Source of the DNA: Cardiobacteriaceae bacterium
Lineage (GTDB): Bacteria; Pseudomonadota; Gammaproteobacteria; Cardiobacteriales; Cardiobacteriaceae
Assembly (NCBI GenBank): GCA_017484165.1
Contig: JAFUTP010000041.1
Coordinates: forward strand, 1-64,000
Length of the DNA stretch: 64,000 bases
Direction: 5' to 3'
Made by a program: the position numbers and the translations under genes
Part shown: piece after piece, positions 1-64,000 of the stretch
How positions within the stretch are numbered: the first letter of the stretch is position 1
How the letters are laid out: the number at the start of each line of letters is the position of its first letter
The notes under the pieces: model-generated
Told to the model about the DNA's origin: nothing
The model's input: the letters and a program-made list of their open reading frames with translations, nothing else
Databases searched by the model: none

Positions 1-814
1 CGATTTTGAAGAAATGATGTTGAAATTAAAAGAAAAATACGACGGTTATCACTTCACGGAAAACTGTCCTGACATCTACAATCCATACAGTTTGATGAAT
101 GCTCTGCAAAGCCGCAAACTCGGTAATTACTGGTTTTCATCTGGCACACCAACGCATTTGACCGAAATGCTTGCGAATTTTCGCTTAACACCCGAGAATT
201 TAGAAGGTTTTTATGCAGCGCAAAACAGTTTTGACGCGCCGACGGAATATGCCGAAACCCCAATTCCAGTGCTTTATCAGAGCGGATATTTGACGATTAA
301 GGATTACGAAGATGGCGAATATGTTCTCGGTTTTCCGAATGAGGAAGTCCGCATCGGTTTTCTTGAAGGTCTGATGCCGTATTACAGCCGTTTGGGTAGC
401 GATGAAAATAGCTTATTTATCCGCACTTTCAACCGTGCGCTTAAAAATCACGATGTTGAAACGGCGATGCAAGAAATGAAAAAGTTTTTTGCCAAAATTC
501 CTTACAACGCGGAAAAACAGGACGAAAACCATTATAAAACCGTGTTCTACCTTGTATTTACACTGATTACCGCCTTCAACACTCGCACCGAACAATGCAC
601 CGCCAACGGTCGGATTGATTTATTAGTTGAAACTCGCGATGCAGTATTTCTCTTCGAATTCAAGCTCCACGGCACGGCAGAAGAAGCACTCGCCCAAATT
701 GACGAAAAAGGTTATGCAATTCAATACGAACAGGGCACAAAAAAACTCTACAAAATCGGTGCCTGCTTTGATGAAGAATTAAGGACGCTCAAAAATTGGG
801 TGGTGAGGGAGTAA
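1..814 (+). CDS. AAA-ATPase-like / PD-(D/E)XK nuclease family protein, 5' end missing
   Basis: The reading frame is open from the first bases of the window, so this is the C-terminal part of a longer protein. Visible signatures are KYDGYHF, YNPYSLMNAL and YWFSSGTPTHL, typical of the AAA-ATPase-like family (PF09820 type). They are followed near the C-terminus by GRIDLLVE...FLFEFKL, the D...ExK core of the attached PD-(D/E)XK nuclease-like domain. Members are usually about 500 residues, with an N-terminal P-loop that would lie outside this window. The cellular role of the family is not established; these genes are often multicopy and mobile-like in host-associated bacteria. The stop at 814 almost touches the convergent Sel1 gene. 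Confidence 0.8.
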   Translation, partial: DFEEMMLKLKEKYDGYHFTENCPDIYNPYSLMNALQSRKLGNYWFSSGTPTHLTEMLANFRLTPENLEGFYAAQNSFDAPTEYAETPIPVLYQSGYLTIKDYEDGEYVLGFPNEEVRIGFLEGLMPYYSRLGSDENSLFIRTFNRALKNHDVETAMQEMKKFFAKIPYNAEKQDENHYKTVFYLVFTLITAFNTRTEQCTANGRIDLLVETRDAVFLFEFKLHGTAEEALAQIDEKGYAIQYEQGTKKLYKIGACFDEELRTLKNWVVRE

Positions 815-818
815 AAAT

Positions 819-2334
819 CTATAACGACAAAAGCAATGTTTTGCGAAACTCACAAGCTTTTTCATTGCCCGCATCACAAGCTTTTTTATACCAATCCAAG
901 GCGCGCTTTGCATCTTTTTCTACTCCGTTACCCTCTTCATAAGCAAGTCCCAGCAAAGCGCAAGCCGCAATAACACCGTTATCACAAGCTTTTTCATATA
1001 GCTCAACGGCGCGGGGATAATTTTGCTCTACCCCTTTTCCTTCGTAATACAACTGTCCTAATTCGTAACAAGCACTTGTATGTGCCAATTCACAAGCTTT
1101 TTCATAAAAACTTGCCGCACGAGAATAATCTGCCGTAACTTCTTTCTCTTCTTCGTATAAACCAAGAATAAAACAAGCCTCTGCATCTGAACTATCACAA
1201 GATTGCGTAAATAGTTTTAAGGCACGAAAAATATTTTGCTCAACACCTTTGCCATCTCTATAAGCAATTCCAAGATTAAAACAAGCCGCCGCATTTCCGC
1301 CATCACAAGAAATACGGAAAAACTTGCTAGCGCGGTAATAATCTTGCGCGACACCTCTTCCATCGGCATACATATTTCCTAACGGGGCGCAAGCTTCGAT
1401 ATGACCGCCATCACAGGCTTGTTCATAAAGTTGTGCCGCACGGGAATAATCCTGCCGCCCCCCCCTGTCCCTTGTAATACATATTTCCTAAACTACTACA
1501 ACCCTGTGAAATGCCAGCTCGGCAGGACTGCGCAAAAAGATTTTCGGCACGGTAATAATCCTGTCCCAAGCCCTGACCGTGTTCATATAAAACTCCAAGG
1601 CTATAACAAGCTAGCTGATGTTTTTCTCGGCAAGCTTGCTCATAAAGCTTTGCCCCCCGCTCGTAATCCTGCTCTATTCCTTCTCCCGACACATACAAAA
1701 TAGCGAGATTTGCGCAGGCTTCCACAATGTTTTTATTACAAGCTTGTTCATAAAGTCGTGCTGCACGGGAAATATCTTGTCTAACACCGTATCCATTGCT
1801 GTAAAACAATCCAAGATTAGCGCAGGAAGCAAAATCCTCTCCTTTACAAGCTTGCTCGTAAAACTGTGCTGCACGGTAATAATCTTGACTTACTCCCAAA
1901 CCTCTGGAATATAACTCCCCGAGATTAGAACAAGCCTGTATAACCTTATCGCCACAGGCTTTTTCATAAAGCTCTGCCGCACGGGAATAATCTTTTTCCA
2001 CACCATGCCCTTCGTAATACATTCTTCCCAAGTTATAACAAGAGGATAAAAAGCCACCTTTACAAGCTTGCTCGAAAAGTCCCAGAGCACGGGAATAATT
2101 TTGCTCAACTCCTAGCCCTAATACATATAAAGTTCCAAGATTAGAACAAGCTGGCAAATTGCCGTCATTACAAGCTTGGCGATTGAGTTTTACAGTTCTG
2201 GAATAATCTTGTTGTTTGTATGAAACATCATCCTGCAAATACAAATGTGCCGAATTATTCGCCATCGCCGTGATGAAAAAAGTAATACAACCGATAACAG
2301 CGCAAAAAATTGCTTGTTTGAGATATTTCATCAT
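819..2334 (-). pseudogene. Sel1-repeat cysteine-rich secreted protein, frameshifted at a G8 tract (possibly phase-variable)
   Basis: The N-terminus (Met at 2334) has a hydrophobic signal peptide ending near TAMA. After it come 36-residue Sel1-like repeats of the form ACxxLGxLYxxGxGVxQDYxRAxxLYEQAC. The frame runs to residue ~295 and then shifts. On the coding strand CAG is followed by eight G; with seven G the frame reads GQGGRQDYSRAAQLYEQAC and joins perfectly to the downstream frame ending at 819, giving 504 residues. The paired cysteines in every repeat resemble the disulfide-linked Hcp proteins of Helicobacter, which are secreted. Function is unknown. Either slippage in the G tract switches the gene, or the extra G is a mutation or assembly error. 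It is paralogous to the next upstream gene. Confidence 0.82.
1458..1465. repeat. C8/G8 homopolymer inside the Sel1-repeat gene
   Basis: Eight consecutive C on the + strand (G8 in the coding sense) lie exactly where the two halves of the Sel1-repeat gene go out of frame. Seven residues would restore one continuous reading frame. Poly-G tracts of this length in surface or secreted protein genes are classic slipped-strand contingency sites. Confidence 0.9.
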
Positions 2335-2343
2335 TACTCCAAT

Positions 2344-2458
2344 GGTGTCTAAAAATTCGTCATTTTGAGCCGTAGGCGAAAAATCTCTATCGACAGCTCC
2401 TTCGCTATGTTCAGGATGACGAGGAAAAAAATAGAACTACTCTAAATTTAGATGCGCC
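2344..2458 (+). mobile_element. MITE-like foldback repeat, copy 1
   Basis: Starts GGTGTCTAAAAATTCG and ends CTAAATTTAGATGCGCC; the ends are imperfect inverted repeats. Inner arms TCGTCATTTTGAGC and TCAGGATGACGA also pair. TCCAA flanks it at 2338-2342 and 2459-2463, compatible with a target duplication. Confidence 0.85.
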
Positions 2459-2483
2459 TCCAAGTTGAGTAATTTCGTAAAGC

Positions 2484-3893
2484 TTATAAGGACAGCAGCA
2501 ACATTTTGCGGAATTCACAAGCTTTTGTATTACCAGTATCACAGGATTTTTTATACAACTCCAAAGCGCGGTTTGTATCTTTTTCTACACCTTTGCCTTC
2601 CTCATAAGCAATTCCCAGCAAAGCACAAGACGTCATATCGGAAGCATCACAGCCTTTTTTATATAACTCAACGGCACGAGAATAATTTTGCTCTACACCC
2701 TTTCCTTCGTAATACAAAATCCCTAATTGGTAACAGGCAGTTATATTTTCAGCATCACAAGCTTTGCCGTAAAACCTTGCGGCAAAGGAATAATTTTGAC
2801 TAACGCCCTTACCTTCTTCATACAATTTGCCAAGTTCAAGACAAGCCTCTGTATTTTTTCCATCACAACCTATAGCAAAGGCTTTCGCAAGAATGGAATA
2901 ATCAAATTCAACATTTTTTGCTTTGGTATATATAACGCCGAGATTATGACAAGATTCCTTAATATTACTTACACAAGCCCGTTCATAAAGCTTCGCCGCA
3001 CGGGAATAATCTACTTCGACACCTTGTCCTTGGGCATATATATCTCCTAATACACCGCAAACCTGTTCAATACCGCCATAGCAAGATTTTTCATAAAACT
3101 TCACGGCGCGAGAAATATCTTTTTTGATACCTTTCCCTTCAAAATACATCTTCCCGATTTGCGTGCAACCATGAACAAAACCTCTATCGCAAGCTTGTTC
3201 ATAAAGCTCGGCAGCACGGGAATAATCTTGCTCTACACCTTGTCCGTAAAAAAATAAAATCCCCAAGTTATGACAAGCCGTTGCATATTCACCGTTGCAA
3301 GCCTTTTCATACAAGCCTGCGGCACGGGAATAATCTCGTTCAACACCTAAATTTGTGTCATAGAAAAAACCAAGTTTTCCACAAGCTTCCGCAATATCTG
3401 CATTACAAGCTTTTTCGTATAACTTTGCGGCATAGGAATAATCTTTTTCCACGCCCAATCCGTTTTGATACAAATTTCCTAAATTACCGCAACCGTCAAA
3501 CATTTCTCCATCACAAGCTTGCGTGTAAAGCTCGGCAGCACGGTAATAATCTCGCGGCACAGCTCTTCCCTTGAAATAGGAATGACCGAGGTTATAGCAA
3601 CCGAAAAAATCATCAGCATCACAAGCTTTCTGAAAATAAAAATTGGCACGGTCATAATCCTGTTCAACCGCTAATCCGTTCAAATACAACAAACCGAGAT
3701 TAGAACAGCCTAAATTTTCATTTTCACAAGTTTGTTTCAAAGCTTTCGCGGCACGGGGATAATCTTGTTGGTGGTAAGCACGGTTAGCTTCCGCCAGCAA
3801 ATCTTTCGTATCTTGCACCACAACCGCCGCAAGCGCAAAAGCATAAAAACAGCTAGCAAAAATAAAAATAATTGAGCGTTTTAGAAATTTCAT
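2484..3893 (-). CDS. Sel1-repeat cysteine-rich secreted protein (Hcp-like)
   Basis: 469 residues. A signal peptide (MKFLKRS plus a hydrophobic stretch ending near ALAA) precedes about 11-12 tandem Sel1-like repeats of 36 residues, each with a Cys pair (AC...C spacing) and the QDYxRAxxLYEKAC core. Such alpha/alpha-hairpin solenoids mediate protein-protein contacts; periplasmic or secreted cysteine-rich versions (HcpA-type) have disulfide-clamped repeats. It is an intact paralogue of the frameshifted gene downstream on the same strand: signal peptides, the first repeat and the C-terminus (FRK-LLLSL) match. A MITE lies between the two genes. The ligand or target is not predictable. Confidence 0.85.
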   Translation of the reverse strand: MKFLKRSIIFIFASCFYAFALAAVVVQDTKDLLAEANRAYHQQDYPRAAKALKQTCENENLGCSNLGLLYLNGLAVEQDYDRANFYFQKACDADDFFGCYNLGHSYFKGRAVPRDYYRAAELYTQACDGEMFDGCGNLGNLYQNGLGVEKDYSYAAKLYEKACNADIAEACGKLGFFYDTNLGVERDYSRAAGLYEKACNGEYATACHNLGILFFYGQGVEQDYSRAAELYEQACDRGFVHGCTQIGKMYFEGKGIKKDISRAVKFYEKSCYGGIEQVCGVLGDIYAQGQGVEVDYSRAAKLYERACVSNIKESCHNLGVIYTKAKNVEFDYSILAKAFAIGCDGKNTEACLELGKLYEEGKGVSQNYSFAARFYGKACDAENITACYQLGILYYEGKGVEQNYSRAVELYKKGCDASDMTSCALLGIAYEEGKGVEKDTNRALELYKKSCDTGNTKACEFRKMLLLSL

Positions 3894-3915
3894 AATTTGT
3901 CCATAAGTCGAATAA

Positions 3916-4043
3916 GGCGCATCTAAATTTATGGTTCTTATGGTTCGTTCTATTTTTACCTCGTCATTCTGAGCGAAACGAAGGATTTACCGATAGAGAT
4001 TTTTCGCCTACGGCTCAAAATGACGAATTTCATAGATATGCCC
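3916..4043 (-). mobile_element. MITE-like foldback repeat, copy 2
   Basis: Same family in inverse orientation (GGCGCATCTAAATTT... to ...ATGCCC), slightly longer than the others. It is directly flanked by AATAA on both sides (3911-3915 and 4044-4048), the clearest target-site duplication in the window. Confidence 0.88.
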
Positions 4044-4049
4044 AATAAG

Positions 4050-4082
4050 AAAAAACCTGCCGTCTATAAACAGCAGGTTTTA
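4050..4082 (-). terminator. Rho-independent terminator of fabAB
   Basis: On the minus strand AAAACCTGC pairs with GCAGGTTTT around a ~12-nt loop, followed by a T run. It lies just past the fabB stop. Confidence 0.8.
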
Positions 4083-4105
4083 ATTCAAGCACTTGTTTGA
4101 TTAAA

Positions 4106-5329
4106 TCAAATTCTCGACATAATCAAAGTTGCATTTGTGCCACCAAAGCCGAAGCTATTCGACATAACGGCATTTAAGGTTTTGGACATATTTTCGCGGA
4201 CAATCGGGATATTTGCCGCTGCTTCGTCAAGATTGAAGATATTTGCCGATGCGGTTACAAAATTGTTTATCAGCATCAATAGACTATAAATACTTTCCGT
4301 CGAACCTGCCGCACCGAGAGCGTGTCCCGTTAAAGATTTGGTAGAAGAAATCAGCGGAATTTCATCGGTAAATGTCGCTTTTATCGCTTCCAATTCTTTG
4401 GTATCACCGACAGGAGTTGATGTGCCGTGGGCGTTGATGTAATCGATAGATTTACCGCCTGCCGCTTTATGCTGTTCCATCGCCATTTGCATACAACGAA
4501 CCGCACCTTCACCGCTCGGAGCAACCATATCGTAACCGTCAGAAGTTGCACCATACCCCGTAATTTCAGCCAAAATTTCCGCACCGCGCGCTTTGGCATG
4601 TTCGTATTCTTCCAACACTAACATTCCGCCGCCACCCGCAATTACAAAACCGTCGCGGTCTTTGTCATAAGCACGGGAAGCTTGTTCCGGAGTATCGTTA
4701 TATTTTGTAGAAAGAGCACCCATCGCATCAAAAAGCGAGGTCATCGTCCAATGTGCTTCCTCACCGCCGCCTGCAAAAACAATATCCTGTTTACCGAATT
4801 GAATTAACTCCGCTGCATGTCCGATACAGTGCGCACCAGTCGAACAAGCCGAACTCATCGAATAATTCACACCTTTAATTTCAAACGGTGTCGCAAGACA
4901 AGCGGAAGTCGTCGAGCCCATAACTTTGGTTACTGCATAAGGTCCAATGCGTTTTACTCCGTCTTTACGAAGAATATCTGCACTCTCAACTTGCACACTC
5001 GCCGCCGCACCACCAGAACCGACAACCAAACCCGTGCGCGGATGGGATATATGCCGTTTCTCCAATTTTGCTTGTTCAATTGCTTGTTGCAATGCGATAT
5101 AGCAATACGCCGCCGCATTTCCCATAAAACGCAAAGTTTTACGGTCAATAAAAGCTTTCAAATCCAGATTTTTTACGCTACCGCAAACCTGCGAGCGCAA
5201 ACCCATTTCCTTATATTCCTCACAAAAACTGATGCCCGATTTCAAATTGTGCAGGCTATCTAATACCTCTTTAATATTGTTTCCCAGCGAGGAAATAATC
5301 CCCATTCCTGTAATAACTACCCGTCGCAT
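4106..5329 (-). CDS. fabB: beta-ketoacyl-ACP synthase I
   Basis: 407 residues from the Met of [11 protein letters not shown] chose this start because AAGGAG lies 6 nt upstream of it; the longer open frame runs back into fabA. The thiolase-fold enzyme condenses malonyl-ACP with acyl-ACP in fatty-acid elongation, and FabB is the isozyme needed for unsaturated chains. Catalytic features are visible: the nucleophile in [12 protein letters not shown], the first His in [12 protein letters not shown] and the second in [11 protein letters not shown], plus the C-terminal [10 protein letters not shown]. It lies directly downstream of fabA, the operon pairing used by gammaproteobacteria to make unsaturated fatty acids, which supports FabB over FabF. 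Confidence 0.95.
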
Positions 5330-5339
5330 TGCCATCTCC

Positions 5340-5849
5340 TTATTGTTGAACGAATAATCCGACCTGCAAATCTTTGCCTCGATAGATTTCTTTGCCGTCG
5401 GCAAGAAGTTCAGCGTCAGCGATACCTAAAACTAATTTGCGCATCACCACGCGTTTGATATGAATGTGATAAGAAATTTTTTTCGTTGTCGGCAAAACTT
5501 GATCAGTAAATTTAACCTCACCGCAACCAAGTGCCCGCCCCCGACCTTTTCCGCCTGACCAACCGAGAAAAAATCCAACTAATTGCCACATCGCATCTAA
5601 TCCTAAACAACCTGGCATCACGGGATCTCCTTCAAAATGACAGGCAAAAAACCATAAATCAGGATTTATATCCATTTCTGCGATTATTTCACCTTTACCG
5701 TATTTACCGCCAGTTGCATTTATTTCGACGATACGGTCAATCATCAGCATATTCGGCAAGGGTAATTGCGCATTGCCAGCACCAAAAAGATTGGCCTTGG
5801 CACATTCAATTAACTCTTCTTTGGAATAAGAATTTTTAGCTTGAAACAT
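5340..5849 (-). CDS. fabA: 3-hydroxydecanoyl-ACP dehydratase/isomerase
   Basis: 169 residues from Met at 5849 ([15 protein letters not shown], with AGGA upstream); the 20 extra residues of the longer frame are not family-like. Hot-dog fold enzyme that dehydrates 3-hydroxydecanoyl-ACP and isomerises trans-2 to cis-3-decenoyl-ACP, the branch point to unsaturated fatty acids. Seen: PNMLMIDRI, the active-site His in [17 protein letters not shown] and the catalytic Asp in [15 protein letters not shown], which distinguish FabA from FabZ. The stop codon sits just before the fabB ribosome-binding site, so the two are co-transcribed. Confidence 0.95.
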
Positions 5850-6048
5850 AAAGCGAATTTTCCTAACTATTTGATATTGCAATAAAAATCTTAATCGATA
5901 AACCTGCACGCTTCACTTAAAGGAATTCTGTTTATCCTATTGGGGAATAATTTTTTATTTATAAACACCGCAAGATATTGTCGGATATTTTCAACAAGCG
6001 ACATATCTAAACTCATTTTCTTCATTTTCAAGCTTTAAGGAGACTCAA

Positions 6049-7104
6049 ATGACAATCCAAGTTAAAGGTTACGCTGCGTTAGCGTCTGATAAACCATTAG
6101 AAGCGTTTGATTTTGAACGCCGTGATTGTGGCGATAACGATATTGAAATCGACACCTTATACTGCGGTGTATGCCACAGCGATTTACACCAAGCACGCAA
6201 TGACTGGGGGTGGAGTACCTATCCTATGGTGCCAGGACACGAAATTGTTGGGCGTGTGGTGAAAGTCGGCAAAAATGTAACAAAATTCAAAGTAGGCGAT
6301 TTGGCTGGCATTGGCTGTATGGTTGATTCCTGTGGCGAATGCGATCCCTGCCACCACGATTTAGAACAATATTGCGAAAAAGGCAATGTGCAAACTTATA
6401 ACGACTCATTCCGTTACAGCACAGGCGAAAAAACTTACGGCGGATACAGCACACGCTATGTAGTAAAAGACGCTTTCGCCTGCAAAGTGCCTGAAAATTT
6501 AGACACCAAAGCAGTCGCCCCCTTATTGTGTGCAGGCATTACCACCTATTCACCTTTACGCCACTGGAAAGTGGGCAAAGGCAGTAAAGTGGGCGTAGTC
6601 GGTTTAGGCGGTTTGGGACATATGGCGATTAAATTTGCAGTGGCGATGGGTGCGGAAGTGTCGCTTTTCACTCGTTCTACGAATAAATTTGATGACGCGA
6701 AAAAATTGGGCGTGCATCACATTGTGTTATCCACCGATGAAGAACAAATGAAAGCGGTTGCCAATCAGTTTGATGTCATCATCGACACCGTGCCGTATCA
6801 ACACGATTTACACCCATACATTCCCACACTCACCGTTGATGGGGCGTTGGTTTTAGTGGGCGTAGTCGGCGAAGAAATCGAAGCCAATACCGCACCGCTA
6901 TTACTCAAACGCCGCACCATTGCAGGTTCGTGTATCGGCGGTATTGCGGAAACGCAAGAAATGTTGGATTTCTGCGGCGAACATAACATTGTGCCTGATG
7001 TGGAAATGATTGATATGCAGTATATCAATGAAGCATACGAAAGAATGTTAAAGTCCGATGTGAAATACCGCTTTGTGATTGATATGCAAAGTTTGAAAAA
7101 ATAA
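6049..7104 (+). CDS. zinc-dependent NAD(P) alcohol dehydrogenase (YahK/CAD family)
   Basis: 351 residues, preceded by AAGGAG at good spacing. Medium-chain dehydrogenase that reduces aldehydes or oxidises primary alcohols with NAD(P)H. Catalytic zinc ligands are in YCGVCHSDLH (Cys, with the next His) and PGHEIVGRV. The structural zinc site is in DSCGECDPCHHDLEQYC, and the Rossmann motif is GVVGLGGLGHMAIKFA. It most resembles the cinnamyl-alcohol-dehydrogenase/YahK branch. It is a single gene with its own terminator and no pathway neighbours, so its physiological substrate is open. Confidence 0.9.
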   Translation: MTIQVKGYAALASDKPLEAFDFERRDCGDNDIEIDTLYCGVCHSDLHQARNDWGWSTYPMVPGHEIVGRVVKVGKNVTKFKVGDLAGIGCMVDSCGECDPCHHDLEQYCEKGNVQTYNDSFRYSTGEKTYGGYSTRYVVKDAFACKVPENLDTKAVAPLLCAGITTYSPLRHWKVGKGSKVGVVGLGGLGHMAIKFAVAMGAEVSLFTRSTNKFDDAKKLGVHHIVLSTDEEQMKAVANQFDVIIDTVPYQHDLHPYIPTLTVDGALVLVGVVGEEIEANTAPLLLKRRTIAGSCIGGIAETQEMLDFCGEHNIVPDVEMIDMQYINEAYERMLKSDVKYRFVIDMQSLKK

Positions 7105-7111
7105 ATTTGAC

Positions 7112-7137
7112 GCTGGGATTTATTCCCAGCTTTTTTA
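7112..7137 (+). terminator. Rho-independent terminator of the alcohol dehydrogenase gene
   Basis: GCTGGGA / TCCCAGC stem with a 5-nt loop, followed by TTTTTT. Confidence 0.88.
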
Positions 7138-7162
7138 TCTTTTTATATTTATATTTATATTT

Positions 7163-8416
7163 TTACATGCCGTTACACAATACAGAATTATCTTTATATA
7201 TCTGATTTAATTTATTTTGTATTTCCTGCACGGTTGTTTTCTCCACTCCAAAATCAGCGGCGATATGAGTAAAGTTGGCAATACTTGTCAGAATTTTTTC
7301 TATTTCTTTTTTTGCATATTGCCATGATGAATATCCTGCAATTTCAGCTAATTCTTGAATTATTTTTAACGGTGGATTGTTACCGTAATTTTGAAAACTC
7401 ATTGTATGTTGATTGTGTCGCATAGGGGCAAATGTTATGTCATAAGCATTAGACGGTTGCCAGTTGCCTTGCTCATCTTGCAAAAAAGACCAGTTTTTAG
7501 TGTGATCGTCCTGATTACATGCAAATAAGTTAAATATCATACGACGAAACTGTAACTCGGCTGCTTGCTTACTCCTACATAAAATTTTTGTAGCTTTCAA
7601 ACAACCTGAATAATCCATAGATGGCATACGAAAATCTGCATCTAATAAACCGCAGAGCATTGCGGTATGAATGCGTCCCTGCTCTGTGCAATCAAAGCGT
7701 TTTACCGCTAACCACTGAAATTCGCCCTGATGCAATAATCGCCAATCAACGGGTTGTATATCCGCTTGCTTTGCCATAGTTAAATAAACGGCTTCTAAAA
7801 TACCTTCTGCATGAGAAAATGGCAAATGCGAGGAAGTAAATTTCACAATCCATGCTTGGCTATTTTTTTGCGCAATAGTTGAACACTGCGAAAAATCATC
7901 ATTTTGCACATAAATTTGTGCTTTCGGGCGAGCACCGCCTGAACTTCCCAAGCACAACAATTCTTGCAAAACCTCGGTTGTTTCACCTGCAAAAACTTGC
8001 TGCGCATTTCGCCCTAGTGTGTATAAATCAATTAGTGAATTTACTGTATCAATATGCGGTTCATATGTCAATGCACCGATACCCGTATCTCCAACCAAAC
8101 ACAGGCGTTGCAGAGGTGAAATCTGATAAGGGCTTAAACCCTGACTTGCAAAAAAACGGTCTTGTAATAACAATCCCCAACCGTCAGGCAAACTATCAGC
8201 AAAAACGCCATGCAAACCTTTATGCGTTGTCCTATCTGCTAATTGCACCGTTGTATCAAAGGATAATTTGAACGGAGATAAGTTATTGAATTTATTGACA
8301 TATTCTCTTTCATAAGCAAAGAAAATGCCTTGTTTATTCTCAGCTAATGTTCCCACATGCGTTTTACGACCGTCAGACAAAATACGAAATACGCTGATTT
8401 TTTTGACATTATTCAT
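7163..8416 (-). CDS. HipA-family serine/threonine kinase toxin
   Basis: 417 residues, about the size of E. coli HipA. HipA kinases phosphorylate targets such as glutamyl-tRNA synthetase and induce growth arrest. Seen in order: VGDTGIGALTYEP in the N-subdomain; the Gly-rich GSSGGARPKAQ; the nucleotide-binding Lys in WIVKFTSS; the catalytic loop NQDDHTKNWSF; and the Mg-binding Asp in YDITFAP. The start overlaps the antitoxin stop by 8 nt (ATGAATAA), so translation is coupled. All catalytic residues look intact. The target could differ from GltX. Confidence 0.9.
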   Translation of the reverse strand: MNNVKKISVFRILSDGRKTHVGTLAENKQGIFFAYEREYVNKFNNLSPFKLSFDTTVQLADRTTHKGLHGVFADSLPDGWGLLLQDRFFASQGLSPYQISPLQRLCLVGDTGIGALTYEPHIDTVNSLIDLYTLGRNAQQVFAGETTEVLQELLCLGSSGGARPKAQIYVQNDDFSQCSTIAQKNSQAWIVKFTSSHLPFSHAEGILEAVYLTMAKQADIQPVDWRLLHQGEFQWLAVKRFDCTEQGRIHTAMLCGLLDADFRMPSMDYSGCLKATKILCRSKQAAELQFRRMIFNLFACNQDDHTKNWSFLQDEQGNWQPSNAYDITFAPMRHNQHTMSFQNYGNNPPLKIIQELAEIAGYSSWQYAKKEIEKILTSIANFTHIAADFGVEKTTVQEIQNKLNQIYKDNSVLCNGM

Positions 8417-8684
8417 TGCTCAGCACTTCCTCAATAGTTTTAGGCATAGTTGGTATTTCTTTGCTTAAAGCTACTAACTTTTCCATATCGTCCAACACCA
8501 ACCACAGAGCCAAAAACTGCCGCAAAGAAATTTGCCCTGTATTTTCAAATTTGCGAATAGTGCTGGCAGGAACGCCCGAGCGCTTTGCTAATTCATCACG
8601 GGAAAAGTGCTTTTTCTTGCGTTGCGTATGCAAATATTGTGTCAGTAATTTCTGAACTTCGTTGTCATCATAAAAATACATCAT
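8409..8684 (-). CDS. XRE-family HipB-like antitoxin
   Basis: 91 residues with a helix-turn-helix of the XRE/Cro type (FSRDELAKRSGVPASTIRKFENTGQISLRQFLALWLVLD). It precedes and overlaps the HipA gene, the standard HipBA order, and should bind both the toxin and the operon promoter. Two adjacent Met codons (8684 and 8681) are possible starts; no strong Shine-Dalgarno is visible. Confidence 0.88.
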   Translation of the reverse strand: MMYFYDDNEVQKLLTQYLHTQRKKKHFSRDELAKRSGVPASTIRKFENTGQISLRQFLALWLVLDDMEKLVALSKEIPTMPKTIEEVLSNE

Positions 8685-8729
8685 AGTATCAAAAATACGG
8701 AATTTATCGGAAAAATTGACACTATTGTA
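8683..8729 (-). promoter_or_regulatory. probable hipBA promoter and autoregulatory operator
   Basis: Minus strand: a TACAAT -10-like hexamer (8724-8729) lies upstream of the antitoxin gene. An imperfect inverted repeat pairs 8718-8725 (GACACTAT on +) with 8683-8690 (ATAGTATC on +), 7 of 8 positions. One half-site touches the -10 and the other covers the start codon, as expected for a self-repressed toxin-antitoxin operon. This is inference from sequence only. Confidence 0.45.
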
Positions 8730-8746
8730 GCATTTTATGGATACGG

Positions 8747-9448
8747 TTAAATTCCCGCATCAAGCAATTTTCCCTGCTCTAAACGCAGGCATCTATCGTT
8801 CTTTTTTGCAAGTTGCACATCATGAGTAACCATAATCAGGGCGGAATTTTCTTCCACGACCAACTGACTCATTAAAGCAAAAACACTCGCGGAATTTTCC
8901 GTATCCAAATTGCCCGTAGGTTCATCGGCAAGCAGACAAGCAGGTTTTCCCACCAATGCCCGTGCAATTGCCGCTCTTTGTCGTTCTCCGCCTGATAATT
9001 CCGCAGGTTTATGCTGCATACGGTCTTTTAATCCCACCCGTTCCAAACATTCAGCAGCTTTTTTCTGTGCTTCGTTATTATTCACTCCACGGATTAACAA
9101 AGGCAGGGAAACATTTTCTAATGCTGAAAATTCCGCTAATAAATGATGAAATTGATAAACAAATCCCATATATTTATTGCGCAATTTAGCCCGAAGATTG
9201 TGTTGTTTTTTATTCGAGAGGACAAAATTTTCACCGCAAAGGGTGATTTTTCCTTCTTCAGGAGTGTCAAGTCCTGCCAAGATATGTAATAAGGTAGATT
9301 TTCCCGTTCCCGAAGCACCGATGATGGCGATTTTCTCGCCTGTTTTCACTTCTAAATTCAAATTTTTGAGTATTTGCAAATTTTCATCTTTGCTTTTATA
9401 TGAAAAAGAGATATTTTCTGCCGCTAAAACTATTTTTTTTTCAGTCAT
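8747..9448 (-). CDS. lolD: lipoprotein-releasing ABC transporter ATPase
   Basis: 233 residues. Energises release of outer-membrane lipoproteins from the inner membrane to the chaperone LolA. Walker A GASGTGKST, Q-loop YQFHHLLAEFSALENV (the LolD-type sequence), signature LSGGERQR, Walker B LLADEPTGNLD and H-loop VTHD are all present. It lies downstream of the single LolC/E-type permease, with a MITE inserted between them. Confidence 0.94.
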   Translation of the reverse strand: MTEKKIVLAAENISFSYKSKDENLQILKNLNLEVKTGEKIAIIGASGTGKSTLLHILAGLDTPEEGKITLCGENFVLSNKKQHNLRAKLRNKYMGFVYQFHHLLAEFSALENVSLPLLIRGVNNNEAQKKAAECLERVGLKDRMQHKPAELSGGERQRAAIARALVGKPACLLADEPTGNLDTENSASVFALMSQLVVEENSALIMVTHDVQLAKKNDRCLRLEQGKLLDAGI

Positions 9449-9514
9449 TGTTCTAATACCTTAATTCAAAATTTTCGCACTGTTTCTTATAAAAAATAAC
9501 ACTGTTACACAAAA

Positions 9515-9635
9515 GGGTACATCTAAATTTAGGGTTAGTTCTATTTTTTATCTTCGTCATCCTGAACGCAGTGAAGGATCTGCCGATGGAGATTTTTCGC
9601 CTACGGCTCAAAATGACGAATTGTTAAACACGCCC
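9515..9635 (-). mobile_element. MITE-like foldback repeat, copy 3
   Basis: Inverse orientation; lies between the LolC/E-type permease and lolD. AAAA borders both ends, but the run is too simple to be a convincing duplication. Confidence 0.82.
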
Positions 9636-9640
9636 AAAAA

Positions 9641-10885
9641 TTATTCGGCAGAAAGAGCCCGTGCAGGTTCAGTTTTCGCGGCAATAATCGCTGGAATTAC
9701 GGAGAATAATAAAGTCATTACCAAGGTAATCACACTTATTCCAATCACCACCGACGGTTCAATTTTCGCGGTCAGTTGTTCAACAAAATACATTTGCGCA
9801 GGCAAGGTATAACCCGTCCATTTTTCGAGTAAATCCATAAAAAACGGCACATTGAGCGCAATAATTATTCCCAAACTCACCCCAAGCACCGTGCCGATAA
9901 TCCCGAAAATCATTCCCTGTGAGATAAAAATTTGCGCAATATCAGCGCGAGTAAGCCCCAAAGTTCGCAAAATTGCAATATCACGACGCTTTTCCGTAAC
10001 CACCATGTACATCGAGGAAAGTAAGCCGAATGCTGCCACCATCACGATTAAGCACAAGATGATAAACATCGCGTTTTTTTCCATCTGCACCGCATTGAAA
10101 TAAACCGCCTGATCCAGCGACCAATCACTCATATAAACCGTCATCGGCAATTTTGGCGCAATCGCTTTACGGATAAGCGGAGCTTCCATCGCATCTTTTA
10201 TTTTTATTTGATAACCGCTGACACCGTCGGGAATTTGCAACAGCTTACGAGCATCGGCAGCATGCAACATTACTAGTTGTTTGTCATACTGATAATGGCC
10301 GCTTTCGAAATATCCCGCATAAGTAAATCGCTTCAAACGCGGCATTAAACCAGCGGCAGTTGTCGTAGCTTGTGGGACAATTACCGTGATTTTGTCCCCA
10401 ATTTGTAATCCTAACTTCTCTGCCAAAACCTTACCTAAAATCAAATCCCAAGAACCGTCTTGCAAGCGAGCGCGAACTTCGGGCGAAATGCGCGCGAAAG
10501 TATCGGAAATTTTGCCCTCTTCGCTCGGTTCAACTCCATGCAACATCACACCTTGAAATCCCTGCCCGATACCGATAAGTGCTTGACCATCAATATATGG
10601 CGCATAGGAAATAATCCGTGAATCCGTGCGCAAAAACGGCTCTGGACTAAAATCTGGCGGAATTCTGCGACCGTCGGAAGCGCGAATTGAAAGTTGCGCC
10701 GTCATCGACAACAGGCGGTCGCGAACATCGCTTACTACACCGTTCATCACCGACAAAACAACAATCAAAGCGGCGATGCCAATCGTGATACCAATCACCG
10801 CCAAAATCGAATTCAAACCAACAAAATGACTGCCACGCCGTGCATAGCTATAACGAAATCCAATTGCAGTAGGTAAAAATCGCAT
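9641..10885 (-). CDS. LolC/E-family lipoprotein-releasing permease (possible LolF)
   Basis: 414 residues from MRFLPTAIGFRYSYARRG, chosen because this is the usual family N-terminus and AGGGA lies upstream; the 19-residue extension of the longer frame lacks a binding site and runs into a dispersed repeat. MacB/FtsX-type inner-membrane protein: TM1 (LAVIGITIGIAALIVVLSVMNG), a large periplasmic domain, then three C-terminal TM segments. The periplasmic loop IVPQATTTAAGLMPRLKRF resembles the LolA-capturing Hook of LolC. Only one LolC/E homologue accompanies lolD here. That would suit the homodimeric LolF arrangement known in some gammaproteobacteria, unless a second subunit is encoded elsewhere. 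Confidence 0.88.
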   Translation of the reverse strand: MRFLPTAIGFRYSYARRGSHFVGLNSILAVIGITIGIAALIVVLSVMNGVVSDVRDRLLSMTAQLSIRASDGRRIPPDFSPEPFLRTDSRIISYAPYIDGQALIGIGQGFQGVMLHGVEPSEEGKISDTFARISPEVRARLQDGSWDLILGKVLAEKLGLQIGDKITVIVPQATTTAAGLMPRLKRFTYAGYFESGHYQYDKQLVMLHAADARKLLQIPDGVSGYQIKIKDAMEAPLIRKAIAPKLPMTVYMSDWSLDQAVYFNAVQMEKNAMFIILCLIVMVAAFGLLSSMYMVVTEKRRDIAILRTLGLTRADIAQIFISQGMIFGIIGTVLGVSLGIIIALNVPFFMDLLEKWTGYTLPAQMYFVEQLTAKIEPSVVIGISVITLVMTLLFSVIPAIIAAKTEPARALSAE

Positions 10886-10931
10886 TGTTTTTATTATTCC
10901 CTTTGAGCTGTATCTATGAAATTCATTTTTT

Positions 10932-11022
10932 TCGTTCTTCATAAGAAAATTAGGAAGGGATTGTGGGGCAGCTGCCCAACCCCCCGCTTCTTTCGCTTTT
11001 TGTGAAAAATTCTTTTTTATTC
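10932..11022 (+). repeat. dispersed repeat family B, copy 1
   Basis: About 95 bp containing GTGGGGCAGCTGCCC and CTTCTTTCGCTTTTTGTG. It matches the reverse complement of 61866-61962 over nearly its whole length (shared CGTTCTTCA, GTGGGGC-GCTGCC, TTCTTTCGCTTTTTGTG, TTTTTTATT blocks). The 10886-11211 spacer otherwise holds only MITE copy 4. Confidence 0.75.
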
Positions 11023-11054
11023 CCTAAAAAGAATGTGCCAAAACTTATACTGGA

Positions 11055-11173
11055 TGTGTCTAAAAATTCGTCATTTTGAGCCGTAGGCGAAAAATCTCTA
11101 TCGGCAGATCCTTCGCTGTGCTCAGGATGACGAGGTAAAAATAGAACTGACTCTCCTTAAATTTAGATGCACC
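11055..11173 (+). mobile_element. MITE-like foldback repeat, copy 4
   Basis: TGTGTCTAAAAATTCG start and TTTAGATGCACC end; same inner arms as the other copies. It follows repeat B directly. Confidence 0.83.
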
Positions 11174-11211
11174 ACACTGTTATCTATATTTTTTACTGCT
11201 GTTCGTAAAAA

Positions 11212-11475
11212 TTATTGCAGTATTTCGTCTAATTTTCCGCTCTCTTCCAAGGAGTATAAATCATCACAACCGCCTATAAATTGTTCTTTGATAAATATTT
11301 CTGGAACGGTAGTTCTACCTGATTTTTCTATCATTTCCGCTCTTAATTCTGGCTTATTTGAAATATCGATTATTTTTATTTCATAAAGCTCTTTATTTAC
11401 CTTTTCATTTAATAATTTCAATGCTCTTTGGCAATATGGACAAGTTGGTTTTAAGTAAATTACAATACTTTTCAT
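11212..11475 (-). CDS. grxC: glutaredoxin 3
   Basis: 87 residues, the normal glutaredoxin size. Thioredoxin-fold redox protein that uses glutathione to reduce disulfides and glutathionylated proteins. Active site CPYCQ near residue 12, the cis-Pro region GRTTVPEIFI and the C-terminal GGCDDLYSLEESG glutathione-binding motif are visible. It follows the YibN-like rhodanese gene as in E. coli (yibN-grxC-secB); secB is not next here. Confidence 0.95.
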   Translation of the reverse strand: MKSIVIYLKPTCPYCQRALKLLNEKVNKELYEIKIIDISNKPELRAEMIEKSGRTTVPEIFIKEQFIGGCDDLYSLEESGKLDEILQ

Positions 11476-11498
11476 ATATCCTCAAAATAATATTTATT

Positions 11499-11918
11499 TT
11501 AACTCACAACAGGCAGATTATCACCAATCCAACCTTGTACTCCGTATTGCAGGGTAAAGACATTTGTATAGGAATTAGCAACCAAAATTGCCGCTTGATT
11601 TTTGCATAAATAGCCGTCTTTATCACAAATAATTATTTCGCGGTTTTTATCATTATTTGCAAGTTTATTAACCGTTTCTAAAAAATGCTCTGTGCTAATT
11701 GATTTTGCCCCTGCAATATGTCCTTTTTTATACTCTTCAAAGCTTCTTAAATCTAAAAGTAATGCACCGTTATTAACTTTCAAAGCACACTGTGCGCTGT
11801 CAATAACTACCCCCTTGCTGCCTTTATTTTTAATTTCATAAATAATAATTCCAATAACAGAAGCGAAAAATAATAAGAATAAAATCAAATTATCTGAAAA
11901 AAATTGTGAAAACGACAC
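11499..11918 (-). CDS. membrane-anchored rhodanese-like protein (YibN type)
   Basis: 139 residues from a GTG at 11918. I prefer that start over the ATG 24 nt upstream because GGAGG lies 8 nt before the GTG, inside the longer frame. One N-terminal TM helix (LILFLLFFASVIGIIIYEI) leads to a rhodanese domain: LLLDLRSFEEYKKGHIAGAKSI, the active-site region IIICDKDGYLCKNQAA with two Cys, and QYGVQGWIGDNLPVV. The tail VQGWIGDNLPVV and the grxC neighbour both match YibN of E. coli. A sulfur-transfer role is inferred from the fold; the physiological acceptor is unknown. Confidence 0.88.
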   Translation of the reverse strand: MSFSQFFSDNLILFLLFFASVIGIIIYEIKNKGSKGVVIDSAQCALKVNNGALLLDLRSFEEYKKGHIAGAKSISTEHFLETVNKLANNDKNREIIICDKDGYLCKNQAAILVANSYTNVFTLQYGVQGWIGDNLPVVS

Positions 11919-12010
11919 GGTAAAAACCTCCAAATAATACAAATAGTAATAGAGCGGAAATTATATAATAAACCGCATCGCAAACCAAAATTTGGCAACA
12001 AGAGAGAAAA

Positions 12011-12955
12011 ATGTCTATTTTCACTAGCACAACTCCCGCGACTTTGGCTTATTTTCAATATCAATCAATTCGCAATATCTTGCCGCAAAATAATGCAAAA
12101 AAAACAAAAATAAAGATAAAAACTCTGCTTGATATTGCCGATGATTTCGACAATTTCTTTTTTGATGCTTACGGAGTTTTGAATACCGCTGACGGAGTTA
12201 TCTCCGAAGCATTAACAACTATTGCTGAACTTAAAAATCGCGGTAAAAATTGCCTAGTTATTTCCAATGCCGCGGGTTTTGCGCGTGAGTTTTACTTAAA
12301 ACGCTATAAAAAAATGGGTTTTAATTTTAATGATGATGAAGTTGTGGTTAGCCGTGATGTTGCAATGCAATATTTAATCCGTGAAGTGAATAATAATCCA
12401 GAAAATTATTACGGAATAATTAGCGGTGATTTTGCACAAAATGATATTGAAGAAGTTATAAATAAAGATAAATTTTTACTACCAGATAATCCTGATTTTG
12501 GCACAAAGAGTGATATCTTTCTTTTCCTCGGTTCGATGAATTGGACAAGAGAAAAACAAGCAATATGGACAAAATATTTGCAAGAAAAACCGCGGGAAAT
12601 TTGGGTCGGAAATCCTGATTTAATCGCACCGAAAGGCTTGGAAGCATCGATTGAAGCGGGAACTTATACCCTGCTTTTAGAAGAAAATTTATATACAAAA
12701 TTGCTTGTTTGCGGCAAACCTTTTGCACATATTTTTAATCTTGCAAAAGAAAGAATTATTGCCAAAAATAATAGCTTTAATTTTGAGCGAACATTGATGG
12801 TCGGTGATACTTTACACACTGATATTTTAGGTGGAAATAATTTTGGAATTAAAACGGCATTAGCGGTAAATTATGGCTTTTTCAAGGGCTTAAATTATTC
12901 CGCTGCAATTATTGATAGCCAAATCGAACCAGATTTTATTTTAGAAGCAATTTAG
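12011..12955 (+). CDS. HAD-superfamily (type IIA, NagD-like) hydrolase
   Basis: 314 residues with an AGAGAGAAAA purine-rich leader. Seen: motif I FFFDAYGVLNTADG, in which the usual second Asp of DxD is Tyr as in many type IIA members; motif II VISNAAG; and motif III/IV LMVGDTLHTDILGGNNFGIKTALAVNYG. Type IIA HADs dephosphorylate small phosphorylated metabolites; the substrate cannot be inferred. It is followed by slyX on the same strand. Confidence 0.83.
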   Translation: MSIFTSTTPATLAYFQYQSIRNILPQNNAKKTKIKIKTLLDIADDFDNFFFDAYGVLNTADGVISEALTTIAELKNRGKNCLVISNAAGFAREFYLKRYKKMGFNFNDDEVVVSRDVAMQYLIREVNNNPENYYGIISGDFAQNDIEEVINKDKFLLPDNPDFGTKSDIFLFLGSMNWTREKQAIWTKYLQEKPREIWVGNPDLIAPKGLEASIEAGTYTLLLEENLYTKLLVCGKPFAHIFNLAKERIIAKNNSFNFERTLMVGDTLHTDILGGNNFGIKTALAVNYGFFKGLNYSAAIIDSQIEPDFILEAI

Positions 12956-13000
12956 AAAGATTTTAGAAATATTTCATAAAAAAACACAAGGTAAAATAAA

Positions 13001-13237
13001 GTGCAAAACCAACTAGAAAAACAACTCGAAGAGCGTATTTACGAACTTGAATGTCGCCTTGCTTTTTATGAAGATTTAAGCGAAAGCTTAAACCAAGAAA
13101 TCGCTGAATTAAACAAAAAATCCAGCGAGCAGGAAAAAATCATCATCGAAATTTGCAAAGAATTGCGAGCAATAAAAAAATCAGCTTCCGCCGTTGGAAA
13201 TTACACTCTTGCGGAAGAAATTCCACCCCATTATTGA
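13001..13237 (+). CDS. slyX: SlyX family protein
   Basis: 78 residues from a GTG start with AAGG upstream. Entirely predicted coiled coil (LEERIYELECRLAFYEDLSESLNQEIAELNKK) ending in the family-typical PPHY. SlyX is a small gammaproteobacterial protein of unknown function, often near the FKBP gene slyD, which is absent here. Confidence 0.85.
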   Translation: MQNQLEKQLEERIYELECRLAFYEDLSESLNQEIAELNKKSSEQEKIIIEICKELRAIKKSASAVGNYTLAEEIPPHY

Positions 13238-13285
13238 TTTTAACAACGGTAGTAAAAATATATTTCCTGCTAATAAGACTAGAAA

Positions 13286-14665
13286 TTAAGCTTTATTCAC
13301 AACTTTGAATTTATATTTCCGTTGAAAAGCAAAACGCAAGAACCATCCCAAAAATACAGCCAAAAACGGCAAAAACACAATCATCAGCAAAGCAAGCAAC
13401 AATTCCTGTCGCTCAGAAAATTGCAAATATTGATCCGTCAATTCAGTTTTTTTCACCTGCTCTAACCCCGCTTCTGGCGCGAGATGAGCAAAAATATTGC
13501 GCGCCAAATCGAGATTTCCACCTGAACTCATCGCCTCTTTGCTGAATAAATCGCTGTCGCCCAAAATGATTATGCGCTGCTTTTTACCGTTGAAATCACG
13601 GCTAATTTCCAAACCAAGTGTCAATGGACCGCGTTTTTCCTCACCGTTCAAAGCAATTTTTCCCGTAGTAAATTCGGTTTCATTCCAACTTTGAGCGGAA
13701 GAGCGCAAAATTTCTTCAATCTTCCAAGCAAAATTTTCGCTTTTATTTTTCATATCAAAAGCAAGCGCACCAGGCAAAAGCGGTAGTTGTTCGATATTCG
13801 CCGTCAGCGGATTTTTACTACTAATTTCCGCTGGAACAAGTCGGGGATCGGCAAAACCTAATTCCTTCGATTGAATATCAACGACTACACCGTCAAGTAT
13901 TTCACAGCCGCAAATTTCCGCTAAAACTGGCGGTAGAAAGCGATTATCCGTATCCGTCGTCCAAAGTAGCGAACCGCCCTGCGCAATAAAGGAATCCACC
14001 GCCGCATTCAAATGCGCCCCTTGATTCTCCGTAACTTGTGGATCAGCGATAACCGCAAAAGCAGCGTTTTCAGGAATATTTATCGTTTGCTTCAAATCAA
14101 TCGCGGAAAATTGCAAGGTTTTTGTCGCGATTTTTCCGTACATTTCCCGCCAAGAACCGCTAGTATCCGCCGAAATTGCCCGTTCGCCAAAGCCCTGCAA
14201 ATGCACCGCCGTAAAAGTCGTATCGTTCAAAAGTTCAAATACTGCCCGTAAAATTCCTTCACTCGAGGCAAAAGGCAATTTTTTACCCTCCCCCGCAATT
14301 TCAACATAAACTTCACCAATATTGCGAATATTATGCCGTTTCAAGTCCTCCGATACACTTGAAATATTCACTAATCGGAATTCTGCTCCTGGTAAAAATG
14401 AGCGGATTTCTTGCTCAACTGTTCGCATCGATTTGACAATCCGCGGATTAGCTTCGTTATAAATTGTAATTGATATTAACTTTGACTTATCACGGTTTAA
14501 TTCCTGCAACTGTGCTTTCTGCCGCTCGGATAAAACAATACTTTCTTGCGACTTAAATTGCACAGAACTAGACAAATGCAAACTCACCCAAGCGGCAAAA
14601 ATCATCACCGCAAAAATGAATATAAATAAAAATATACGAGATAATTTTTTTAATAATTCTGACAT
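13286..14665 (-). CDS. GldG-like ABC-type transport auxiliary protein
   Basis: 459 residues: N-terminal TM helix (~10-30), a large extracytoplasmic region with the ABC-auxiliary signature (HLQGFGERAIS, AFAVIADPQVTENQGAHLNAAVDSFIAQGGSLLW, IIILGDSDLF near the end), and a C-terminal TM helix (LLALLMIVFLPFLAVFLGWFL). The family (PF09822 type) forms ABC-2 transporter systems with a GldA-like ATPase and a GldF-like permease. No such partner adjoins this gene; a suitable ATPase/permease pair lies about 30 kb away at 44.5-46.2 kb. Function in non-gliding bacteria is unclear. Confidence 0.82.
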   Translation of the reverse strand: MSELLKKLSRIFLFIFIFAVMIFAAWVSLHLSSSVQFKSQESIVLSERQKAQLQELNRDKSKLISITIYNEANPRIVKSMRTVEQEIRSFLPGAEFRLVNISSVSEDLKRHNIRNIGEVYVEIAGEGKKLPFASSEGILRAVFELLNDTTFTAVHLQGFGERAISADTSGSWREMYGKIATKTLQFSAIDLKQTINIPENAAFAVIADPQVTENQGAHLNAAVDSFIAQGGSLLWTTDTDNRFLPPVLAEICGCEILDGVVVDIQSKELGFADPRLVPAEISSKNPLTANIEQLPLLPGALAFDMKNKSENFAWKIEEILRSSAQSWNETEFTTGKIALNGEEKRGPLTLGLEISRDFNGKKQRIIILGDSDLFSKEAMSSGGNLDLARNIFAHLAPEAGLEQVKKTELTDQYLQFSERQELLLALLMIVFLPFLAVFLGWFLRFAFQRKYKFKVVNKA

Positions 14666-14753
14666 TGGCTCTCCGATTAAAATTTTTTGGCTCTTAATAT
14701 AAAAATAATTACTTATAATTAACTACACTTTTATTTTATTCAAAGAGAAAATA

Positions 14754-15935
14754 ATGCAAAAAGTAATTATAAAAAAGTTAGGACCAATTGAAGACTGTGA
14801 AATAGAAATTAAACCCTTCACCATCTTAATCGGTGAAAGCGGTAGCGGAAAAAGCATTATTCTTCGAACAATTAGTATGTTGAAGTGGGTTTATAAAAAA
14901 ATGCAATACAAAAACCTACTAAAAGCAAGCGCAGTTAAAAGCGACAGTATTCGTTTAAGTTTGGATAAAATTGCTCGTGATGCGATGTTAGACGATTATC
15001 TAACAAAAGATAGCTATATTGAACTGCAAATAGATAATCAAACTATTATTTCCATCGAAGATAAAAAATTAAAAACAAACTATAAAAATATTTCCATCGC
15101 CCATTTTTTGCTCGGCAAAATTGTTTTTCTCAACGAAAATAGAACTGCTCTTGCTGAAATTCTCTCTACCGCAGGCGGAAGAAAAGCAAAATTTTCTTAT
15201 TACACCGACGATATGATTGATATTTTCTACGAGGCATTTGATGCAATCGGTGAGAATTTTCCCCTGCATACCATAGAAATCAAATTAAATAGCTCTACAA
15301 CAGTCGGTTATAAACAGTTTTTAATCAATAGAAATGGTAAAAAAATTAAATTTGAACATGCAAGTTCGGGCGAAAAAAATGCTTCGGTTTTAGAATTGAT
15401 TTCATATTACTTTTCAGATAAATACGAATTATCTGAAAGTTTTAATAAAAATATCAATGCATTGTTATTAAATAATTCATTATTTCAAAAAGATAAGATA
15501 GAACGGTTAGTCAAATTTTTAGGCAAGTTAGAAATAACAAAGCAACTTACATTACTTATTGAAGAACCTGAATCAAACCTTTTTCCAAGCAATCAAAGAA
15601 ACTTAACTTATTTTCTCTCATCATTACAAGAGATGAAAAATAATCCTGAAATTATTTTTTCAACCCATAGTCCTTATATATTAACAGTTATAAATAATCT
15701 TTTATATTCCTATGAAATAGCGCAAAATAATGAATTAAGTCAAAAAATAAACGAAATTGTTCCGAAAAAATGTCAATTAAACATCGATAATTTATCGGCA
15801 TATGCAATAAAAAACGGTGAACTAGAAAGCATTATTGATACGGAAATTAACCTAATCAACGCTGAATATATAGACCATATTTCTGATGAACTTGCAGATG
15901 ATTTTAATAAAATGTGTGGAATAATTCAGCAATGA
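14754..15935 (+). CDS. AAA/ABC-type ATPase of a putative two-gene defence cassette
   Basis: 393 residues, unusually AT-rich coding sequence. SMC/OLD-like ATP-binding protein: Walker A LIGESGSGKSI near residue 27, an ABC-signature-like HASSGEKNASVLELI, Walker B with the catalytic Glu LTLLIEEPESNLFPSNQRN, and the H-loop IIFSTHSPYIL. There is no Toprim domain after the ATPase core, so it is not a full OLD nuclease. The stop overlaps the next gene by ATGA. ATPases of this AAA_15/AAA_21 type paired with a nuclease gene occur in anti-phage systems such as Septu and Gabija; the pairing here is a candidate for that role. It sits alone on + between two minus-strand housekeeping-like genes, as an insertion would. 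Confidence 0.8.
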   Translation: MQKVIIKKLGPIEDCEIEIKPFTILIGESGSGKSIILRTISMLKWVYKKMQYKNLLKASAVKSDSIRLSLDKIARDAMLDDYLTKDSYIELQIDNQTIISIEDKKLKTNYKNISIAHFLLGKIVFLNENRTALAEILSTAGGRKAKFSYYTDDMIDIFYEAFDAIGENFPLHTIEIKLNSSTTVGYKQFLINRNGKKIKFEHASSGEKNASVLELISYYFSDKYELSESFNKNINALLLNNSLFQKDKIERLVKFLGKLEITKQLTLLIEEPESNLFPSNQRNLTYFLSSLQEMKNNPEIIFSTHSPYILTVINNLLYSYEIAQNNELSQKINEIVPKKCQLNIDNLSAYAIKNGELESIIDTEINLINAEYIDHISDELADDFNKMCGIIQQ

Positions 15936-16375
15936 AAAGATTAAAAATAGAACAAGAAATAGATAAAACCATTTCTTGCAAAGAGAATAAAAGAGTATTA
16001 TTTTTTAATTGCAATTCAAGAATATTTTGCAAAATACATTTAGACAATAAGGCAAATAATCAAATATTAAATAACTTTCCTCGCTGTGATTACATTATCG
16101 TATCCAAAGATTTAGAAGATATCGCTTTATTTATCGAACTAAAAGGTAGCAATACAGTCCACGCACTAGAACAAATTGAACAATCAATAAATACTTTCGG
16201 TAATGCTATTAACAAAAAATACGCAGCAATCGTCTGTTCCAAAATTCATCCTAAATTTAATACCCACAAACAGCAATTTATTAAAAGAAACAAAACCCAA
16301 TTGTTTATAAAAGAAAATCAAATGCAGCTTAAATACAATTCAAACAAACAATCCATAGAAAAATACAAATACTAA
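15932..16375 (+). CDS. small PD-(D/E)XK-like putative nuclease, partner of the upstream ATPase
   Basis: 147 residues from the ATG at 15932, whose ATGA overlaps the ATPase stop (an in-frame ATG lies 18 nt upstream). The core reads RCDYIIV...DIALFIELKGSNTVHALEQIEQSI, matching the D...(E)xK layout of PD-(D/E)XK nucleases, with alpha/beta spacing and a following Gln-containing helix. The C-terminus is Lys/Asn/Gln-rich. I do not recognise the family by name. Tight coupling to the ATPase argues that the two act together, for example as sensor/motor and effector nuclease. Confidence 0.68.
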   Translation: MKRLKIEQEIDKTISCKENKRVLFFNCNSRIFCKIHLDNKANNQILNNFPRCDYIIVSKDLEDIALFIELKGSNTVHALEQIEQSINTFGNAINKKYAAIVCSKIHPKFNTHKQQFIKRNKTQLFIKENQMQLKYNSNKQSIEKYKY

Positions 16376-16381
16376 CCATCA

Positions 16382-17263
16382 TCATTGTGCGAATTTTTCC
16401 CAAGAAATTAAAGATTGCTTCGCCATATTTAATCCCTCTTCCTTGCTCGGATAGTGCAAATTATTCGGGCTATCTCGAAAAACAACTTTACCTTTACTAA
16501 ACACTAAAATTTCACCGATTGCAAGTTGCGTCCATTTTTCATCATCAGTTAAAGGTAGAGTTGCTATAACCGCTACTTTATCTTTTTTGCTGGTTAATTG
16601 TGAAAAATCAATTTCTAAATCATCATCGGATAAATGTGCTTTACCAAATGGATATTCACGGATTATGTAGTGCAATAAAGAATGACAATGCACAAATAAC
16701 CATTCCCCGTTAGACATAACAAAGTTAAATAATCCGTAATTACGCAATTCTTTTGCTAAATTGGCAATTTCACGAAATAAAGTGTCGTTATCAGGGGCAG
16801 TTTTATATTTACGACGCAAATTTTCTAAAATAAAACAAAATGCTTTTTCCGAATCCGTATCGCCAACTGTTTGATAAAAATTTCCATAGTCTTCGTGATT
16901 ATTTTCTACACCGTTACCGTGAAAATTAAGCAAATTTCCATTATGCGCAAATAGAAAATATCTCCCCCATAACTCCCGCATAAAAGGTTGAGTATTTTGC
17001 AAAGAAATATCCCCTTGTGTTGCTTTTCGGATATGCGCAATTATGTTTTCCGAACGAATGGGATAAGCCGCAATCAAATCCGCAACAGGTGAATTTGCAC
17101 AGGCATTATTATCTTGAAATATTCTCAATCCTTTATTCTCAAAAAAGGCTATTCCAAAACCATCAGAATGCTTATCCGTTAATCCACCGCGCCTGCGAAA
17201 TCCTAAAAATGAAAAGACAATATCCGTCGGAGTATTACTATTCATTGCTAATAATTGACACAT
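16382..17263 (-). CDS. yafJ: class II glutamine amidotransferase, YafJ family
   Basis: 293 residues. Ntn-type glutaminase domain with Cys2 as the predicted nucleophile after Met removal (MCQLLAMN), then DGFGIAFFE, AHIRKATQGD, LFAHNGNL and GDTDSEKAF, the substrate-binding set of the family. E. coli YafJ is similar but its acceptor reaction is unknown. The gene converges with the ATPase/nuclease cassette, the two stops being only a few bases apart. Confidence 0.88.
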   Translation of the reverse strand: MCQLLAMNSNTPTDIVFSFLGFRRRGGLTDKHSDGFGIAFFENKGLRIFQDNNACANSPVADLIAAYPIRSENIIAHIRKATQGDISLQNTQPFMRELWGRYFLFAHNGNLLNFHGNGVENNHEDYGNFYQTVGDTDSEKAFCFILENLRRKYKTAPDNDTLFREIANLAKELRNYGLFNFVMSNGEWLFVHCHSLLHYIIREYPFGKAHLSDDDLEIDFSQLTSKKDKVAVIATLPLTDDEKWTQLAIGEILVFSKGKVVFRDSPNNLHYPSKEEGLNMAKQSLISWEKFAQ

Positions 17264-17379
17264 AAAAAGCCCTGATTCAAGTCAAAAATAATATTTTATA
17301 GTAAATAATTTAAGTCATAAAAATAACATTTGTTTATAATATTATGAATAAATAGTTCTATTTTTAGGATTTAATTCAA

Positions 17380-17829
17380 ATGAAAAAAATTATTATGCTT
17401 TGCACAGGTAACATTTGTCGTTCGCCAATGGCAGAAGGTTTATTAAAAACGCTTAGCAAAAATCGCAAAGATTTAATTATTGATTCCGCAGGATGCGAAA
17501 GCTTTCATACAGGTGAAAATCCCGATGAAAGAGCAATTGAAACAATGCAAAAACACGGTATCGATATCAGCAATTTAACCGCAAGACCCCTAGAATTTGC
17601 CGATGTTGAACCAGCCGAAAATATCATAATGGCAGCGACAAAACAGCATTTAATTTATGCCGAAAATAAACGCCTGCGCTGCAACGGTCGCGCAAAAATC
17701 ATCAAGATGCTCGGTCAAGAAGATTTGCCTGATCCCTATTATGGCGGCAAAGATGGCTTTGAATATACTTATCAAAAATTAGAAAAAGCATTAAAACAGT
17801 GGTTAATTGATAATCCAGAAGATAAGTAA
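17380..17829 (+). CDS. low-molecular-weight protein-tyrosine phosphatase family protein
   Basis: 149 residues, typical size. The phosphate-binding loop CTGNICRS (CX5R-S) at residue 8 and the general-acid region DLPDPYYGG identify the family; SAGCESFHTGENPDERA is the usual second motif. These enzymes dephosphorylate tyrosine kinases of capsule/EPS systems or low-molecular-weight substrates. No kinase lies nearby, so the role is open. A TATAAT-like -10 is visible in the AT-rich upstream spacer, and the gene lies 45 nt before dnaA on the same strand. Confidence 0.87.
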   Translation: MKKIIMLCTGNICRSPMAEGLLKTLSKNRKDLIIDSAGCESFHTGENPDERAIETMQKHGIDISNLTARPLEFADVEPAENIIMAATKQHLIYAENKRLRCNGRAKIIKMLGQEDLPDPYYGGKDGFEYTYQKLEKALKQWLIDNPEDK

Positions 17830-17874
17830 AAATATAACAACGGTGTAAAAAATAAACAAGAAAGGTATAAAAAT

Positions 17875-19233
17875 ATGACGGATAAATATAAAGAACTTTG
17901 GAATAAAGTTTTAAGTCGCCTCGAAGATAAAATTAAGAAGTCAGAATTAACTCAATTAAAGGTTTGTGTATTAGAAGAAGATAACGGAAAATTTTATATA
18001 ACAGCATCAAATAAATTTGCCAAAGATACAGCAAAAGAATTGCAAGAGCTAGTATTATCCGCATTAAAAGAGGAAAATTTTGCCGCAAATATAAAAATAA
18101 GAATGCAGGCAATAGAAAGTCCAAAACAAGCTGAAATAGACTTTGAAAATAACAAAGATAGTGCAAAAAAAATAGAGGAAGACGGTAAAAAATATGACTA
18201 TAAATTAAATGAAGATTATGTTTTTGATACCTTCATTATCGGGCAGTCTAATCAGGAAGCTTTTTATGCCGTGCAAGCAGTAATTGGTGTGAATGATGCA
18301 ACGGGCAAAAAAATGTTTGAACAGGGTTTCAATCCTTTGCTGATATACGGTGGCATCGGTCTCGGTAAATCGCATTTAATGCATGCAGCAGGACATGCTT
18401 TAATTGCAAATGGTCATAAAAAAGTTGTTTATGTAACCGCAGAAGATTTTACTAATGATTACATCAACGCTATAAAAAATGCCTCTATTCAGGAATTTAA
18501 TAATACTTACCGTAATGCCGATGCCTTGTTAATTGATGATGTGCAATTTTTAGGAAGAACCGATAAATCACAAGAAGTATTTTTCCATATTTTCAACACT
18601 CTTCATACTAAAAAAGTGCCGATAATTTTCACTTCCGACCGTTTTCCCGAAGAAATTGAAGGTTTGCAAGACCGTTTGAAATCCCGTTTCGGTTGGGGGT
18701 TAAAAGTATCGGTAAATACTCCTGAATTTGAAACCAGAGCAGCGATTATTCAAGATAAAGCGGAAAGATTAGATTTCGAAATATCCAAAGAAACCGTGCA
18801 GTTTATCGCTAAACATATAACTTCCAATGTCCGTGATTTAGAAGGTGCTTTGAAGCAAATTTATATCGCTTCCAAATTTAGAAATAAAGCCGCAACTCCG
18901 CAACTTGCTGCCGAAATATTAAAAGATACGATGAGTGCGCAAGATAAAAAACTATCGATGGATAACATTTGTTCCGTAATAATGCAGCATTTTTCGGTTA
19001 GCAAAGAAGAATTAACTTCCAAATCAAAAACCAATGAAATTAACGAACCAAGACAAATTGCAATGCATTTAATCCGTAAATTAACTAACCGTCCATACAA
19101 AGAAATCGGAGCGTTTTTTAACCGCGATCATTCAACCGTTATGAACGCCTGCGACAAAATCGGACAAAGATTAGAACAAGATGAAAATTTCAATGAGTTA
19201 TATAAAAGATTGGAATCAACAATTGGTAGATGA
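17875..19233 (+). CDS. dnaA: chromosomal replication initiator protein
   Basis: 452 residues. AAA+ initiator that binds TTATCCACA boxes and melts oriC. Domain I lies at residues 1-90, followed by a short linker. Domain III has Walker A GGIGLGKSHLMHA, Walker B ALLIDDVQFLGRT and sensor FTSDR. Domain IV carries the DNA-binding helix-turn-helix RPYKEIGAFFNRDHSTVMNACDKI. AAGAAAGG lies 9-10 nt upstream of the start. It is followed by a MITE, a DnaA-box cluster and dnaN. Confidence 0.97.
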   Translation: MTDKYKELWNKVLSRLEDKIKKSELTQLKVCVLEEDNGKFYITASNKFAKDTAKELQELVLSALKEENFAANIKIRMQAIESPKQAEIDFENNKDSAKKIEEDGKKYDYKLNEDYVFDTFIIGQSNQEAFYAVQAVIGVNDATGKKMFEQGFNPLLIYGGIGLGKSHLMHAAGHALIANGHKKVVYVTAEDFTNDYINAIKNASIQEFNNTYRNADALLIDDVQFLGRTDKSQEVFFHIFNTLHTKKVPIIFTSDRFPEEIEGLQDRLKSRFGWGLKVSVNTPEFETRAAIIQDKAERLDFEISKETVQFIAKHITSNVRDLEGALKQIYIASKFRNKAATPQLAAEILKDTMSAQDKKLSMDNICSVIMQHFSVSKEELTSKSKTNEINEPRQIAMHLIRKLTNRPYKEIGAFFNRDHSTVMNACDKIGQRLEQDENFNELYKRLESTIGR

Positions 19234-19249
19234 TGTAATACAAATGTAT

Positions 19250-19367
19250 GCGCATCTAAAAATTCGTCATTTTGAGCCGTAGGCGAAAAATCTCCATCAG
19301 CAGATCCTTCGCTGTGTTTAGGATGACAATGGTAAAAATGAAACTAACTATGAATTTAGATGCGCCC
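19250..19367 (+). mobile_element. MITE-like foldback repeat, copy 5
   Basis: CGCATCTAAAAATTCG start and TTTAGATGCGCCC end. It is inserted between dnaA and the first DnaA box of the putative origin. Confidence 0.83.
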
Positions 19368-19378
19368 AAAACAACTAT

Positions 19379-19553
19379 TGTGGAAAACTTGTGGATAAGT
19401 TGTTGAGTAAGGTGTTAGTTTGCGGTGAATTAGCTGTGGATAAAATTTCCAGCGAGTTTTCCACAGAATTTAAGAGGAATTTGAACGAACTTTTGCACAT
19501 TATTTTTAACGGTTTTTTATTTATTTTTCAATAAGTTAGAAGAGTTTTCCACA
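19379..19553. other. oriC: putative chromosomal origin of replication (oriC)
   Basis: Within 175 bp of the dnaA-dnaN spacer there are two perfect DnaA boxes, TGTGGATAA at 19390-19398 and 19435-19443 (TTATCCACA on the other strand). Three one-mismatch boxes of the TTTTCCACA type lie at 19379-19387, 19457-19465 and 19545-19553. A nearly pure A/T stretch at 19501-19536 could be the duplex-unwinding element. Position, box density and AT-rich tract all fit an origin. The coding-strand bias of the flanks does not help, because most genes on both sides are on the minus strand. Confidence 0.75.
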
Positions 19554-19608
19554 AACTAACAGCACTTATTATTATTATGAAACTTTTAATATAGAAGGAA
19601 TAATTTAT

Positions 19609-20862
19609 ATGCAATTTGAAATCCAGAAAGAAGCACTCGCGGCAAAATTATTAGATGTAAATAGCATTGTTGAAAAAAATAGCCCGAAAGCGATATTAAG
19701 CCATATTTACCTCAAAGCGGAAAATAATCAACTTACTTTAATTGCAACCGATACCGAACTCACCTTAACCGTATATCTTCCCGCTACGGTGATTGAAAGT
19801 GGCACAATAACCGTGCAAAGTGATGCTTTTACGCAATTAGTTAATCGTCTTGCCGATGCTGTTGTCGTAAATTGTCAAACAAAAGATGAGCAATTTATTA
19901 TCAAAGCAGGCAAAGGTAACTATAAATTACAAACCTTACCCGCCGATGATTTTCCTATCCCCGAAAGTTTTAATGCCGAAAATAGCGTTGCAATTGATGC
20001 GGGCGATTTAACTCATTTATTAAGCAAAGTGCGTTTTTCAATGGCGGAAAATGACCCGAGACATTACCTAAACGGAATGTATATCAATCCGCAAAATGAA
20101 AGTAATATCATCGAAGCAGCATCAACCGACGGACATAGATTATCAGCTGCAAGTTGTAATACGAATAGTGCAATTTCAGGTTTTGAAAAAGGTTTTATTA
20201 TTCCCAGCAAAGCGGTAAATGCTTTAATTAAGCAAATATCTTTGGATAATTTAATTTCTGAATTAAATTTGCAAAAAAAAGCGGCAACAGATGTTGAAAC
20301 AACTAACCTGTTAAACGAAAAAATCGAGCAGTTTAATAAAGTCAAAAGATTATCTAACCGTGCGCAAAAAACGGAAATGCCACGCAATTTGGACTTAAAT
20401 TTAAGTGAAAGATTGCTTAGTTTAAGCGGAGAAAATTGGATTTTGACTACACGGCTGTTGGAAGGAAAATACCCTGATTATCAACGGATTTTCCCCGAAA
20501 AACAAACAATGCCGATTTTGCTAGACAGAATGCTTTTATTAGATGCTTTGCGCCGTTTTCGAGTGATTTTGAATAGTAAAGATGAAAAAGCTTTAATTTT
20601 GCGCTTTGAGGAAAATAAACTTTCTATTTCCGCAAGAAATAATAATAGTAACGATAGCGGTGATGAGCAAATTGATATTGTGAATAATCAAAATATTACT
20701 TGTAATGTTGGAATAAATGTGCTTTATTTATTCGATGCAGCGAATAATATCAGCGGTGATTTTTTAGAACTTCATATTCAAAATCCTAATAGTCCCGTTT
20801 TGATTACATCTCAACAAGACGAACAAGTGCGCTATGTAATTATGCCGATGAATATAGATTGA
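19609..20862 (+). CDS. dnaN: DNA polymerase III beta subunit (sliding clamp) with an internal insertion
   Basis: 417 residues versus about 366 in E. coli. The ring-shaped clamp tethers polymerases to DNA. Recognisable blocks are the start MQFEIQKEALAAKL, PADDFPIPE, ASTDGHRLSAA, TRLLEGKYPDYQRIFP and the C-terminal YVIMPMNI. The extra length is one block at about residues 212-260 (from SLDNLISELNLQKK to KTEMPRN), a charged, helix-prone segment after the helix FIIPSKAVNALIKQI in domain II. AGAAGGA precedes the start and a strong terminator follows. Confidence 0.95.
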   Translation: MQFEIQKEALAAKLLDVNSIVEKNSPKAILSHIYLKAENNQLTLIATDTELTLTVYLPATVIESGTITVQSDAFTQLVNRLADAVVVNCQTKDEQFIIKAGKGNYKLQTLPADDFPIPESFNAENSVAIDAGDLTHLLSKVRFSMAENDPRHYLNGMYINPQNESNIIEAASTDGHRLSAASCNTNSAISGFEKGFIIPSKAVNALIKQISLDNLISELNLQKKAATDVETTNLLNEKIEQFNKVKRLSNRAQKTEMPRNLDLNLSERLLSLSGENWILTTRLLEGKYPDYQRIFPEKQTMPILLDRMLLLDALRRFRVILNSKDEKALILRFEENKLSISARNNNSNDSGDEQIDIVNNQNITCNVGINVLYLFDAANNISGDFLELHIQNPNSPVLITSQQDEQVRYVIMPMNID

Positions 20863-20886
20863 TTTTCAAATTTGAATAACCGTAAA

Positions 20887-20924
20887 AAAACGGCAAGAGT
20901 GTAAAAAATCTTGCCGTTTTTTTT
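20887..20924 (+). terminator. Rho-independent terminator of dnaN
   Basis: AAAACGGCAAGA / TCTTGCCGTTTT stem with a 10-nt loop and a T8 run. Confidence 0.92.
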
Positions 20925-20934
20925 GTTTATATGG

Positions 20935-21050
20935 TGTGTCTAAAAATTCGTCATTTTGAGCCGTAGGCGAAAAATCTCTATCGACAGATCCTTCGCTGCG
21001 TTCAGGATGACGAGAGTAAAAAATAGAGCTAACACTAAATTTATATGTGA
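20935..21050 (+). mobile_element. MITE-like foldback repeat, copy 6
   Basis: GTGTGTCTAAAAATTCG start; the right end is diverged (TTTATATGTGAGC). It lies between the dnaN terminator and the tex stop. Confidence 0.8.
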
Positions 21051-21071
21051 GCTATAAATATTTACTCAACT

Positions 21072-23339
21072 TTATTTCTTAAGTCTTGCAAAAGCATCTG
21101 CCATTGCGGTTTGTCTTGTATTATTATTACCAGTATTGGGGTTATAATTAAAGTCCTTTTTGCTACTTGACGGATTATTTTTACTCCTACCGCTATCGTC
21201 TTTTTTCATTGAAAGAGATATGCGCTTTCTTTTTTCATCTATTTCCAAAACTATTACCTTGACAATATCGCCAGTTTTGACGATTTCACGCGGGTCGGAT
21301 ACAAATTTATCCGCCAGTTGTGAAATATGCACCAAACCGTCCTGATGCACACCGATATCGACGAATGCGCCAAAATCCGCGACATTAGTAACCGTTCCTT
21401 CTAGCAGCATTCCAACTTCTAAATCTTTGATTTCATTGATATTTTCTGCAAATTCGGCGGTTTTGAATTCCCCGCGGGGATCTCGTCCTGGTTTTTCGAG
21501 TTCTTTCAAAATATCTAAAACGGTCGGTAGTCCGAATTTTTCGTCGGTGTAATCTTTGGCAGAAATTTTTCCGAGAATTTCTCGGTTACCGATGAGTTTG
21601 TCAGCTGAAATTGCAAGATTTTTTAGCATATTCTTGACAATACCGTAAGCTTCGGGATGCACGGCGGAAGCGTCGAGCGGTTCGTCGCCATCGTTAATCC
21701 GCAAAAATCCCGCTGCTTGTTCGAAAGCTTTTGCCCCAAGTCGCGGCACTTTCAGCAGAGCTTTGCGATTTTTGAATGCGCCGTTTTCATCGCGGTAAGC
21801 GACAATATTTTTTGCAAGCGTTTTATTTAGTCCTGAAATGTGCGACAAAAGCGGGGCAGATGCCGTATTCAAATCTACACCAACGGCATTTACGCAATCT
21901 TCGATCACCGCGTCTAAACTTTTTGCTAGACGATTTTGATCGACATCGTGCTGATATTGTCCGACACCAATCGACTTCGGATCAATTTTCACCAGTTCGG
22001 CAAGGGGATCTTGCAAGCGTCTAGCTATCGAAACCGCGCCCCGCAAAGCGACATCGAGATCAGGAAACTCTTCTGCTGCCAGCTCGGAAGCCGAATAAAC
22101 GGAAGCTCCCGCCTCGGATACGGTTACTTTGCGCAAATTTTGTTCGGGCAATTCCTTAATTATTTGCGCCGCAAGTTTGTCGGTTTCACGTGAAGCAGTG
22201 CCGTTACCGATAGCGATAATTTGTATATCGTTGTTTTTTATAAGATTTTTCAGTCGGGCAATTGCTTCTTCTTCCCTGTGCAGATAGACAATTTCGGTTG
22301 CAAGCATTTTCCCCGTATCATCAACCGCCGCGGTTTTAATCCCGTTTTTATAGCCAGGATCAAGACCTAGTGCGGAAATTCTTCCAGCTGGAGCTGCAAG
22401 TAATAAGTCTTTGAGGTTATGCGAGAAGACTTCAATTGCATCGGTATCGGACTTTTCTTTTAACTTTGCAATTGCTTCGGTTTCCAAAGAGAGGAAAATT
22501 TTCGCCCGCCAAGCAAGTCGCACGGTATCTTTTAGCCATTTATTTGCAGAATTTTTTATCGAAAAATGCTGACAAATGATTTTTTCATATTCCGATTGCT
22601 CGGTTGTTGGCGCGCTATCTTCTTGATATAACAGGGAAATTTTTAACATATCCTCATTTCTACCGCGCAAAACTGCCAAGGCACGATGGGAAGGAATTTT
22701 GGCAATCGCCTCACGGTATTCGAAATAATCCTTAAATTTTTCCGCCTCTTCTTTTTTATCTTCCACCACTTCGGAAGATAAAACTGCCTCATTCCAAAGT
22801 TTTTCTCGCAAAATTGCAATCAAATCGGCATTTTCGGAAAATTTTTCAATCAAAATTGCTCTTGCGCCATCTAAAACCGTTTTCAAATCGGGTAAATTAT
22901 TTTCAGGATTGATATATTTTTCTGCCTCGACTTCCACATCAATAGAACTATCTTCTAGGAATAATTCAGCCAATGGTTCAAGTCCTTGTTCACGGGCAAT
23001 TTGGGCTTTGGTGCGGCGTTTTGGTTTATATGGTAAATAAATGTCTTCAAGTTCAGTTTTATTGTCGCAGTGTTCTATCTTATTTTTCAACTCTTCGGTT
23101 AATTTTCCCTGTTCTTCAATAGACTTTAAGACGGTTGATTTACGCTCTTCGAGTTGTCTTAAATATTCTAATCTTTCCGCTAGAAGCCGTAATTGTCCGT
23201 CATCTAAACCGCCTGTTGCTTCTTTACGGTAACGGGCAATAAATGGCACTGTTGCCCCTTCATCTAATAAATCAACCGCTGCTTTAATTTGAGTTTGTGT
23301 CGCCGAAATTTCCTGACTTAATTTTTGAAAAATATCCAT
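21072..23339 (-). CDS. tex: Tex family RNA-binding transcription accessory protein
   Basis: 755 residues. N-terminal Tex helical region with [19 protein letters not shown], a YqgF-like RNase H-fold domain ([17 protein letters not shown]), a helix-hairpin-helix region ([18 protein letters not shown]), and a C-terminal S1 RNA-binding domain ([33 protein letters not shown]). It ends in a Ser/Asn-rich tail. The Tex/Spt6-like family binds RNA and influences transcription and virulence-gene expression in several pathogens. It is transcribed toward dnaN. Confidence 0.95.
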
Positions 23340-23426
23340 AATTTTTTCTGGTCTCTTGTGGTGAAAAAATCTATTTTACAAAATTATCTTGTTAGAATTA
23401 GTTTTTATTTCTTAAAGCTAAAATTT

Positions 23427-24290
23427 ATGCTAACTAAAAAAATCATAAAAATAATATCTATCTTATTTTTTACTGCACTATTGATATATTTTTTTATCAC
23501 TCCTTGGTTTATTTCTAATGAGATAAATAAATATTTTGATAACTTGCAAAAGAGAGAAATATTTCCTCAAACTCAAATTAAATTTAATCATCAGAAAAAT
23601 TCTTTATTTTCCCGTAAAGGTGAATTTATTATTTTTAATCCCCAATATAATTATGAAATTAGTGCTGGTGAGTTTGAAATTTCGCATATTTTTCCCTTTA
23701 ATTCCAAGTTTTACGATAAAAAAAACAAGATAAATCTCGCTGCGAAACTCAAAATAAATGCGCAAATATTTTTACATCTTTACGCCGAAAAAATTGCACT
23801 ATTTAATGATATAAATATTGACACTACGGTCAAAATATTTGACTATCACGCTGATAATCAAGCATCTGCAATATATGAAAATCAGGAAAAAATTAAGCTT
23901 GATTTAAGCTCATTAAATACTTGTGAAAATGTAAAAGAAAAGCCAAGAACATTTACGGATTTAATATTAAATGCCGATTGCAAAATATTTTTCACTCTTG
24001 CTGCTAATTTTGATGCGGAAAATAAAATAAATATTCAAGCTAATATTGCTGAAAATTTAACTTCTTCATTTGATTTTTTGAAAATAATTACGGGCAAAGA
24101 AAAATTAAACTCTTATATCAAAAATACCGATATTGAAATAAAATTGCAGGGAGAAAAAGCAGAAAATTTTGCCACTAATCTTTGGCAGCAAAATTATCTT
24201 TATATCGCTTATTTTTTCGACTATGTTCCGCCGCCAAATTTATGGCAAAAAGATGAAAAACAAATAAAATCTTGGCAATTTAAGAAATAA
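23427..24290 (+). CDS. hypothetical membrane-anchored protein
   Basis: 287 residues from the ATG of MLTKKIIKIISILFF. The open frame extends 34 residues further, but that would overlap the divergent tex start. A single N-terminal TM helix (IISILFFTALLIYFFITPWFI) precedes a long Lys/Asn/Ile-rich extracytoplasmic domain rich in beta-prone stretches. I do not recognise the family; the anchor-plus-beta layout recalls DUF945/YdgA proteins, without a diagnostic motif. It is followed by mepA in the same direction. Confidence 0.6.
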   Translation: MLTKKIIKIISILFFTALLIYFFITPWFISNEINKYFDNLQKREIFPQTQIKFNHQKNSLFSRKGEFIIFNPQYNYEISAGEFEISHIFPFNSKFYDKKNKINLAAKLKINAQIFLHLYAEKIALFNDINIDTTVKIFDYHADNQASAIYENQEKIKLDLSSLNTCENVKEKPRTFTDLILNADCKIFFTLAANFDAENKINIQANIAENLTSSFDFLKIITGKEKLNSYIKNTDIEIKLQGEKAENFATNLWQQNYLYIAYFFDYVPPPNLWQKDEKQIKSWQFKK

Positions 24291-24308
24291 TCTTTGGGTA
24301 GATACAAA

Positions 24309-25253
24309 ATGCACTATTTATCAAAATTTTTTATACTGTTTTGCTTAATTTTTAACAGTTCTTGTGCTGAAAAATTAACCGATGTAGTAGCAGAAAAATA
24401 TAAAGATACGGAAAAAAGAGCGGAAATAACTAAACAAAACAATCAAGTAGCACGACAATTTGGTAAATATACCGAACAACCGACTATTTGGAGTGAAGTA
24501 AAAACTCCTGCCAAAGGACATCCACAATCAATCGGAGGTTATTCTAACGGTTGTCAAGTTGGCGCAATTGAATTATCGAAAATCGGAATAGGATATTATG
24601 ATATTCGTCGCTACCGTCATCGCTTTTTTTCGCAACCATCTACTATTTCTGTAATTCAAAATATCGGGCATGAATTAGATAAAAAATATGCTGAACAAAT
24701 CCTTCTAGGTGATTTAAGCCAACCGATTGGTGGCTTGATGAGTTATGCTCATGTATCGCACCAGAACGGGCTTGATGCCGATATTTACTTTGCAACAATC
24801 AAACGCGGAACGACACCTGATGATGATTATGAAGCACCTGCGGTTGTTGATAAAGCAACAGGAAAAATGAAATTAGAGCTTTGGAAGCCGCAATATCGAG
24901 ATGCTTTATTCACCGCGGCGAATAATAGTGAAGTTACTAGAATATTTGTCAATCCGATTATCAAAAAGCATTTATGTGATACGGAAAAAGATACCTCTTG
25001 GCTTAAAAAAATTAGACCATGGGGAGGACATACCGCACATTTTCATTTAAGAGTTCGCTGTCCAATTAACAACTCTTTATGCAATAATCAAGCAGCTGTT
25101 CCCCCAGGAGACGGTTGTAATAAGGAATTAGTCAATTGGATTGAGAGGCAAAGAATTGATACTCTTAATCCCAAACCAAAAGTTAAAGACACTAGCCCGC
25201 CCCTGCGCCCTACCCCACCAGCTGCTTGTTTAGACTTGTTAAAGAACAAATAA
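24309..25253 (+). CDS. mepA: penicillin-insensitive murein DD-endopeptidase
   Basis: 314 residues from the ATG at 24309 (a TTG lies 15 nt upstream). Periplasmic zinc endopeptidase that cleaves D-Ala-mDAP crosslinks in peptidoglycan. An N-terminal signal (MHYLSKFFILFCLIFNSSC) could be a lipoprotein or ordinary signal peptide; the lipobox is poor. Peptidase M74 motifs are present: AKGHPQSIGGYSNGC, the zinc region MSYAHVSHQNGLDADIYF and the second metal/catalytic motif WGGHTAHFHLRVRCP. The Pro-rich C-terminus is ordinary for the family. Confidence 0.92.
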   Translation: MHYLSKFFILFCLIFNSSCAEKLTDVVAEKYKDTEKRAEITKQNNQVARQFGKYTEQPTIWSEVKTPAKGHPQSIGGYSNGCQVGAIELSKIGIGYYDIRRYRHRFFSQPSTISVIQNIGHELDKKYAEQILLGDLSQPIGGLMSYAHVSHQNGLDADIYFATIKRGTTPDDDYEAPAVVDKATGKMKLELWKPQYRDALFTAANNSEVTRIFVNPIIKKHLCDTEKDTSWLKKIRPWGGHTAHFHLRVRCPINNSLCNNQAAVPPGDGCNKELVNWIERQRIDTLNPKPKVKDTSPPLRPTPPAACLDLLKNK

Positions 25254-25254
25254 A

Positions 25255-26340
25255 TTATTTTTGAATTTGCTCTTTAATCCACTCGGCAAAAAGTGCATCA
25301 TTTATAACCAAGAAGGATTGATTGTTCTTGCTGATTATTTCCTGATTAGAGAGTTTTCTTAAAGCTGCTTGAATTTTGCTTGGACTAATTTTATCCACGC
25401 CTAATTTTTCGGCAATTAAATCGCAAATTTCTTTACTGTATAAGGATTTTTTACCGTGCAGAATAAGTTCAATAAGCAACTGTTCAAGCAAAGAAAATTG
25501 CTGCCATTGCCGTAAATATTGGCTTTTATCATTCAGTTGAGTTAATCGATAACTAGCAGCTTCTGCAAGTGATAAGTTAGGGTTAATAATCATATCTTGA
25601 ATAAGCGAACGAAGATAAAGAGGAACCGAATTCATATCTTGAAATAAAACATACAAGGCATCTTTATCTAGCTGTTTTTGCGTGCGTTGATAGTAAATAT
25701 CAGCTAAAAAATCGCTAAATTCTTTCCCGAGTAACGGAAAATCAAGCGCGTGTGAAAACTGAAAAAACGGTGCTTTATAATTTTGAAACATTGCTTGCAA
25801 ACCGTTAGTGCTACTGCCTGTAAATATTACCTTTACTTTATTCTTATGAACATCTAATCCCGTGCGCAAAGAGCGGATAATTCCTTCCGTATGACTAATT
25901 CTGGCAAGTTCCTGCACCTCATCTAAAAGCAATAAAGTCGAATGTGGCAAATTAGCAATGCAGGCGATTATTTCGCTAATCCTCTCTGGTTCAATCTGTT
26001 TGGCTTCTCGGCTAATTCCAAGACCAGCAAATTCGACTTGTGTTATTCCTCCTAGGAACTTTTTAATTCCGCTAGTTTTTTGAGCATTTTGCGCAAAAAT
26101 ACTCAAACTACGGCGAAATTCCTCGCTGATATTGCTCGCAGTTTCGTCCATAAATGAGAAATAAAAAACATTCAAATCCGCCGCCTGCGCTTCTGGAACA
26201 ATATCTTGTAATAAAAATTGTGTTTTTCCCATACGCCGTGGTGCAAACAGTGTAATGGCAGTTGTAACACCAGAATTAAGACTAACTATGAGCGATTTTG
26301 CTAATTCACGCCGTGGGTAATAGAGAATATCTTCCTGCAT
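25255..26340 (-). CDS. AAA+ (STAND-like, ATPase_2 type) ATP-binding protein
   Basis: 361 residues. Walker A LFAPRRMGKTQFL near residue 32, Walker B TLLLLDEVQELARI and sensor KVIFTGSSTNGLQ, followed by an archaeal-ATPase-type region (PLLGKEFSDFLADIYY) and a C-terminal winged-helix-like segment (KEICDLIAEKLGVDKISPSKIQAALRKLSNQEIISK). Proteins of this layout are common accessory genes of unknown role. It converges with mepA (stops 2 nt apart). The 363-bp region upstream holds AT-rich repeats and a MITE. Confidence 0.75.
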   Translation of the reverse strand: MQEDILYYPRRELAKSLIVSLNSGVTTAITLFAPRRMGKTQFLLQDIVPEAQAADLNVFYFSFMDETASNISEEFRRSLSIFAQNAQKTSGIKKFLGGITQVEFAGLGISREAKQIEPERISEIIACIANLPHSTLLLLDEVQELARISHTEGIIRSLRTGLDVHKNKVKVIFTGSSTNGLQAMFQNYKAPFFQFSHALDFPLLGKEFSDFLADIYYQRTQKQLDKDALYVLFQDMNSVPLYLRSLIQDMIINPNLSLAEAASYRLTQLNDKSQYLRQWQQFSLLEQLLIELILHGKKSLYSKEICDLIAEKLGVDKISPSKIQAALRKLSNQEIISKNNQSFLVINDALFAEWIKEQIQK

Positions 26341-26364
26341 TTGTATTTCCCTCCATAATCAAGC

Positions 26365-26428
26365 TAAATTATATAAAATTATTCATCAAGAAATAATTAT
26401 TTAGTAGAAAATAATTTTGCATAATTTA
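26365..26428. repeat. AT-rich ~62-bp direct repeat, unit 1
   Basis: AAATTATATAAAATTATTC...AATAATTATTTA...AAATAATTTTGCATAATT. The unit is itself an imperfect palindrome and recurs at 26478-26541. It lies just upstream of the minus-strand ATPase gene. Confidence 0.65.
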
Positions 26429-26477
26429 TTCCGCAAGACAAATACGATATTTTACCCTGCAAAAAGTCATACATTGT

Positions 26478-26541
26478 GTGAATTATACAAAATTATTCAA
26501 TCAAAAATAATTATTTATTTTGGAATAATTTTATATAATTT
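26478..26541. repeat. AT-rich ~62-bp direct repeat, unit 2
   Basis: GAATTATACAAAATTATTC...AATAATTATTTA...GGAATAATTTTATATAATTT; same layout as 26365-26428, offset by about 113 bp. Function unknown; could be a protein-binding region or the ends of a small degenerate element. Confidence 0.65.
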
Positions 26542-26548
26542 TCATAAA

Positions 26549-26670
26549 GGTGCATCTAAATTTAAGGTTAGTTCTATTTTTTACCATCGTCATCCTGAGC
26601 GCAGCGAAGGATCTGTCAATATAGAGATTTTTCGCTTACGGCTCAAAATGACGAATTTCGTAGACACGCC
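26549..26670 (-). mobile_element. MITE-like foldback repeat, copy 7
   Basis: Inverse orientation (GGTGCATCTAAATTTAAGG... to ...GTAGACACGCC). Ends just before the helicase-nuclease stop. Confidence 0.82.
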
Positions 26671-26703
26671 AAAAATCAGACATAATGCTGACAATTGAAC
26701 ACA

Positions 26704-29700
26704 TTAGGCATTCTTATTTTTCGCCATATCCATCACCACTTTTTTAATCAACTCATAGTGCAGGGAATATTGGTTACTTATGCGTAAAATTTTACACCCT
26801 TCTGCTTTACAAATTAACTCTTTGCGCTTATCTCGGTATTTGGTTGCTTGGTCTTGATAATGTTCATCACCGTCTAATTCGATAATTAAAACTGGTCTCT
26901 TGTTATCAAAAATTACAAAATCAAATTCTGCATTTTCGTAATATTCTTTATTTTTTTCTTCGAATGTAACAAAAAGCTTATTCATAGCTACATTTCTTTT
27001 AACGCTTAAATTTTCGCTATTACTTAACACCTGACTTACCGTTTTATAAAATTCTCTTTCGGAACTTGAATTATTCGATTTATTTTTATTGCGGTATTCA
27101 GTAAGAACTTTTATTACTTCTGATTTATTATTAGCAAGCGCATAATCAACTAAACTTTTGAGTTTATTGTTTTCTACTTCTGTGTTAGGTATTCCCTCTT
27201 TATCTATAATTTTTGCGGAATATTTATCACTCAATTCGTTAATTGCATCGACATCGCAACAAATCACAAAGTTCCGTTTAGCTCTGGTGGCAGCTACATT
27301 TATAATTTCAGAGTTATTTTTAATCCAGTTAAATGTGCTTGCAGCCGTGCTTTTCGCCACCGAAGGCGACAAAATCACCGTGTCATATTCCGAACCTTGC
27401 ACGCTATGAATTGTTCCTACCGAAACATTTGTTATACCGCGATTTTTTAATCTTTCATCAATCAAAGCCGCTTGATTGCGAAAGGGCGAAATAACCGCAA
27501 CTTGCTCCCCTAGAAACCTATCTTCGCTACACAATTCGGCTACACCTTCCGCTTCTTCATAAAAACAATTGCGCTCTGGACCATATTGATTTGCAACTTG
27601 CACTATTTCTACCGCACCTTCTTGTCCTGCATTGTATTTCAATTGATTGTCATAGTAATGCAAATTGCTAAACGCGATAATTTCTTCGGGACAGCGGTAA
27701 TGATAAGAAAGTAGCACTTGTTTGCTATTTTTATCGGTTTTTGTCATTAAAGACAAGACACTCTCCCGAGTAAAGTCATACAAATCAGGACTATCAAACT
27801 CAAGATTTTTGGCAATTTTGAGCATTTGCCGCCGTTCTAAATTGATAATTGGGCGAAGTTGTTCGGTATCCCCAACTAAAAGTAAGCGTTTTGCCCGAAT
27901 TATCGGAATTAGGGAGCTGGCAATATCGCATTGCCCCGCCTCATCCATTAAGCACAAATCAAAATGGGGATTGGCAGAGCCGATTTTTTCGGCAGAAAAG
28001 TTGGTTGTAATCCAAATCGGAAAAATTTTTTGCAATTTTTGAATATTTTCGTCTTTCTTTAAGTAAGCAACGAGTTTTTTACGGGCTGTGTCAAGTAAAT
28101 TCGTTTCTAAAATTTCCAAAAAATCCACATAATCTTGGCTTGTTAATTTTTCTAACATCAGATAGCTGCGGTATTGGATATATTCCAAAAATTCCTGACT
28201 TTCAATTGCAGGAAAACATAGCTTTAATAATTCACTATCGGAAATATCATTTATTGCATCTTTTTTTGCTTGTAGCTCTGCAATTTTGGACTTGAAATAT
28301 TCATTTAATTGATTATTTTCAGCATTTGTTTCTTGCCAAATTATTAAATTTTGCAATTCTTCGCTAATTTGCAATTTTTCTTCATATTTATCGATAATTT
28401 CGGATATTTCATAGCATTTTTTCATCACGAAATATTGCCGCTTCTTTATTTCTTTACTGCTTAATTTCGGCTTGTCTTTAATTTCTTGATAAATATTTTT
28501 CAAATAAATTATGCTTTTTTCTAATTCAGATTGGTTTCCGACCCGAAAAATCGGTAAAAACAGGTCTCTTTTGGCAGTTTTCAGGCTTGTAAATTTTTCC
28601 ATTATTGCTTCTAGTGCTTTATTATTATTAGAGCAAATCAAGCAAGTTTTCTCGTTAAAAAATTGCGAGAAGATTATATTAAGAATAGTTTGAGTTTTGC
28701 CCGTTCCAGGCGGTCCCGCGCAATAAGTTACATCTTCCCGCAGGGCATTGAACACGCATCTCAACTGGTCGATGTTGATTTTGTTGTCATAAGTAATGAG
28801 AGTTGTATTTCTTTTTGCACCGCCGCGGCGAGTTTTTATTCCTAAATATGCTTTAAGCGGCATAGTTAAAGCATTATTTTCAATCATATTTTGAATACTT
28901 GCCCGCACCTCATTAAATTTCAAAAAAAATGAAAATTCAATTTCCATAAATTCAGGACGGGTATTTATTTTCCTATATCTTCCGATTATTTGTTCTAAAC
29001 GGTAAATATAAGCTTCTTTTTTATCTTGAAAATTTTTAACAAAATTATCAGCTCCTGCTTTATCAATAGTTTCAATTAAAAAATTGCGGTTGAATAAAAA
29101 TTCTGGATTTATACTTAATTCTTGTTTTTCAATATTAAAAAATACTTCTTGATAGACGATAACGGTATTTTTATTCCCGCTAGTGATTGATAAAACATTA
29201 AAAATCAAGTGGATAATTTTCTGTTGATGAAGATTTTTAGTTTCTTTGTCCTTATCTAATAAATAACGGCAAAGATTTTTACTCTGTTCTAGATTTAATT
29301 TTACACTCTTATTAGCAGAAAAAGTATCCATATCAATTCCTGCAAGCATTATTCCGCTTTTTTGCTCTTCGCTTTTATTTAATTGCAAACATTGTTCTAA
29401 ATAAAGAAAAACATTATTTTTAGATAAAAGTATTCCGAGAAAATCATCTTGTTTATCCAGCTCTTCTAATTTTTTAATTAGCCTCTCTGGCACTTGATAA
29501 GATAATTCATAAATATAACGGCAGTGAAAAATAGCATTAAAAAATATCTTGCGGTTATATAAAATTCCATCTCCATCACGAGTATTAAACATATCACCTT
29601 GCAAGATTTTCCGTGAAAAATCAATATCTTTTACCGCAAAAAAGAAATAATGCTCTTCCTTTTTTTGGTTCAAATAACCCAAATAAAGCCATTTCCCCTG

Positions 29701-29757
29701 AATTATTGCTTGGGAAATAATGAATGCAATTTCTTTTTCGGGCATCTTTGAACGCAT
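26704..29757 (-). CDS. superfamily 1 helicase fused to a C-terminal PD-(D/E)XK (DUF559/DUF2726/Vsr-like) nuclease
   Basis: 1017 residues. The N-terminal ~100 residues (KWLYLGYLNQKKEEHYFFFAVKDI) form a beta-rich domain I cannot name. SF1 (UPF1/AAA_11-12 type) helicase motifs follow: Walker A GPPGTGKTQTI, DEAG box CLMDEAGQCDIASS, motif III VGDTEQLRPI, motif IV SYHYRCPEEIIAFSN, motif V TIHSVQGSEYDTVILS and motif VI NVAATRAKRNF. The C-terminus carries AEFDFVIFDNKRPVLIIELDGDEHYQDQ...KILRIS, a Vsr/DUF559-type nuclease core. Helicase-nuclease fusions of this kind include the defence protein Hhe. It is the last gene of a four-gene operon with toxin, possible immunity and Fic genes. Confidence 0.85.
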   Translation of the reverse strand: MRSKMPEKEIAFIISQAIIQGKWLYLGYLNQKKEEHYFFFAVKDIDFSRKILQGDMFNTRDGDGILYNRKIFFNAIFHCRYIYELSYQVPERLIKKLEELDKQDDFLGILLSKNNVFLYLEQCLQLNKSEEQKSGIMLAGIDMDTFSANKSVKLNLEQSKNLCRYLLDKDKETKNLHQQKIIHLIFNVLSITSGNKNTVIVYQEVFFNIEKQELSINPEFLFNRNFLIETIDKAGADNFVKNFQDKKEAYIYRLEQIIGRYRKINTRPEFMEIEFSFFLKFNEVRASIQNMIENNALTMPLKAYLGIKTRRGGAKRNTTLITYDNKINIDQLRCVFNALREDVTYCAGPPGTGKTQTILNIIFSQFFNEKTCLICSNNNKALEAIMEKFTSLKTAKRDLFLPIFRVGNQSELEKSIIYLKNIYQEIKDKPKLSSKEIKKRQYFVMKKCYEISEIIDKYEEKLQISEELQNLIIWQETNAENNQLNEYFKSKIAELQAKKDAINDISDSELLKLCFPAIESQEFLEYIQYRSYLMLEKLTSQDYVDFLEILETNLLDTARKKLVAYLKKDENIQKLQKIFPIWITTNFSAEKIGSANPHFDLCLMDEAGQCDIASSLIPIIRAKRLLLVGDTEQLRPIINLERRQMLKIAKNLEFDSPDLYDFTRESVLSLMTKTDKNSKQVLLSYHYRCPEEIIAFSNLHYYDNQLKYNAGQEGAVEIVQVANQYGPERNCFYEEAEGVAELCSEDRFLGEQVAVISPFRNQAALIDERLKNRGITNVSVGTIHSVQGSEYDTVILSPSVAKSTAASTFNWIKNNSEIINVAATRAKRNFVICCDVDAINELSDKYSAKIIDKEGIPNTEVENNKLKSLVDYALANNKSEVIKVLTEYRNKNKSNNSSSEREFYKTVSQVLSNSENLSVKRNVAMNKLFVTFEEKNKEYYENAEFDFVIFDNKRPVLIIELDGDEHYQDQATKYRDKRKELICKAEGCKILRISNQYSLHYELIKKVVMDMAKNKNA

Positions 29758-29771
29758 TTATTTTTCACTCT

Positions 29772-30407
29772 TCAATCTTTTTTTAACAACTCTTCCAGCT
29801 TAAATTCGCGATAATTTTCATATAAATAACTTTGGTCAATACCGCGAGAATAGATATAAAAGTCATCGATTTTATCGGTCATTGCTGACTTTAATAAATA
29901 TTTTATCTCAATATCTCGCACGGGACTTCTTTCCATTGCCAAAAGATAGTCTTCCTTATTTATTTTTTGCCACTCTACGACTTGTTTTATTTCGCTCTTA
30001 AATATTAAATCTAGCCATATTCGCATACTTCTACCATTACCTTCTCGGAATGGATGTAAGATATTCATTTCCACATATTTTTCTACTATTTGCTCAAATG
30101 TTTGCTGCGGCATTTTTTCTACTTCGAGGATAGAACTTGCAAGATACATTGCCGAGGCAAAACGAAAATTTCCTTTGGCAATATTAACTTCTCTGATTTT
30201 TCCTGCAAAATCATAGATATCCGCAAATAAAAAATGATGAATAGCAGCAAGCATTGCAAAACTACCAGCCGCATATTTATCCAAAATCGGATTATTGAAT
30301 AACTCTGCTGCTTTTTGTTTGCTTATTTTTTCTTCTTGAATGGCTAGCTCAATGGGATTTTTAAGCCCTAATTTATTCCCTAAAAGTTCTATTTCACAAA
30401 ATGGCAT
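29772..30407 (-). CDS. class III Fic adenylyltransferase (NmFic-like)
   Basis: 211 residues. The Fic active site HPFREGNGRSMRIWLD is complete (catalytic His, anion-binding GNGR). The surrounding sequence (VVEWQKI, LLAMERSPVRD) is strikingly like Neisseria meningitidis Fic. The autoinhibitory motif (S/T)xxxE(G/N) is at the C-terminus as SYLYEN, which defines class III: activity is held off by an internal helix and tetramerisation rather than a separate antitoxin. NmFic AMPylates DNA gyrase (GyrB); the same target is a reasonable inference. It begins 2 nt after the upstream gene's stop, so expression is coupled. Confidence 0.9.
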   Translation of the reverse strand: MPFCEIELLGNKLGLKNPIELAIQEEKISKQKAAELFNNPILDKYAAGSFAMLAAIHHFLFADIYDFAGKIREVNIAKGNFRFASAMYLASSILEVEKMPQQTFEQIVEKYVEMNILHPFREGNGRSMRIWLDLIFKSEIKQVVEWQKINKEDYLLAMERSPVRDIEIKYLLKSAMTDKIDDFYIYSRGIDQSYLYENYREFKLEELLKKD

Positions 30408-30409
30408 TT

Positions 30410-30901
30410 TTATTTATTTCCTGCTTTCCAAACAAATACCCCTCTACTTTGAGCCAATGTTTTTGTAAGCGTCAAAAACTTTTTGCTTGGATTGTAAAAA
30501 TAAACCGAAAATTGACTTGAAATTGACAGCATTGAGTTTTCTTGCCTAAATAAAACAATTGTTGATAAATGTCCTTTTCGGATAGATTTTTGAATTAGTT
30601 TTGCAATTTTTTCAAACGGTAAATCAACCAAATTTTTACCAAATGGATATTTATTTATATCTTGACCGTTATATTTTTCAGGATATTGCCCAACATATAT
30701 TTCAGCTGGGAAATAAGCTAATAATTTCAAAACTATTTCCGCAATATCTTTACTGAATTTATCTAAATAATGTGTTAAGAAATAATCTTCTAATTCGGAA
30801 TATCTCTCGTGCATTTTTTTTGACACTCTTTGCGGTAAATAATCTACTACATAACAGTCAGTTTCAAAGAGTTTATCGATTAGCTCTTCTACCTCTTTCA
30901 T
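30410..30901 (-). CDS. hypothetical protein, possible immunity protein for the upstream toxin-like gene
   Basis: 163 residues, soluble, no signal peptide. Recognisable pattern: LIDKLFETDCYVVDYLPQRV, RYSELEDYFL, a middle aromatic segment (LLAYFPAEIYVG) and an end FYNPSKKFLTLTKTLAQSRGVFVWKAG. I recall similar small proteins next to bacterial polymorphic toxins, but cannot confirm by search. The gene starts 14 nt after a signal-peptide protein with a toxin-like C-terminus, the usual toxin-immunity order, and is followed 2 nt later by fic. Alternatively it could regulate Fic. Confidence 0.55.
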   Translation of the reverse strand: MKEVEELIDKLFETDCYVVDYLPQRVSKKMHERYSELEDYFLTHYLDKFSKDIAEIVLKLLAYFPAEIYVGQYPEKYNGQDINKYPFGKNLVDLPFEKIAKLIQKSIRKGHLSTIVLFRQENSMLSISSQFSVYFYNPSKKFLTLTKTLAQSRGVFVWKAGNK

Positions 30902-30915
30902 ATGATCATCTCTGA

Positions 30916-31713
30916 TTATTTACCAGTTACAAAACCCTTCTCATCAAGGGTAGCTATACGGTTTCCATTCCCTTTATTGTCTTTTAATTTCCACTTACTA
31001 CCTGCACCGTGTCCAGTTTCATCTTTTTCAATACGCCATCCTGTTTTTGGTTCTTTGAACCCTTTAACATTTTTTATTTTGTCTGTGAATTTTGATAAAT
31101 CTACTTCACCATTTTTGCCAAATAATCGTTTAGGAATTTTTCCTTTTGCTTCTTCTATTTCTTTCTGTTTTGAGTATTGGTTATATTCTTCAGCCGTTGT
31201 TGCAATATTTTTTGACTTATATTTATTTCTAAAATCTTGCTCTGCTTGTGCAGGATTATTTTGCACTGTTGTAATAAATTTATATACCTCTTCTTCATTT
31301 ATACCTAACACATATTTCATTATGGTATAAATTTCACCGACATCTTGTCTCACAATTGCATTTAGCAAACTAATATAAATACTATCTAATATTTCAGTTG
31401 TTCTAACCCTATTTATTAACCTATTGCCGAATATAGCGGTAGCACTTCTAACTTCTATTTCTTGCTTTGTATTACCACACAATTGTTTTACAACTTCTTC
31501 TTGTTCAGACAATAAATCATTTCTTTCTTGATAAGACAAGCTACGCTTATCACCATTTTCTTGCACATAGACAGTTCGAGAAAAATCAGACATTTTTGCC
31601 ACATTATTTCTCGCAATCTGACATCTTTCTTCACGGCTAATAACACCTTCTCTGTTATCAGCTAATGAAATGCTAGAAAAAGCTATCAACAAAATAAGGA
31701 ATTGTTTTTTCAT
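30916..31713 (-). CDS. secreted protein with polymorphic-toxin-like C-terminal domain
   Basis: 265 residues; GGAG lies just upstream of the start. Signal peptide MKKQFLILLIAFSSISLA with cleavage near ADN. The middle is helical and charged. The last ~45 residues (GWRIEKDETGHGAGSKWKLKD, then RIATLDEKGFVTGK) look like the short His/Lys-containing C-terminal toxin domains (polymorphic toxin type 35/37-like) of CDI and related systems; this match is from memory and uncertain. There is no TpsB/VgrG/Rhs delivery domain. It begins the accessory operon 22 nt downstream of ibaG, so it may be read through from the mla operon. Confidence 0.6.
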   Translation of the reverse strand: MKKQFLILLIAFSSISLADNREGVISREERCQIARNNVAKMSDFSRTVYVQENGDKRSLSYQERNDLLSEQEEVVKQLCGNTKQEIEVRSATAIFGNRLINRVRTTEILDSIYISLLNAIVRQDVGEIYTIMKYVLGINEEEVYKFITTVQNNPAQAEQDFRNKYKSKNIATTAEEYNQYSKQKEIEEAKGKIPKRLFGKNGEVDLSKFTDKIKNVKGFKEPKTGWRIEKDETGHGAGSKWKLKDNKGNGNRIATLDEKGFVTGK

Positions 31714-31735
31714 TTAGATCTCCAATTGTTTTTTC

Positions 31736-31960
31736 TCACACTCTTGTCTTTATTTTCACCGCATGAATTTCGTTAGTTGCGATTAAATCTTCCAATGCTT
31801 TTAGGACCATTCGGTGTTGTTCTATACGGCTGATGTCGCGGAATTTCTCGCTTTGGACTTCGATTGCGGCATAAGTTCCGTCAAGACCGTCTTCCATACT
31901 AATTTTTATTTCACAACTTCCTAGTTTTTCAAGCACCCTCTTTCTTATTTTTTCTTGCAC
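31736..31960 (-). CDS. ibaG: BolA-family protein IbaG
   Basis: 74 residues. BolA fold (GTYAAIEVQSEKFRDISRIEQHRMVLKALEDLI...HAVKIKT) with the class-typical E-H-x-M helix. BolA-type proteins work with monothiol glutaredoxins in Fe-S handling; ibaG sits at the end of the mla operon in E. coli too (formerly yrbA). In E. coli murA follows; here the toxin-like gene follows instead. Confidence 0.9.
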   Translation of the reverse strand: MQEKIRKRVLEKLGSCEIKISMEDGLDGTYAAIEVQSEKFRDISRIEQHRMVLKALEDLIATNEIHAVKIKTRV

Positions 31961-31962
31961 TC

Positions 31963-32286
31963 TTATTCCTCTTTTTCCGAATTTTTAATTATTTCTGTCA
32001 AGCCGTATAAATCCAAAAGTTTTGCCAAATCTCTGCTGATATTTTCCCAGCTAGTTTTTATTCCGAATTTGCCCAGCTCGCGAACGAGCCAAATAAAACT
32101 TGCGATTGCCGCACTGTCGCAATTTTCCAAACTGCTGCAATCGATTTTTACCGTATTTGGCAATTGGCGGACTTCTTTGATATCGAATTGCGCAAACTTT
32201 TTCCCAGATAAGGATTTGCTGGATACAACAGACGGCAGAACCAGTCTGCCGTCCTTATCAATTATTCCGAGTGCTGTGTTAATCAT
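31963..32286 (-). CDS. mlaB: STAS-domain subunit of the Mla phospholipid ABC transporter
   Basis: 107 residues. STAS fold (TVKIDCSSLENCDSAAIASFIWLVRELGKFGIKTSWEN) that binds MlaF and stabilises and activates the MlaFEDB complex at the cytoplasmic face. The start overlaps the mlaC stop as ATGA, and ibaG starts 2 nt after its stop. Confidence 0.9.
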   Translation of the reverse strand: MINTALGIIDKDGRLVLPSVVSSKSLSGKKFAQFDIKEVRQLPNTVKIDCSSLENCDSAAIASFIWLVRELGKFGIKTSWENISRDLAKLLDLYGLTEIIKNSEKEE

Positions 32287-32876
32287 TGCATCGTTTTCAT
32301 TTTTGCAATTAGGGCATCAACACCAGAGGCTTGAATTTCACCGTCGAATGTGGTGCGGTAACCGCTAATGAGCGAAACATTCGAGAAAGTCGCGTCATAG
32401 AGTTTCCAAACACCGCCGTCATACCAAAGCGCAAATTCAATTTGATTGGTTTGCCCGTTATTAACAACTTGCGCCCGCACCTTTGCCCGTTGATATTGAT
32501 CGACGGTTGGCGTGCCAATAACGCTAATTTGCGCGTTGGTGTATTCCGTCCAAGATTTGGAATAAACACGGATAAGCAATTCACGGAAAGCATCGCGGAA
32601 AGCTTCGAATTTGCCAGCCGCCTTGACCGACTGCAAATGCCGACCGAGAGCTATTTCAGCCATTTTGTCGAATGCCATATTTGGCGCGACACGGGAATTG
32701 ACAAATTGATTAAACGCTGCTGGATTGCCTGCATAAGTTGCTTGATTGGCGCGCAATTCGGCAATTAGCGTATTGGTTTGTGCTTCAACCGTTGCTTTGG
32801 CATCTTCGCCCGTTGCCGCTGCAACCGCAAGACCGCAAGCGCAAGCAAGTGCGCAACTAAGTAAGAGTTTTTTCAT
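32283..32876 (-). CDS. mlaC: periplasmic phospholipid-binding protein of the Mla system
   Basis: 197 residues. A signal peptide (MKKLLLSCALACACGLAVAAA) precedes the Tol-Tol-Ttg2 fold (NSRVAPNMAFDKMAEIALGRHL, FRDAFRELLIRVYSKSW, WKLYDATFSNVSLISGYRTTF). It ferries phospholipid between the outer-membrane MlaA-porin complex and MlaFEDB. Length and order match the family. Confidence 0.95.
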   Translation of the reverse strand: MKKLLLSCALACACGLAVAAATGEDAKATVEAQTNTLIAELRANQATYAGNPAAFNQFVNSRVAPNMAFDKMAEIALGRHLQSVKAAGKFEAFRDAFRELLIRVYSKSWTEYTNAQISVIGTPTVDQYQRAKVRAQVVNNGQTNQIEFALWYDGGVWKLYDATFSNVSLISGYRTTFDGEIQASGVDALIAKMKTMQ

Positions 32877-32933
32877 ATTGATTGACTCCTTGTGTGTGAA
32901 AAAGAATTTTGCTTAAAGGTTAAGTATGACAAG

Positions 32934-33746
32934 CTATTGTTTCATTGTCATATTGCTGACAAATTGCTGGATAAGTTTTTCCAAAACTACCGCTGAATTT
33001 GCATATTGAAATTCGCCACCGTCGGTTAAATATGCCGTTTCACCGCCTGGTGTAATCCCGATATATTTTCCACCGATAAGACTTGTTGATAAAACATCGG
33101 CACTGCTATCAAGCGGAATTTTTCCATATTGCGCGTCGATTTCCATCGTAACTACCGCCTGAAATGTATTTTGGTCGAGTTGCACACTGCTTACTCTGCC
33201 AATTTGCACGCCGCTTTGTTTTACGGGAGTATCAACCGCAATACCACTTGCATCGGTAAATTTTGCCGTTAATTTGTAGAACTTTTCGGGATACATAATT
33301 CCGCCGCCTGCAAACTGCTGTAAGACTTTTTCCAAAACCAGCGAGCCGCCCGTATTGGCAATTTTTCCGCCGTCTGCGAGATTTTTACCGCTAATGCCGC
33401 GATTTATCCCAACATATCTTTCACCGAGCAAGCCCGAAGTAAGAATTTGTGCTCCGCTGTCAGACGGTATTAAAAAATCGCTGGCTATGATGAGTTCGAC
33501 TGAAGTTTTACCGTCTTTTAATAATTCAACTTGTCCGACTCGACCGATTTGCACGCCTGCCATCGAAACTTTTGCATCTTTACCAAGTCCGCCAATATCA
33601 CCAAAAATCGCCGTTACGCGATAAACATTTTGCGGATTAAACGCTCCTAAATTGCTCGCCTTAAAGCCCAAGAAAAACAAAGCTGCCAAAGCAAGAATGA
33701 CAAAAAATCCTACCGCTGCTGTGTATGAAGAATTGTGATTTTTCAT
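32934..33746 (-). CDS. mlaD: MlaD with two tandem MCE domains
   Basis: 270 residues, against about 183 in E. coli. One N-terminal TM helix (AAVGFFVILALAALFFLGF) is followed by two MCE domains. The first, from YRVTAIFGDIGGLGKDAKV, contains GVQIGRVGQVEL and LLGERYVGINRG. The second, from YKLTAKFTDASGIAVDTPV, contains GVQIGRVSSVQL and LIGGKYIGITPGG. Both end with a VLEKxxQQF helix. Standard MlaD hexamers form a single MCE ring; two domains predict two stacked rings. It lies in the complete mlaFEDCB operon, so its function as substrate channel of the transporter is not in doubt. Confidence 0.94.
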   Translation of the reverse strand: MKNHNSSYTAAVGFFVILALAALFFLGFKASNLGAFNPQNVYRVTAIFGDIGGLGKDAKVSMAGVQIGRVGQVELLKDGKTSVELIIASDFLIPSDSGAQILTSGLLGERYVGINRGISGKNLADGGKIANTGGSLVLEKVLQQFAGGGIMYPEKFYKLTAKFTDASGIAVDTPVKQSGVQIGRVSSVQLDQNTFQAVVTMEIDAQYGKIPLDSSADVLSTSLIGGKYIGITPGGETAYLTDGGEFQYANSAVVLEKLIQQFVSNMTMKQ

Positions 33747-33780
33747 TTATTTATTTCCGTGTTGCTATTTATTGCGACTA

Positions 33781-34548
33781 CTACATACCGAACATCAAGG
33801 CGGTAAGCAAAAAGTCCGCTGCCAAAATCGCCAAAGATGAAGAAACTACCGTTTTTGTCGTTGCAAGTCCCAAGCCTTGCGCGCCTTGCGGAGCATAAAA
33901 ACCGTAATAAACCGCAATCGCTGCGCACAATGCTCCGAATACCAAGGATTTCACGATTACACCTAAAAAGATATTGTGAAAAAATTCCACTCCGCGCTGC
34001 AATTGTGCCCAGAACATCGCACCGTCTAAACCTAAACGAGTGCCGACGAAATATCCGCCCATCATTGCCACCGCGACGAATATCAAAGCCAAAGCAGGCA
34101 GCGCAAAAAATGCTCCGTAAAACCGCGAAACTCCGACCCGCGCTATTGGTTCAATCCCCATCATTTCAATTGCGGCAAGTTGTTCGGTTGCCTGCATCAA
34201 ACCGATTTCCGCGGTAATTGCCGAACCAGCCCGACCCGCAAATAAAAGCGCACTCACCACCGCTCCGAGTTCGCGCATCAAAGCAAGTGCGACCAAAGTT
34301 GCCGTCGCGCTCTCCGCGCCAAAAGTTTGCATATTGACAAAAGCTTGCAAAGCTAAAACCATTCCGACAAAAAGCCCAGAGAGCAAAATTATCGGTAGCG
34401 ATAAAACCGCCGAGTTATAAAAAGCACGGATAAATTCCATCGGGCGACGGAAAATTTCCCAAGAAGAGGCAAGTAGTTCAATAAAAAATAAAGAAAAACG
34501 CCCCAAATGCGACACAGCACGAAATACCGTGCGAGAAACAATAAACAT
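33781..34548 (-). CDS. mlaE: Mla phospholipid ABC transporter permease
   Basis: 255 residues, polytopic. Hallmarks of the MlaE/Ttg2B permease: SGLFVGMVLALQAFVNMQTFGAE, LMRELGAVVSALLFAGRAGSAITAEIG (coupling helix region) and GIEPIARVGVSRFYG. Translocates or extracts phospholipids in the inner membrane with MlaF energy. Its ATG shares one base with the mlaF stop (TAATG). Confidence 0.95.
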   Translation of the reverse strand: MFIVSRTVFRAVSHLGRFSLFFIELLASSWEIFRRPMEFIRAFYNSAVLSLPIILLSGLFVGMVLALQAFVNMQTFGAESATATLVALALMRELGAVVSALLFAGRAGSAITAEIGLMQATEQLAAIEMMGIEPIARVGVSRFYGAFFALPALALIFVAVAMMGGYFVGTRLGLDGAMFWAQLQRGVEFFHNIFLGVIVKSLVFGALCAAIAVYYGFYAPQGAQGLGLATTKTVVSSSLAILAADFLLTALMFGM

Positions 34549-35354
34549 TAAACCGCTCCTCGCATATCCGCCAAATAGTTGTAATTCGGATAATGAAACG
34601 GCACGGGACCATCAGACAAAGCGTGCATAAATTGTTTAATCATTGGCTCTTCGCTCTGATAAAGCTTTTCTGGCGCATCGAGTGCGAGCAATTTTCCGTC
34701 CGCGATGAGCAAAATCCGATCCGCAATCGCTGCCACTTCCGCAACATCATGGCTGACAATCAAACTCGTCATATCCAAACCGCGGCTGAAATCGCGCACC
34801 AATTTCGCCAGCATTCCCAAAGTTATCGGATCTTGCCCCGTAAAAGGTTCGTCATAAATCATAATTTTGGGGTCGAGTGCCATTGCCCGCGCTAGAGCTG
34901 CCCGTCGCATCATTCCGCCCGATAGTTCCTGCGGCATTAAATATCGCGCACCAGCCAGTCCAACGGTTTGCAATTTCATCGCTACCAAAATTTCAATCAG
35001 TTCTTTCGGTAACTTGGCAACTTCTCGCAAGGGAAAAGCAACATTGTCAAAAACCGTCATATCGGTAAATAAAGCATTCGATTGAAAAAGCATTCCGATA
35101 TTGCGCCGCAGTTCCATTAACTCGGCGCGAGAAAGAGTTGATAAATCACGCCCAAAAACAAAAACTCGCCCCGAACTCGGAGCAAGTTGTCCTGTAATTA
35201 AACGCATTAAAGTAGTCTTGCCCGTTCCAGACGGTCCCATCACTCCGACTACTTCACCGCGATTTATCGAAAAAGAAAGATTGGAAAAAATAACCCGACC
35301 AGCGCGACGGAAAGAAACCTCTTCAAGGCGAATTATTTCCTGCATATCCTGCAT
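34548..35354 (-). CDS. mlaF: Mla phospholipid ABC transporter ATPase
   Basis: 268 residues from the ATG at 35354; the longer frame begins at a TTG six codons upstream and lacks a better binding site. Walker A VMGPSGTGKTTLM, signature LSGGMMRRAALARA (MlaF-type), Walker B IMIYDEPFTGQDP and H-loop VSHD. Energises the MlaFEDB complex, which maintains outer-membrane lipid asymmetry. First gene of the operon after cvpA on the same strand. Confidence 0.95.
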   Translation of the reverse strand: MQDMQEIIRLEEVSFRRAGRVIFSNLSFSINRGEVVGVMGPSGTGKTTLMRLITGQLAPSSGRVFVFGRDLSTLSRAELMELRRNIGMLFQSNALFTDMTVFDNVAFPLREVAKLPKELIEILVAMKLQTVGLAGARYLMPQELSGGMMRRAALARAMALDPKIMIYDEPFTGQDPITLGMLAKLVRDFSRGLDMTSLIVSHDVAEVAAIADRILLIADGKLLALDAPEKLYQSEEPMIKQFMHALSDGPVPFHYPNYNYLADMRGAV

Positions 35355-35384
35355 AAATTTTCCAATTCTCAAATGAAGAACGGT

Positions 35385-36152
35385 TTAGCGAGCCGATTCC
35401 AATGAAATACCGCTACGGTTTTCCGTTTCACTGCTACCAGACATCGCATCATTTCTTTCTGCCTGACGGCGTTGCTGCTCAACGGAAATTGCAGGACGGT
35501 TTGCCTGTGTATTTTGACCTGCTGCATTTTCGTCATAACTAGAAAGCGTCAAACCGCTAGTTGCGTTGTTATCTTTGACATCCGCCTCTTTGCGCTCGGA
35601 AATTAGAGTATTGTCTTTGCTAGCGCGGGGGGGATTAAGCCAGGTGTCGGCATTTTTACGGACTTCGGCTGGAATTTGCTCAATTCCCCAAGCTGCGAGA
35701 TTTTCAAAACCGTCGCGCAATTTGCTTTCCGTCCAAGCTTCCGTTGCTTTAAGATTTGGAAATACCGCAGAAATCACCGCGACAACTAATGCACCAATAA
35801 CTAATCCGCGTAAAAATCCGAAAACCATTCCCATTAGACGGTTAAATCCACCCATTTTGACCGCATCAAAAAGAGATGTGAGCAGCAAATTCACCAGTCC
35901 AATTGCGAAAAGTGCCGCGAAAAATATCACTCCAAATGAGGCGATGTAAGCAATTGAATCCGCTTCGATAAATTGTTTGACGAAATTTTCTGAAACCTGC
36001 GGCGACAGTTTTATCGCCACCCATAAAGCTACAACCCAAGCAATTAAAGAAAGAATTTCACGGAATAATCCGCGGGCAATTCCAACCAAAGTGGAGACTA
36101 TCAAAATCGTTGCTAAAACAATGTCTAATGGGTTTATTCCCTGTAAATCCAT
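35385..36152 (-). CDS. cvpA: CvpA family membrane protein
   Basis: 255 residues: four TM helices in the first ~160 residues (NPLDIVLATILIVSTLVGIARGLFREILSLIAWVVALWVAI... and GFNRLMGMVFGFLRGLVIGALV), then a hydrophilic tail rich in Asn, Ser, Gln and Arg that E. coli CvpA (162 residues) lacks. CvpA is linked to colicin V production and envelope stress/bile tolerance. In E. coli it sits between dedD and purF; here it has moved next to mlaF. The tail starts near a C7 tract that could slip. Confidence 0.9.
   Translation of the reverse strand: MDLQGINPLDIVLATILIVSTLVGIARGLFREILSLIAWVVALWVAIKLSPQVSENFVKQFIEADSIAYIASFGVIFFAALFAIGLVNLLLTSLFDAVKMGGFNRLMGMVFGFLRGLVIGALVVAVISAVFPNLKATEAWTESKLRDGFENLAAWGIEQIPAEVRKNADTWLNPPRASKDNTLISERKEADVKDNNATSGLTLSSYDENAAGQNTQANRPAISVEQQRRQAERNDAMSGSSETENRSGISLESAR
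35637..35643. repeat. G7/C7 homopolymer within cvpA
   Basis: Seven G on + encode N-P-P-R on the minus strand at the junction between the membrane part and the hydrophilic tail of CvpA. The frame is intact here; slippage would remove or change the tail. Confidence 0.8.
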
Positions 36153-36308
36153 AATTTTTATTTCCTAAAAAAATCCGTAAATAACGCTGTCAAAAGTTTT
36201 TCTTAAATGAACTAGGCAATAAGAAAAAGCGCGGAATTATATTTATTTCAAATGAGTATTGAATAAATATAATCTTTTCGTTATCTATCTTAATATTGGT
36301 TAATACCT

Positions 36309-37991
36309 ATGCAAGCAAATAGTTTAGAAATTTCCCCTATCGCGCAATATTTATCTTTCAGTTTTGTAAAAGAATTAAGCGAAAAAGCCGTGCAAAATAA
36401 TTCCATTGCGCGAGAAAATTTGACTAGTCATGAAAAATTTCAGCGGATTTTTTCTTTATTAAACAATGAGTTAGAACAGGGAAATAGTATTTTGCAGCTT
36501 GATGCACTCGATTTTTCTTTTGAATGCGATGATTTTTTACCGCATCTAATTCAACAATACGATAACGATAATGTAGAGGTTATAAATAATCCATCAATCA
36601 TCATCGCGAATAATGATAATTTTCAATTTTACCGTATCTTTCAAGTTGAACAAAGACTTGCTAAAAATATCCTAAAACTCCTTAATAAAAAAAGAAATAT
36701 AAGTTCTAGTGAAATTGAATTATTACGGCAAAAATTTGCTCAAAATCTCAATAAAGAGCAGGAAAAAGCTTTTTGCCGTGCTTTACAAGAAAATTTTTCC
36801 ATCATCACAGGCGGACCTGGCACAGGCAAAACTTATACCCTCGCCACAATCACTGCCGCAATTTGCTATCTGGCTGAAAAAAATAAAGAAAAAATCAACA
36901 TTATGCTTGCAGCTCCAACGGGTAAAGCTGCTAAAAGAATGGAAGAAAGCTTAACTAGCGCGTTTAGCAATTTTGAACATCCGCCGCAAATTGAAGCTGC
37001 TCAAACTATTCACCGCTTGCTCGGTTTAGGACGGCGCAATCAGGCAAAATTTAATGATAAAAATCCTCTGCCCTACCGCGTAATAATCATTGATGAAGCT
37101 TCAATGCTATCGCTGGAAATTGCGGATTTGTTGTTCAATGCAATCGCCGAAAATTGCCAAGTAATTCTGCTCGGTGATGCAAATCAGCTCGCCTCCGTTG
37201 AGCCAGGTGCTGTTTTATATGACATTTCACGGGCAGAAGTGTTACAAAATAATATTACTGAATTACAAGAATCCCGCCGTTTCGATGAAAATTCCGAAAT
37301 CGCTCAAATTGTTTATGCAACTTTGGACGGCAATACGGATAAAACTAGCGAAATTCTCACAAAATCAAAAAAAATAGAACTCATCGACATAAAAACTAGC
37401 GATATTTATGAAAAACTTACCGTTGATTATCAAAAATTCTTCTCTCTTGATTTAAAAAATACAGCTATCGATGAAATTTTTAATATCTTTGATGATTTTC
37501 GCATACTCTGTTCCAGCAAAATTTCTCCACTGGGAAGCGATTTTATAAATCAAAAAATTCAGGAAATTGAGCGTAAAAAACTAGGTCTTAAAGAAGAATA
37601 TTATGCTGGTCTTCCATTGATGATTAACCAGAATGATTACCGAAAAGAAATATTTAACGGTGAAATCGGAATATTGCTAAAAAATCACACTGCTGATGAT
37701 TTAAATCTCTACTTCCCGAATGGAAAAATTATCCCCTTTGCCGCAATTTCAAGAGAAATTATTAGTCCTGCTTATGCGATGACAATTCATAAATCACAGG
37801 GCTCGGAATACCGAAAATGCGCGATAATTATGAATGAGAGCCAAGAAAAATTATTATCCCGTGAGCTTTTTTATACCGCTATTAGCCGTGCAAAGGAAGA
37901 AATTACCATTTATGCTAATCAGAAAACAATCGAAAAAACAATAATGAATAAAAATCAAAGAACAACGGGATTAAAAAACTGGTTGAAATGA
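36309..37991 (+). CDS. recD: exodeoxyribonuclease V alpha subunit
   Basis: 560 residues, slightly shorter than E. coli RecD (608). SF1B 5'-3' helicase of RecBCD: N-terminal domain, then Walker A ITGGPGTGKTYT, motif Ia AAPTGKAAKRM, TIHRLLG, Walker B VIIDEASMLS, motif III LLGDANQLASVEPG, and motifs V/VI AMTIHKSQGSEYRKC and ELFYTAISRAKEEI. recB and recC are not in the window. The gene is divergent from cvpA with a 156-bp AT-rich spacer. Confidence 0.92.
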   Translation: MQANSLEISPIAQYLSFSFVKELSEKAVQNNSIARENLTSHEKFQRIFSLLNNELEQGNSILQLDALDFSFECDDFLPHLIQQYDNDNVEVINNPSIIIANNDNFQFYRIFQVEQRLAKNILKLLNKKRNISSSEIELLRQKFAQNLNKEQEKAFCRALQENFSIITGGPGTGKTYTLATITAAICYLAEKNKEKINIMLAAPTGKAAKRMEESLTSAFSNFEHPPQIEAAQTIHRLLGLGRRNQAKFNDKNPLPYRVIIIDEASMLSLEIADLLFNAIAENCQVILLGDANQLASVEPGAVLYDISRAEVLQNNITELQESRRFDENSEIAQIVYATLDGNTDKTSEILTKSKKIELIDIKTSDIYEKLTVDYQKFFSLDLKNTAIDEIFNIFDDFRILCSSKISPLGSDFINQKIQEIERKKLGLKEEYYAGLPLMINQNDYRKEIFNGEIGILLKNHTADDLNLYFPNGKIIPFAAISREIISPAYAMTIHKSQGSEYRKCAIIMNESQEKLLSRELFYTAISRAKEEITIYANQKTIEKTIMNKNQRTTGLKNWLK

Positions 37992-38016
37992 TTTGAAGAA
38001 GACTTAAAAAATAACT

Positions 38017-38433
38017 TTAAGATTGTATTTTTGATAAAGCATTGGAAATAGAAATTGCCGCAATTTCGGACTTTTCGAAATCCTTCAAGTTTGTTGTAAC
38101 GATGAAATCAACGCCTGCTTTTTGAGCCGCAATTTGCTGCATTTCGTCTTCTAAATCTTTCAGTTCAGGATTAGCGATAGCGGTTAAAAACATATCTCTA
38201 TCTTCGTAAATTATCGTGCAATGTTGCAATATAAAGTTCAGTATTTTTACTCTCAATAACACGGAATGAGTTTTGCGCAAAATGTAAAACATATCCGTCA
38301 AACTATGACTTGATACAAAAGCTTCATATTTCGCTTTTTTTAATAAATGGATTAGTCGAAACGCTGAAATATGTTGTTTGCGTTCTTGATTAAAAGCATC
38401 TATCAGCACATTAGTGTCTAAAAACAATTTCAT
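38017..38433 (-). CDS. PIN-domain ribonuclease toxin (VapC-like)
   Basis: 138 residues. PIN fold with the conserved acidic residues: MKLFLDTNVLIDAF (first Asp) and the C-terminal AAQKAGVDFIVTTNLKDFEKS (Asp before the final strand). A middle ELKDLEDEMQ supplies further acids. VapC-like toxins cleave tRNA or rRNA when released from the antitoxin. Its ATG overlaps the stop of the preceding small gene by one base, the usual coupled TA layout. Confidence 0.85.
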   Translation of the reverse strand: MKLFLDTNVLIDAFNQERKQHISAFRLIHLLKKAKYEAFVSSHSLTDMFYILRKTHSVLLRVKILNFILQHCTIIYEDRDMFLTAIANPELKDLEDEMQQIAAQKAGVDFIVTTNLKDFEKSEIAAISISNALSKIQS

Positions 38434-38660
38434 TATTTACCCGCAAATCTTTCGTCTAAATATTCCATTTTTAATTGCTTATAGTTTTTCTGTCCTATTT
38501 CTGAACCAGATGACACTAATTCTTGTAACTCTTGAAAATCTGGATCATCAGCAATATCTTGTTCCAACATTGTGTTTAATATTCGCACTGTTTCTTGTTT
38601 TTCTTCAAAATTGCATTCTTCGAAGACTTTAACGATTTTGTCAATATTCATACTCAACAT
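38433..38660 (-). CDS. small antitoxin-like protein paired with the PIN toxin
   Basis: 75 residues, acidic and Glu/Gln-rich (NFEEKQETVRILNTMLEQDIADDPDFQELQELV), predicted helical. GGAG lies 5 nt before the ATG. No recognisable RHH, AbrB or Phd DNA-binding domain, so the antitoxin role is inferred from size, order and overlap with the PIN gene. Confidence 0.68.
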   Translation of the reverse strand: MLSMNIDKIVKVFEECNFEEKQETVRILNTMLEQDIADDPDFQELQELVSSGSEIGQKNYKQLKMEYLDERFAGK

Positions 38661-38763
38661 AAATTCTCCTTAACTTTTAGATGTTAATTTTGCCTATGAA
38701 TGCAATTTTATAGCTGAATTTCACCGCTAAAATAATTGCAATTTAAGTGAGTAAAAGTCTTTT

Positions 38764-40353
38764 ATGAAGCGCAATAATCTTTCACCGCAACATACGCAAA
38801 AAGTTAATCTCTTTTTGATGTTAATTCTTTCTGTAATGGTGATTTTTTTTATCTATTGGGGCTTAAATTACACTAATAAAAACGACCCTATTCTGTTTGT
38901 TTTAGCAGCTGGTGCGGGTCTTTTTATGGCTTTTAATATCGGTGGAAATGATGTTGCTAATTCATTTGGAACTTCTGTCGGAGCGGGGACTTTATCCGTA
39001 TCGCAGGCATTATTCGTCGCCGCGATATTTGAAGTTAGCGGTGCGGTTATTGCAGGTGGCGAAGTAACGCAAACTATTCGTAGCGGAATTGTTGATTTAG
39101 AACACTTAAATATTTCTACTAGGGAATTTGTTTGCCTGATGTCATCGGCACTTTTTGCTGCCGCTTTTTGGTTACTTTTTGCTTCGAAAAAAGGTTTGCC
39201 CGTTTCTACAACTCATGCGATTATCGGTGGATTAGTCGGTGCGGCGGTTTTATACGGCTTAATCGAATTCGGAACATTTTCAGGTGCAGCAAAACCCGTG
39301 CGTTGGGAAAAAATTGGCACTATTGCCGCATCTTGGATCTTATCACCACTTCTAGGTTGTTCTTTATCTTATTTTTTATTCCGTCAAGTTAAAAAATATG
39401 TGCTGGATTACAACGAAGAGGTGCGTTCAAAACTCAAAATAATCAAAGCAGAAAAGAAAGAATATAAAGAAAAACATAAGGAAACTTTTGCCGCTCTACC
39501 CGATCACGAAAAAGTCAAAATTGCCGAAGATTTAGCTCACGATGCCGAACTTTATTCCGAACAAGATATAAATCCCGAAAAATTCAAATCCGACTATTAC
39601 AAAGGCTTATACAAAATAGAAAGTAAGAAGGACGATATCGATACTTACCGCGCATTGCGCTCTTGGGTGCCGATAATTTCCGCAGGCGGCGGAATGATGA
39701 TTTCCGCAATGCTGATGTTCAAGGGATTAAAAAATATCAATTTAGAACTAGATTTCATCATCAATATTTTGGTAATTTTGATGATTGGAGCTTGCATTTG
39801 GCTGGCGACTTTCGTTTATGCCAATACCGCAAAACGCAAAGATGTCAGCAAAACGACATTTTTAATGTTCAGTTGGATGCAGGTTTTTTCCGCATCGGGA
39901 TTTGCTTTTTCGCACGGTGCAAACGACATTGCCAATGCAATCGGACCGTTTGCCGCCGTAATCGATGCAATTAAATTCGACAGCGTCGCCCGAACTTCCT
40001 CGCTACCCGCAATTGTGATGCTTACTTTCGGCATCGCGCTTGTTGTCGGATTATGGTTTATCGGTAAAGAAGTGGTAATGACTGTCGGTAAAAATATTGC
40101 CAGAATGCACCCGTCTTCTGGATTTACCGCCGAATTATCTGCCGCTACAATCGTGATGATTGCCTCAATCTGTGGATTGCCAGTATCCAGCACGCATATT
40201 CTGGTCGGAGCGGTTTTAGGTATCGGATTAGTCAATAAAGACGCAAATTGGAAATTGATGCGACCAATCGCGATGGCTTGGATAATCACCCTGCCCGCGG
40301 CTTCATTTATGGCAGCGATAATATTTTTTGTAATGAGATTTGTATTTTGTTGA
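38764..40353 (+). CDS. PiT-family inorganic phosphate transporter
   Basis: 529 residues. Two inverted PiT halves, each with the signature: NIGGNDVANSFGTSVGAGTLS plus GLPVSTTHAIIGG in the first, and FSHGANDIANAIGPFAAV plus GLPVSSTHILVGAVLG in the second, separated by a charged cytoplasmic loop (~residues 215-295). Inner-membrane low-affinity phosphate (metal-phosphate) symporter. The large loop is common in this ~530-residue bacterial subgroup. No pap/DUF47 partner gene is adjacent. Confidence 0.93.
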   Translation: MKRNNLSPQHTQKVNLFLMLILSVMVIFFIYWGLNYTNKNDPILFVLAAGAGLFMAFNIGGNDVANSFGTSVGAGTLSVSQALFVAAIFEVSGAVIAGGEVTQTIRSGIVDLEHLNISTREFVCLMSSALFAAAFWLLFASKKGLPVSTTHAIIGGLVGAAVLYGLIEFGTFSGAAKPVRWEKIGTIAASWILSPLLGCSLSYFLFRQVKKYVLDYNEEVRSKLKIIKAEKKEYKEKHKETFAALPDHEKVKIAEDLAHDAELYSEQDINPEKFKSDYYKGLYKIESKKDDIDTYRALRSWVPIISAGGGMMISAMLMFKGLKNINLELDFIINILVILMIGACIWLATFVYANTAKRKDVSKTTFLMFSWMQVFSASGFAFSHGANDIANAIGPFAAVIDAIKFDSVARTSSLPAIVMLTFGIALVVGLWFIGKEVVMTVGKNIARMHPSSGFTAELSAATIVMIASICGLPVSSTHILVGAVLGIGLVNKDANWKLMRPIAMAWIITLPAASFMAAIIFFVMRFVFC

Positions 40354-40465
40354 TTTATTTAGATTTTTATGTAGTAAAAAAATAGCAATATCGCGAGATG
40401 TTTGCATTTTTTAGCCTCTTTTGTTATTTTCAAACAATAATTTTTATATTTCAAGGAAAAATCAA

Positions 40466-41542
40466 ATGCCTTATAACTCTTTGCAAAGTGTGAAAGAACT
40501 ATTGCAGAACGCAGGAAACGATATTTCGACCCTGCTTGCGCAAGTAGCGAATATCACTAGTAGCAACTCTGATAATTCTTCTGATAGCAATTCTGCTAAT
40601 ACCGTAAGTCAAGACAATCAAACGCAGGCAAAACACGACCTGCATTTTTTCGATGAAGAAGATTTAACTCCCAGCAGCCAAGAGCAAGCAAGCAAAATTA
40701 CGGGCGAAGTTGATGGATTTCAGGCTTTCGGGGAGAAAAAATCTCCGCAAGCCCCAGAGGAAGCAAAGGCAAAACCACAAGTTACGGAAAATTCTGGAAT
40801 CAATGATCAATTACAAGAGTTAATTACTTGGGCAGATGGATTAAATATTTCCGCCGATATCATTCCAAGAAGCATCGATGAACTCAAAAAAGTCAAAATT
40901 TTGGATTTATCTTCCCTGCAATTGCACAACATTACTCCTGCCATCGGTGCGGTAAGAAATGTGCAAATCATCAATTTAAGCAATAACTTTATTTCCGCTT
41001 TACCGAATACTTTCTCGCATCTTCACAATCTTCGCGAGTTATATATCGAAAACAATAAATTAAAAAGATTTCCGCCAGAAATTTGCGGCTTAAATCAACT
41101 TACCGTCTTAAATATCAACGACAACTTAATCCAAAACATTCCCGAACGGATTGACCAACTTTCCAACTTGGAAACTTTCAAAATGATGGGTAACCGTGTG
41201 GCATATTTACCGACAACCATCGGGCATTTATTAAACCTAAAAGTGCTCAATATCGGTGGAAATCTGCTGAATTCTCTGCCTGTGGAATTGGATAAATGCA
41301 AAAAACTAGAATTTTTGAATGCGAGCAAAAATCGTCTTAAAACTCTTCCTTGGCAATTGTCAAAGCTATCCTCGCTGCGGATTTTGCTGCTCAATAGCAA
41401 CGATCTGAAAAATGTTCCGAATGAATTTGCCAATCTCAAAGGTTTGCGCGAAATTGATTTGGAAGGAAATACTTTGGAGAACATTCCAGCGGGTCTTCTG
41501 AATTTAAGCAAGACCAACAATCTCAATATCAAACTAATGTGA
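40466..41542 (+). CDS. leucine-rich-repeat protein
   Basis: 358 residues from MPYNSLQSVKELL, preceded by AAGGA at 8 nt; the upstream in-frame Met lacks a binding site. The N-terminal ~120 residues are low-complexity (Ser/Asn/Asp, then Gln/Glu/Pro). Residues ~140-350 form about nine LRRs of 23 residues (LRELYIENNKLKRFPPEICGL type). There is no signal peptide. Cytoplasmic bacterial LRR proteins mediate protein interactions, and some are secreted effectors; nothing here shows export. It is directly followed by a coiled-coil gene. Confidence 0.8.
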   Translation: MPYNSLQSVKELLQNAGNDISTLLAQVANITSSNSDNSSDSNSANTVSQDNQTQAKHDLHFFDEEDLTPSSQEQASKITGEVDGFQAFGEKKSPQAPEEAKAKPQVTENSGINDQLQELITWADGLNISADIIPRSIDELKKVKILDLSSLQLHNITPAIGAVRNVQIINLSNNFISALPNTFSHLHNLRELYIENNKLKRFPPEICGLNQLTVLNINDNLIQNIPERIDQLSNLETFKMMGNRVAYLPTTIGHLLNLKVLNIGGNLLNSLPVELDKCKKLEFLNASKNRLKTLPWQLSKLSSLRILLLNSNDLKNVPNEFANLKGLREIDLEGNTLENIPAGLLNLSKTNNLNIKLM

Positions 41543-41547
41543 TAGCT

Positions 41548-42417
41548 ATGAAAAAATTGTTAAAACGCCTCGAAATTTTGAATACTGCAATTGACCTTGA
41601 CGATAAAGATTTAATTGCCAGCCAGCAATCTGCTCTTAAACAAATTGTTAATGACAACTCCTATTCCGACGCTTTGCAATCGGAAATTTCCATCGTTATT
41701 TCCGATTTGGAAACAGGAAAATTAGACGAAGCGCACGCCACGATTAAATCCTTTTTACTTGCCTGTTACGGCGGAAATAACCTTTCGGGCACACCGCTTG
41801 CCAATGAGCTCGGGCAACTTTCTGCGCAGTTTTCGGAATACATAATGCAGCGCGACGGTATTATTCGCCGCACGGAATATTTTATCCACGATTACACCGC
41901 GCAATGCGGACAAGCTTTGGAAGAATTATTGAGAATTCAAAAAAGCGCAGCAGAAGAAAAACTCCGTCAAGCGGAAGAAGAATACGCAACCGCGGAATTA
42001 AAACTCCAAAAGCTCATCGAGCAACGGAACTTAAATCAAGCTTTTCCGAGCAAAGAATCTAACCGTGCGCAAAATGAAGCATATCGTGAGGCTTTAATCT
42101 TACTTTGTCAGACAGGTTGCGATCCTGAAACTTCAACCGCATTACAAACTGCTTATACCGTCGGACATATTGAAGATATCAATCAAATTACCGATTCTCT
42201 GCGCAAACGGGCAACCGAAATCAAATCCAACAACGAAGAAATCAGCATTTTGATTGACATCGCCAATAAAGAAATCGAAAAACTCAAAAACGAGTTAGAA
42301 ACGCTAAATCAAGACGAAACCTGCAAACTCATCAATACGGTGCAAAATCCGGAAATTCGCAGAAAATTTTTGAATGCGCAGGAAGCGATGATTCGCAGAC
42401 AAATTGCCGCGGCTTAA
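41548..42417 (+). CDS. coiled-coil hypothetical protein, operon partner of the LRR protein
   Basis: 289 residues from the ATG at 41548 (an in-frame GTG at 41539 overlaps the LRR stop). Soluble, strongly helical, with coiled-coil stretches (KSAAEEKLRQAEEEYATAELKLQKLIEQRN and ISILIDIANKEIEKLKNELETL). Not recognised. Five nucleotides separate it from the LRR gene and a terminator follows, so the two form a bicistronic unit. A scaffold or complex role is inferred only. Confidence 0.7.
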   Translation: MKKLLKRLEILNTAIDLDDKDLIASQQSALKQIVNDNSYSDALQSEISIVISDLETGKLDEAHATIKSFLLACYGGNNLSGTPLANELGQLSAQFSEYIMQRDGIIRRTEYFIHDYTAQCGQALEELLRIQKSAAEEKLRQAEEEYATAELKLQKLIEQRNLNQAFPSKESNRAQNEAYREALILLCQTGCDPETSTALQTAYTVGHIEDINQITDSLRKRATEIKSNNEEISILIDIANKEIEKLKNELETLNQDETCKLINTVQNPEIRRKFLNAQEAMIRRQIAAA

Positions 42418-42439
42418 ATTTCCGCTTCGAAAGCTCAAT

Positions 42440-42470
42440 AAAAAAGCACGGTTATTTGCCGTGCTTTTTT
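42440..42470 (+). terminator. Rho-independent terminator of the LRR/coiled-coil operon
   Basis: AAAAGCACGG / CCGTGCTTTT stem, 7-nt loop, T run; symmetric enough to serve the opposite strand too. Confidence 0.88.
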
Positions 42471-42474
42471 GTAT

Positions 42475-42491
42475 GGCGTGTCTAAAAATTG
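42475..42491 (+). mobile_element. MITE terminal fragment
   Basis: Only the left end of the dispersed element remains (GGCGTGTCTAAAAATTG). Read on the minus strand it supplies the stop codon of the adjacent SDR gene, so the truncation or insertion set that gene's present 3' end. Confidence 0.6.
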
Positions 42492-43432
42492 ATTGATTTT
42501 CTTCCTATCCTCCATAAACGCTCGGCGTTTTCTTTGCTTATGGCATATTTTGCAACGCCAGCACTGAAATCATCTGGGCGTTGTAGAACTATTTTTGCTT
42601 CATTGCAATCTTCAAAATACTTTCCGCCGATATTTTCTAATAAAGGCGACGCTGCTAATAAAACCGAAGTAGCCGCTCCTTGTTCTACCGTTTTGCGTAA
42701 TTTTTCAGGTATTTTTATGCCAGTATGTTTTTGTAAATTCGTAGCAATTGCACCAGGATTGAGCGCATTTGAATAAATACCGTATTTTTGCCATTTTTGT
42801 GTAATTGCAACGCTAAACAAAATCAGAGCGGTTTTGGATTGTCCGTAAGCAATAAGCGGATCGTAAGGTATGAAATTAAAGTTCATATCATCCCAAATAA
42901 TCGGCGAAACAAGATGAGCACTAGAAGCGACATTGACAATTCTTGCTCCTTTTGCTTCTTTAAGGTGGTAGAGCAACCCCATAGTCAATGCAAAATGCCC
43001 TAAAAAATTCGTTGCAAATTGCAGTTCGTAGTTTTGCTTACTTAATTCTTTTTGCGGCAACGCTGTAATTCCAGCGTTATTTACCAAAATATGCACTGGT
43101 TTTTTCCACAATTTACAAAACTCAAAAACTGAATTTAAGTCTGCCAAATCGATTTTCGCAGCCGTGATGTGCGGATTTTTTGTTTCTTTTTGTAATAGTT
43201 CAACAACATTTTGAACCTTTTCTGGATTTCTTACCGCTAACCACACATTTGCACCAGTGCTAGCCAAAGTTTTCGCCGTCTGCTGTCCTATGCCAGAGGC
43301 ACCGCCAGTAACGATGCAATTTTTGCCGCTTAAATCTATATCTTTTGCAACTTCGTCCGCAGTGGAAGAAAATCCAAACGGTGTTGTAAATAAATTCGAT
43401 TTTTTTACATTTTTTTTGACATTTTTTGGCAT
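42482..43432 (-). CDS. short-chain dehydrogenase/reductase (retinol dehydrogenase-like)
   Basis: 316 residues. NAD(P) motif TGGASGIGQQTA, the NNAG motif in HILVNNAGI, catalytic Ser in NVASSAHLVSP and YGQSKTALILF (YxxxK). The layout and the DMNF segment resemble the retinol-dehydrogenase/WWOX-like branch of SDRs that is annotated in many bacteria; the substrate is unknown. A Lys-rich leader (MPKNVKKNVKKSNLF) precedes the fold. Its stop codon falls within a MITE remnant. Confidence 0.88.
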   Translation of the reverse strand: MPKNVKKNVKKSNLFTTPFGFSSTADEVAKDIDLSGKNCIVTGGASGIGQQTAKTLASTGANVWLAVRNPEKVQNVVELLQKETKNPHITAAKIDLADLNSVFEFCKLWKKPVHILVNNAGITALPQKELSKQNYELQFATNFLGHFALTMGLLYHLKEAKGARIVNVASSAHLVSPIIWDDMNFNFIPYDPLIAYGQSKTALILFSVAITQKWQKYGIYSNALNPGAIATNLQKHTGIKIPEKLRKTVEQGAATSVLLAASPLLENIGGKYFEDCNEAKIVLQRPDDFSAGVAKYAISKENAERLWRIGRKSINF

Positions 43433-43462
43433 TTAATATCTCCTGAACCAATTTTTGGCAAT

Positions 43463-44497
43463 TTATTGAATATCCGCCTTAAACGGCTTAATCATTTTCT
43501 GGGTCGATTTTTTAAGATTTTCCGCCGAGACCGAACTTAAAAATTCCTCTTTCAATTTTTGGATTAAAGATTGGGTTTTACTGTGCGAGAGTTCCAAAAT
43601 ATTGTGAGTTTTCATCATTGCGAGTAAAAAATCGTCGCTGGTTTGGATTTTGTCGATTAAGCCCTTTTCCAAGGCTTTTTTGCCATACCAAGTTTCTCCC
43701 GTCGCAATTTTTTCTACATCAAGATTTGGGCGATATTCACGGATATGTTGTTGGAATAATTCGTGCGTTTCTTGCAATTCTTTACGGAATTGTTGACGGT
43801 CGCTGTCGGTATTTTCTCCGAACATCGTTAGTGTCCGTTTGAATTCGCCCGCGGTATGTTCTTCGTAATGAATATCTTGTTTTTCGAGCAAATCGTGAAA
43901 ATTCGGCAAAGCACCGACAACCCCAACCGAACCGATAACCGCAAACGGTGCCGCAATAATCTCTGAACCAACCGAAGCCATCATATAACCGCCGCTTGCT
44001 GCAATCTTATCTACCGCAACCGTCAAATGCAGGGATTTTTCCCGCAGGCGAGCAAGTTGCGAAGCCGCAAAACCATAACTATGAACATAACCGCCCGCGC
44101 TTTCTAACCGTAACAAAACCTGCTCGCCCTCTTTTGCCGTTTGCAAAATCGCGGAAATCTGCTCGCGCAATTCATCAGCGTCCGTTGCCGCAATATCACC
44201 GTCAAAATCTAAAACGAATAATCGCGGTAAAGATTTTCCGTCCTTGTCTTTACCGCGATTTTTACTCGCCTGTTTTTGCTCACGGCAATAATTTTTCCAT
44301 TCTTTTTTATCGGCAATGGCAGCAAAAATTGTGTCGTTCATTTCATCGTAACGGTCGTTTAACAATTCGACTTTGAGTTCTGCCTTTTCGTTTTTGTTAG
44401 TTTTCGATTTAGCCGCAACCGCAATCACCGCCATAATCGCAAAAACAAGGGTCAAAATTTCTGCTAAAAATAATCCGTAACTTGCAAAAAATCCCAT
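43463..44497 (-). CDS. sohB: inner-membrane serine protease SohB (S49)
   Basis: 344 residues from the ATG at 44497, preceded by GGGAGG at 7 nt and sharing one base with the upstream permease stop (TAATG). N-terminal TM helix (FLAEILTLVFAIMAVIAVAA) and an S49 peptidase domain with the catalytic Ser in DKIAASGGYMMASVGSEI and the general-base Lys region EHTAGEFKRTLT. SohB suppresses degP loss in E. coli and is thought to cleave peptides at the periplasmic face. Confidence 0.93.
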   Translation of the reverse strand: MGFFASYGLFLAEILTLVFAIMAVIAVAAKSKTNKNEKAELKVELLNDRYDEMNDTIFAAIADKKEWKNYCREQKQASKNRGKDKDGKSLPRLFVLDFDGDIAATDADELREQISAILQTAKEGEQVLLRLESAGGYVHSYGFAASQLARLREKSLHLTVAVDKIAASGGYMMASVGSEIIAAPFAVIGSVGVVGALPNFHDLLEKQDIHYEEHTAGEFKRTLTMFGENTDSDRQQFRKELQETHELFQQHIREYRPNLDVEKIATGETWYGKKALEKGLIDKIQTSDDFLLAMMKTHNILELSHSKTQSLIQKLKEEFLSSVSAENLKKSTQKMIKPFKADIQ

Positions 44498-45318
44498 TAC
44501 CGTGCCTCCCAATCAACCAGCAAAGTCAAAGAAATAAAAAAGAAAGCATTGAGCAAAATGAATGTCAATGTCTGAATATGAAAAATTCCCGCGGATAACA
44601 ATTGCCCGTGCGCAAACGGTGAAAACCATTGCATCACAGCAGCTAAAGCCGCTGGTTCATAAACAATCAAAGGTAAAACATAAAGCAAAAGCCAAAACAA
44701 GGCGAGAAATAGCGCGCTAGCTACTCCTTGCCGTAAAAATAATGCTGCCAAAATCGCCGAACTCGCCGCATAAACCGCAAATAAAACTTGGGTTAAAAAT
44801 ATGCCGAAAACTTGCCCTAAATCCCAATCGGTCGCGAAAGATAAGGCAAAAACCGCAAGCCAAAACGGCAAAACCAAGAGCGCGATTGATAGCAAAATCA
44901 CCAAAAATTTATATTTCAAAGCACGGATAAATCCACCTAAATGACGCGGAATCAAGCGAAAAGTTTGATATTCAAATTCTGTTGCGACCGTCTTGGAAGC
45001 AAAAAATATCACCCAAGCAATCAATAACCACATAAGCAAATTATTCGCCGCAACCAACAGCATTTGCGTTGCACCACGGCGGTTTTCTAACATTGCAAGT
45101 TTTGGAGCAAGATTTTGATATTGTTCAAAAAAAACAAAAAAACATATTCCCCAAAAAAGCCAAATCCCCGCTAACGAAAACAGCGCTAACGGGGAAAAAA
45201 ATTGATACAACTCTTTTAAGAACAATGCTTTCGAGCTCGTGGAAATAATCGGCAATTTACGCGGCGTGTTTTCTGGCGTTTTACCGTTATTTGTAATTTG
45301 TGCTTCGCTCACCGTCAT
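44497..45318 (-). CDS. ABC-2 type permease (GldF-like)
   Basis: 273 residues if started at the ATG at 45318; GAGGGAG lies very close, and a GTG 6 nt later has better spacing. Six predicted TM helices, with the ABC-2 (CcmB/GldF-like) motifs ATEFEYQTFRLIP in the first cytoplasmic loop and MQWFSPFAHGQLLSAGIFHIQTLTFIL near the end. Forms an exporter with the ATPase encoded just upstream. The GldF-like end suggests it may also need the GldG-like protein encoded at 13.3-14.7 kb. Confidence 0.8.
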   Translation of the reverse strand: MTVSEAQITNNGKTPENTPRKLPIISTSSKALFLKELYQFFSPLALFSLAGIWLFWGICFFVFFEQYQNLAPKLAMLENRRGATQMLLVAANNLLMWLLIAWVIFFASKTVATEFEYQTFRLIPRHLGGFIRALKYKFLVILLSIALLVLPFWLAVFALSFATDWDLGQVFGIFLTQVLFAVYAASSAILAALFLRQGVASALFLALFWLLLYVLPLIVYEPAALAAVMQWFSPFAHGQLLSAGIFHIQTLTFILLNAFFFISLTLLVDWEAR

Positions 45319-45329
45319 CTCCCTCAAAA

Positions 45330-46181
45330 TTAAGCCGCTTTTTTCTTACGCAAAGCATCACGGCGAATTTGCAAAGCCCGCGCAGGATATTCCTGATAAA
45401 TCGCAAGCAAACCGTGACTTGATGCAAGTTTTTTAATTTTTTCCTGCCGCGCCTTGCTGTCGCAAAAATAAAGCGCGAAATTTTCATCTTGCCAATCAGA
45501 ATCCGCTGCAAGTTCCGCATTATTCCATTCAGCACAAATAAATTCACCGTGTGGCAGAGCAATTTCTAAAAACTCACCGTCATCTAAATCGTAAATACGG
45601 TCGGCAAGCTTGCATACTTCGCCTAAATCGTGATGCACCATCAAAATTGCCGTCTCTTGCCGCAATGTGCGCAAAATATTTCCAAGTTCCAAGCGTTGTG
45701 CGGGATCTAAACCGTTACCTGGCTCGTCTAACAGCAAAATATCAGGATTTGCCAAAAGCCCAACCGCAAGCGCAACCCGTTGGCGAAATCCATGCGAAAG
45801 CAAGCCGCATTTATCCTTGAGCACCGAAGATAAAGAACAAGCACGAATAACCGTCTCAACATCAAATCTTTTTGCGTTATTACCGTCCGCCGCCAACATT
45901 TGCGCGTTCCAGCAGAGAAAATTTTCTACCGTCCAATCAGGATATAACGCAGGCTTATCAGCTACAAAAACCACTGACCGCGCCGATTTTGCAAATTCAA
46001 TTTCACCGCTATCCGCCGTAATGTTTCCCGCAATCAAGGATAAAACACTAGTCTTCCCCACACCGTTTGAACCCGTTATCGCCACAATTTCACCGCGAGA
46101 AAGCTCTAAATTCACGGCATTCAAAATCCGTCTGCGACCGAAATTCAGCGAAATATTTTTAAGCGCGAGCAATTTTTCCAT
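45330..46181 (-). CDS. ABC transporter ATPase (GldA/ABC-2 type)
   Basis: 283 residues. Walker A AITGSNGVGKTSVL, an ABC-2-type signature LSHGFRQRVALAVG, Walker B ILLLDEPGNGLDP and H-loop VHHD. The 80 C-terminal residues form a charged extra domain. First gene of the ATPase-permease-sohB run on the minus strand; the ATPase and permease genes are 2-12 nt apart depending on the permease start. Substrate unknown. Confidence 0.88.
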   Translation of the reverse strand: MEKLLALKNISLNFGRRRILNAVNLELSRGEIVAITGSNGVGKTSVLSLIAGNITADSGEIEFAKSARSVVFVADKPALYPDWTVENFLCWNAQMLAADGNNAKRFDVETVIRACSLSSVLKDKCGLLSHGFRQRVALAVGLLANPDILLLDEPGNGLDPAQRLELGNILRTLRQETAILMVHHDLGEVCKLADRIYDLDDGEFLEIALPHGEFICAEWNNAELAADSDWQDENFALYFCDSKARQEKIKKLASSHGLLAIYQEYPARALQIRRDALRKKKAA

Positions 46182-46204
46182 CTAAAAAAATCCTCTATGG
46201 AGCA

Positions 46205-46229
46205 TAAAAAAACCCGCCGAAAGCGGGTC
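46205..46229 (-). terminator. Rho-independent terminator of rpmBG
   Basis: Minus strand ACCCGC-TTTCG-GCGGGT stem followed by T7; downstream of rpmG. Confidence 0.85.
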
Positions 46230-46281
46230 AAATTGCTATGAAACATCAGTTACTATAAAAAAGAATTACTTGTAAAAATAC

Positions 46282-46452
46282 TTACTTGATTTTTGCTTCT
46301 TTGTAAATGCAATGCTTGCGAGCAACTGGATCGTATTTTTTAATTTCCATCTTTTCAGGCATATTTCTTTTGTTTTTGGTCGTGGTGTAAAAATGACCAG
46401 TGCCTTCGGAAGAAACTAAACGAATTTTTTCACGGATATTTTTCTTCGCCAT
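46282..46452 (-). CDS. rpmG: 50S ribosomal protein L33
   Basis: 56 residues, [20 protein letters not shown] to [11 protein letters not shown]. It has the family pattern ([22 protein letters not shown]). The zinc-binding cysteine pairs of the C+ form are absent, with only one Cys, so it is a C- type. It lies 22 nt after rpmB, the usual rpmBG operon. Confidence 0.95.
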
Positions 46453-46474
46453 TTCGCTTACTCCTCAAAAATAA

Positions 46475-46708
46475 TCAAATTTCGCCGCGTTCGCGAAGTT
46501 CAGCAACAACCGCATCAACGCCGCGTTTGTCGATAACTCGCATTCCGTGAGCACTAACTTTCAACTTAATAAAACGCTTTTCGCTTTCCAGCCAAAAACG
46601 ATGCTCTTGAATGTTAGGGAGAAAACGACGCTTGGTTTTGTTATTGGCGTGAGAAACTTTATTTCCCACTTGTGGTTTTTTACCAGTTACTTGACAGCTG
46701 CGAGACAT
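46475..46708 (-). CDS. rpmB: 50S ribosomal protein L28
   Basis: 77 residues starting [20 protein letters not shown], with AAAGG upstream. The longer open frame through the tRNA and MITE is fortuitous. Typical L28 sequence ([38 protein letters not shown]). Confidence 0.97.
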
Positions 46709-46782
46709 AAAAATTAAACCTTTCGAAAAATCTTCGTCATAAGAAAAAAATATGAATAAAAACGAAGAGAGATAAATTCTGA

Positions 46783-46858
<76 letters not shown>

Positions 46859-46874
46859 GTTAAAGAGGGCGCGC

Positions 46875-46903
46875 ATTAAACATTTCTTTTCAGCAAATGT
46901 CAA
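46875..46903 (-). promoter_or_regulatory. promoter of tRNA-Phe with stringent-type discriminator
   Basis: Minus strand: -35 TTGACA (46898-46903), 17-nt spacer, -10 TTTAAT (46875-46880), then a GC-rich discriminator GCGCGCCC typical of growth-rate/ppGpp-controlled stable RNA promoters. Confidence 0.8.
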
Positions 46904-47015
46904 ATATTTTTTCCTATAAATTCCGAAAACTGACAATTTTTGCGCAATTTGTGCGGGCGATATTTCTCGTTTGACCGCATTTTTACTAACTTTTCGCAAA
47001 TGACAATTTTTATAG

Positions 47016-47134
47016 GGTGTGTCTAAAAATTCGTCATTTTGAGCCGCAGGCGAAAAATCTCTATCGACAGATCCTTCGCTACGCTCAGGATGACGAGGGT
47101 AAAAAAAGACTAACCCTAAATTTAGATGCGCCAT
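47016..47134 (+). mobile_element. MITE-like foldback repeat, copy 8
   Basis: GGTGTGTCTAAAAATTCG start and TTTAGATGCGCCA end. TATAG occurs at both borders (47011-47015 and 47135-47139). Apart from the tRNA-Phe promoter and this element, the 46859-47186 spacer shows nothing further. Confidence 0.87.
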
Positions 47135-47186
47135 ATAGTGCAAACTTATCAACTTACATTTACCGATTTTTCACCGACAAACCAAT

Positions 47187-48134
47187 ATGCTCAATCAAAT
47201 TGCTTTTTACGGCGCGCTTGAAAGCGGTCTTATCTACTCTCTCGTTGCTTTTTCTATTTATTTATCGTTTCGGATTTTGGATTTTCCAGATCTCACCGTA
47301 GAAGGCACATTTCCGCTTGGTGGCGCGGTGGCGATAGTTTTGATTATTCACGGTTTTAACCCTTGGCTTGCGAGTTTGATTGCGGCTATGACTGGTTTTG
47401 TTGCGGGTGCGGTTACGGGTTTTTTGAATGTTGGGCTAAAAATAATGCATTTACTTGCTTCGATTTTGGTGATGTATGCCCTGTATTCGATAAATTTGCG
47501 GATTATGGGGCGACCGAATTTGCCGCTCGGTGGTCGTTCTAGCCTGTTATCCGCGCTATCCGATAGTGCTCCAAATTTGCATTACGCGCTAGTTCCTGTG
47601 GTTGTTTTTGCGCTGATTGTGCTGTTGGTTACGGCTCTGCTTTATCTATTTATGAAATCTGAAACTGGACTTGCGATGCGGGCGACTGGTGCAAATAGCA
47701 GAATGGCGCGGGCACAGGGAATTTCTACGGGCGCGATGATTATTCTCGGGATTGCCATCGCAAATGCGCTAGCTGCTTTGGCGGGAGCGATGTTCGCGCA
47801 AAGTCGGCAGGCGGCTGATGTCGGATCGGGAATAGGAGTTTTGGTTATCGGACTTGCATCTCTAATCGGTGGCGAGGCGGTGTTAAATCCGAAAAAAGTC
47901 GCAACAGCGCTTGTCGCTTGCATTATCGGTAGCGTTTTATTTCGTCTAATCGTTGCGGTTGCGCTAGAAACTATGGGCGACACTTTGCATCTTCTACCAG
48001 GCGACATAAATCTTCTAACCGCAATTTTGATGCTCATTGCCATCAAATTCGGCAGTATTCGTGAATTTTTCCTTAATTTTTACCGCCACAAATTTCCCGT
48101 TCAACGCCAAAAACTGCGGAGGAAAAATGATTAG
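47187..48134 (+). CDS. ABC transporter permease, TrpY/YufP-like (branched-chain/aromatic amino-acid type)
   Basis: 315 residues with 8-10 TM helices. Hallmarks of the BPD-transp-2 permeases: LRILDFPDLTVEGTFPLGGAVA, a central RATGANSRMARAQGIS loop, NALAALAGAMFAQSRQAADVGSGIGVLVIGLASLIGGEAV and LPGDINLLTAILMLIAIKFG. In relatives this gene pairs with an ABC ATPase (next gene) and a TrpX-like substrate-binding lipoprotein; the latter is not in the window. Likely amino-acid or nucleoside-type uptake. Confidence 0.87.
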   Translation: MLNQIAFYGALESGLIYSLVAFSIYLSFRILDFPDLTVEGTFPLGGAVAIVLIIHGFNPWLASLIAAMTGFVAGAVTGFLNVGLKIMHLLASILVMYALYSINLRIMGRPNLPLGGRSSLLSALSDSAPNLHYALVPVVVFALIVLLVTALLYLFMKSETGLAMRATGANSRMARAQGISTGAMIILGIAIANALAALAGAMFAQSRQAADVGSGIGVLVIGLASLIGGEAVLNPKKVATALVACIIGSVLFRLIVAVALETMGDTLHLLPGDINLLTAILMLIAIKFGSIREFFLNFYRHKFPVQRQKLRRKND

Positions 48135-48921
48135 CGCACAAAATCTCTACAAAACTTTCAATCCGCATACTCCGCTCGAAAACAAGGTTCTACGCGGACT
48201 TTCTCTCGAATTAACAGCAGGAGAATTTGTTTCGGTTATCGGTAGTAACGGTGCAGGTAAATCGACTTTACTAAATGCAATTGCGGGTGAAATCACGCCC
48301 GATAGCGGAAAAATCATCATCGACGGACAGGATTTAAGCCGTCTTTCACTAACCGAGCGTTCGCGCTTGGTTGCCAGAGTTTTTCAAGATCCCGTAGCGG
48401 GCACTTGTAGCGGATTGACTATCGAAGAAAATCTTGCTCTCGCGATGAAACGCGGAACACAGCGTGGTCTTGCACCAGCGGTAAAACAACGCTATATCAG
48501 CCGTTTTCGCGAAACTCTTGCTGCACTCAATCTCGGATTAGAAAACCGTCTTGGCGACCGTATCGGTTTGCTTTCAGGCGGACAACGGCAAGCGGTAAGT
48601 TTGTTGATGGCAAGCCTGCGACCGTCGGCGATTTTGTTGCTTGATGAACATACCGCCGCTCTCGACCCAAAAACTGCCGATTTTGTTCTCAAACTCACCG
48701 CCGAAATTGTTGCGGAGAAAAAACTAACAACTCTGATGGTTACCCACAGTATGCGGCAGGCATTGGATTTTGGAACAAGAACGGTAATGCTTCACCGCGG
48801 ACAATTAGTCTTCGATATCGGCGGTGAGGAGCGGAAAAAATATGAAGTTTCCGATTTGCTCAAACTTTTCGAACGCAAACACGGAACACAAGTAAGCGAC
48901 GACAGTCTTTTACTCGGTTAG
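48127..48921 (+). CDS. ABC transporter ATPase partner of the TrpY-like permease
   Basis: 264 residues from the ATG at 48127, preceded by GGAGG and overlapping the permease stop by 8 nt; the longer frame inside the permease is not real. Walker A VIGSNGAGKSTLL, signature LSGGQRQAVSLLMA, Walker B ILLLDEHTAALDPKTADFV and H-loop VTHSMRQAL. The DEHTAALDP variant is typical of this importer subfamily. Confidence 0.9.
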   Translation: MISAQNLYKTFNPHTPLENKVLRGLSLELTAGEFVSVIGSNGAGKSTLLNAIAGEITPDSGKIIIDGQDLSRLSLTERSRLVARVFQDPVAGTCSGLTIEENLALAMKRGTQRGLAPAVKQRYISRFRETLAALNLGLENRLGDRIGLLSGGQRQAVSLLMASLRPSAILLLDEHTAALDPKTADFVLKLTAEIVAEKKLTTLMVTHSMRQALDFGTRTVMLHRGQLVFDIGGEERKKYEVSDLLKLFERKHGTQVSDDSLLLG

Positions 48922-48992
48922 AAATAAAATTTCGCCAATCTGCGTTTTAGGAATTTTTCACCCTTCAACTTCATCTCAAATTCAAGGAGAAA

Positions 48993-50159
48993 ATGATGAG
49001 AACTCTTGCAAATACCGATATTCAAGGCAAAAGAGTTTTAATGCGCTTAGATCTCAATGTTCCCGTTAAAGACGGAAAAGTTACTAGCGATGCCCGCATC
49101 ACCGCCGCGCTTCCCACCATCAAACTCGCACGAGAAAAAGGCGCGAGCTCAATTTTGATAATGGCACACTTTGGCAGACCAAACGAAGGCGAATTCGACG
49201 AAGCTTTTTCTCTCGCACCAGTCGCCGCACATTTAAGCCAACTTCTCGGCGAAGAAATTCCACTCATCAAAGATTATTTAGACAATCCACCGCAAGTAGC
49301 TGATGGAAAAATCGTGCTGCTCGAAAATGTCCGTTTCAACAAAGGCGAAAAGAAAAATTGCCCTGAACTCTCCGCAAAATACGCCAAACTCGGCGATGTT
49401 TTTGTTAGCGACGGTTTCGGAGTTGTGCATCGCGCCCAAGCTTCAACCGTTGGCGTAGCAGAGAAAATCGCCGTATCTTGCGCGGGGCTTCTCGTGCAAC
49501 AAGAAGTCGAAACTCTCGACAAAATTTTGCAAAATCCAACTCGTCCGATGCTCGCAATTGTCGGTGGCTCAAAGGTTTCTACCAAATTGAGTATTTTGCA
49601 ATCACTGCTCGATAAGGTCGATATCCTCATTCCAGGTGGCGGTATTGCAAATACTTTCCTCGTTGCCAAAGGTTATTCCGTCGGCGGTTCGCTTTATGAA
49701 CCAGATTTAGTCGAAGAAGCACGGCAAATGCTCGAAAAAGCAAAAGCTCGCGGTATCTCAATTCCGCTTCCCGTCGATGTTGTAGTCGGTGATGAATTTT
49801 CTGCCGAAGCAAAAATGCAAGTGAAATCGGTGGAAGATGTAGCAGATAACGAACTCATTATGGATATCGGTCCGCAAACTGCAGCACAATACGCTCGCAC
49901 TGCATCAGAAATGAAAACTATCGTCTGGAACGGTCCAGTTGGAGTGTTTGAATTTCCTGCATTTGCTGAAGGAACGAAAACGCTCTGCGATGCGGTAGCA
50001 AAATCAACTGCATTTTCATTCGTCGGCGGCGGCGACACTATCGCAGCAGTGCAGCAATTCGGTGTGAGCGACAAAATCGATTACATCTCCACAGGCGGCG
50101 GTTCAATGCTCGAATATCTCGAAGGTAAAAAACTCCCTGGTGTTGAAATTCTGCGCTAA
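48993..50159 (+). CDS. pgk: phosphoglycerate kinase
   Basis: 388 residues (start at the first or second of two adjacent ATGs after AAGGAG). Glycolytic enzyme making ATP from 1,3-bisphosphoglycerate. Signature [17 protein letters not shown], substrate loop [19 protein letters not shown] and the nucleotide loop GGGDTIAAV are present. Monocistronic with its own terminator; no gapA or fba beside it. Confidence 0.97.
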
Positions 50160-50175
50160 CAAAACAATTAGCCGT

Positions 50176-50208
50176 AAAAAAATCCCGTCCGAAACGACGG
50201 GATTTTTA
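50176..50208 (+). terminator. Rho-independent terminator of pgk
   Basis: AAAAATCCCGTC / GACGGGATTTTT perfect stem with a 6-nt loop. Confidence 0.92.
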
Positions 50209-50225
50209 GTCAAAACAGAAGGCAT

Positions 50226-50258
50226 AAAAAAATCCACCTCGTTAAAGGTGGATTTTTA
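50226..50258 (-). terminator. Rho-independent terminator of the tRNA-Val/tRNA-Asp operon
   Basis: Stem ATCCACCT / AGGTGGAT with flanking A and T runs; sits just past the tRNA-Asp 3' end on the minus strand. Confidence 0.88.
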
Positions 50259-50262
50259 TATT

Positions 50263-50339
50263 TGGCGGAACGGACGGGACTCGAACCCGCGACCCCCTGC
50301 GTGACAGGCAGGTATTCTAACCAGCTGAACTACCGCTCC
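50263..50339 (-). tRNA. tRNA-Asp (GTC)
   Basis: 77 nt. GGAGCGG/CCGTTCC acceptor, D-arm TAGTTCAGCTGGTTAGAA, anticodon arm CCTGC-CTGTCAC-GCAGG, T-arm GGGTTCGAGTCCC, encoded CCA. Confidence 0.96.
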
Positions 50340-50345
50340 AAAAAC

Positions 50346-50421
50346 TGGTGGACGCTATAGGACTCGAACCTATAACCCTCGCCTTGTAAGGGCGATGCTC
50401 TACCAATTGAGCTAAGCGTCC
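50346..50421 (-). tRNA. tRNA-Val (TAC)
   Basis: 76 nt. GGACGCT/AGCGTCC acceptor, D-arm TAGCTCAATTGGTAGAGCA, anticodon arm with CTTACAA, T-arm GGTTCGAGTCC, encoded CCA. Six nucleotides upstream of tRNA-Asp, co-transcribed. Confidence 0.96.
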
Positions 50422-50436
50422 AAAAAAGAGCTGCGC

Positions 50437-50464
50437 AGTATAACGATATTTTTTAACTTTGCAA
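50437..50464 (-). promoter_or_regulatory. promoter of the tRNA-Val/tRNA-Asp operon
   Basis: Minus strand -35 TTGCAA (50459-50464), 16-nt spacer, -10 TATACT (50437-50442), followed by a GC-rich GCGCAGC discriminator as at the tRNA-Phe promoter. Confidence 0.78.
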
Positions 50465-50533
50465 TGTTTTTTCTTATTTTCTTGCTATTTTTCTCTCAAA
50501 TGCAGCGTGTGAGCGCATTCTCGGATGAAACAA

Positions 50534-52801
50534 TCATTCAAACACCAGCGGATCGACATCAAAATAAACCGCAACTGCTGATTTTTTCGGCATTTTGGCA
50601 ATGATTTTGCGAATTTCAGGCAATGCCCGTTGCATTTGTGCCTTACGCCCAGCTTTTATCAGCAATTCCACGCGATATTTACGGTTTTTTCTACTCATCA
50701 AAGCAGGAATTGGTCCCAAAATTTCGATATCAGAAATGTCGTTATTTGCGATTTCCTGCCGTAATGCGCTTAAAAAATCCGTTGCCACGGCAACATCAGA
50801 ATGCAGAGCGAAAATAAAAGCGTAAGCGCAATACGGTGGAAATTCTTCCATTTTGCGGATTGCCAGTTGCCGCTTTGCTTCTTCCTGATATGGGCGATTT
50901 AACACCTGAAAAACTTCTTTTTCTACCAGTGAAGTTTGAATCCAAATATGTCCGCGACTTTCTCGCCCTGCTCTACCACCTACTTGCACGAGCATTTGCG
51001 CGAGCCGTTCTTCGGCGCGGTAATCCTGACTGTAAAACGCGCTATCTGCGTCCAGCACCGCAACCATTTGTAAATTCGGGAAATGATGTCCCTTGCTCAA
51101 CCACTGCGTCCCGATGATTAAATCGACTTCACCGTCTGCGATTTGACTGATTAAATTGCGAAATTGCTTGTGCGTGCCAGCATTGTCGGTATCTACACGC
51201 AAAACTCTTGCTTTTGGAAAATGCCGCATCAGTGCTTGCTCGACCCTTTGCGTTCCGAAACCGAGAAGCCGTAAATCATCAGCACCGCATTGTGGGCAGA
51301 AAATCGGTAGATTTTGCACTCGTCCGCAATGATGGCAGTGCATTTTTGCCGTATCCAAATGTGCAATCATTCGGCAATCGCAAGCCGTGCATTCGCTTTT
51401 CCAATCACAATTGCTGCAAAAGAGCACGGGCGCGTAACCACGGCGATTAAGAAATAACAAAACCTGCTCTTTATTCTGCAAACGACGGTTGATTTCCCGT
51501 AAAAGTCGCGCTGAAAATCCGTCAATCAGTTCAACATCGCGGATATTGTCCAAAGTAATTTCTGCTTTTTGATTAGTGAGCGCACGGTTTTCCAAGGTGA
51601 TGAGTTGCCAATTTTTATCTTCAATTTGCCGCCAAGTTTCGAGCAAGGGAGTTGCCGAGCCGAGGAGCACGGGAATATTGCGGAGTTTTGCCATTGCAAT
51701 TGCCATATCGCGGGCGTTGTAGCGCAAGTTTTCCATTTGCTTATAAGACAAATCGTGGCATTCATCGACAATCACCGCGTCCAGAGCAGCAAAATCCGCA
51801 AAAATTGCCGAACGAGTGCCGATTAAAACTCGCGCTTGTCCGTTTTTTACCGCTTTACGCGCCATAAATCGTTGCTGATTGGTTTTAGCACTATGTTCCA
51901 GTGCAATTTCTACCGTAAGACGCTTGCGCAATCTGCGATAAAGCGTGTCGGCGAGCGCGATTTCAGGAGCAAGTAGCAGAATTTGCGCTTGGGGATTAGA
52001 GCTAATAATTTTTCGAATCCAAGCGATATACACCTCGGTTTTCCCTGAACCCGTAACTCCGTAAAGCACGGATACCGAAAAATCTTTTTTCTCTGCAAGA
52101 ACATTGAGAGCAGCATTTTGTTCGGAATTGAGCTCGATTTTTTCTTCTTCGTGGGCGGTTTTTTCTTCACATTGCGCAATCCAGCCGTGTATTTCTAATT
52201 CATTGCAATACTTCTTATCGGCTATTTGTTCCTGCGGCAATTCGGAATTTGTCAGTTTTTCCAAGCATTGCCGTTGTTTTTTACCGATTTTTTTCGTTGA
52301 TAAAGCCTGCTCTCCTGCCGCTGTTAGACGGTAAAAAATGTTTTTTTTAATTTCATCTTGCGTGCGGAAAACCGCATCTTGTGCGGTGATTTTTTTGCTG
52401 TCGAGGAGTAAATTCGGCAACGCCAGAGCTAGAACTTCGCCGAAATTCGCTTGGTAATAAGTCCCGAGATATTGCAGAAATTGCCGATTTTTTTCGGAAA
52501 TCAATTCTTTTGTATCAACCACCGCCGCAATGCTTTTAAGTTTTTCACTGTCCGTATCCGCCTTGTATTTACGGCAAATTCCCGAACTCATTCCCAAAAC
52601 ACGGCGATTTTTTCCGAGCGGCACTAGAACGCGCAAATTTGGCGGTAATTCCTGCGCTGACACATAGCTATAACGGGCAAACGGCGCGACGAGCAAATCA
52701 ATTTCGCAGACGAAATTTCTTGCTTGCGTTTTTTCTTCCTGTGCGCTGTTTTCCGTTATTTCACTATCAAAACAAAAATCTAATTGCGACATTTCACTCA
52801 T
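50534..52801 (-). CDS. priA: primosomal helicase N' (replication restart)
   Basis: About 755 residues; Met codons at 52819, 52801 and 52792 are possible. The first lies within the sspB terminator, so I take the second, with the third equally plausible. N-terminal DNA-binding region VLVPLGKNRRVLGMSS, Walker A YGVTGSGKTEVYI, DEAH-like VIVDECHDLS, the zinc-binding block CSNCDWKSECTACDCRM...CHHCG...CPQCGADDL, motif V IGTQWLSKGHHFPNL and motif VI QVGGRAGRE. Reloads the replisome at stalled forks and D-loops. Confidence 0.95.
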   Translation of the reverse strand: MSEMSQLDFCFDSEITENSAQEEKTQARNFVCEIDLLVAPFARYSYVSAQELPPNLRVLVPLGKNRRVLGMSSGICRKYKADTDSEKLKSIAAVVDTKELISEKNRQFLQYLGTYYQANFGEVLALALPNLLLDSKKITAQDAVFRTQDEIKKNIFYRLTAAGEQALSTKKIGKKQRQCLEKLTNSELPQEQIADKKYCNELEIHGWIAQCEEKTAHEEEKIELNSEQNAALNVLAEKKDFSVSVLYGVTGSGKTEVYIAWIRKIISSNPQAQILLLAPEIALADTLYRRLRKRLTVEIALEHSAKTNQQRFMARKAVKNGQARVLIGTRSAIFADFAALDAVIVDECHDLSYKQMENLRYNARDMAIAMAKLRNIPVLLGSATPLLETWRQIEDKNWQLITLENRALTNQKAEITLDNIRDVELIDGFSARLLREINRRLQNKEQVLLFLNRRGYAPVLFCSNCDWKSECTACDCRMIAHLDTAKMHCHHCGRVQNLPIFCPQCGADDLRLLGFGTQRVEQALMRHFPKARVLRVDTDNAGTHKQFRNLISQIADGEVDLIIGTQWLSKGHHFPNLQMVAVLDADSAFYSQDYRAEERLAQMLVQVGGRAGRESRGHIWIQTSLVEKEVFQVLNRPYQEEAKRQLAIRKMEEFPPYCAYAFIFALHSDVAVATDFLSALRQEIANNDISDIEILGPIPALMSRKNRKYRVELLIKAGRKAQMQRALPEIRKIIAKMPKKSAVAVYFDVDPLVFE

Positions 52802-52807
52802 TGGCAA

Positions 52808-52832
52808 TAAAAAAGCCACTCGCGGTGGCTGA
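52808..52832 (-). terminator. Rho-independent terminator of sspAB
   Basis: Minus strand AGCCAC-CGCGA-GTGGCT followed by T6; separates sspB from priA. Confidence 0.85.
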
Positions 52833-52842
52833 AAAATATTCC

Positions 52843-53274
52843 TTACTTAACAATCCGAAACGGTGAGGAATTTTGTTGTTCGGAGTTCGGCGTTTTTTGC
52901 TTTTTGCCATCATCTTCTTCTGGTGCGGGTTTGGGGGCACTAGTTGCAAACTGCATTCCCTCGTAATTTTCACGGGCAAAAATTCCCGCAATCACATTTG
53001 TATCAATAGCAATTGAATGTTCAATTCCTGAAAAACGCGTGTCGAAATAAACATAACCGTCGTTAGTAATTTCAAAATTTCTAGTCGCAGTCGGAGAAAC
53101 ATTCAAAACTAATTGCTTTTCTTTGCAGAATTCCGCGGGAATACCGCTTGTCGCACCAGCTTGGGCAAAATCTTCCAATAACAATTGCGGCGTGCAATCG
53201 CAATCGCAAATCCACTCATAAATCGCACGCAAAAGATATGGCTTACGGTCAGGTATCGTCGTTTTGTCCGTCAT
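52843..53274 (-). CDS. sspB: ClpXP protease specificity-enhancing factor
   Basis: 143 residues. Adaptor delivering ssrA-tagged proteins to ClpXP: substrate-binding domain (RKPYLLRAIYEWICDCDCTPQLLL, LVLNVSPTATRNFEI, FSGIEHSIAIDTNVIAGIFARENYEGM), a disordered Pro/Glu/Lys linker, and the C-terminal ClpX-binding peptide FRIVK. It follows sspA with no gap. Confidence 0.94.
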   Translation of the reverse strand: MTDKTTIPDRKPYLLRAIYEWICDCDCTPQLLLEDFAQAGATSGIPAEFCKEKQLVLNVSPTATRNFEITNDGYVYFDTRFSGIEHSIAIDTNVIAGIFARENYEGMQFATSAPKPAPEEDDGKKQKTPNSEQQNSSPFRIVK

Positions 53275-54102
53275 TTAGCTGTCCTTTTCCGCAGTTTTTT
53301 TCGTGGCTTTTTTGCGTTTTTTCGGAGCTTCTTCTTCCTCAATAATTTCTTTATCCGCTTCTAATTGCGGCAGATCTCTTTCATAACGAGAAAGCGAATT
53401 TAAGAAATATTCTTGCTCGAAATGATGTTTCATATAGCGACGGATTGTGTTTGCCCAAGATGCGTTATCAGGAAGCTCAATACCGCAAGCACCGAGCCGC
53501 CACAAAATCGGCAAAATGCTGCAATCAACCAGATTAAGCTCATCATTCATCAGGAATTTGCCGTAGTTTTCCGCTTTGAAGCTATGGAAAAATATTTTGA
53601 TTTCCTCAATCAATTCTTTACGGATACGGTTTTTCTCTGCCGCAGTCGGTTTTTTGCCGCCGATACGGTTTTTATTCGGAATGATGTCGTGTTCTAAAAC
53701 AACCGCACTGTGATACCAACTATCTTCAATTGCCGAGCAGAACAAGCGAATAATCGCCCGTTTGCTGGCTTCAATCGGCATTAAATTCGGATGTGGAAAG
53801 CGTTCATCTAAATATTCCGCCAACACACGGTCGCCATAAATTCTGAAATTGTGATCGGAAATTAAAGGCAGAGCCTCAACTTCGTGAAGTGTCATATAAG
53901 AACTACGAACATCGGGATTGGATAAATCAATATCTTGAATAGTTATTTCGAGTTTTTTGATACTGCTAATTAAACGGATACGGTGGCTAAAAATATCACG
54001 CGGACTTGAATACAAAATCAAAGAACCAAGCGATAAATCGGCATCTTTGTCGTCTAAATCAAAATCATCGTCGATGAAATCAGAATGGGTTTTCTTGATC
54101 AT
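53275..54102 (-). CDS. sspA: stringent starvation protein A (GST-fold RNA polymerase-binding protein)
   Basis: 275 residues from MIKKTHSDF (GGAG 10 nt upstream); the longer frame lies inside nif3. GST-like: an LILYSSPRDIFSHRIRLI N-terminal thioredoxin part, EALPLISDHNFRIYGDRVLAEYLDERFPHPNL, and a C-terminal helical domain. SspA binds sigma70-RNA polymerase during starvation. It is longer than E. coli SspA (212), with an acidic Asp-rich leader and a Lys/Glu-rich tail (EEEEAPKKRKKATKKTAEK). Overlaps the nif3 3' end by 23 nt. Confidence 0.92.
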   Translation of the reverse strand: MIKKTHSDFIDDDFDLDDKDADLSLGSLILYSSPRDIFSHRIRLISSIKKLEITIQDIDLSNPDVRSSYMTLHEVEALPLISDHNFRIYGDRVLAEYLDERFPHPNLMPIEASKRAIIRLFCSAIEDSWYHSAVVLEHDIIPNKNRIGGKKPTAAEKNRIRKELIEEIKIFFHSFKAENYGKFLMNDELNLVDCSILPILWRLGACGIELPDNASWANTIRRYMKHHFEQEYFLNSLSRYERDLPQLEADKEIIEEEEAPKKRKKATKKTAEKDS

Positions 54103-54859
54103 AAAAACTGCTCTCCAAGCAATACTGTTCGCGTAAATATGTAGATAAAGCCTGAACACCACCGCGTTCGGTCGCGTGATGTCCGCAAGAGAAATAAAAA
54201 ATTCCGTATTCAAAAGCTTCGTGATATGTCCGTTCGGCATATTCACCGCTGATAAAAGCGTCTGCGCCTAGTTTGACCGCCTCGGATAAAAAATCTTGTG
54301 CCGCTCCACTACACCAAGCAATACGGCGAATTTTCTGTTCCTTCTTGCAATTCAAGCTGCCGACATATTGCGGTTTTCGCCGAAAAATCAAGTGTAATTT
54401 CTCCGCCAAAGCGTCCGCCGCAAGAGCAGGTGAATTTTGAGCAATGTCGCCGAAAAATAGCAATTTCTCTTCTGGCGACTGAGCAACATTTTCAAGTCCG
54501 CAATGCGCGCTTAAATCCCTAGCAATTGCCGCGTTATTGCCCAAAGTCGGGTGTAAATCAAGCGGTAAGTGATAGGCAAAAAGATTGATGTCGTGCGAAA
54601 GCAAGAGCTTGATGCGCTCTTTTTTTATGCCAATAAGTTCAGGATTTTCCCCTTTCCAGAAATATCCATGATGCACAAGCAAAGCGTCCGCCTTGGTTTT
54701 TATCGCCTCTTCGATGGCAGATTTTGATGCCGAAACTGCGGTTAAAACTTTGCGAATTTCCGCTTTTCCCTCAACTTGCAAACCGTTCGGCGCGTAATCA
54801 CGGATATTTTTGACATCTAAAAGAGCATTTAGTTCTGCGAGAAGTTCGTAATTTTTCAT
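54080..54859 (-). CDS. Nif3-like dinuclear metal-centre protein (YbgI family)
   Basis: 259 residues. Metal-binding motifs LLVHHGYFWKGENP, AYHLPLDLHPTLGNN and the C-terminal FYFSCGHHATERGGVQAL. Forms a hexameric toroid; GTP cyclohydrolase I type 2 annotations exist, but the reaction is not established. First gene of a nif3-sspA-sspB run. Confidence 0.92.
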   Translation of the reverse strand: MKNYELLAELNALLDVKNIRDYAPNGLQVEGKAEIRKVLTAVSASKSAIEEAIKTKADALLVHHGYFWKGENPELIGIKKERIKLLLSHDINLFAYHLPLDLHPTLGNNAAIARDLSAHCGLENVAQSPEEKLLFFGDIAQNSPALAADALAEKLHLIFRRKPQYVGSLNCKKEQKIRRIAWCSGAAQDFLSEAVKLGADAFISGEYAERTYHEAFEYGIFYFSCGHHATERGGVQALSTYLREQYCLESSFYDQENPF

Positions 54860-54875
54860 AATTTCTGATGGTTGA

Positions 54876-54995
54876 GCCTGTCTAAAAATTCGTCATTTTG
54901 GGTTGTAGGCGAAAAATCTCTATTTGGTAGATCCTTCGCTGTGTTCAGGATGACGAGGGCAAAAAATAGAACTAACCCTAATTTTAGATATGCCC
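54876..54995 (+). mobile_element. MITE-like foldback repeat, copy 9
   Basis: GCCTGTCTAAAAATTCG start, ATTTTAGATATGCCC end; somewhat diverged (GGGTTGTAGG in the left arm). The remaining spacer to the FimX-like gene (54996-55170) shows no other feature I can support. Confidence 0.8.
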
Positions 54996-55170
54996 TGCTG
55001 TGAATTTTGTCAGGAAGCTGTATTAAAAACAAATACAAAAATATGACAAAAAGAAGATAGTTACAGAGATTTATCAAGCAAAAAGCGATTATTGGCTAGT
55101 TGCTAAAATCCCCCGCTTTTAGACAAAAAATCTCATTTAGATATTCAAATTTATTAGGACATTTACATTT

Positions 55171-57234
55171 ATGGCACAAGAAAACGAATTACAACAGGCG
55201 AAATTTCTGCTCGTCGGTCAAGATATGGATTGGATGCACGCTTTCCGTAAAGGCATCAGCCGCTTCTTCACCGTAGAAGAAAAACGCGCCGAAATGATTG
55301 AGGACATCGAAGGAATACTGAAATCTTTTAGCCCAAATTTTGTTGCAATCACAGTCGAACCAAGTCTTACCATCACCGTTGAACGGCTTATCCGTATCCT
55401 CCCCAGAGAAGAACAAATTCCCATTATCGCCATTACACAAGATAGCTGGAATGGCAATAACGATGAACTTATTAAACAAGGTGCAAATTTTGTTCTCAAC
55501 CGCAAGCATCTGCTTTCGGCGATTCGGGTTGTGCAACAAATTATGACACCTGTAAAACAAGCAGAGCAATTAAGCACATTAGAAGCAAATTACAAAAATA
55601 TCGCTCAAAGATATGACCGCTTATTCCTTGATGTGCCAGATCCTGTTTGTTACTTACAAGACGGATTATTTTTGAATGCCAATCCTGCATTTCATAAAGC
55701 TTTCAAATTGCCGAATGCCGAACATTTGGAAGAAGTAACGATTATGCAGTTCGTGCCGATAAAAACGGAAAAACCGCTCAAAGAAATGATGAAACTTGCC
55801 AAAGACAAAGATATTGTCCCTGCGGCAACTCTGGAATTTATCGACTATGAACAAGGCAAGTTGGAATTTACAACTTATGTCCATAAAGTTATTTATGACG
55901 GCAATCCCGCATTAGAAATGTATTTACGCGATCAGTCGGCTGGCGGTTCTGGCGGCGGCGTTGATCCCAGCACTGGTTTGCCGAGTCCAAGTGTTTTGCG
56001 TGCTTCTATTCGGCAAAATCAGGAACGGGCAGAGGGCGATTTTCTCGGTTGTTTTGTGTATTTATGGGCAGAAAATTACCGTGAAGTTTTGCAAAAAGAT
56101 GGTTTCAAAGCGGCTGAAATTTTGATTACTGCCGTTGCTGATACCGCGCAAAGACTGCTTCCCGCTTCGACCGAAATGGCAAGAATTACCGACGATGCCC
56201 TGATTATCTGGCTTGCTGGTGATAAGGAACAAGCAATTTCTAGAATTAAAGGCATTGTGAGCAATTTAGATGAGCTTGTTCCTGAAAATATCGGTCGTCT
56301 CATTCATCCGCAAACTTATGCTGGAATGGTGGAATTGCGTCGCAACAGCACTTATGAACAACTAGTTAGTAATTCTTACCGTGCAACTCGTCAATTAGTT
56401 TTGAGCCAATCAGGTGAGCGAATTGCCGAACCGACTGCCACGAATATGACCCGTAAAGAAGAAAGAACAGTGGCATTTTTGGGCAAACTTATCGACACTG
56501 ACCGCATCAAATATCAATATCAACCGATTGCCTGCCTCGAACCAACTGATATTGAACGCTATCAAACTGCAATCAATATTCTCCCGAATCCAAATCCACA
56601 GGAAGAAGAGGAAGAAATCGAGCTTGATGTTTTGCTGCAATATGCCAACCGCTTCCAGCTGGCAAGAAAAATGGAACGACAAAAAATTGCCCAATTCTGC
56701 TCTGATTTACTGTCATACACTGGCGACCAAAGCAAGGTGCAAATTCATTTTCCGCTTGCCTACGATGCGCTCGATGATGAAACCTTCCCAGAATGGTTGG
56801 AAAGTCAATTAGTTGGAACGGGGGTTTCGCCGACGCAAGTTGTTTTGGATATTTCTCTTGATGCGGCAAATGAAACCTTCTCTGGTGCAAAAGCTTTGAT
56901 TGACAGAATGCGTCCGCTTGGTGCGAAACTGGCAATTTCTGGTGTTGGGATTTATGACGAAACGGTGGAGGAAATCTTCAATCGTGTTAAACCGAATGTG
57001 TTGAAGCTTGATATGAATGAAATCGACACATTGGAAGACCAAGAAGAATTCCAATTTATGAGCAAGATTAAGGAATATGCCGAAGAGCACGATATTGAAC
57101 TTATCGTCGCGAATATGGAATCTCCTGCACAACTTTCGCATGTCTTTCCATACGAATTACAACTGGTGCAAGGCGATGGTCTTGTGCCTGCGATGGACGG
57201 CTTTGAGTTCGATTTCTCTGAACCGTTGTTCTAA
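55171..57234 (+). CDS. FimX-like degenerate GGDEF-EAL c-di-GMP effector
   Basis: 687 residues, matching P. aeruginosa FimX (691) in size and order. Residues ~10-125 are a receiver-like domain lacking a phosphoacceptor Asp (NFVAITVEPS). A PAS domain lies at ~145-255 and a GGDEF-like domain at ~270-425, with RITDDALIIWL where the catalytic motif should be. An EAL-like domain follows (~440-687) with YQPIACLE instead of EAL, and a QLVQGDGLV end. Both enzymatic motifs are lost, so it should bind rather than make or cleave c-di-GMP. FimX controls type IV pilus assembly and twitching, an inferred role here. Confidence 0.82.
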   Translation: MAQENELQQAKFLLVGQDMDWMHAFRKGISRFFTVEEKRAEMIEDIEGILKSFSPNFVAITVEPSLTITVERLIRILPREEQIPIIAITQDSWNGNNDELIKQGANFVLNRKHLLSAIRVVQQIMTPVKQAEQLSTLEANYKNIAQRYDRLFLDVPDPVCYLQDGLFLNANPAFHKAFKLPNAEHLEEVTIMQFVPIKTEKPLKEMMKLAKDKDIVPAATLEFIDYEQGKLEFTTYVHKVIYDGNPALEMYLRDQSAGGSGGGVDPSTGLPSPSVLRASIRQNQERAEGDFLGCFVYLWAENYREVLQKDGFKAAEILITAVADTAQRLLPASTEMARITDDALIIWLAGDKEQAISRIKGIVSNLDELVPENIGRLIHPQTYAGMVELRRNSTYEQLVSNSYRATRQLVLSQSGERIAEPTATNMTRKEERTVAFLGKLIDTDRIKYQYQPIACLEPTDIERYQTAINILPNPNPQEEEEEIELDVLLQYANRFQLARKMERQKIAQFCSDLLSYTGDQSKVQIHFPLAYDALDDETFPEWLESQLVGTGVSPTQVVLDISLDAANETFSGAKALIDRMRPLGAKLAISGVGIYDETVEEIFNRVKPNVLKLDMNEIDTLEDQEEFQFMSKIKEYAEEHDIELIVANMESPAQLSHVFPYELQLVQGDGLVPAMDGFEFDFSEPLF

Positions 57235-57253
57235 AAGTTTTGCACTCTTGCAT

Positions 57254-57297
57254 AAAAAAATACCGCCGAAAATTGCACTCTTCGGCGGTATTTTTTT
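57254..57297 (+). terminator. Rho-independent terminator of the fimX-like gene
   Basis: 17-bp stem (ATACCGCCGAA / TTCGGCGGTAT core) with A and T flanks and a 10-nt loop. Confidence 0.92.
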
Positions 57298-57314
57298 GCC
57301 CTGTTTTTATACGG

Positions 57315-57435
57315 TCGTGTCTAAAAAAACCGTCATTTTGAGCCGTAGGCGAAAAATCTCTATCAGCAGATCCTTCGCTGCGCTCAAGATGACGAGGGTA
57401 AAAAAATAGAACTAACCATAAATTTAGATGTGCCC
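57315..57435 (+). mobile_element. MITE-like foldback repeat, copy 10
   Basis: TCGTGTCTAAAAAAACCG start and TTTAGATGTGCCC end; immediately precedes the DUF2130 stop. Confidence 0.83.
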
Positions 57436-57440
57436 ATAAA

Positions 57441-58718
57441 TTATTCATCTTCTTCTTTATCTTTATTATTCAAAGCATCAAAAGCCTGTTTCATTGTCGG
57501 GTTATTTTTAGTTAATTTCTTAATGCTTAATTTGTCAGCTTTATCATTTGCGAGCCGTAATTGCCTACCTGATGAGAGCAAGTTCTCTTTCACTTTTTGC
57601 AGATGGTCGATAGTTTTGTCGATTTCATCAATGGCACTTTGAAATTTTTTGCTTGCTTGTTCGTAGTTGTAGCTGAATTCTTTTTTGAATTTATTTAAGT
57701 TTTCTTCGAAATTTGTAATATCGATATTGCGGTTTTGCTGTTCGATTAAAGCCTTTTTAGCACTTAAAGTATTCATTGCGGTATTTCTTAAAATGCTGAT
57801 TAAAGGGATAAAAAACTGCGGTCGAATGACAAACATTTTTGGATAACGGTAGCTCATCACAATTCCTGCGTTATAAAAATCATTATCCGCTTCCAGAAGC
57901 GACACCAGCACAGCATATTCACAATTTTTATTTGCTCTATCTTTATCTAATTTCGCCAAAAACTCTTCGTTACGGTGTTTTGTTTTGCTCTCTTCTAATT
58001 CATTTTTCATTTCAAAAATAATTGAAATAATTTCGACATTATTTTCATCACTCTCGCGGTAAATAAAATCGGCCTTTGAGCCTGAAATTACCTCATTATC
58101 TTTTTCAAAATAAACATTCCCAGGGAGTAATGCTCGCATTTTGTTAAATTCGATTAGGCAGTGCTGTTCTAAACTTTCACCGACAAGTTTTATATTTAAT
58201 CTTGACTTGAAATCCTTGTAATAATCGAGTTCATCTTGACTTCGTTTGAGTGCTATTTCGAATTTCTGCCGCTCGCTTTCTAATGCGCTTTGGAGTTTTA
58301 TTTGATTGAGTTCTTCATCAGCGGTGATTTTGTTTTGCAAACTTAAAATTTTTCCCTGCATTTCCTGTTCTTTTGCGGCAAATTGGCTGTTGCACTCTAA
58401 TTCTTTATTTCTTACCGCTAAATTAAGTTTTTCATCAATATTGGACTGAATTATTTGCACTCTTGTATGTAATCCACTGATAGTCTGTTCTAATTGTTTT
58501 TCCCTCTCCGCAAAAGAATTTTTGCACTCTATTTCCTTTTTTTGTAACTCATTTTGCAGCATCAAGTTATACCGTTGTTGCTCTTTTTGTATTTCATCGG
58601 ATAAGCGTTTTTCTAATTCTTCATTAAATGCTTTATCACGGATTTTCTGCATTATTTCTGCTACTAGATTTTGGTCTAATGAAATATTTTCATTGCAATG
58701 CGGACAAGTTATTTGCAT
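57441..58718 (-). CDS. DUF2130 domain-containing coiled-coil protein
   Basis: 425 residues from MQITCPHCNENISL, chosen because AAAGGA precedes it. An N-terminal CPHC half zinc knuckle leads to a long coiled coil (~25-150). A PD-(D/E)XK-like domain follows (SKADFIYRESDENNVEIISIIFEMKNELEESK), then a C-terminal coiled coil. The family is widespread with no assigned function; the D...ExK pattern hints at a nuclease-like fold. Flanked by MITE copies on both sides. Confidence 0.85.
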   Translation of the reverse strand: MQITCPHCNENISLDQNLVAEIMQKIRDKAFNEELEKRLSDEIQKEQQRYNLMLQNELQKKEIECKNSFAEREKQLEQTISGLHTRVQIIQSNIDEKLNLAVRNKELECNSQFAAKEQEMQGKILSLQNKITADEELNQIKLQSALESERQKFEIALKRSQDELDYYKDFKSRLNIKLVGESLEQHCLIEFNKMRALLPGNVYFEKDNEVISGSKADFIYRESDENNVEIISIIFEMKNELEESKTKHRNEEFLAKLDKDRANKNCEYAVLVSLLEADNDFYNAGIVMSYRYPKMFVIRPQFFIPLISILRNTAMNTLSAKKALIEQQNRNIDITNFEENLNKFKKEFSYNYEQASKKFQSAIDEIDKTIDHLQKVKENLLSSGRQLRLANDKADKLSIKKLTKNNPTMKQAFDALNNKDKEEDE

Positions 58719-58805
58719 TTTGTTTTTCCTTTTTCTAGAAAACAAAAAAATAGCCTAGCGCAAGTTTGGCGCAAGGCTTGGAGTATAAAAAGATGAAATT
58801 GATTA

Positions 58806-58925
58806 GTGCTTGTCTAAAAATTCGTCATTTCGAGCCGTAGGCGAAAAATCTTTATCGGCAGATCTTTCGCTGCGCTCAGGATGACGAGGTAAATGAAAGA
58901 ACTAACCATAAATTTAGATGTGCCC
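58806..58925 (+). mobile_element. MITE-like foldback repeat, copy 11
   Basis: GTGCTTGTCTAAAAATTCG start and TTTAGATGTGCCC end, directly flanked by ATTA on both sides (58802-58805 and 58926-58929). Confidence 0.86.
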
Positions 58926-58966
58926 ATTAAAGAGTGTTTTTGCAAAAATGTAAAAAATCCGATGTT

Positions 58967-59983
58967 CTAGACGATAAGAATTTTTTCTTCTCCGCCAGTG
59001 CGCTTTTTGATTTTTCCCAGCAGGATTGCTTTTTTGCCGCTTTGTTCAAAATCCGCGATGATATTTTCAGCATCTTTCGCTGCCGCAATCATCACAAAAC
59101 CAACTCCCATATTGAAAGTGCCGAAGCATTCTGACTTGGCGACGGTTTTTTGTATTTCGTCCATCAACGGTAGTTTGGGAAGCGTGCTGCTTTCAATTAC
59201 GGCGCAGAACTCATCACCGTATGCGCGCGGCAAATTTTCAGGCAAACCGCCACCCGTGATGTGCGCAAGAGAATGTATTTCGAATTTTTTAAGCGCATTA
59301 AGCACATCTTGAACATAAATTTTGGTGGGAGTAAGAAGAATTTCTCCGACCGTTTTACCGTCATAAGTCTTTGAAAAATCAGGAAAAATTTTGCGTAGTA
59401 GGGAATAACCGTTGGAATGAAAACCACTCGACGGCAGACCAATTAAAACATCGTCATCGCTCACTTTTTTACCGTCAATTAGTTCTGCTTTTTCCACCAC
59501 TCCGACGGCAAATCCTGCAATGTCATACTCGCCTTCCTGGTAAAAACCTGGCATTTCTGCCGTTTCACCGCCGATTAAAGCGCAATTTGCTTGGCGGCAA
59601 CCTTCGCTAATTCCTTTCACGATTTCGGCAGCGATTTCTGGTGAGAGTTTGCCGCAAGCAAGATAATCGAGGAAAAATTGCGGTGCTGCACCGTGGCAGA
59701 GTATGTCATTGACGCACATTGCAACGGCATCGATACCGATTGTGTCGTATTTATTGAGTGCAAAGGCGATTTTTAATTTCGTTCCGACCCCGTCCGTGCC
59801 TGATACTAAAACTGGTTCGCGGTATCCCGATAAATCATAAAAAGCACCGAAAGAACCGATGCCGCCTAAAACCCGTGGATTGTGCGTCGAAGCCGCTAAC
59901 TTACGGATTAAATCTACCGCCTGATAGCCCGCTTCCTTATCAACTCCTGCGGATTTGTAATCTGTTTTACCGTTATTTGTCAT
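58967..59983 (-). CDS. purM: phosphoribosylformylglycinamidine cyclo-ligase (AIR synthetase)
   Basis: 338 residues. Fifth step of purine synthesis: FGAM plus ATP to AIR. Signature [56 protein letters not shown] and [10 protein letters not shown]. The start overlaps the purC stop (ATGA). The usual partner purN is absent; purC is used instead. Confidence 0.96.
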
Positions 59984-60699
59984 ACATCACCGAGAGACTT
60001 TTTCAGCCGCGCTAAAACTTCTTGATACGCTTCGGTTAAACCGCCTAAATCGCGACGGAAACGGTCTTTATCCATTTTTGAGTTATCGCTTGCATTCCAA
60101 AGTCGGCAAGTATCGGGACTAATTTCGTCGGCAAGAATGATTTTTCCCTCCGCTGTGCGACCAAATTCGATTTTGAAATCGATTAGGCGGATATTAATTG
60201 CGCTAAAAATTCTGATGAGCACTTGATTTACCGCCATTGCTTGCTTACGGATTTCTGCGATTTCTTCTCGATTTGCCGCATTTATCGCAACTGCGTGGTC
60301 GTCGTTGATAAGCGGATCTCCGAGTGCGTCATTTTTGTAACAAAATTCCAAAATTGGCTCGCGGACTATCGTTCCTTCTTCAATACCTAATCTTTTTGCC
60401 ATCGAACCTGCAATCACATTACGGACGATAACTTCCAAGGGAACAATCTCAACTTTTTTGCACAATTGCTCGCGTTCGGAAAGTTTTTCTACAAAGTGCG
60501 TGTTAATTCCAGCGCGGTTTAATTCCTGATAAATCAAAGCGGTAATTGCACAATTAAGAATTCCCTTGTCAGCAATAATTTCGTGCTTTGCACCGTTACC
60601 AGCGGTTGCATCGTCGTTGTAGTGAATGATTACTTCATCTGCTTTATCGGTTGCAAAAACCGCTTTTGCCTTGCCTGTGTAAATCAGTTCTTTTTTCAT
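59980..60699 (-). CDS. purC: SAICAR synthetase
   Basis: 239 residues. ATP-dependent joining of CAIR and aspartate. [14 protein letters not shown] start, [31 protein letters not shown] and [14 protein letters not shown] are canonical. AGGAAC lies upstream of the start. Transcribed into purM with a 4-nt overlap. Confidence 0.97.
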
Positions 60700-60740
60700 G
60701 AGATGTTCCTAGAGAAATAAAAAATTCATAAAAAATCCAT

Positions 60741-60768
60741 AAAAAACGGGGAGTTAAGTCGCTCCCCA
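60741..60768 (-). terminator. Rho-independent terminator of the SPOR gene
   Basis: Minus strand GGGGAG / CTCCCC stem, 8-nt loop, then GTTTTTTA. Confidence 0.82.
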
Positions 60769-60781
60769 TATATGCAAATTA

Positions 60782-61846
60782 TTAAAACCCGCCGATAGCA
60801 TTTAATTTTTTGCGAATTCCCGCAACTTCGCTATCACGATACGGTCCAACCGACACCCGAGTTTTACCGTCTTTCAAGGTTGCAACTTTCACGGGAAAAT
60901 TATTTTTACGCAAGCGCGCAACCGCTCTATCAACATTTTCCTTTTTGGCATAAACCCCGACATAAATCCATTTGTCGGCTTTTTCGCCTTTTTTTGCACT
61001 GCTCGCCTGATTATTTGATTTATTGGAAGTGAGTTCTAATTTCGGAGCTGGCGGAGCTTTTTTCTTTTCGGCTTGTTTTCGTTCTGCGGCTTTCTTTTCA
61101 GCAGCTTTTTTTTCGGCTTGTTTTTTCTCGCGCTCCCGTTCTCTTTCTCGTTCGCGCTTGGCTTGTTCTTCTTTTTTCTTTTGCTGTTGTTTTTTAGCTT
61201 CGGCTTGTTTTTTCTCGCGTTCGCGTTTGGCTTGTTCTTCTTTTTTGCGCTGTTCCTCTCTATTTACGGTTTCGCGCGCTTGTGGTTCTTCTTCTACTAC
61301 TTCTGGTTCAATTACCACTGGTGCGGTATTTGCCGTCGGAGTATTCGCACGCAGGTTGGGAGTAATTGTGCTTGGATTTTTATCGTTGGGATTTTCCAAA
61401 GCTGGCGGTGGCGCACCGTTATCGCTTTCCATTTCCTGCAAACTAGAAAGCACAATCGGCTCTTGCGGATTAGGCGCGGGTTTTTTAACTTCTGGCGCAC
61501 GGTTATTTACGGGAACAGTCGGAGAGGGATTGCCGTAATTTTGTAATTCTTCGGGAATTTCAGGTTTGAGCCAAGCTCGTCCCATTAAAAATCCCGCAAT
61601 TGCCAGCACCACAAATCCCAGAATTTTTGACTGTAAGGGACTTGGGTGGAATTTTAATTTGGTCGGATTAGACGGTTGTCTATCGAACATATTCGCGTTT
61701 TGCTGCGGGTTTTGTTGTCCGAAAGGAGCTTGTTGTTGATATTGCTGATATTGCTGATTTTGCTGTCCGTATTGCGGCGGACGATTTGTTTGCATATTTC
61801 CTTGCGGATTTTGTGGATTTCGATTAAACGGATTGTTGTTGTTCAT
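60782..61846 (-). CDS. SPOR-domain cell-division protein (DedD/FtsN-like)
   Basis: 354 residues. Cytoplasmic Asn/Gln/Pro-rich leader (~1-70), one TM helix (ILGFVVLAIAGFLMGRAWL), and a long periplasmic linker with a Lys/Glu/Arg-rich segment of near-repeats (EEQAKREREKKQAE). The C-terminal SPOR domain (WIYVGVYAKKENVDRAVARLRKNNFPVKV...VSVGPYRD) binds denuded glycan strands at the septum. It lies after folC, in the position of dedD in the accD-folC-dedD order of E. coli, which favours a DedD-type identity. Confidence 0.87.
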   Translation of the reverse strand: MNNNNPFNRNPQNPQGNMQTNRPPQYGQQNQQYQQYQQQAPFGQQNPQQNANMFDRQPSNPTKLKFHPSPLQSKILGFVVLAIAGFLMGRAWLKPEIPEELQNYGNPSPTVPVNNRAPEVKKPAPNPQEPIVLSSLQEMESDNGAPPPALENPNDKNPSTITPNLRANTPTANTAPVVIEPEVVEEEPQARETVNREEQRKKEEQAKREREKKQAEAKKQQQKKKEEQAKREREREREREKKQAEKKAAEKKAAERKQAEKKKAPPAPKLELTSNKSNNQASSAKKGEKADKWIYVGVYAKKENVDRAVARLRKNNFPVKVATLKDGKTRVSVGPYRDSEVAGIRKKLNAIGGF

Positions 61847-61865
61847 TGTTATAAGTTCCCTGAAA

Positions 61866-61962
61866 TTTCGTTGTTGGGTATATCCAAAAATAAAAAATAA
61901 TTTTTCACAAAAAGCGAAAGAAGAGGGAAGTGTGGCAGCCGCCCCACAAGCCCCTCCTGATT
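61866..61962 (-). repeat. dispersed repeat family B, copy 2
   Basis: Reverse complement of the element at 10932-11022, with shared CGTTCTTCA, GTGGGGC-GCTGCC, TTCTTTCGCTTTTTGTG and TTTTTTATT blocks. Lies between folC and the SPOR gene. Confidence 0.75.
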
Positions 61963-62005
61963 TTTTTGAAGAACGGAAAAAATGAATTTTTTAGATACAT
62001 ACGCC

Positions 62006-63286
62006 CTATTTTCTATCTAAAAATTTTCCTACGGTTACAAAAGAGCCCGTAATCACTAATAAATCTTCTTCTCTTAAATGCTTTTTTGCCGTTTTGACAG
62101 CGGTCTCAACATCGCTAGAAATATTTATTTTTTCCTGATTTATACCCGCAGATTTTGCGTTTTCTGCCAAATTTTCTGCCTCATCACCGCGAGTGCCATC
62201 AAGACTTGCAAAAAACCATAAATCAATTTGATTTTGCAATTTTCTAAACACGGCTTTTTGGTCTTTATCTTTAAGCATTGCGCAGACGGCAATGATTTTG
62301 CCGCGGATTTTTGTTCTTTTTTCTGCCAAAAATTCGGCTAAAACTTCCGCACTGTCTTCGTTATGGGCAACATCAATCAATATTTCAGGATTTTCTGCAA
62401 TTGTTGTAAGCCGTCCGAAATTTTTTGCGTGCAGACTTGCTTGTTCGAGAATTTCTTTGTTTAAGGAAAATTGCTCATTTATCACCGCCGCACAAGCCGC
62501 AAAATGTCCGAGCTGATGTTTGCCGAGCAAATATTTTGGTGCGGAAAGCTTGATTTCTTCGCCTAAAACATCGGTTTTGATTTGAGTTTTATCTGCATCT
62601 GCAAATTCGGCATTGATGTCCTGACCGTAAATCCAAATCCGCTGTGATTTTTCTTTCGCAGCGTTTAAGAAATTGGCAGGCGGATTTTGATAAGCAATGG
62701 CGATGCGCTGTTTGGAGCGCATAATTCCTGCTTTTTCCAGCGCGATTTTTTCGATTGTGTCGCCGAGCCAATCTTGATGATCTAATCCGATGCGCGAAAA
62801 AATTGCCGCATCAGCATCAAGCATATTCACCGCGTCCAAGCGTCCGCCAAGACCAACTTCCAAGACGGCAATTTGCGGTTTTTTCTCTGCCATCAGCAAA
62901 AACGCGGCTAGTGCTGACCATTCAAAAAAACTCAAAGAAATTTCACCGCGTGCGGCATCAATTTTTTCGAAAGCTTTAATCAGAACATCGGCGGAGACTT
63001 TTTCACCGTTAAAACGAATTCTTTCGCGGTAATCAAGCAAATGCGGTGAGGAAAAAGACGCGATAGAAATTCCCGCAGCCCGACAAATCGCTTCCGACCA
63101 GCAAACGCAACTTCCTTTTCCATTTGTGCCAGCAACGCTTATCACAAAATCGGCGATTTTCGGCGCACCAAGCCTCTTCCAAACTTCGCTGATGCGACTA
63201 AGACCTAAATCCCAAGCTTTGTGATGATTCGTCTCTTGTGCGATTAGCCAATCTTCCAAGCTGCGGCAAGTTTTGAAGTCAATCAT
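62006..63286 (-). CDS. folC: bifunctional dihydrofolate/folylpolyglutamate synthase
   Basis: 426 residues. Adds glutamate to dihydropteroate and folates. ATP loop VAGTNGKGSCVCW, FSSPHLLDYRERI, the LDAVNMLDADAAIFSRIGLDHQDWLG block with metal-binding acids, and the C-terminal VDVAHN-type IDVAHNEDSAE. Downstream of accD as in many gammaproteobacteria, with a MITE in between. Confidence 0.95.
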   Translation of the reverse strand: MIDFKTCRSLEDWLIAQETNHHKAWDLGLSRISEVWKRLGAPKIADFVISVAGTNGKGSCVCWSEAICRAAGISIASFSSPHLLDYRERIRFNGEKVSADVLIKAFEKIDAARGEISLSFFEWSALAAFLLMAEKKPQIAVLEVGLGGRLDAVNMLDADAAIFSRIGLDHQDWLGDTIEKIALEKAGIMRSKQRIAIAYQNPPANFLNAAKEKSQRIWIYGQDINAEFADADKTQIKTDVLGEEIKLSAPKYLLGKHQLGHFAACAAVINEQFSLNKEILEQASLHAKNFGRLTTIAENPEILIDVAHNEDSAEVLAEFLAEKRTKIRGKIIAVCAMLKDKDQKAVFRKLQNQIDLWFFASLDGTRGDEAENLAENAKSAGINQEKINISSDVETAVKTAKKHLREEDLLVITGSFVTVGKFLDRK

Positions 63287-63306
63287 GTATCCGTTCGATA
63301 AATATT

Positions 63307-63424
63307 GGGTGTCTAAAAATTCGTCATTTTGAGCCGCAGGCGAAAAATCTCTATCGGCAGCTCCTTCGCTGTGCTCAGGATGACGAAGAAAAAAAATAGG
63401 ATTTCCCTAAATTTAGATGCGTCT
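63307..63424 (+). mobile_element. MITE-like foldback repeat, copy 12
   Basis: GGGTGTCTAAAAATTCG start, TTTAGATGCGTCT end; inserted between accD and folC. Confidence 0.83.
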
Positions 63425-63447
63425 ATTTATTTCTCTATTTCTCTGCT

Positions 63448-64000
63448 TTATTTTTCTTCGCTAGTTGTAGATATTGCAGATAAAGGTGAGGTTTCAGCGG
63501 TAGTTTCAGTAGTTTTAGCCACATCAGTGCTTTGTTCTGCATTCACTTGTTCTGATGAATTATTCGCCTCTGTAACTTCTGCTTGCGGAACTTCTTCTGC
63601 TTTATCGCTAACGGTCGGACTTTGCGCGATTTTTTCCGCTTCGTTTATGGTTTTATCCGCTTGTTCTTCTGGTGCGGGTAATTGCGGTTGCGGTGTGGTA
63701 ATTGGTTCTTCATCTGTGATGTCGGGCGCGGTTTGTTGCATCAACATTGCCGCGATTTTGGCAAGCTCTATGCGCATTTCTTTACGGGAAATGATGCAAT
63801 CGATTGCTCCCGTTTTCAGCAAGAATTCGCTGCGCTGAAATCCTTCGGGGAGTTTTTCCCGCACCGTTTGTTCGATAACCCGCGGTCCTGCGAAGCCAAT
63901 CAAGGCATTCGGTTCTGCCACGATGACATCGCCGAGCATCGCAAATGACGCCGAAACTCCGCCCATTGTCGGATCAGTGAGCACGGAAATAAACGGTAAG
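63448..64000 (-). CDS. accD: acetyl-CoA carboxylase carboxyltransferase beta subunit, N-terminal part outside the window
   Basis: The frame is open to the window edge. [45 protein letters not shown] and a final helical segment with [17 protein letters not shown] are diagnostic AccD. About 100 residues of a Pro/Gln/Glu/Thr-rich tail (from [13 protein letters not shown] to the stop) extend past the usual C-terminus and look disordered. With AccA it transfers carboxylate to acetyl-CoA for fatty-acid synthesis. Confidence 0.95.

Follow-up and report, generated by a model that had tools for sequence, protein, structure and literature searches.

The sliding clamp is essential and universal, its length is very constant, and most of its known bacterial partners use one cleft. 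In a 64,000-nucleotide stretch of Cardiobacteriaceae DNA (hereafter the window) the dnaN gene was found to encode an unusually long clamp, for which a preliminary description had claimed about 45 extra, charged and helix-prone residues in domain II. The question raised by this locus is whether the additional segment is real, how far it is shared, and what it may do on a ring that encircles DNA. The features considered are collected in Table 1.

Table 1. Features of the dnaN locus in the window, with the evidence for each.
Feature	Position	Strand	Evidence
dnaA, normal length, 452 aa	17875..19233	+	TIGR00362 over cut-off, one stretch
dnaN, beta sliding clamp, 417 aa	19609..20862	+	Pfam and TIGR00663 over cut-off; Foldseek
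Insertion, residues 211–259, 49 aa in place of 5–6	20239..20385	+	alignments with relatives, viral and E. coli-type clamps
Ser200, place of E. coli Arg197 (pore residue)	20206..20208	+	alignment of carriers and 35 others
Predicted helix 200–225, second inner helix of domain II, about 15 residues beyond its normal end	20206..20283	+	AlphaFold2, full protein and fragment
Predicted returning helix, residues 229–247 (229–254 in the isolated fragment)	20293..20349	+	AlphaFold2, full protein and fragment
E-L-x-L-Q-K-K, residues 218–224, close to the predicted hairpin tip	20260..20280	+	identical in three carriers

The protein belongs to the DnaN family by sequence, fold and functional residues. The Pfam models PF00712, PF02767 and PF02768 all scored above their gathering scores, the match to PF02767 stopping at profile position 84 of 116 with the remainder falling past the insertion. 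TIGR00663 (dnaN) reached 237.4 bits (cut-off 137.65) in two stretches parted by the insertion, and phmmer matches to solved clamps were split at the same place; the narrower models NF004184 (146.7, cut-off 443) and NF011508 (73.9, cut-off 513) remained below their cut-offs. The AlphaFold2 model shows a clamp fold, each monomer having six inner helices, and the top PDB matches in Foldseek were solved beta clamps, the first with a TM-score by target of 0.93. Of the residues that we take to form the cleft between domains II and III, Thr172, Gly174, His175, Arg176, Leu177, Pro242, Asn320, Tyr323, Met362 and Pro363 are kept in the clamps carrying the insertion. DnaN proteins usually have about 360–400 amino acids, a typical rather than strictly defining range, outside of which the window protein lies (365–373 in its relatives). 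As its sequence, fold and cleft all identify it as DnaN, this excess is variation within the family.

Alignment of the window protein with ten relatives placed the insertion almost exactly where it had been described (about residues 212–260), with five residues at the site in eight insert-less clamps and a net gain of 44 residues. In locus L059 (366 aa), which we take to be an E. coli-type clamp, the loop LDGGDN (residues 207–212) occupies the site and is replaced by the insertion, so that the segment indeed has no counterpart there. The attribute "charged" holds for the composition (9 K/R and 7 D/E among 49 residues) but not for the net charge, which is nearly neutral, as it is in the homologous insert of a second genus (+8/−8).

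The insertion is genuine, conserved and lineage-specific. The reading frame contains no internal stops and the insertion lies in-frame; the frame is equally intact in G001 (JAGBJT010000008.1), a Cardiobacteriaceae genome assembled from a metagenome of water deer reticulum. Between this genome and the source genome of the window (G000), the 49 insert codons show six synonymous changes against one changed codon; over the whole of dnaN, 55 base changes are synonymous and 12 nonsynonymous. A homologous segment of 49 residues was furthermore detected in a second genus (G005, E 8.2e-4). Because the frame is intact, the changes are biased to synonymous ones and a homologue exists in another genus, an origin by chance or by a pair of frameshifts is ruled out. 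The equal length in two genera together with the synonymous bias also bears out the supposed retention of the segment, which is kept under selection. Every carrier is a draft assembly (77, about 60 and about 40 contigs), the genus of the window being represented here by draft genomes only, and this is what could be said for a frameshift pair, a misassembly or a wrong start; with frame and length equal in two species, the homologue in another genus and the synonymous bias against it, such an artefact is vanishingly improbable.

As to its distribution, the insertion was found in three of the 11 family genomes with a clamp match (12 searched), namely G000 and G001, which belong to one genus (98% identity), and G005 of another genus (42%). 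The same three were the carriers among 31 matching genomes of the order (32 searched) and among 56 matching genomes of the relatives sample (57 searched), where no open frame of the other 53 exceeds 395 amino acids. The class sample gave matches in 344 of 369 genomes, and among the best-scoring ones, which were listed, only G000 and G005 were long, the non-carriers each spanning 1,092–1,119 bases. An insertion general to gammaproteobacteria is ruled out by these samples, and in the multiple alignment of the relatives' DnaN, proposed earlier as a check, the segment is confined to the three carriers. A profile of the insert region gave only chance-level matches beyond them, in one of 369 class genomes and two of 398 phylum genomes (E 0.004–0.008; the open frames concerned have 462, 470 and 847 amino acids), and these three weak matches are taken as chance.

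A source of the insertion was sought in viruses and in other genes. Among viral clamp loci (best 80 of 153) the insert is lacking throughout, the corresponding segment having 46–59 residues versus 96 in the window protein, and a phage origin was rejected. Viral contigs scanned with the window protein alone yielded no relative, and clamps in phage records reached at most 26.9% identity among the matches listed (15 of 50 records). Borrowing from another gene was rejected: in the rest of the three carrier genomes the insert matched nothing better than E 0.1, Pfam gave no match, and none in the PDB was better than E 0.96. The listed alignments with solved clamps break at the insertion, and the solved clamps tabulated have 345–410 residues, fusion constructs apart. 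A genome-wide trend to insertions was not seen either: no comparable insertion was found among 20 window proteins scanned, about half of which were uninformative for want of a near-full-length family match, while those with such a match each aligned in one stretch. Titles and abstract openings of the literature searched revealed no comparable clamp insertion or hairpin.

The inserts of both genera have 49 residues each and align gap-free with 17/49 identities, which are unevenly spread: the first part (211–240) is identical at 15 of 30 positions (50%, compared with a core median of 40%), the second part (241–259) at 2 of 19. The flanking protein is identical between the genera at 95/209 positions before the insert and at 60/155 after it. 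Conserved residues are E218, L221, Q222, K223, K224, N236 and E237. In a dnaN tree calculated without the insert the carriers grouped weakly (52/59); in a concatenated tree of DnaA, DnaN and HolA (10 genomes, no outgroup) G000, G001 and G005 fell on one side of a branch supported by 99.7/99, which makes a single gain in the carrier clade likely. The carrier lineage forms a very long branch in both, with 1.89 changes per column for dnaN and 0.99 for the concatenated set.

Structure prediction bears out the helix-forming character ascribed to the segment. The full AlphaFold2 model (42 sequences) has a mean pLDDT of 89.5, with 69–79 for residues 211–240, 51–53 for 241–260 and below 50 for 247–256. 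Modelled without an alignment, the isolated fragment 197–263 (67 residues) gave the same hairpin, the best model with a mean pLDDT of 88.2 (70–88 for the five models) and 95–98 in 10-residue blocks over residues 207–246. The insert is thus predicted to be an alpha-helical hairpin which extends the second inner helix of domain II; the placing of the E-L-x-L-Q-K-K motif close to its tip is taken from the predicted helix boundaries. In hydrophobic-moment tests no amphipathicity reached significance (p 0.15–0.78). The Q-I-S-L-D at residues 209–213, which resembles a clamp-binding motif, was not built on, its Gln being His in G005.

The site of the hairpin directs attention to the DNA. According to the available text of PMC4976356, Asp208 and Gly209 of the E. 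coli clamp take part in DNA interactions, and the same domain II loop, short in the Helicobacter pylori beta clamp, is discussed there as DNA-interacting. Because these two residues belong to the replaced loop, a protein is no better a candidate ligand than DNA. Differences in the carriers were also found in the pore, in comparison with 35 other clamps (the E. coli-type clamp and 34 loci, with two entries for G013 and several that are closely related). Where E. coli has Arg197, 3/3 carriers have S, N or E and 35/35 others R or K; the place of Arg73 is Asp in 3/3 carriers and in 0/35 others, 25 of which are basic there. At the place of Arg80, basic in 34/35 others, the carriers have N or Q with an Arg one residue later, which by the alignment would be a shift rather than a loss. 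The available text of PMC5042465 assigns Arg73, Arg80 and Arg197 to the central pore and regards the first two as DNA contacts. Taken together, the six inner helices of the carriers have a net charge within the range of the relatives, so that there is no overall charge loss needing compensation. With pore residues altered, the insertion at a DNA-contact loop and the cleft conserved, the change in the carriers appears to concern the side facing DNA more than the one known to bind partners. Clamp domains are pseudo-twofold within themselves, and the C-face is the one bearing loops I and II; judged from this topology, the hairpin probably stands on the ring face opposite that of the loader and polymerase, which argues against a loader contact.

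We favour, with a probability of about 0.4, the reading that the hairpin is an arm acting beside the DNA, contacting or steering it. The inner helix of domain II that lines the DNA channel would run straight on into the hairpin, so that the dimeric ring would have two arms standing out from one face beside the duplex. These could contact or steer the DNA once it has come through the ring, the tip residues Gln222-Lys223-Lys224 being candidates, and such contacts might partly replace the pore contacts altered in the lineage at the Arg73 and Arg197 places, while the normal cleft would still serve polymerase, loader and repair partners. Ring face, DNA as ligand and compensation of pore contacts are parts that we infer. 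Against an arm of this kind, the near-neutral composition (+9/−7) does not suggest a strongly basic one, and the ordinary net charge of the inner helices, the non-significant amphipathicity and the 2 of 19 identities in the second part of the insert likewise speak against it; moreover, the carriers represent two lineages of probably one origin, so that the association of insert and pore changes counts as a single event on a long branch. The bolder proposal, that the clamp has evolved paired helical arms flanking the DNA behind the polymerase as a second working surface, with DNA contacts moved from pore to arms, we regard as rather doubtful; if true, this second surface would serve DNA guiding or post-replicative docking.

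Nearly as likely as an arm beside the DNA, and likewise tentative, is that the hairpin serves to dock a lineage-specific protein, such as a repair, mismatch or cell-cycle factor, to which it would offer a second site besides the cleft. The conserved residues lie close to the tip, the intact classical cleft means that any new site would be additional, and the back face of PCNA has loops and the Lys164 modification site according to the available text of PMC7225939. However, none of the clamp-related families tested emerged as a partner: the loader subunit HolA is present in 12/12 family genomes, with or without the insert, and Hda passes its cut-off in 0/12. Y-family DNA polymerases (PF00817) were not found in G000, G001 and G005 and are present in 6/9 other family genomes, which would mean a partner lost rather than gained. 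Since two of the carriers are incomplete (86.6% and 72%), as are two of the other genomes without PF00817 (G010, 78%; G011, 86%; the third, G002, is 93% complete), and genome reduction explains the absence equally well, we treat it as a lead only. That the hairpin has no special function and merely elaborates the structure, having been inserted in a loop, tolerated in a fast-evolving lineage and kept only because it folds, appears unlikely. It would then simply point away from the ring, and the very long carrier branch and the poorly conserved second part of the insert fit such a history; the equal insert length and the 50% identity of the first 30 residues in a protein pair of 42% identity do not, nor do the within-genus substitutions, which are about as constrained in the insert as in the core, and the lack of similar insertions in the other conserved window proteins with a near-full-length family match.

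Some observations concern the surroundings of the gene. Directly upstream of dnaN lies dnaA, and the gap between them contains six clustered matches to the DnaA-box-like pattern TTWTNCACA (19379–19553), two of them TTATCCACA; the whole window holds 21 such matches versus 9.5 expected. The cluster is likely a replication origin or a DnaA-regulated dnaN promoter, and GC skew displays no clear switch at the gap. Downstream, on the opposite strand, a gene with an S1 domain (21072–23339), presumably Tex-like, takes the place of recF-gyrB, whose order after dnaN is common in other bacteria. Farther away, an open reading frame of 1017 amino acids (26704–29757) resembles, by eye, a helicase of superfamily 1 type whose C-terminal part is nuclease-like. 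The product of 40421–41542 is of leucine-rich-repeat type judged from its matches, the best NCBIfam ones being effector and surface-protein families far below their cut-offs, and the repeats alone probably account for them.

With an extra arm that has evolved naturally at a loop contacting DNA, it can be tested directly whether a clamp can gain a second functional surface and which pore contacts can be replaced; were the arm neutral, it would still mark a permissive site for adding domains to clamps. In comparison with the bacterial beta sliding clamp DnaN, the window protein has the same three domains, fold, partner-binding cleft and dnaA-dnaN order, and differs by 44 additional residues, a predicted helical hairpin that follows the second inner helix of domain II, and by the pore residues altered in the carriers. 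The hairpin is hence a variation on a known, length-constrained replication protein, with a function that we infer. The H. pylori beta clamp shares with it a variable length of this domain II loop, as far as the available text of PMC4976356 describes it, the loop being shorter there, whereas in the window clamp it has 44 residues more and a helical structure is predicted for it. A possible parallel is the back-face modification of eukaryotic PCNA at Lys164 as presented in the available text of PMC7225939, since both would place an appendage away from the polymerase, provided that the hairpin occupies the face proposed above; there the modifier is attached reversibly, whereas the window clamp has its hairpin built in, and the likeness is one of functional logic and not of membership.

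Follow-up and report, generated by a model that had tools for sequence, protein, structure and literature searches.

The 64,000-nucleotide stretch of Cardiobacteriaceae DNA analyzed here (the window) carries an intact mlaFEDCB-ibaG cluster, with all mla genes on the minus strand and MlaA encoded elsewhere in the genome. The ATPase gene mlaF (positions 34548 to 35372, minus strand) matched PF00005 and scored 331 bits against NF008809, below the equivalog cut-off, and the permease gene mlaE (33781 to 34548, minus strand) scored 206.5 bits against PF02405 and exceeded the TIGR00056 cut-off. mlaD (32934 to 33746, minus strand) is followed by mlaC, encoding the periplasmic lipid shuttle (32283 to 32876, minus strand; PF05494, 126.9 bits), by the STAS gene mlaB (31963 to 32286, minus strand; PF13466, 35 bits), and by an ibaG/BolA-like open reading frame (31736 to 31960, minus strand), which comes after mlaB in the window and in relatives. 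MlaF, MlaE, MlaC, and MlaB flank mlaD on the same strand, in agreement with the initial annotation of an otherwise standard operon. A scan for sigma-70 promoters returned a number of sites at or below that from shuffled sequence.

Several further genes were recorded beyond ibaG. Between ibaG and the gene for a 163-aa protein lies an open reading frame (30916 to 31713) for a 265-aa protein that has a signal-like N-terminus and matches no Pfam family. In the sister MAG (L036) the 163-aa gene directly follows ibaG, so that the 265-aa gene represents either an insertion in the window genome or a loss in the sister MAG. The conserved 163-aa protein, also without a Pfam match, adjoins a Fic/DOC family protein with an HPFREGNGR motif (29772 to 30407), and the fic and 163-aa pair is likewise present in the sister MAG. 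Adjoining fic on the other side, positions 26704 to 29757 encode a 1017-aa superfamily 1 helicase (AAA_11/AAA_12) with a C-terminal DUF2726/endonuclease-like domain, possibly a defense gene.

MlaD, the outer membrane lipid asymmetry maintenance protein, takes part in lipid transport in the bacterial envelope. Its open reading frame in the window encodes 270 amino acids, with a single transmembrane (TM) helix ahead of two complete MCE domains. The N-terminal TM helix (33651 to 33731, minus strand; residues about 6 to 32 in the secondary structure of the model) is followed by MCE domain 1 (D1; 33396 to 33623, minus strand; PF02470, 63.6 bits, E 3e-17), a short helix (VLEKVLQQF) and Gly-rich linker of low model confidence (33288 to 33347, minus strand), MCE domain 2 (D2; 33045 to 33278, minus strand; PF02470, 76.5 bits, E 3e-21), and a 15-residue C-terminal helix (SAVVLEKLIQQF...; 32949 to 32993, minus strand) like that of single-MCE MlaDs. 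The PF02470 cut-off is 25.1 bits; the protein scored 130.1 bits in total, and both domains, including the second segment, individually exceeded the cut-off. The MlaD equivalog model TIGR04430 (cut-off 135) gave 261.8 bits in two stretches. Two complete MCE domains behind one predicted TM helix were therefore confirmed, as was the proposed occurrence of both motifs twice: GVQIGRV is exact in D1 and D2, and the second motif takes the form LLGERYVGI in D1, against LIGGKYIGI in D2. LLGE beside the pore is thus kept in D1, whereas LIGG replaces LLG[ED] in D2. With two domains, the protein departs from the single-MCE (type I) definition of MlaD.

D1 and D2 shared 39% identity across 110 residues (BLASTP E 2e-24), which marks them as paralogous repeats rather than a coincidental match. 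A recent tandem repeat at the DNA level was rejected: the halves showed 42% ungapped nucleotide identity, and no tandem repeat was found. A separate D2 product from an internal start at Met151 is unlikely, since this Met is absent from the orthologue of another genus (G005). As the window genome comes from a MAG of 77 contigs with 87% completeness, we considered whether the second domain could be an artefact of assembly, reading frame, or contamination, or a chance match. However, the same 270-aa open reading frame was also found in Cardiobacteriaceae bacterium RGIG9182, a congeneric MAG from water deer reticulum (L007, 97% identity), and a tandem-MCE MlaD of the same length was present in the other genus (L008, 58% identity), with synteny conserved. 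The dN/dS between the two congeneric genomes was 0.079 for D1 and 0.012 for D2, indicating that both are under constraint. These independent genomes and the purifying selection on both halves, together with domain scores far above the Pfam cut-off, leave an artefact or chance match a negligible probability, and it was ruled out.

Distribution and origins of the tandem form

Within the Cardiobacteriales, tandem-MCE MlaD was detected in three of 32 genomes (G000, which is the window genome, G001, and G005), and MlaD was single-MCE in the remaining Cardiobacteriaceae genera examined. The form is therefore not common in the order, and no description of a two-MCE or tandem-MCE MlaD was found in the literature searched. 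Beyond the sister MAG, a scan of named genomes with the window MlaD sequence gave a single remote match. The open frames of G342 (320 aa) and G039 (342 aa) resembled doubles but were rejected, each having one MCE domain.

The class was surveyed using an even sample of 369 Gammaproteobacteria genomes. Matches spanning two units occurred only in G121, G135, and the two Cardiobacteriaceae of this sample, or about 1% of those sampled, and a broader profile gave the same result. The MlaD of G121 (family f94) is 277 aa long with two MCE units. That of G135 (family f108) lies in an mlaFE operon and has at least three tandem MCE units (L064, 2527 to 3552; G135:C28), the gene running off the contig. 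In a sample of 399 genomes from the phylum, one additional tandem-MCE genome was found, G591, of the gammaproteobacterial family f183. Seven of the 11 f183 genomes examined encode the tandem form, and the other four have single-MCE MlaDs of 173 to 179 aa.

Some local peculiarities were also observed in these genomes. The mla operon of G121 includes a gene for a TolC-like outer membrane efflux protein (PF02321; L063, 1769 to 3142), which separates its double-MCE mlaD from mlaC, and a search for MlaA in this incomplete genome found none. A further single-MCE protein, 164 aa long, is encoded separately in G135 (G135:C21). In G006, from another Cardiobacteriaceae genus, the single-MCE mlaD (L029, 1480 to 1945) is split into two frames, through either an error of assembly or disruption of the gene, and in G039 a single-MCE mlaD is followed by two tandem mlaC-like genes (L061, 1514 to 2748).

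In the domain tree, the D1 and D2 of the window fell inside the Cardiobacteriaceae MlaD clade with the single domains of the family (support 99/97; 98/97 without long branches), and the f183 D1 and D2 formed a clade of their own (97/87 without long branches). Without long branches, AU tests rejected both a single clade of all D1 (p 0.026) and a single clade of all D2 (p 0.027). With the full set, one D2 clade was rejected (p 0.009) and one D1 clade was not (p 0.096); these tests rest on 114 columns and are modest in strength. The MlaE and MlaF tree followed the families, requiring at least four changes between the single and tandem states. A single ancient or transferred double MlaD common to all lineages is thus disfavored, the full-set D1 test notwithstanding. 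Since both window domains group with the single domains of their own family, the tandem duplication has recurred, with good support for at least two events and probably four. The Cardiobacteriaceae event was an in-frame tandem duplication of the whole MlaD periplasmic unit, that is, the MCE fold and the following helix, in the ancestor of two genera of the family, and it predates the split between them (g1 and g5). The duplication arose within the family, and comparable ones occurred independently elsewhere in the Gammaproteobacteria. The initial annotation was thus right on the duplication, the operon, and the restriction of the tandem form within the order; the recurrence elsewhere and the consistent D1/D2 divergence described below had been missed.

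Divergence of the two domains

Residues were numbered on the E. coli MlaD and MlaE sequences, and the cited residues agreed with the published papers and with the PDB MlaD alignment. Position 109, which adjoins pore leucines 106 and 107, was acidic in 12 of 12 D1 domains, in none of 12 D2 domains, and in 30 of 34 single domains. The loop between beta6 and beta7 diverged in charge. In the window, the D1 loop (NRGISGKN; 33381 to 33404, minus strand) has a net charge of +2 and has lost its acidic MlaC-docking character, whereas the D2 loop (TPGGETAY; 33030 to 33053, minus strand), the presumed MlaC-docking loop, has a net charge of -1 and resembles that of single-MCE MlaDs. Mean net charges were +1.2 for D1, -0.9 for D2, and -2.0 for single domains, and a positive loop was found in none of the 34 single domains. 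Position 120 was Lys or Arg in most D1 domains; the Lys of the window D1 sits one position later. The canonical LIxxF helix was kept by D2 in three of four lineages, and the D1 variant was shorter. The middle domain of the three-unit G135 protein also had no net acidic loop. G005 was an exception, its D1 loop having a net charge of -1, the same as its D2.

The acidic beta6-beta7 loop of E. coli MlaD docks MlaC (PMC11289387, PMC10245069), and either D120K or E119K abolishes function (PMC11289387). D2 therefore appears, from the aligned sequences, to have kept the MlaC-docking site, while D1 appears to have mostly lost the acidity of the docking loop. This signature was partly found by looking, and only the loop-charge test had a prior structural reason. 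A column scan against random single domains was moderately significant at best: with G005 as the representative it gave three convergent columns (null P of about 0.02 for at least three), and with G000 it gave one (null P of 0.29 for at least one). A change in MlaC docking had been anticipated; the consistent direction in which D1 and D2 diverge suggests how it may have come about.

These differences may also be attributed to relaxed constraint, the extra ring being either a spacer that raises the MlaC dock clear of the peptidoglycan or crowded periplasm, or a product of drift. D1 does evolve faster than D2, as seen from its dN/dS (0.079 against 0.012) and its longer branches, and relaxation alone can yield a loss of acidic residues. 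Nevertheless, D1 is under strong purifying selection, its pore leucines and acidic residue 109 are kept in all lineages, and the D1 loops gained basic residues in every tandem lineage, beyond a mere loss of acidic ones. We consider relaxed constraint an improbable account of the divergence.

Structural model and proposed arrangement of the rings

The AlphaFold monomer showed MCE secondary structure in both domains at about pLDDT 80, and Foldseek aligned the model to MlaD, LetB, and PqiB structures. The relative placement of D1 and D2 is not fixed by this model, since its pTM was 0.41 and residues 135 to 153 in the linker had pLDDT below 50. The window protein is likely to be a two-ring MlaD, with the rings stacked and MlaC docking on the distal one. 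Stacking fits the retention of the docking loop in the C-terminal domain and of the ancestral acidic pore residue in the TM-proximal domain. The duplicated unit would end at the top center and restart after a short linker, as in LetB.

In E. coli MlaFEDB, all six MlaD TM helices contact MlaE (PMC7790496). By analogy, six chains would place six TM helices on MlaE, the six D1 domains would form ring 1 directly on it, and the six D2 domains would form ring 2 stacked atop ring 1, with a hydrophobic pore lined by the LL/LI residues presumably continuous through both. MlaC would dock on the distal ring 2, which still carries the acidic beta6-beta7 loop along with the canonical LIxxF helix, while ring 1, having lost MlaC docking, might serve as a coupling or holding chamber linking MlaE to ring 2. 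One MCE ring is about 30 Å high, as known from LetB. The MlaC dock would therefore be shifted further into the periplasm by the height of a ring, which falls far short of spanning it. One extra ring does not cross the periplasm, and the genome keeps both MlaC and MlaA, so that exchanging lipid with the outer membrane would still need these two proteins. The double MlaD is best described as a taller docking platform for the shuttle and not as a bridge. Two stacked rings, as first suggested, thus remain the likeliest reading, whereas a channel in the style of PqiB or YebT was overstated: the units are MlaD-type and were duplicated from MlaD within the family, neither MlaC nor MlaA has been lost, and a PqiB-like protein is encoded separately.

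Alternatively, three chains might place D1 and D2 side by side in one pseudo-hexameric ring, much as ring proteins with tandem-fused subunits do, halving the chain number and adding no ring. Such a ring could be built from two units per chain, or from three if G135 has no more than its minimum, as both numbers divide six. In E. coli, only one or two MlaC are bound per MlaD hexamer (PMC11289387), so that three docking loops would be enough. A further point concerns MlaE, whose IF1 glycines pack on the MlaD TM helices in E. coli (PMC7790496). An IF1 glycine in the N-terminal part of MlaE (encoded at window positions 34400 to 34548) was replaced at position 10 in g1, where the window has Ser, at position 21 in g5, and at position 10 in f183, and this degenerate motif might give fewer or altered TM contacts. 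However, the loss does not track duplication, because the single-MCE G832, from the order of f183, also lacks Gly at position 10, and both glycines are kept in f94 and f108. On the MlaD side, Gly13 of the TM helix, which corresponds to E. coli Gly11 packing on MlaE IF1 (PMC7790496), was invariant in the 11 tandem-MCE proteins aligned. Three chains would also mismatch the two-fold MlaE dimer and the six TM helices of E. coli MlaFEDB (PMC7790496). In addition, D1 ends in the central helix and D2 begins about 10 residues on, which would suit LetB- or PqiB-like stacking better than a lateral arrangement, and the docking loop is kept by the C-terminal domain, as stacking predicts. A side-by-side ring is therefore unlikely.

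Comparison with known MCE systems

MCE systems range from one ring in MlaD, which needs the MlaC shuttle, to seven in LetB, which spans the periplasm. We give an even chance to a joint reading in which amplification of the MCE unit is a recurring route from a one-ring, shuttle-fed Mla system to a multi-ring one, reaching two rings in Cardiobacteriaceae, f183, and f94 and at least three in f108, with a convergent division of labor in which coupling to MlaE falls to the ring nearest the membrane while MlaC docking stays with the terminal ring. If this is true, living lineages show how multi-ring proteins such as PqiB and LetB could arise from MlaD-like ancestors. Tandem MlaDs that keep MlaC are natural intermediates, having arisen more than once. 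They also allow the published interface between MlaC and MlaD to be tested within a single protein, where MlaC is expected to dock on one domain only, and the natural D1 loops resemble the charge reversals (D120K) by which E. coli MlaD loses its function.

A 2017 survey by Isom et al. noted that Proteobacteria also carry multi-MCE proteins belonging to neither type III nor type IV, at much lower frequency; in the text of that survey, they were not analyzed as duplicated MlaD or for the roles of their domains (PMC5561183). PqiB (type III, three MCE domains) resembles the window protein in its tandem MCE domains behind one TM helix. PqiB differs by working without an ABC partner, by the divergence of its domains, and by a long coiled-coil needle, which is absent from the window MlaD. 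The window MlaD scored 27.6 bits against a cut-off of 525 in the PqiB model, and its operon contains no PqiA, which sets it apart from PqiB. A PqiB-like protein of 561 aa with three MCE domains is encoded elsewhere in the window genome (G000:C13:5569-6618), and one was found in every high-completeness Cardiobacteriaceae member checked. Replacement of PqiB by the double MlaD was rejected, the PqiB-like protein being present in the family with or without a double MlaD.

The stacked MCE rings of LetB/YebT (type IV, seven MCE domains) provide the structural precedent. Foldseek aligned both window domains with LetB over about 280 columns, including over LetB MCE2-MCE3 (6VCI). In contrast to LetB/YebT, the window protein has two units and not about seven, no LetA partner but an MlaFECB operon, and about 15% identity, compared with about 38% to MlaD.

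Enlarged MlaDs are also known. In Veillonella, as in most non-proteobacterial diderms, a long form of MlaD extends a single MCE domain, and the Veillonella system has no MlaC (PMC10665443); Brucella MpcD is an enlarged MlaD proposed to bridge to the outer membrane (PMC12436622). Like the window protein, these are enlarged with MlaFE partners. They enlarge one MCE domain by helices or a beta-barrel, however, whereas the window protein duplicates the MCE unit and keeps MlaC, and nothing extends beyond residue 270, which distinguishes it from long (transenvelope) MlaDs.

The best PDB sequence matches were MlaDs. With MlaD of the canonical MlaFEDB complexes of E. coli, P. aeruginosa, and A. baumannii (6XBD, 7CH8, 6Z5U, and 5UW2), the window protein shares the TM helix, the MCE fold, the pore leucines, the C-terminal helix, and an operon with mlaF, mlaE, mlaC, and mlaB. 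It differs from them in having two MCE units, with the pore-acidic and MlaC-docking features split between the two.
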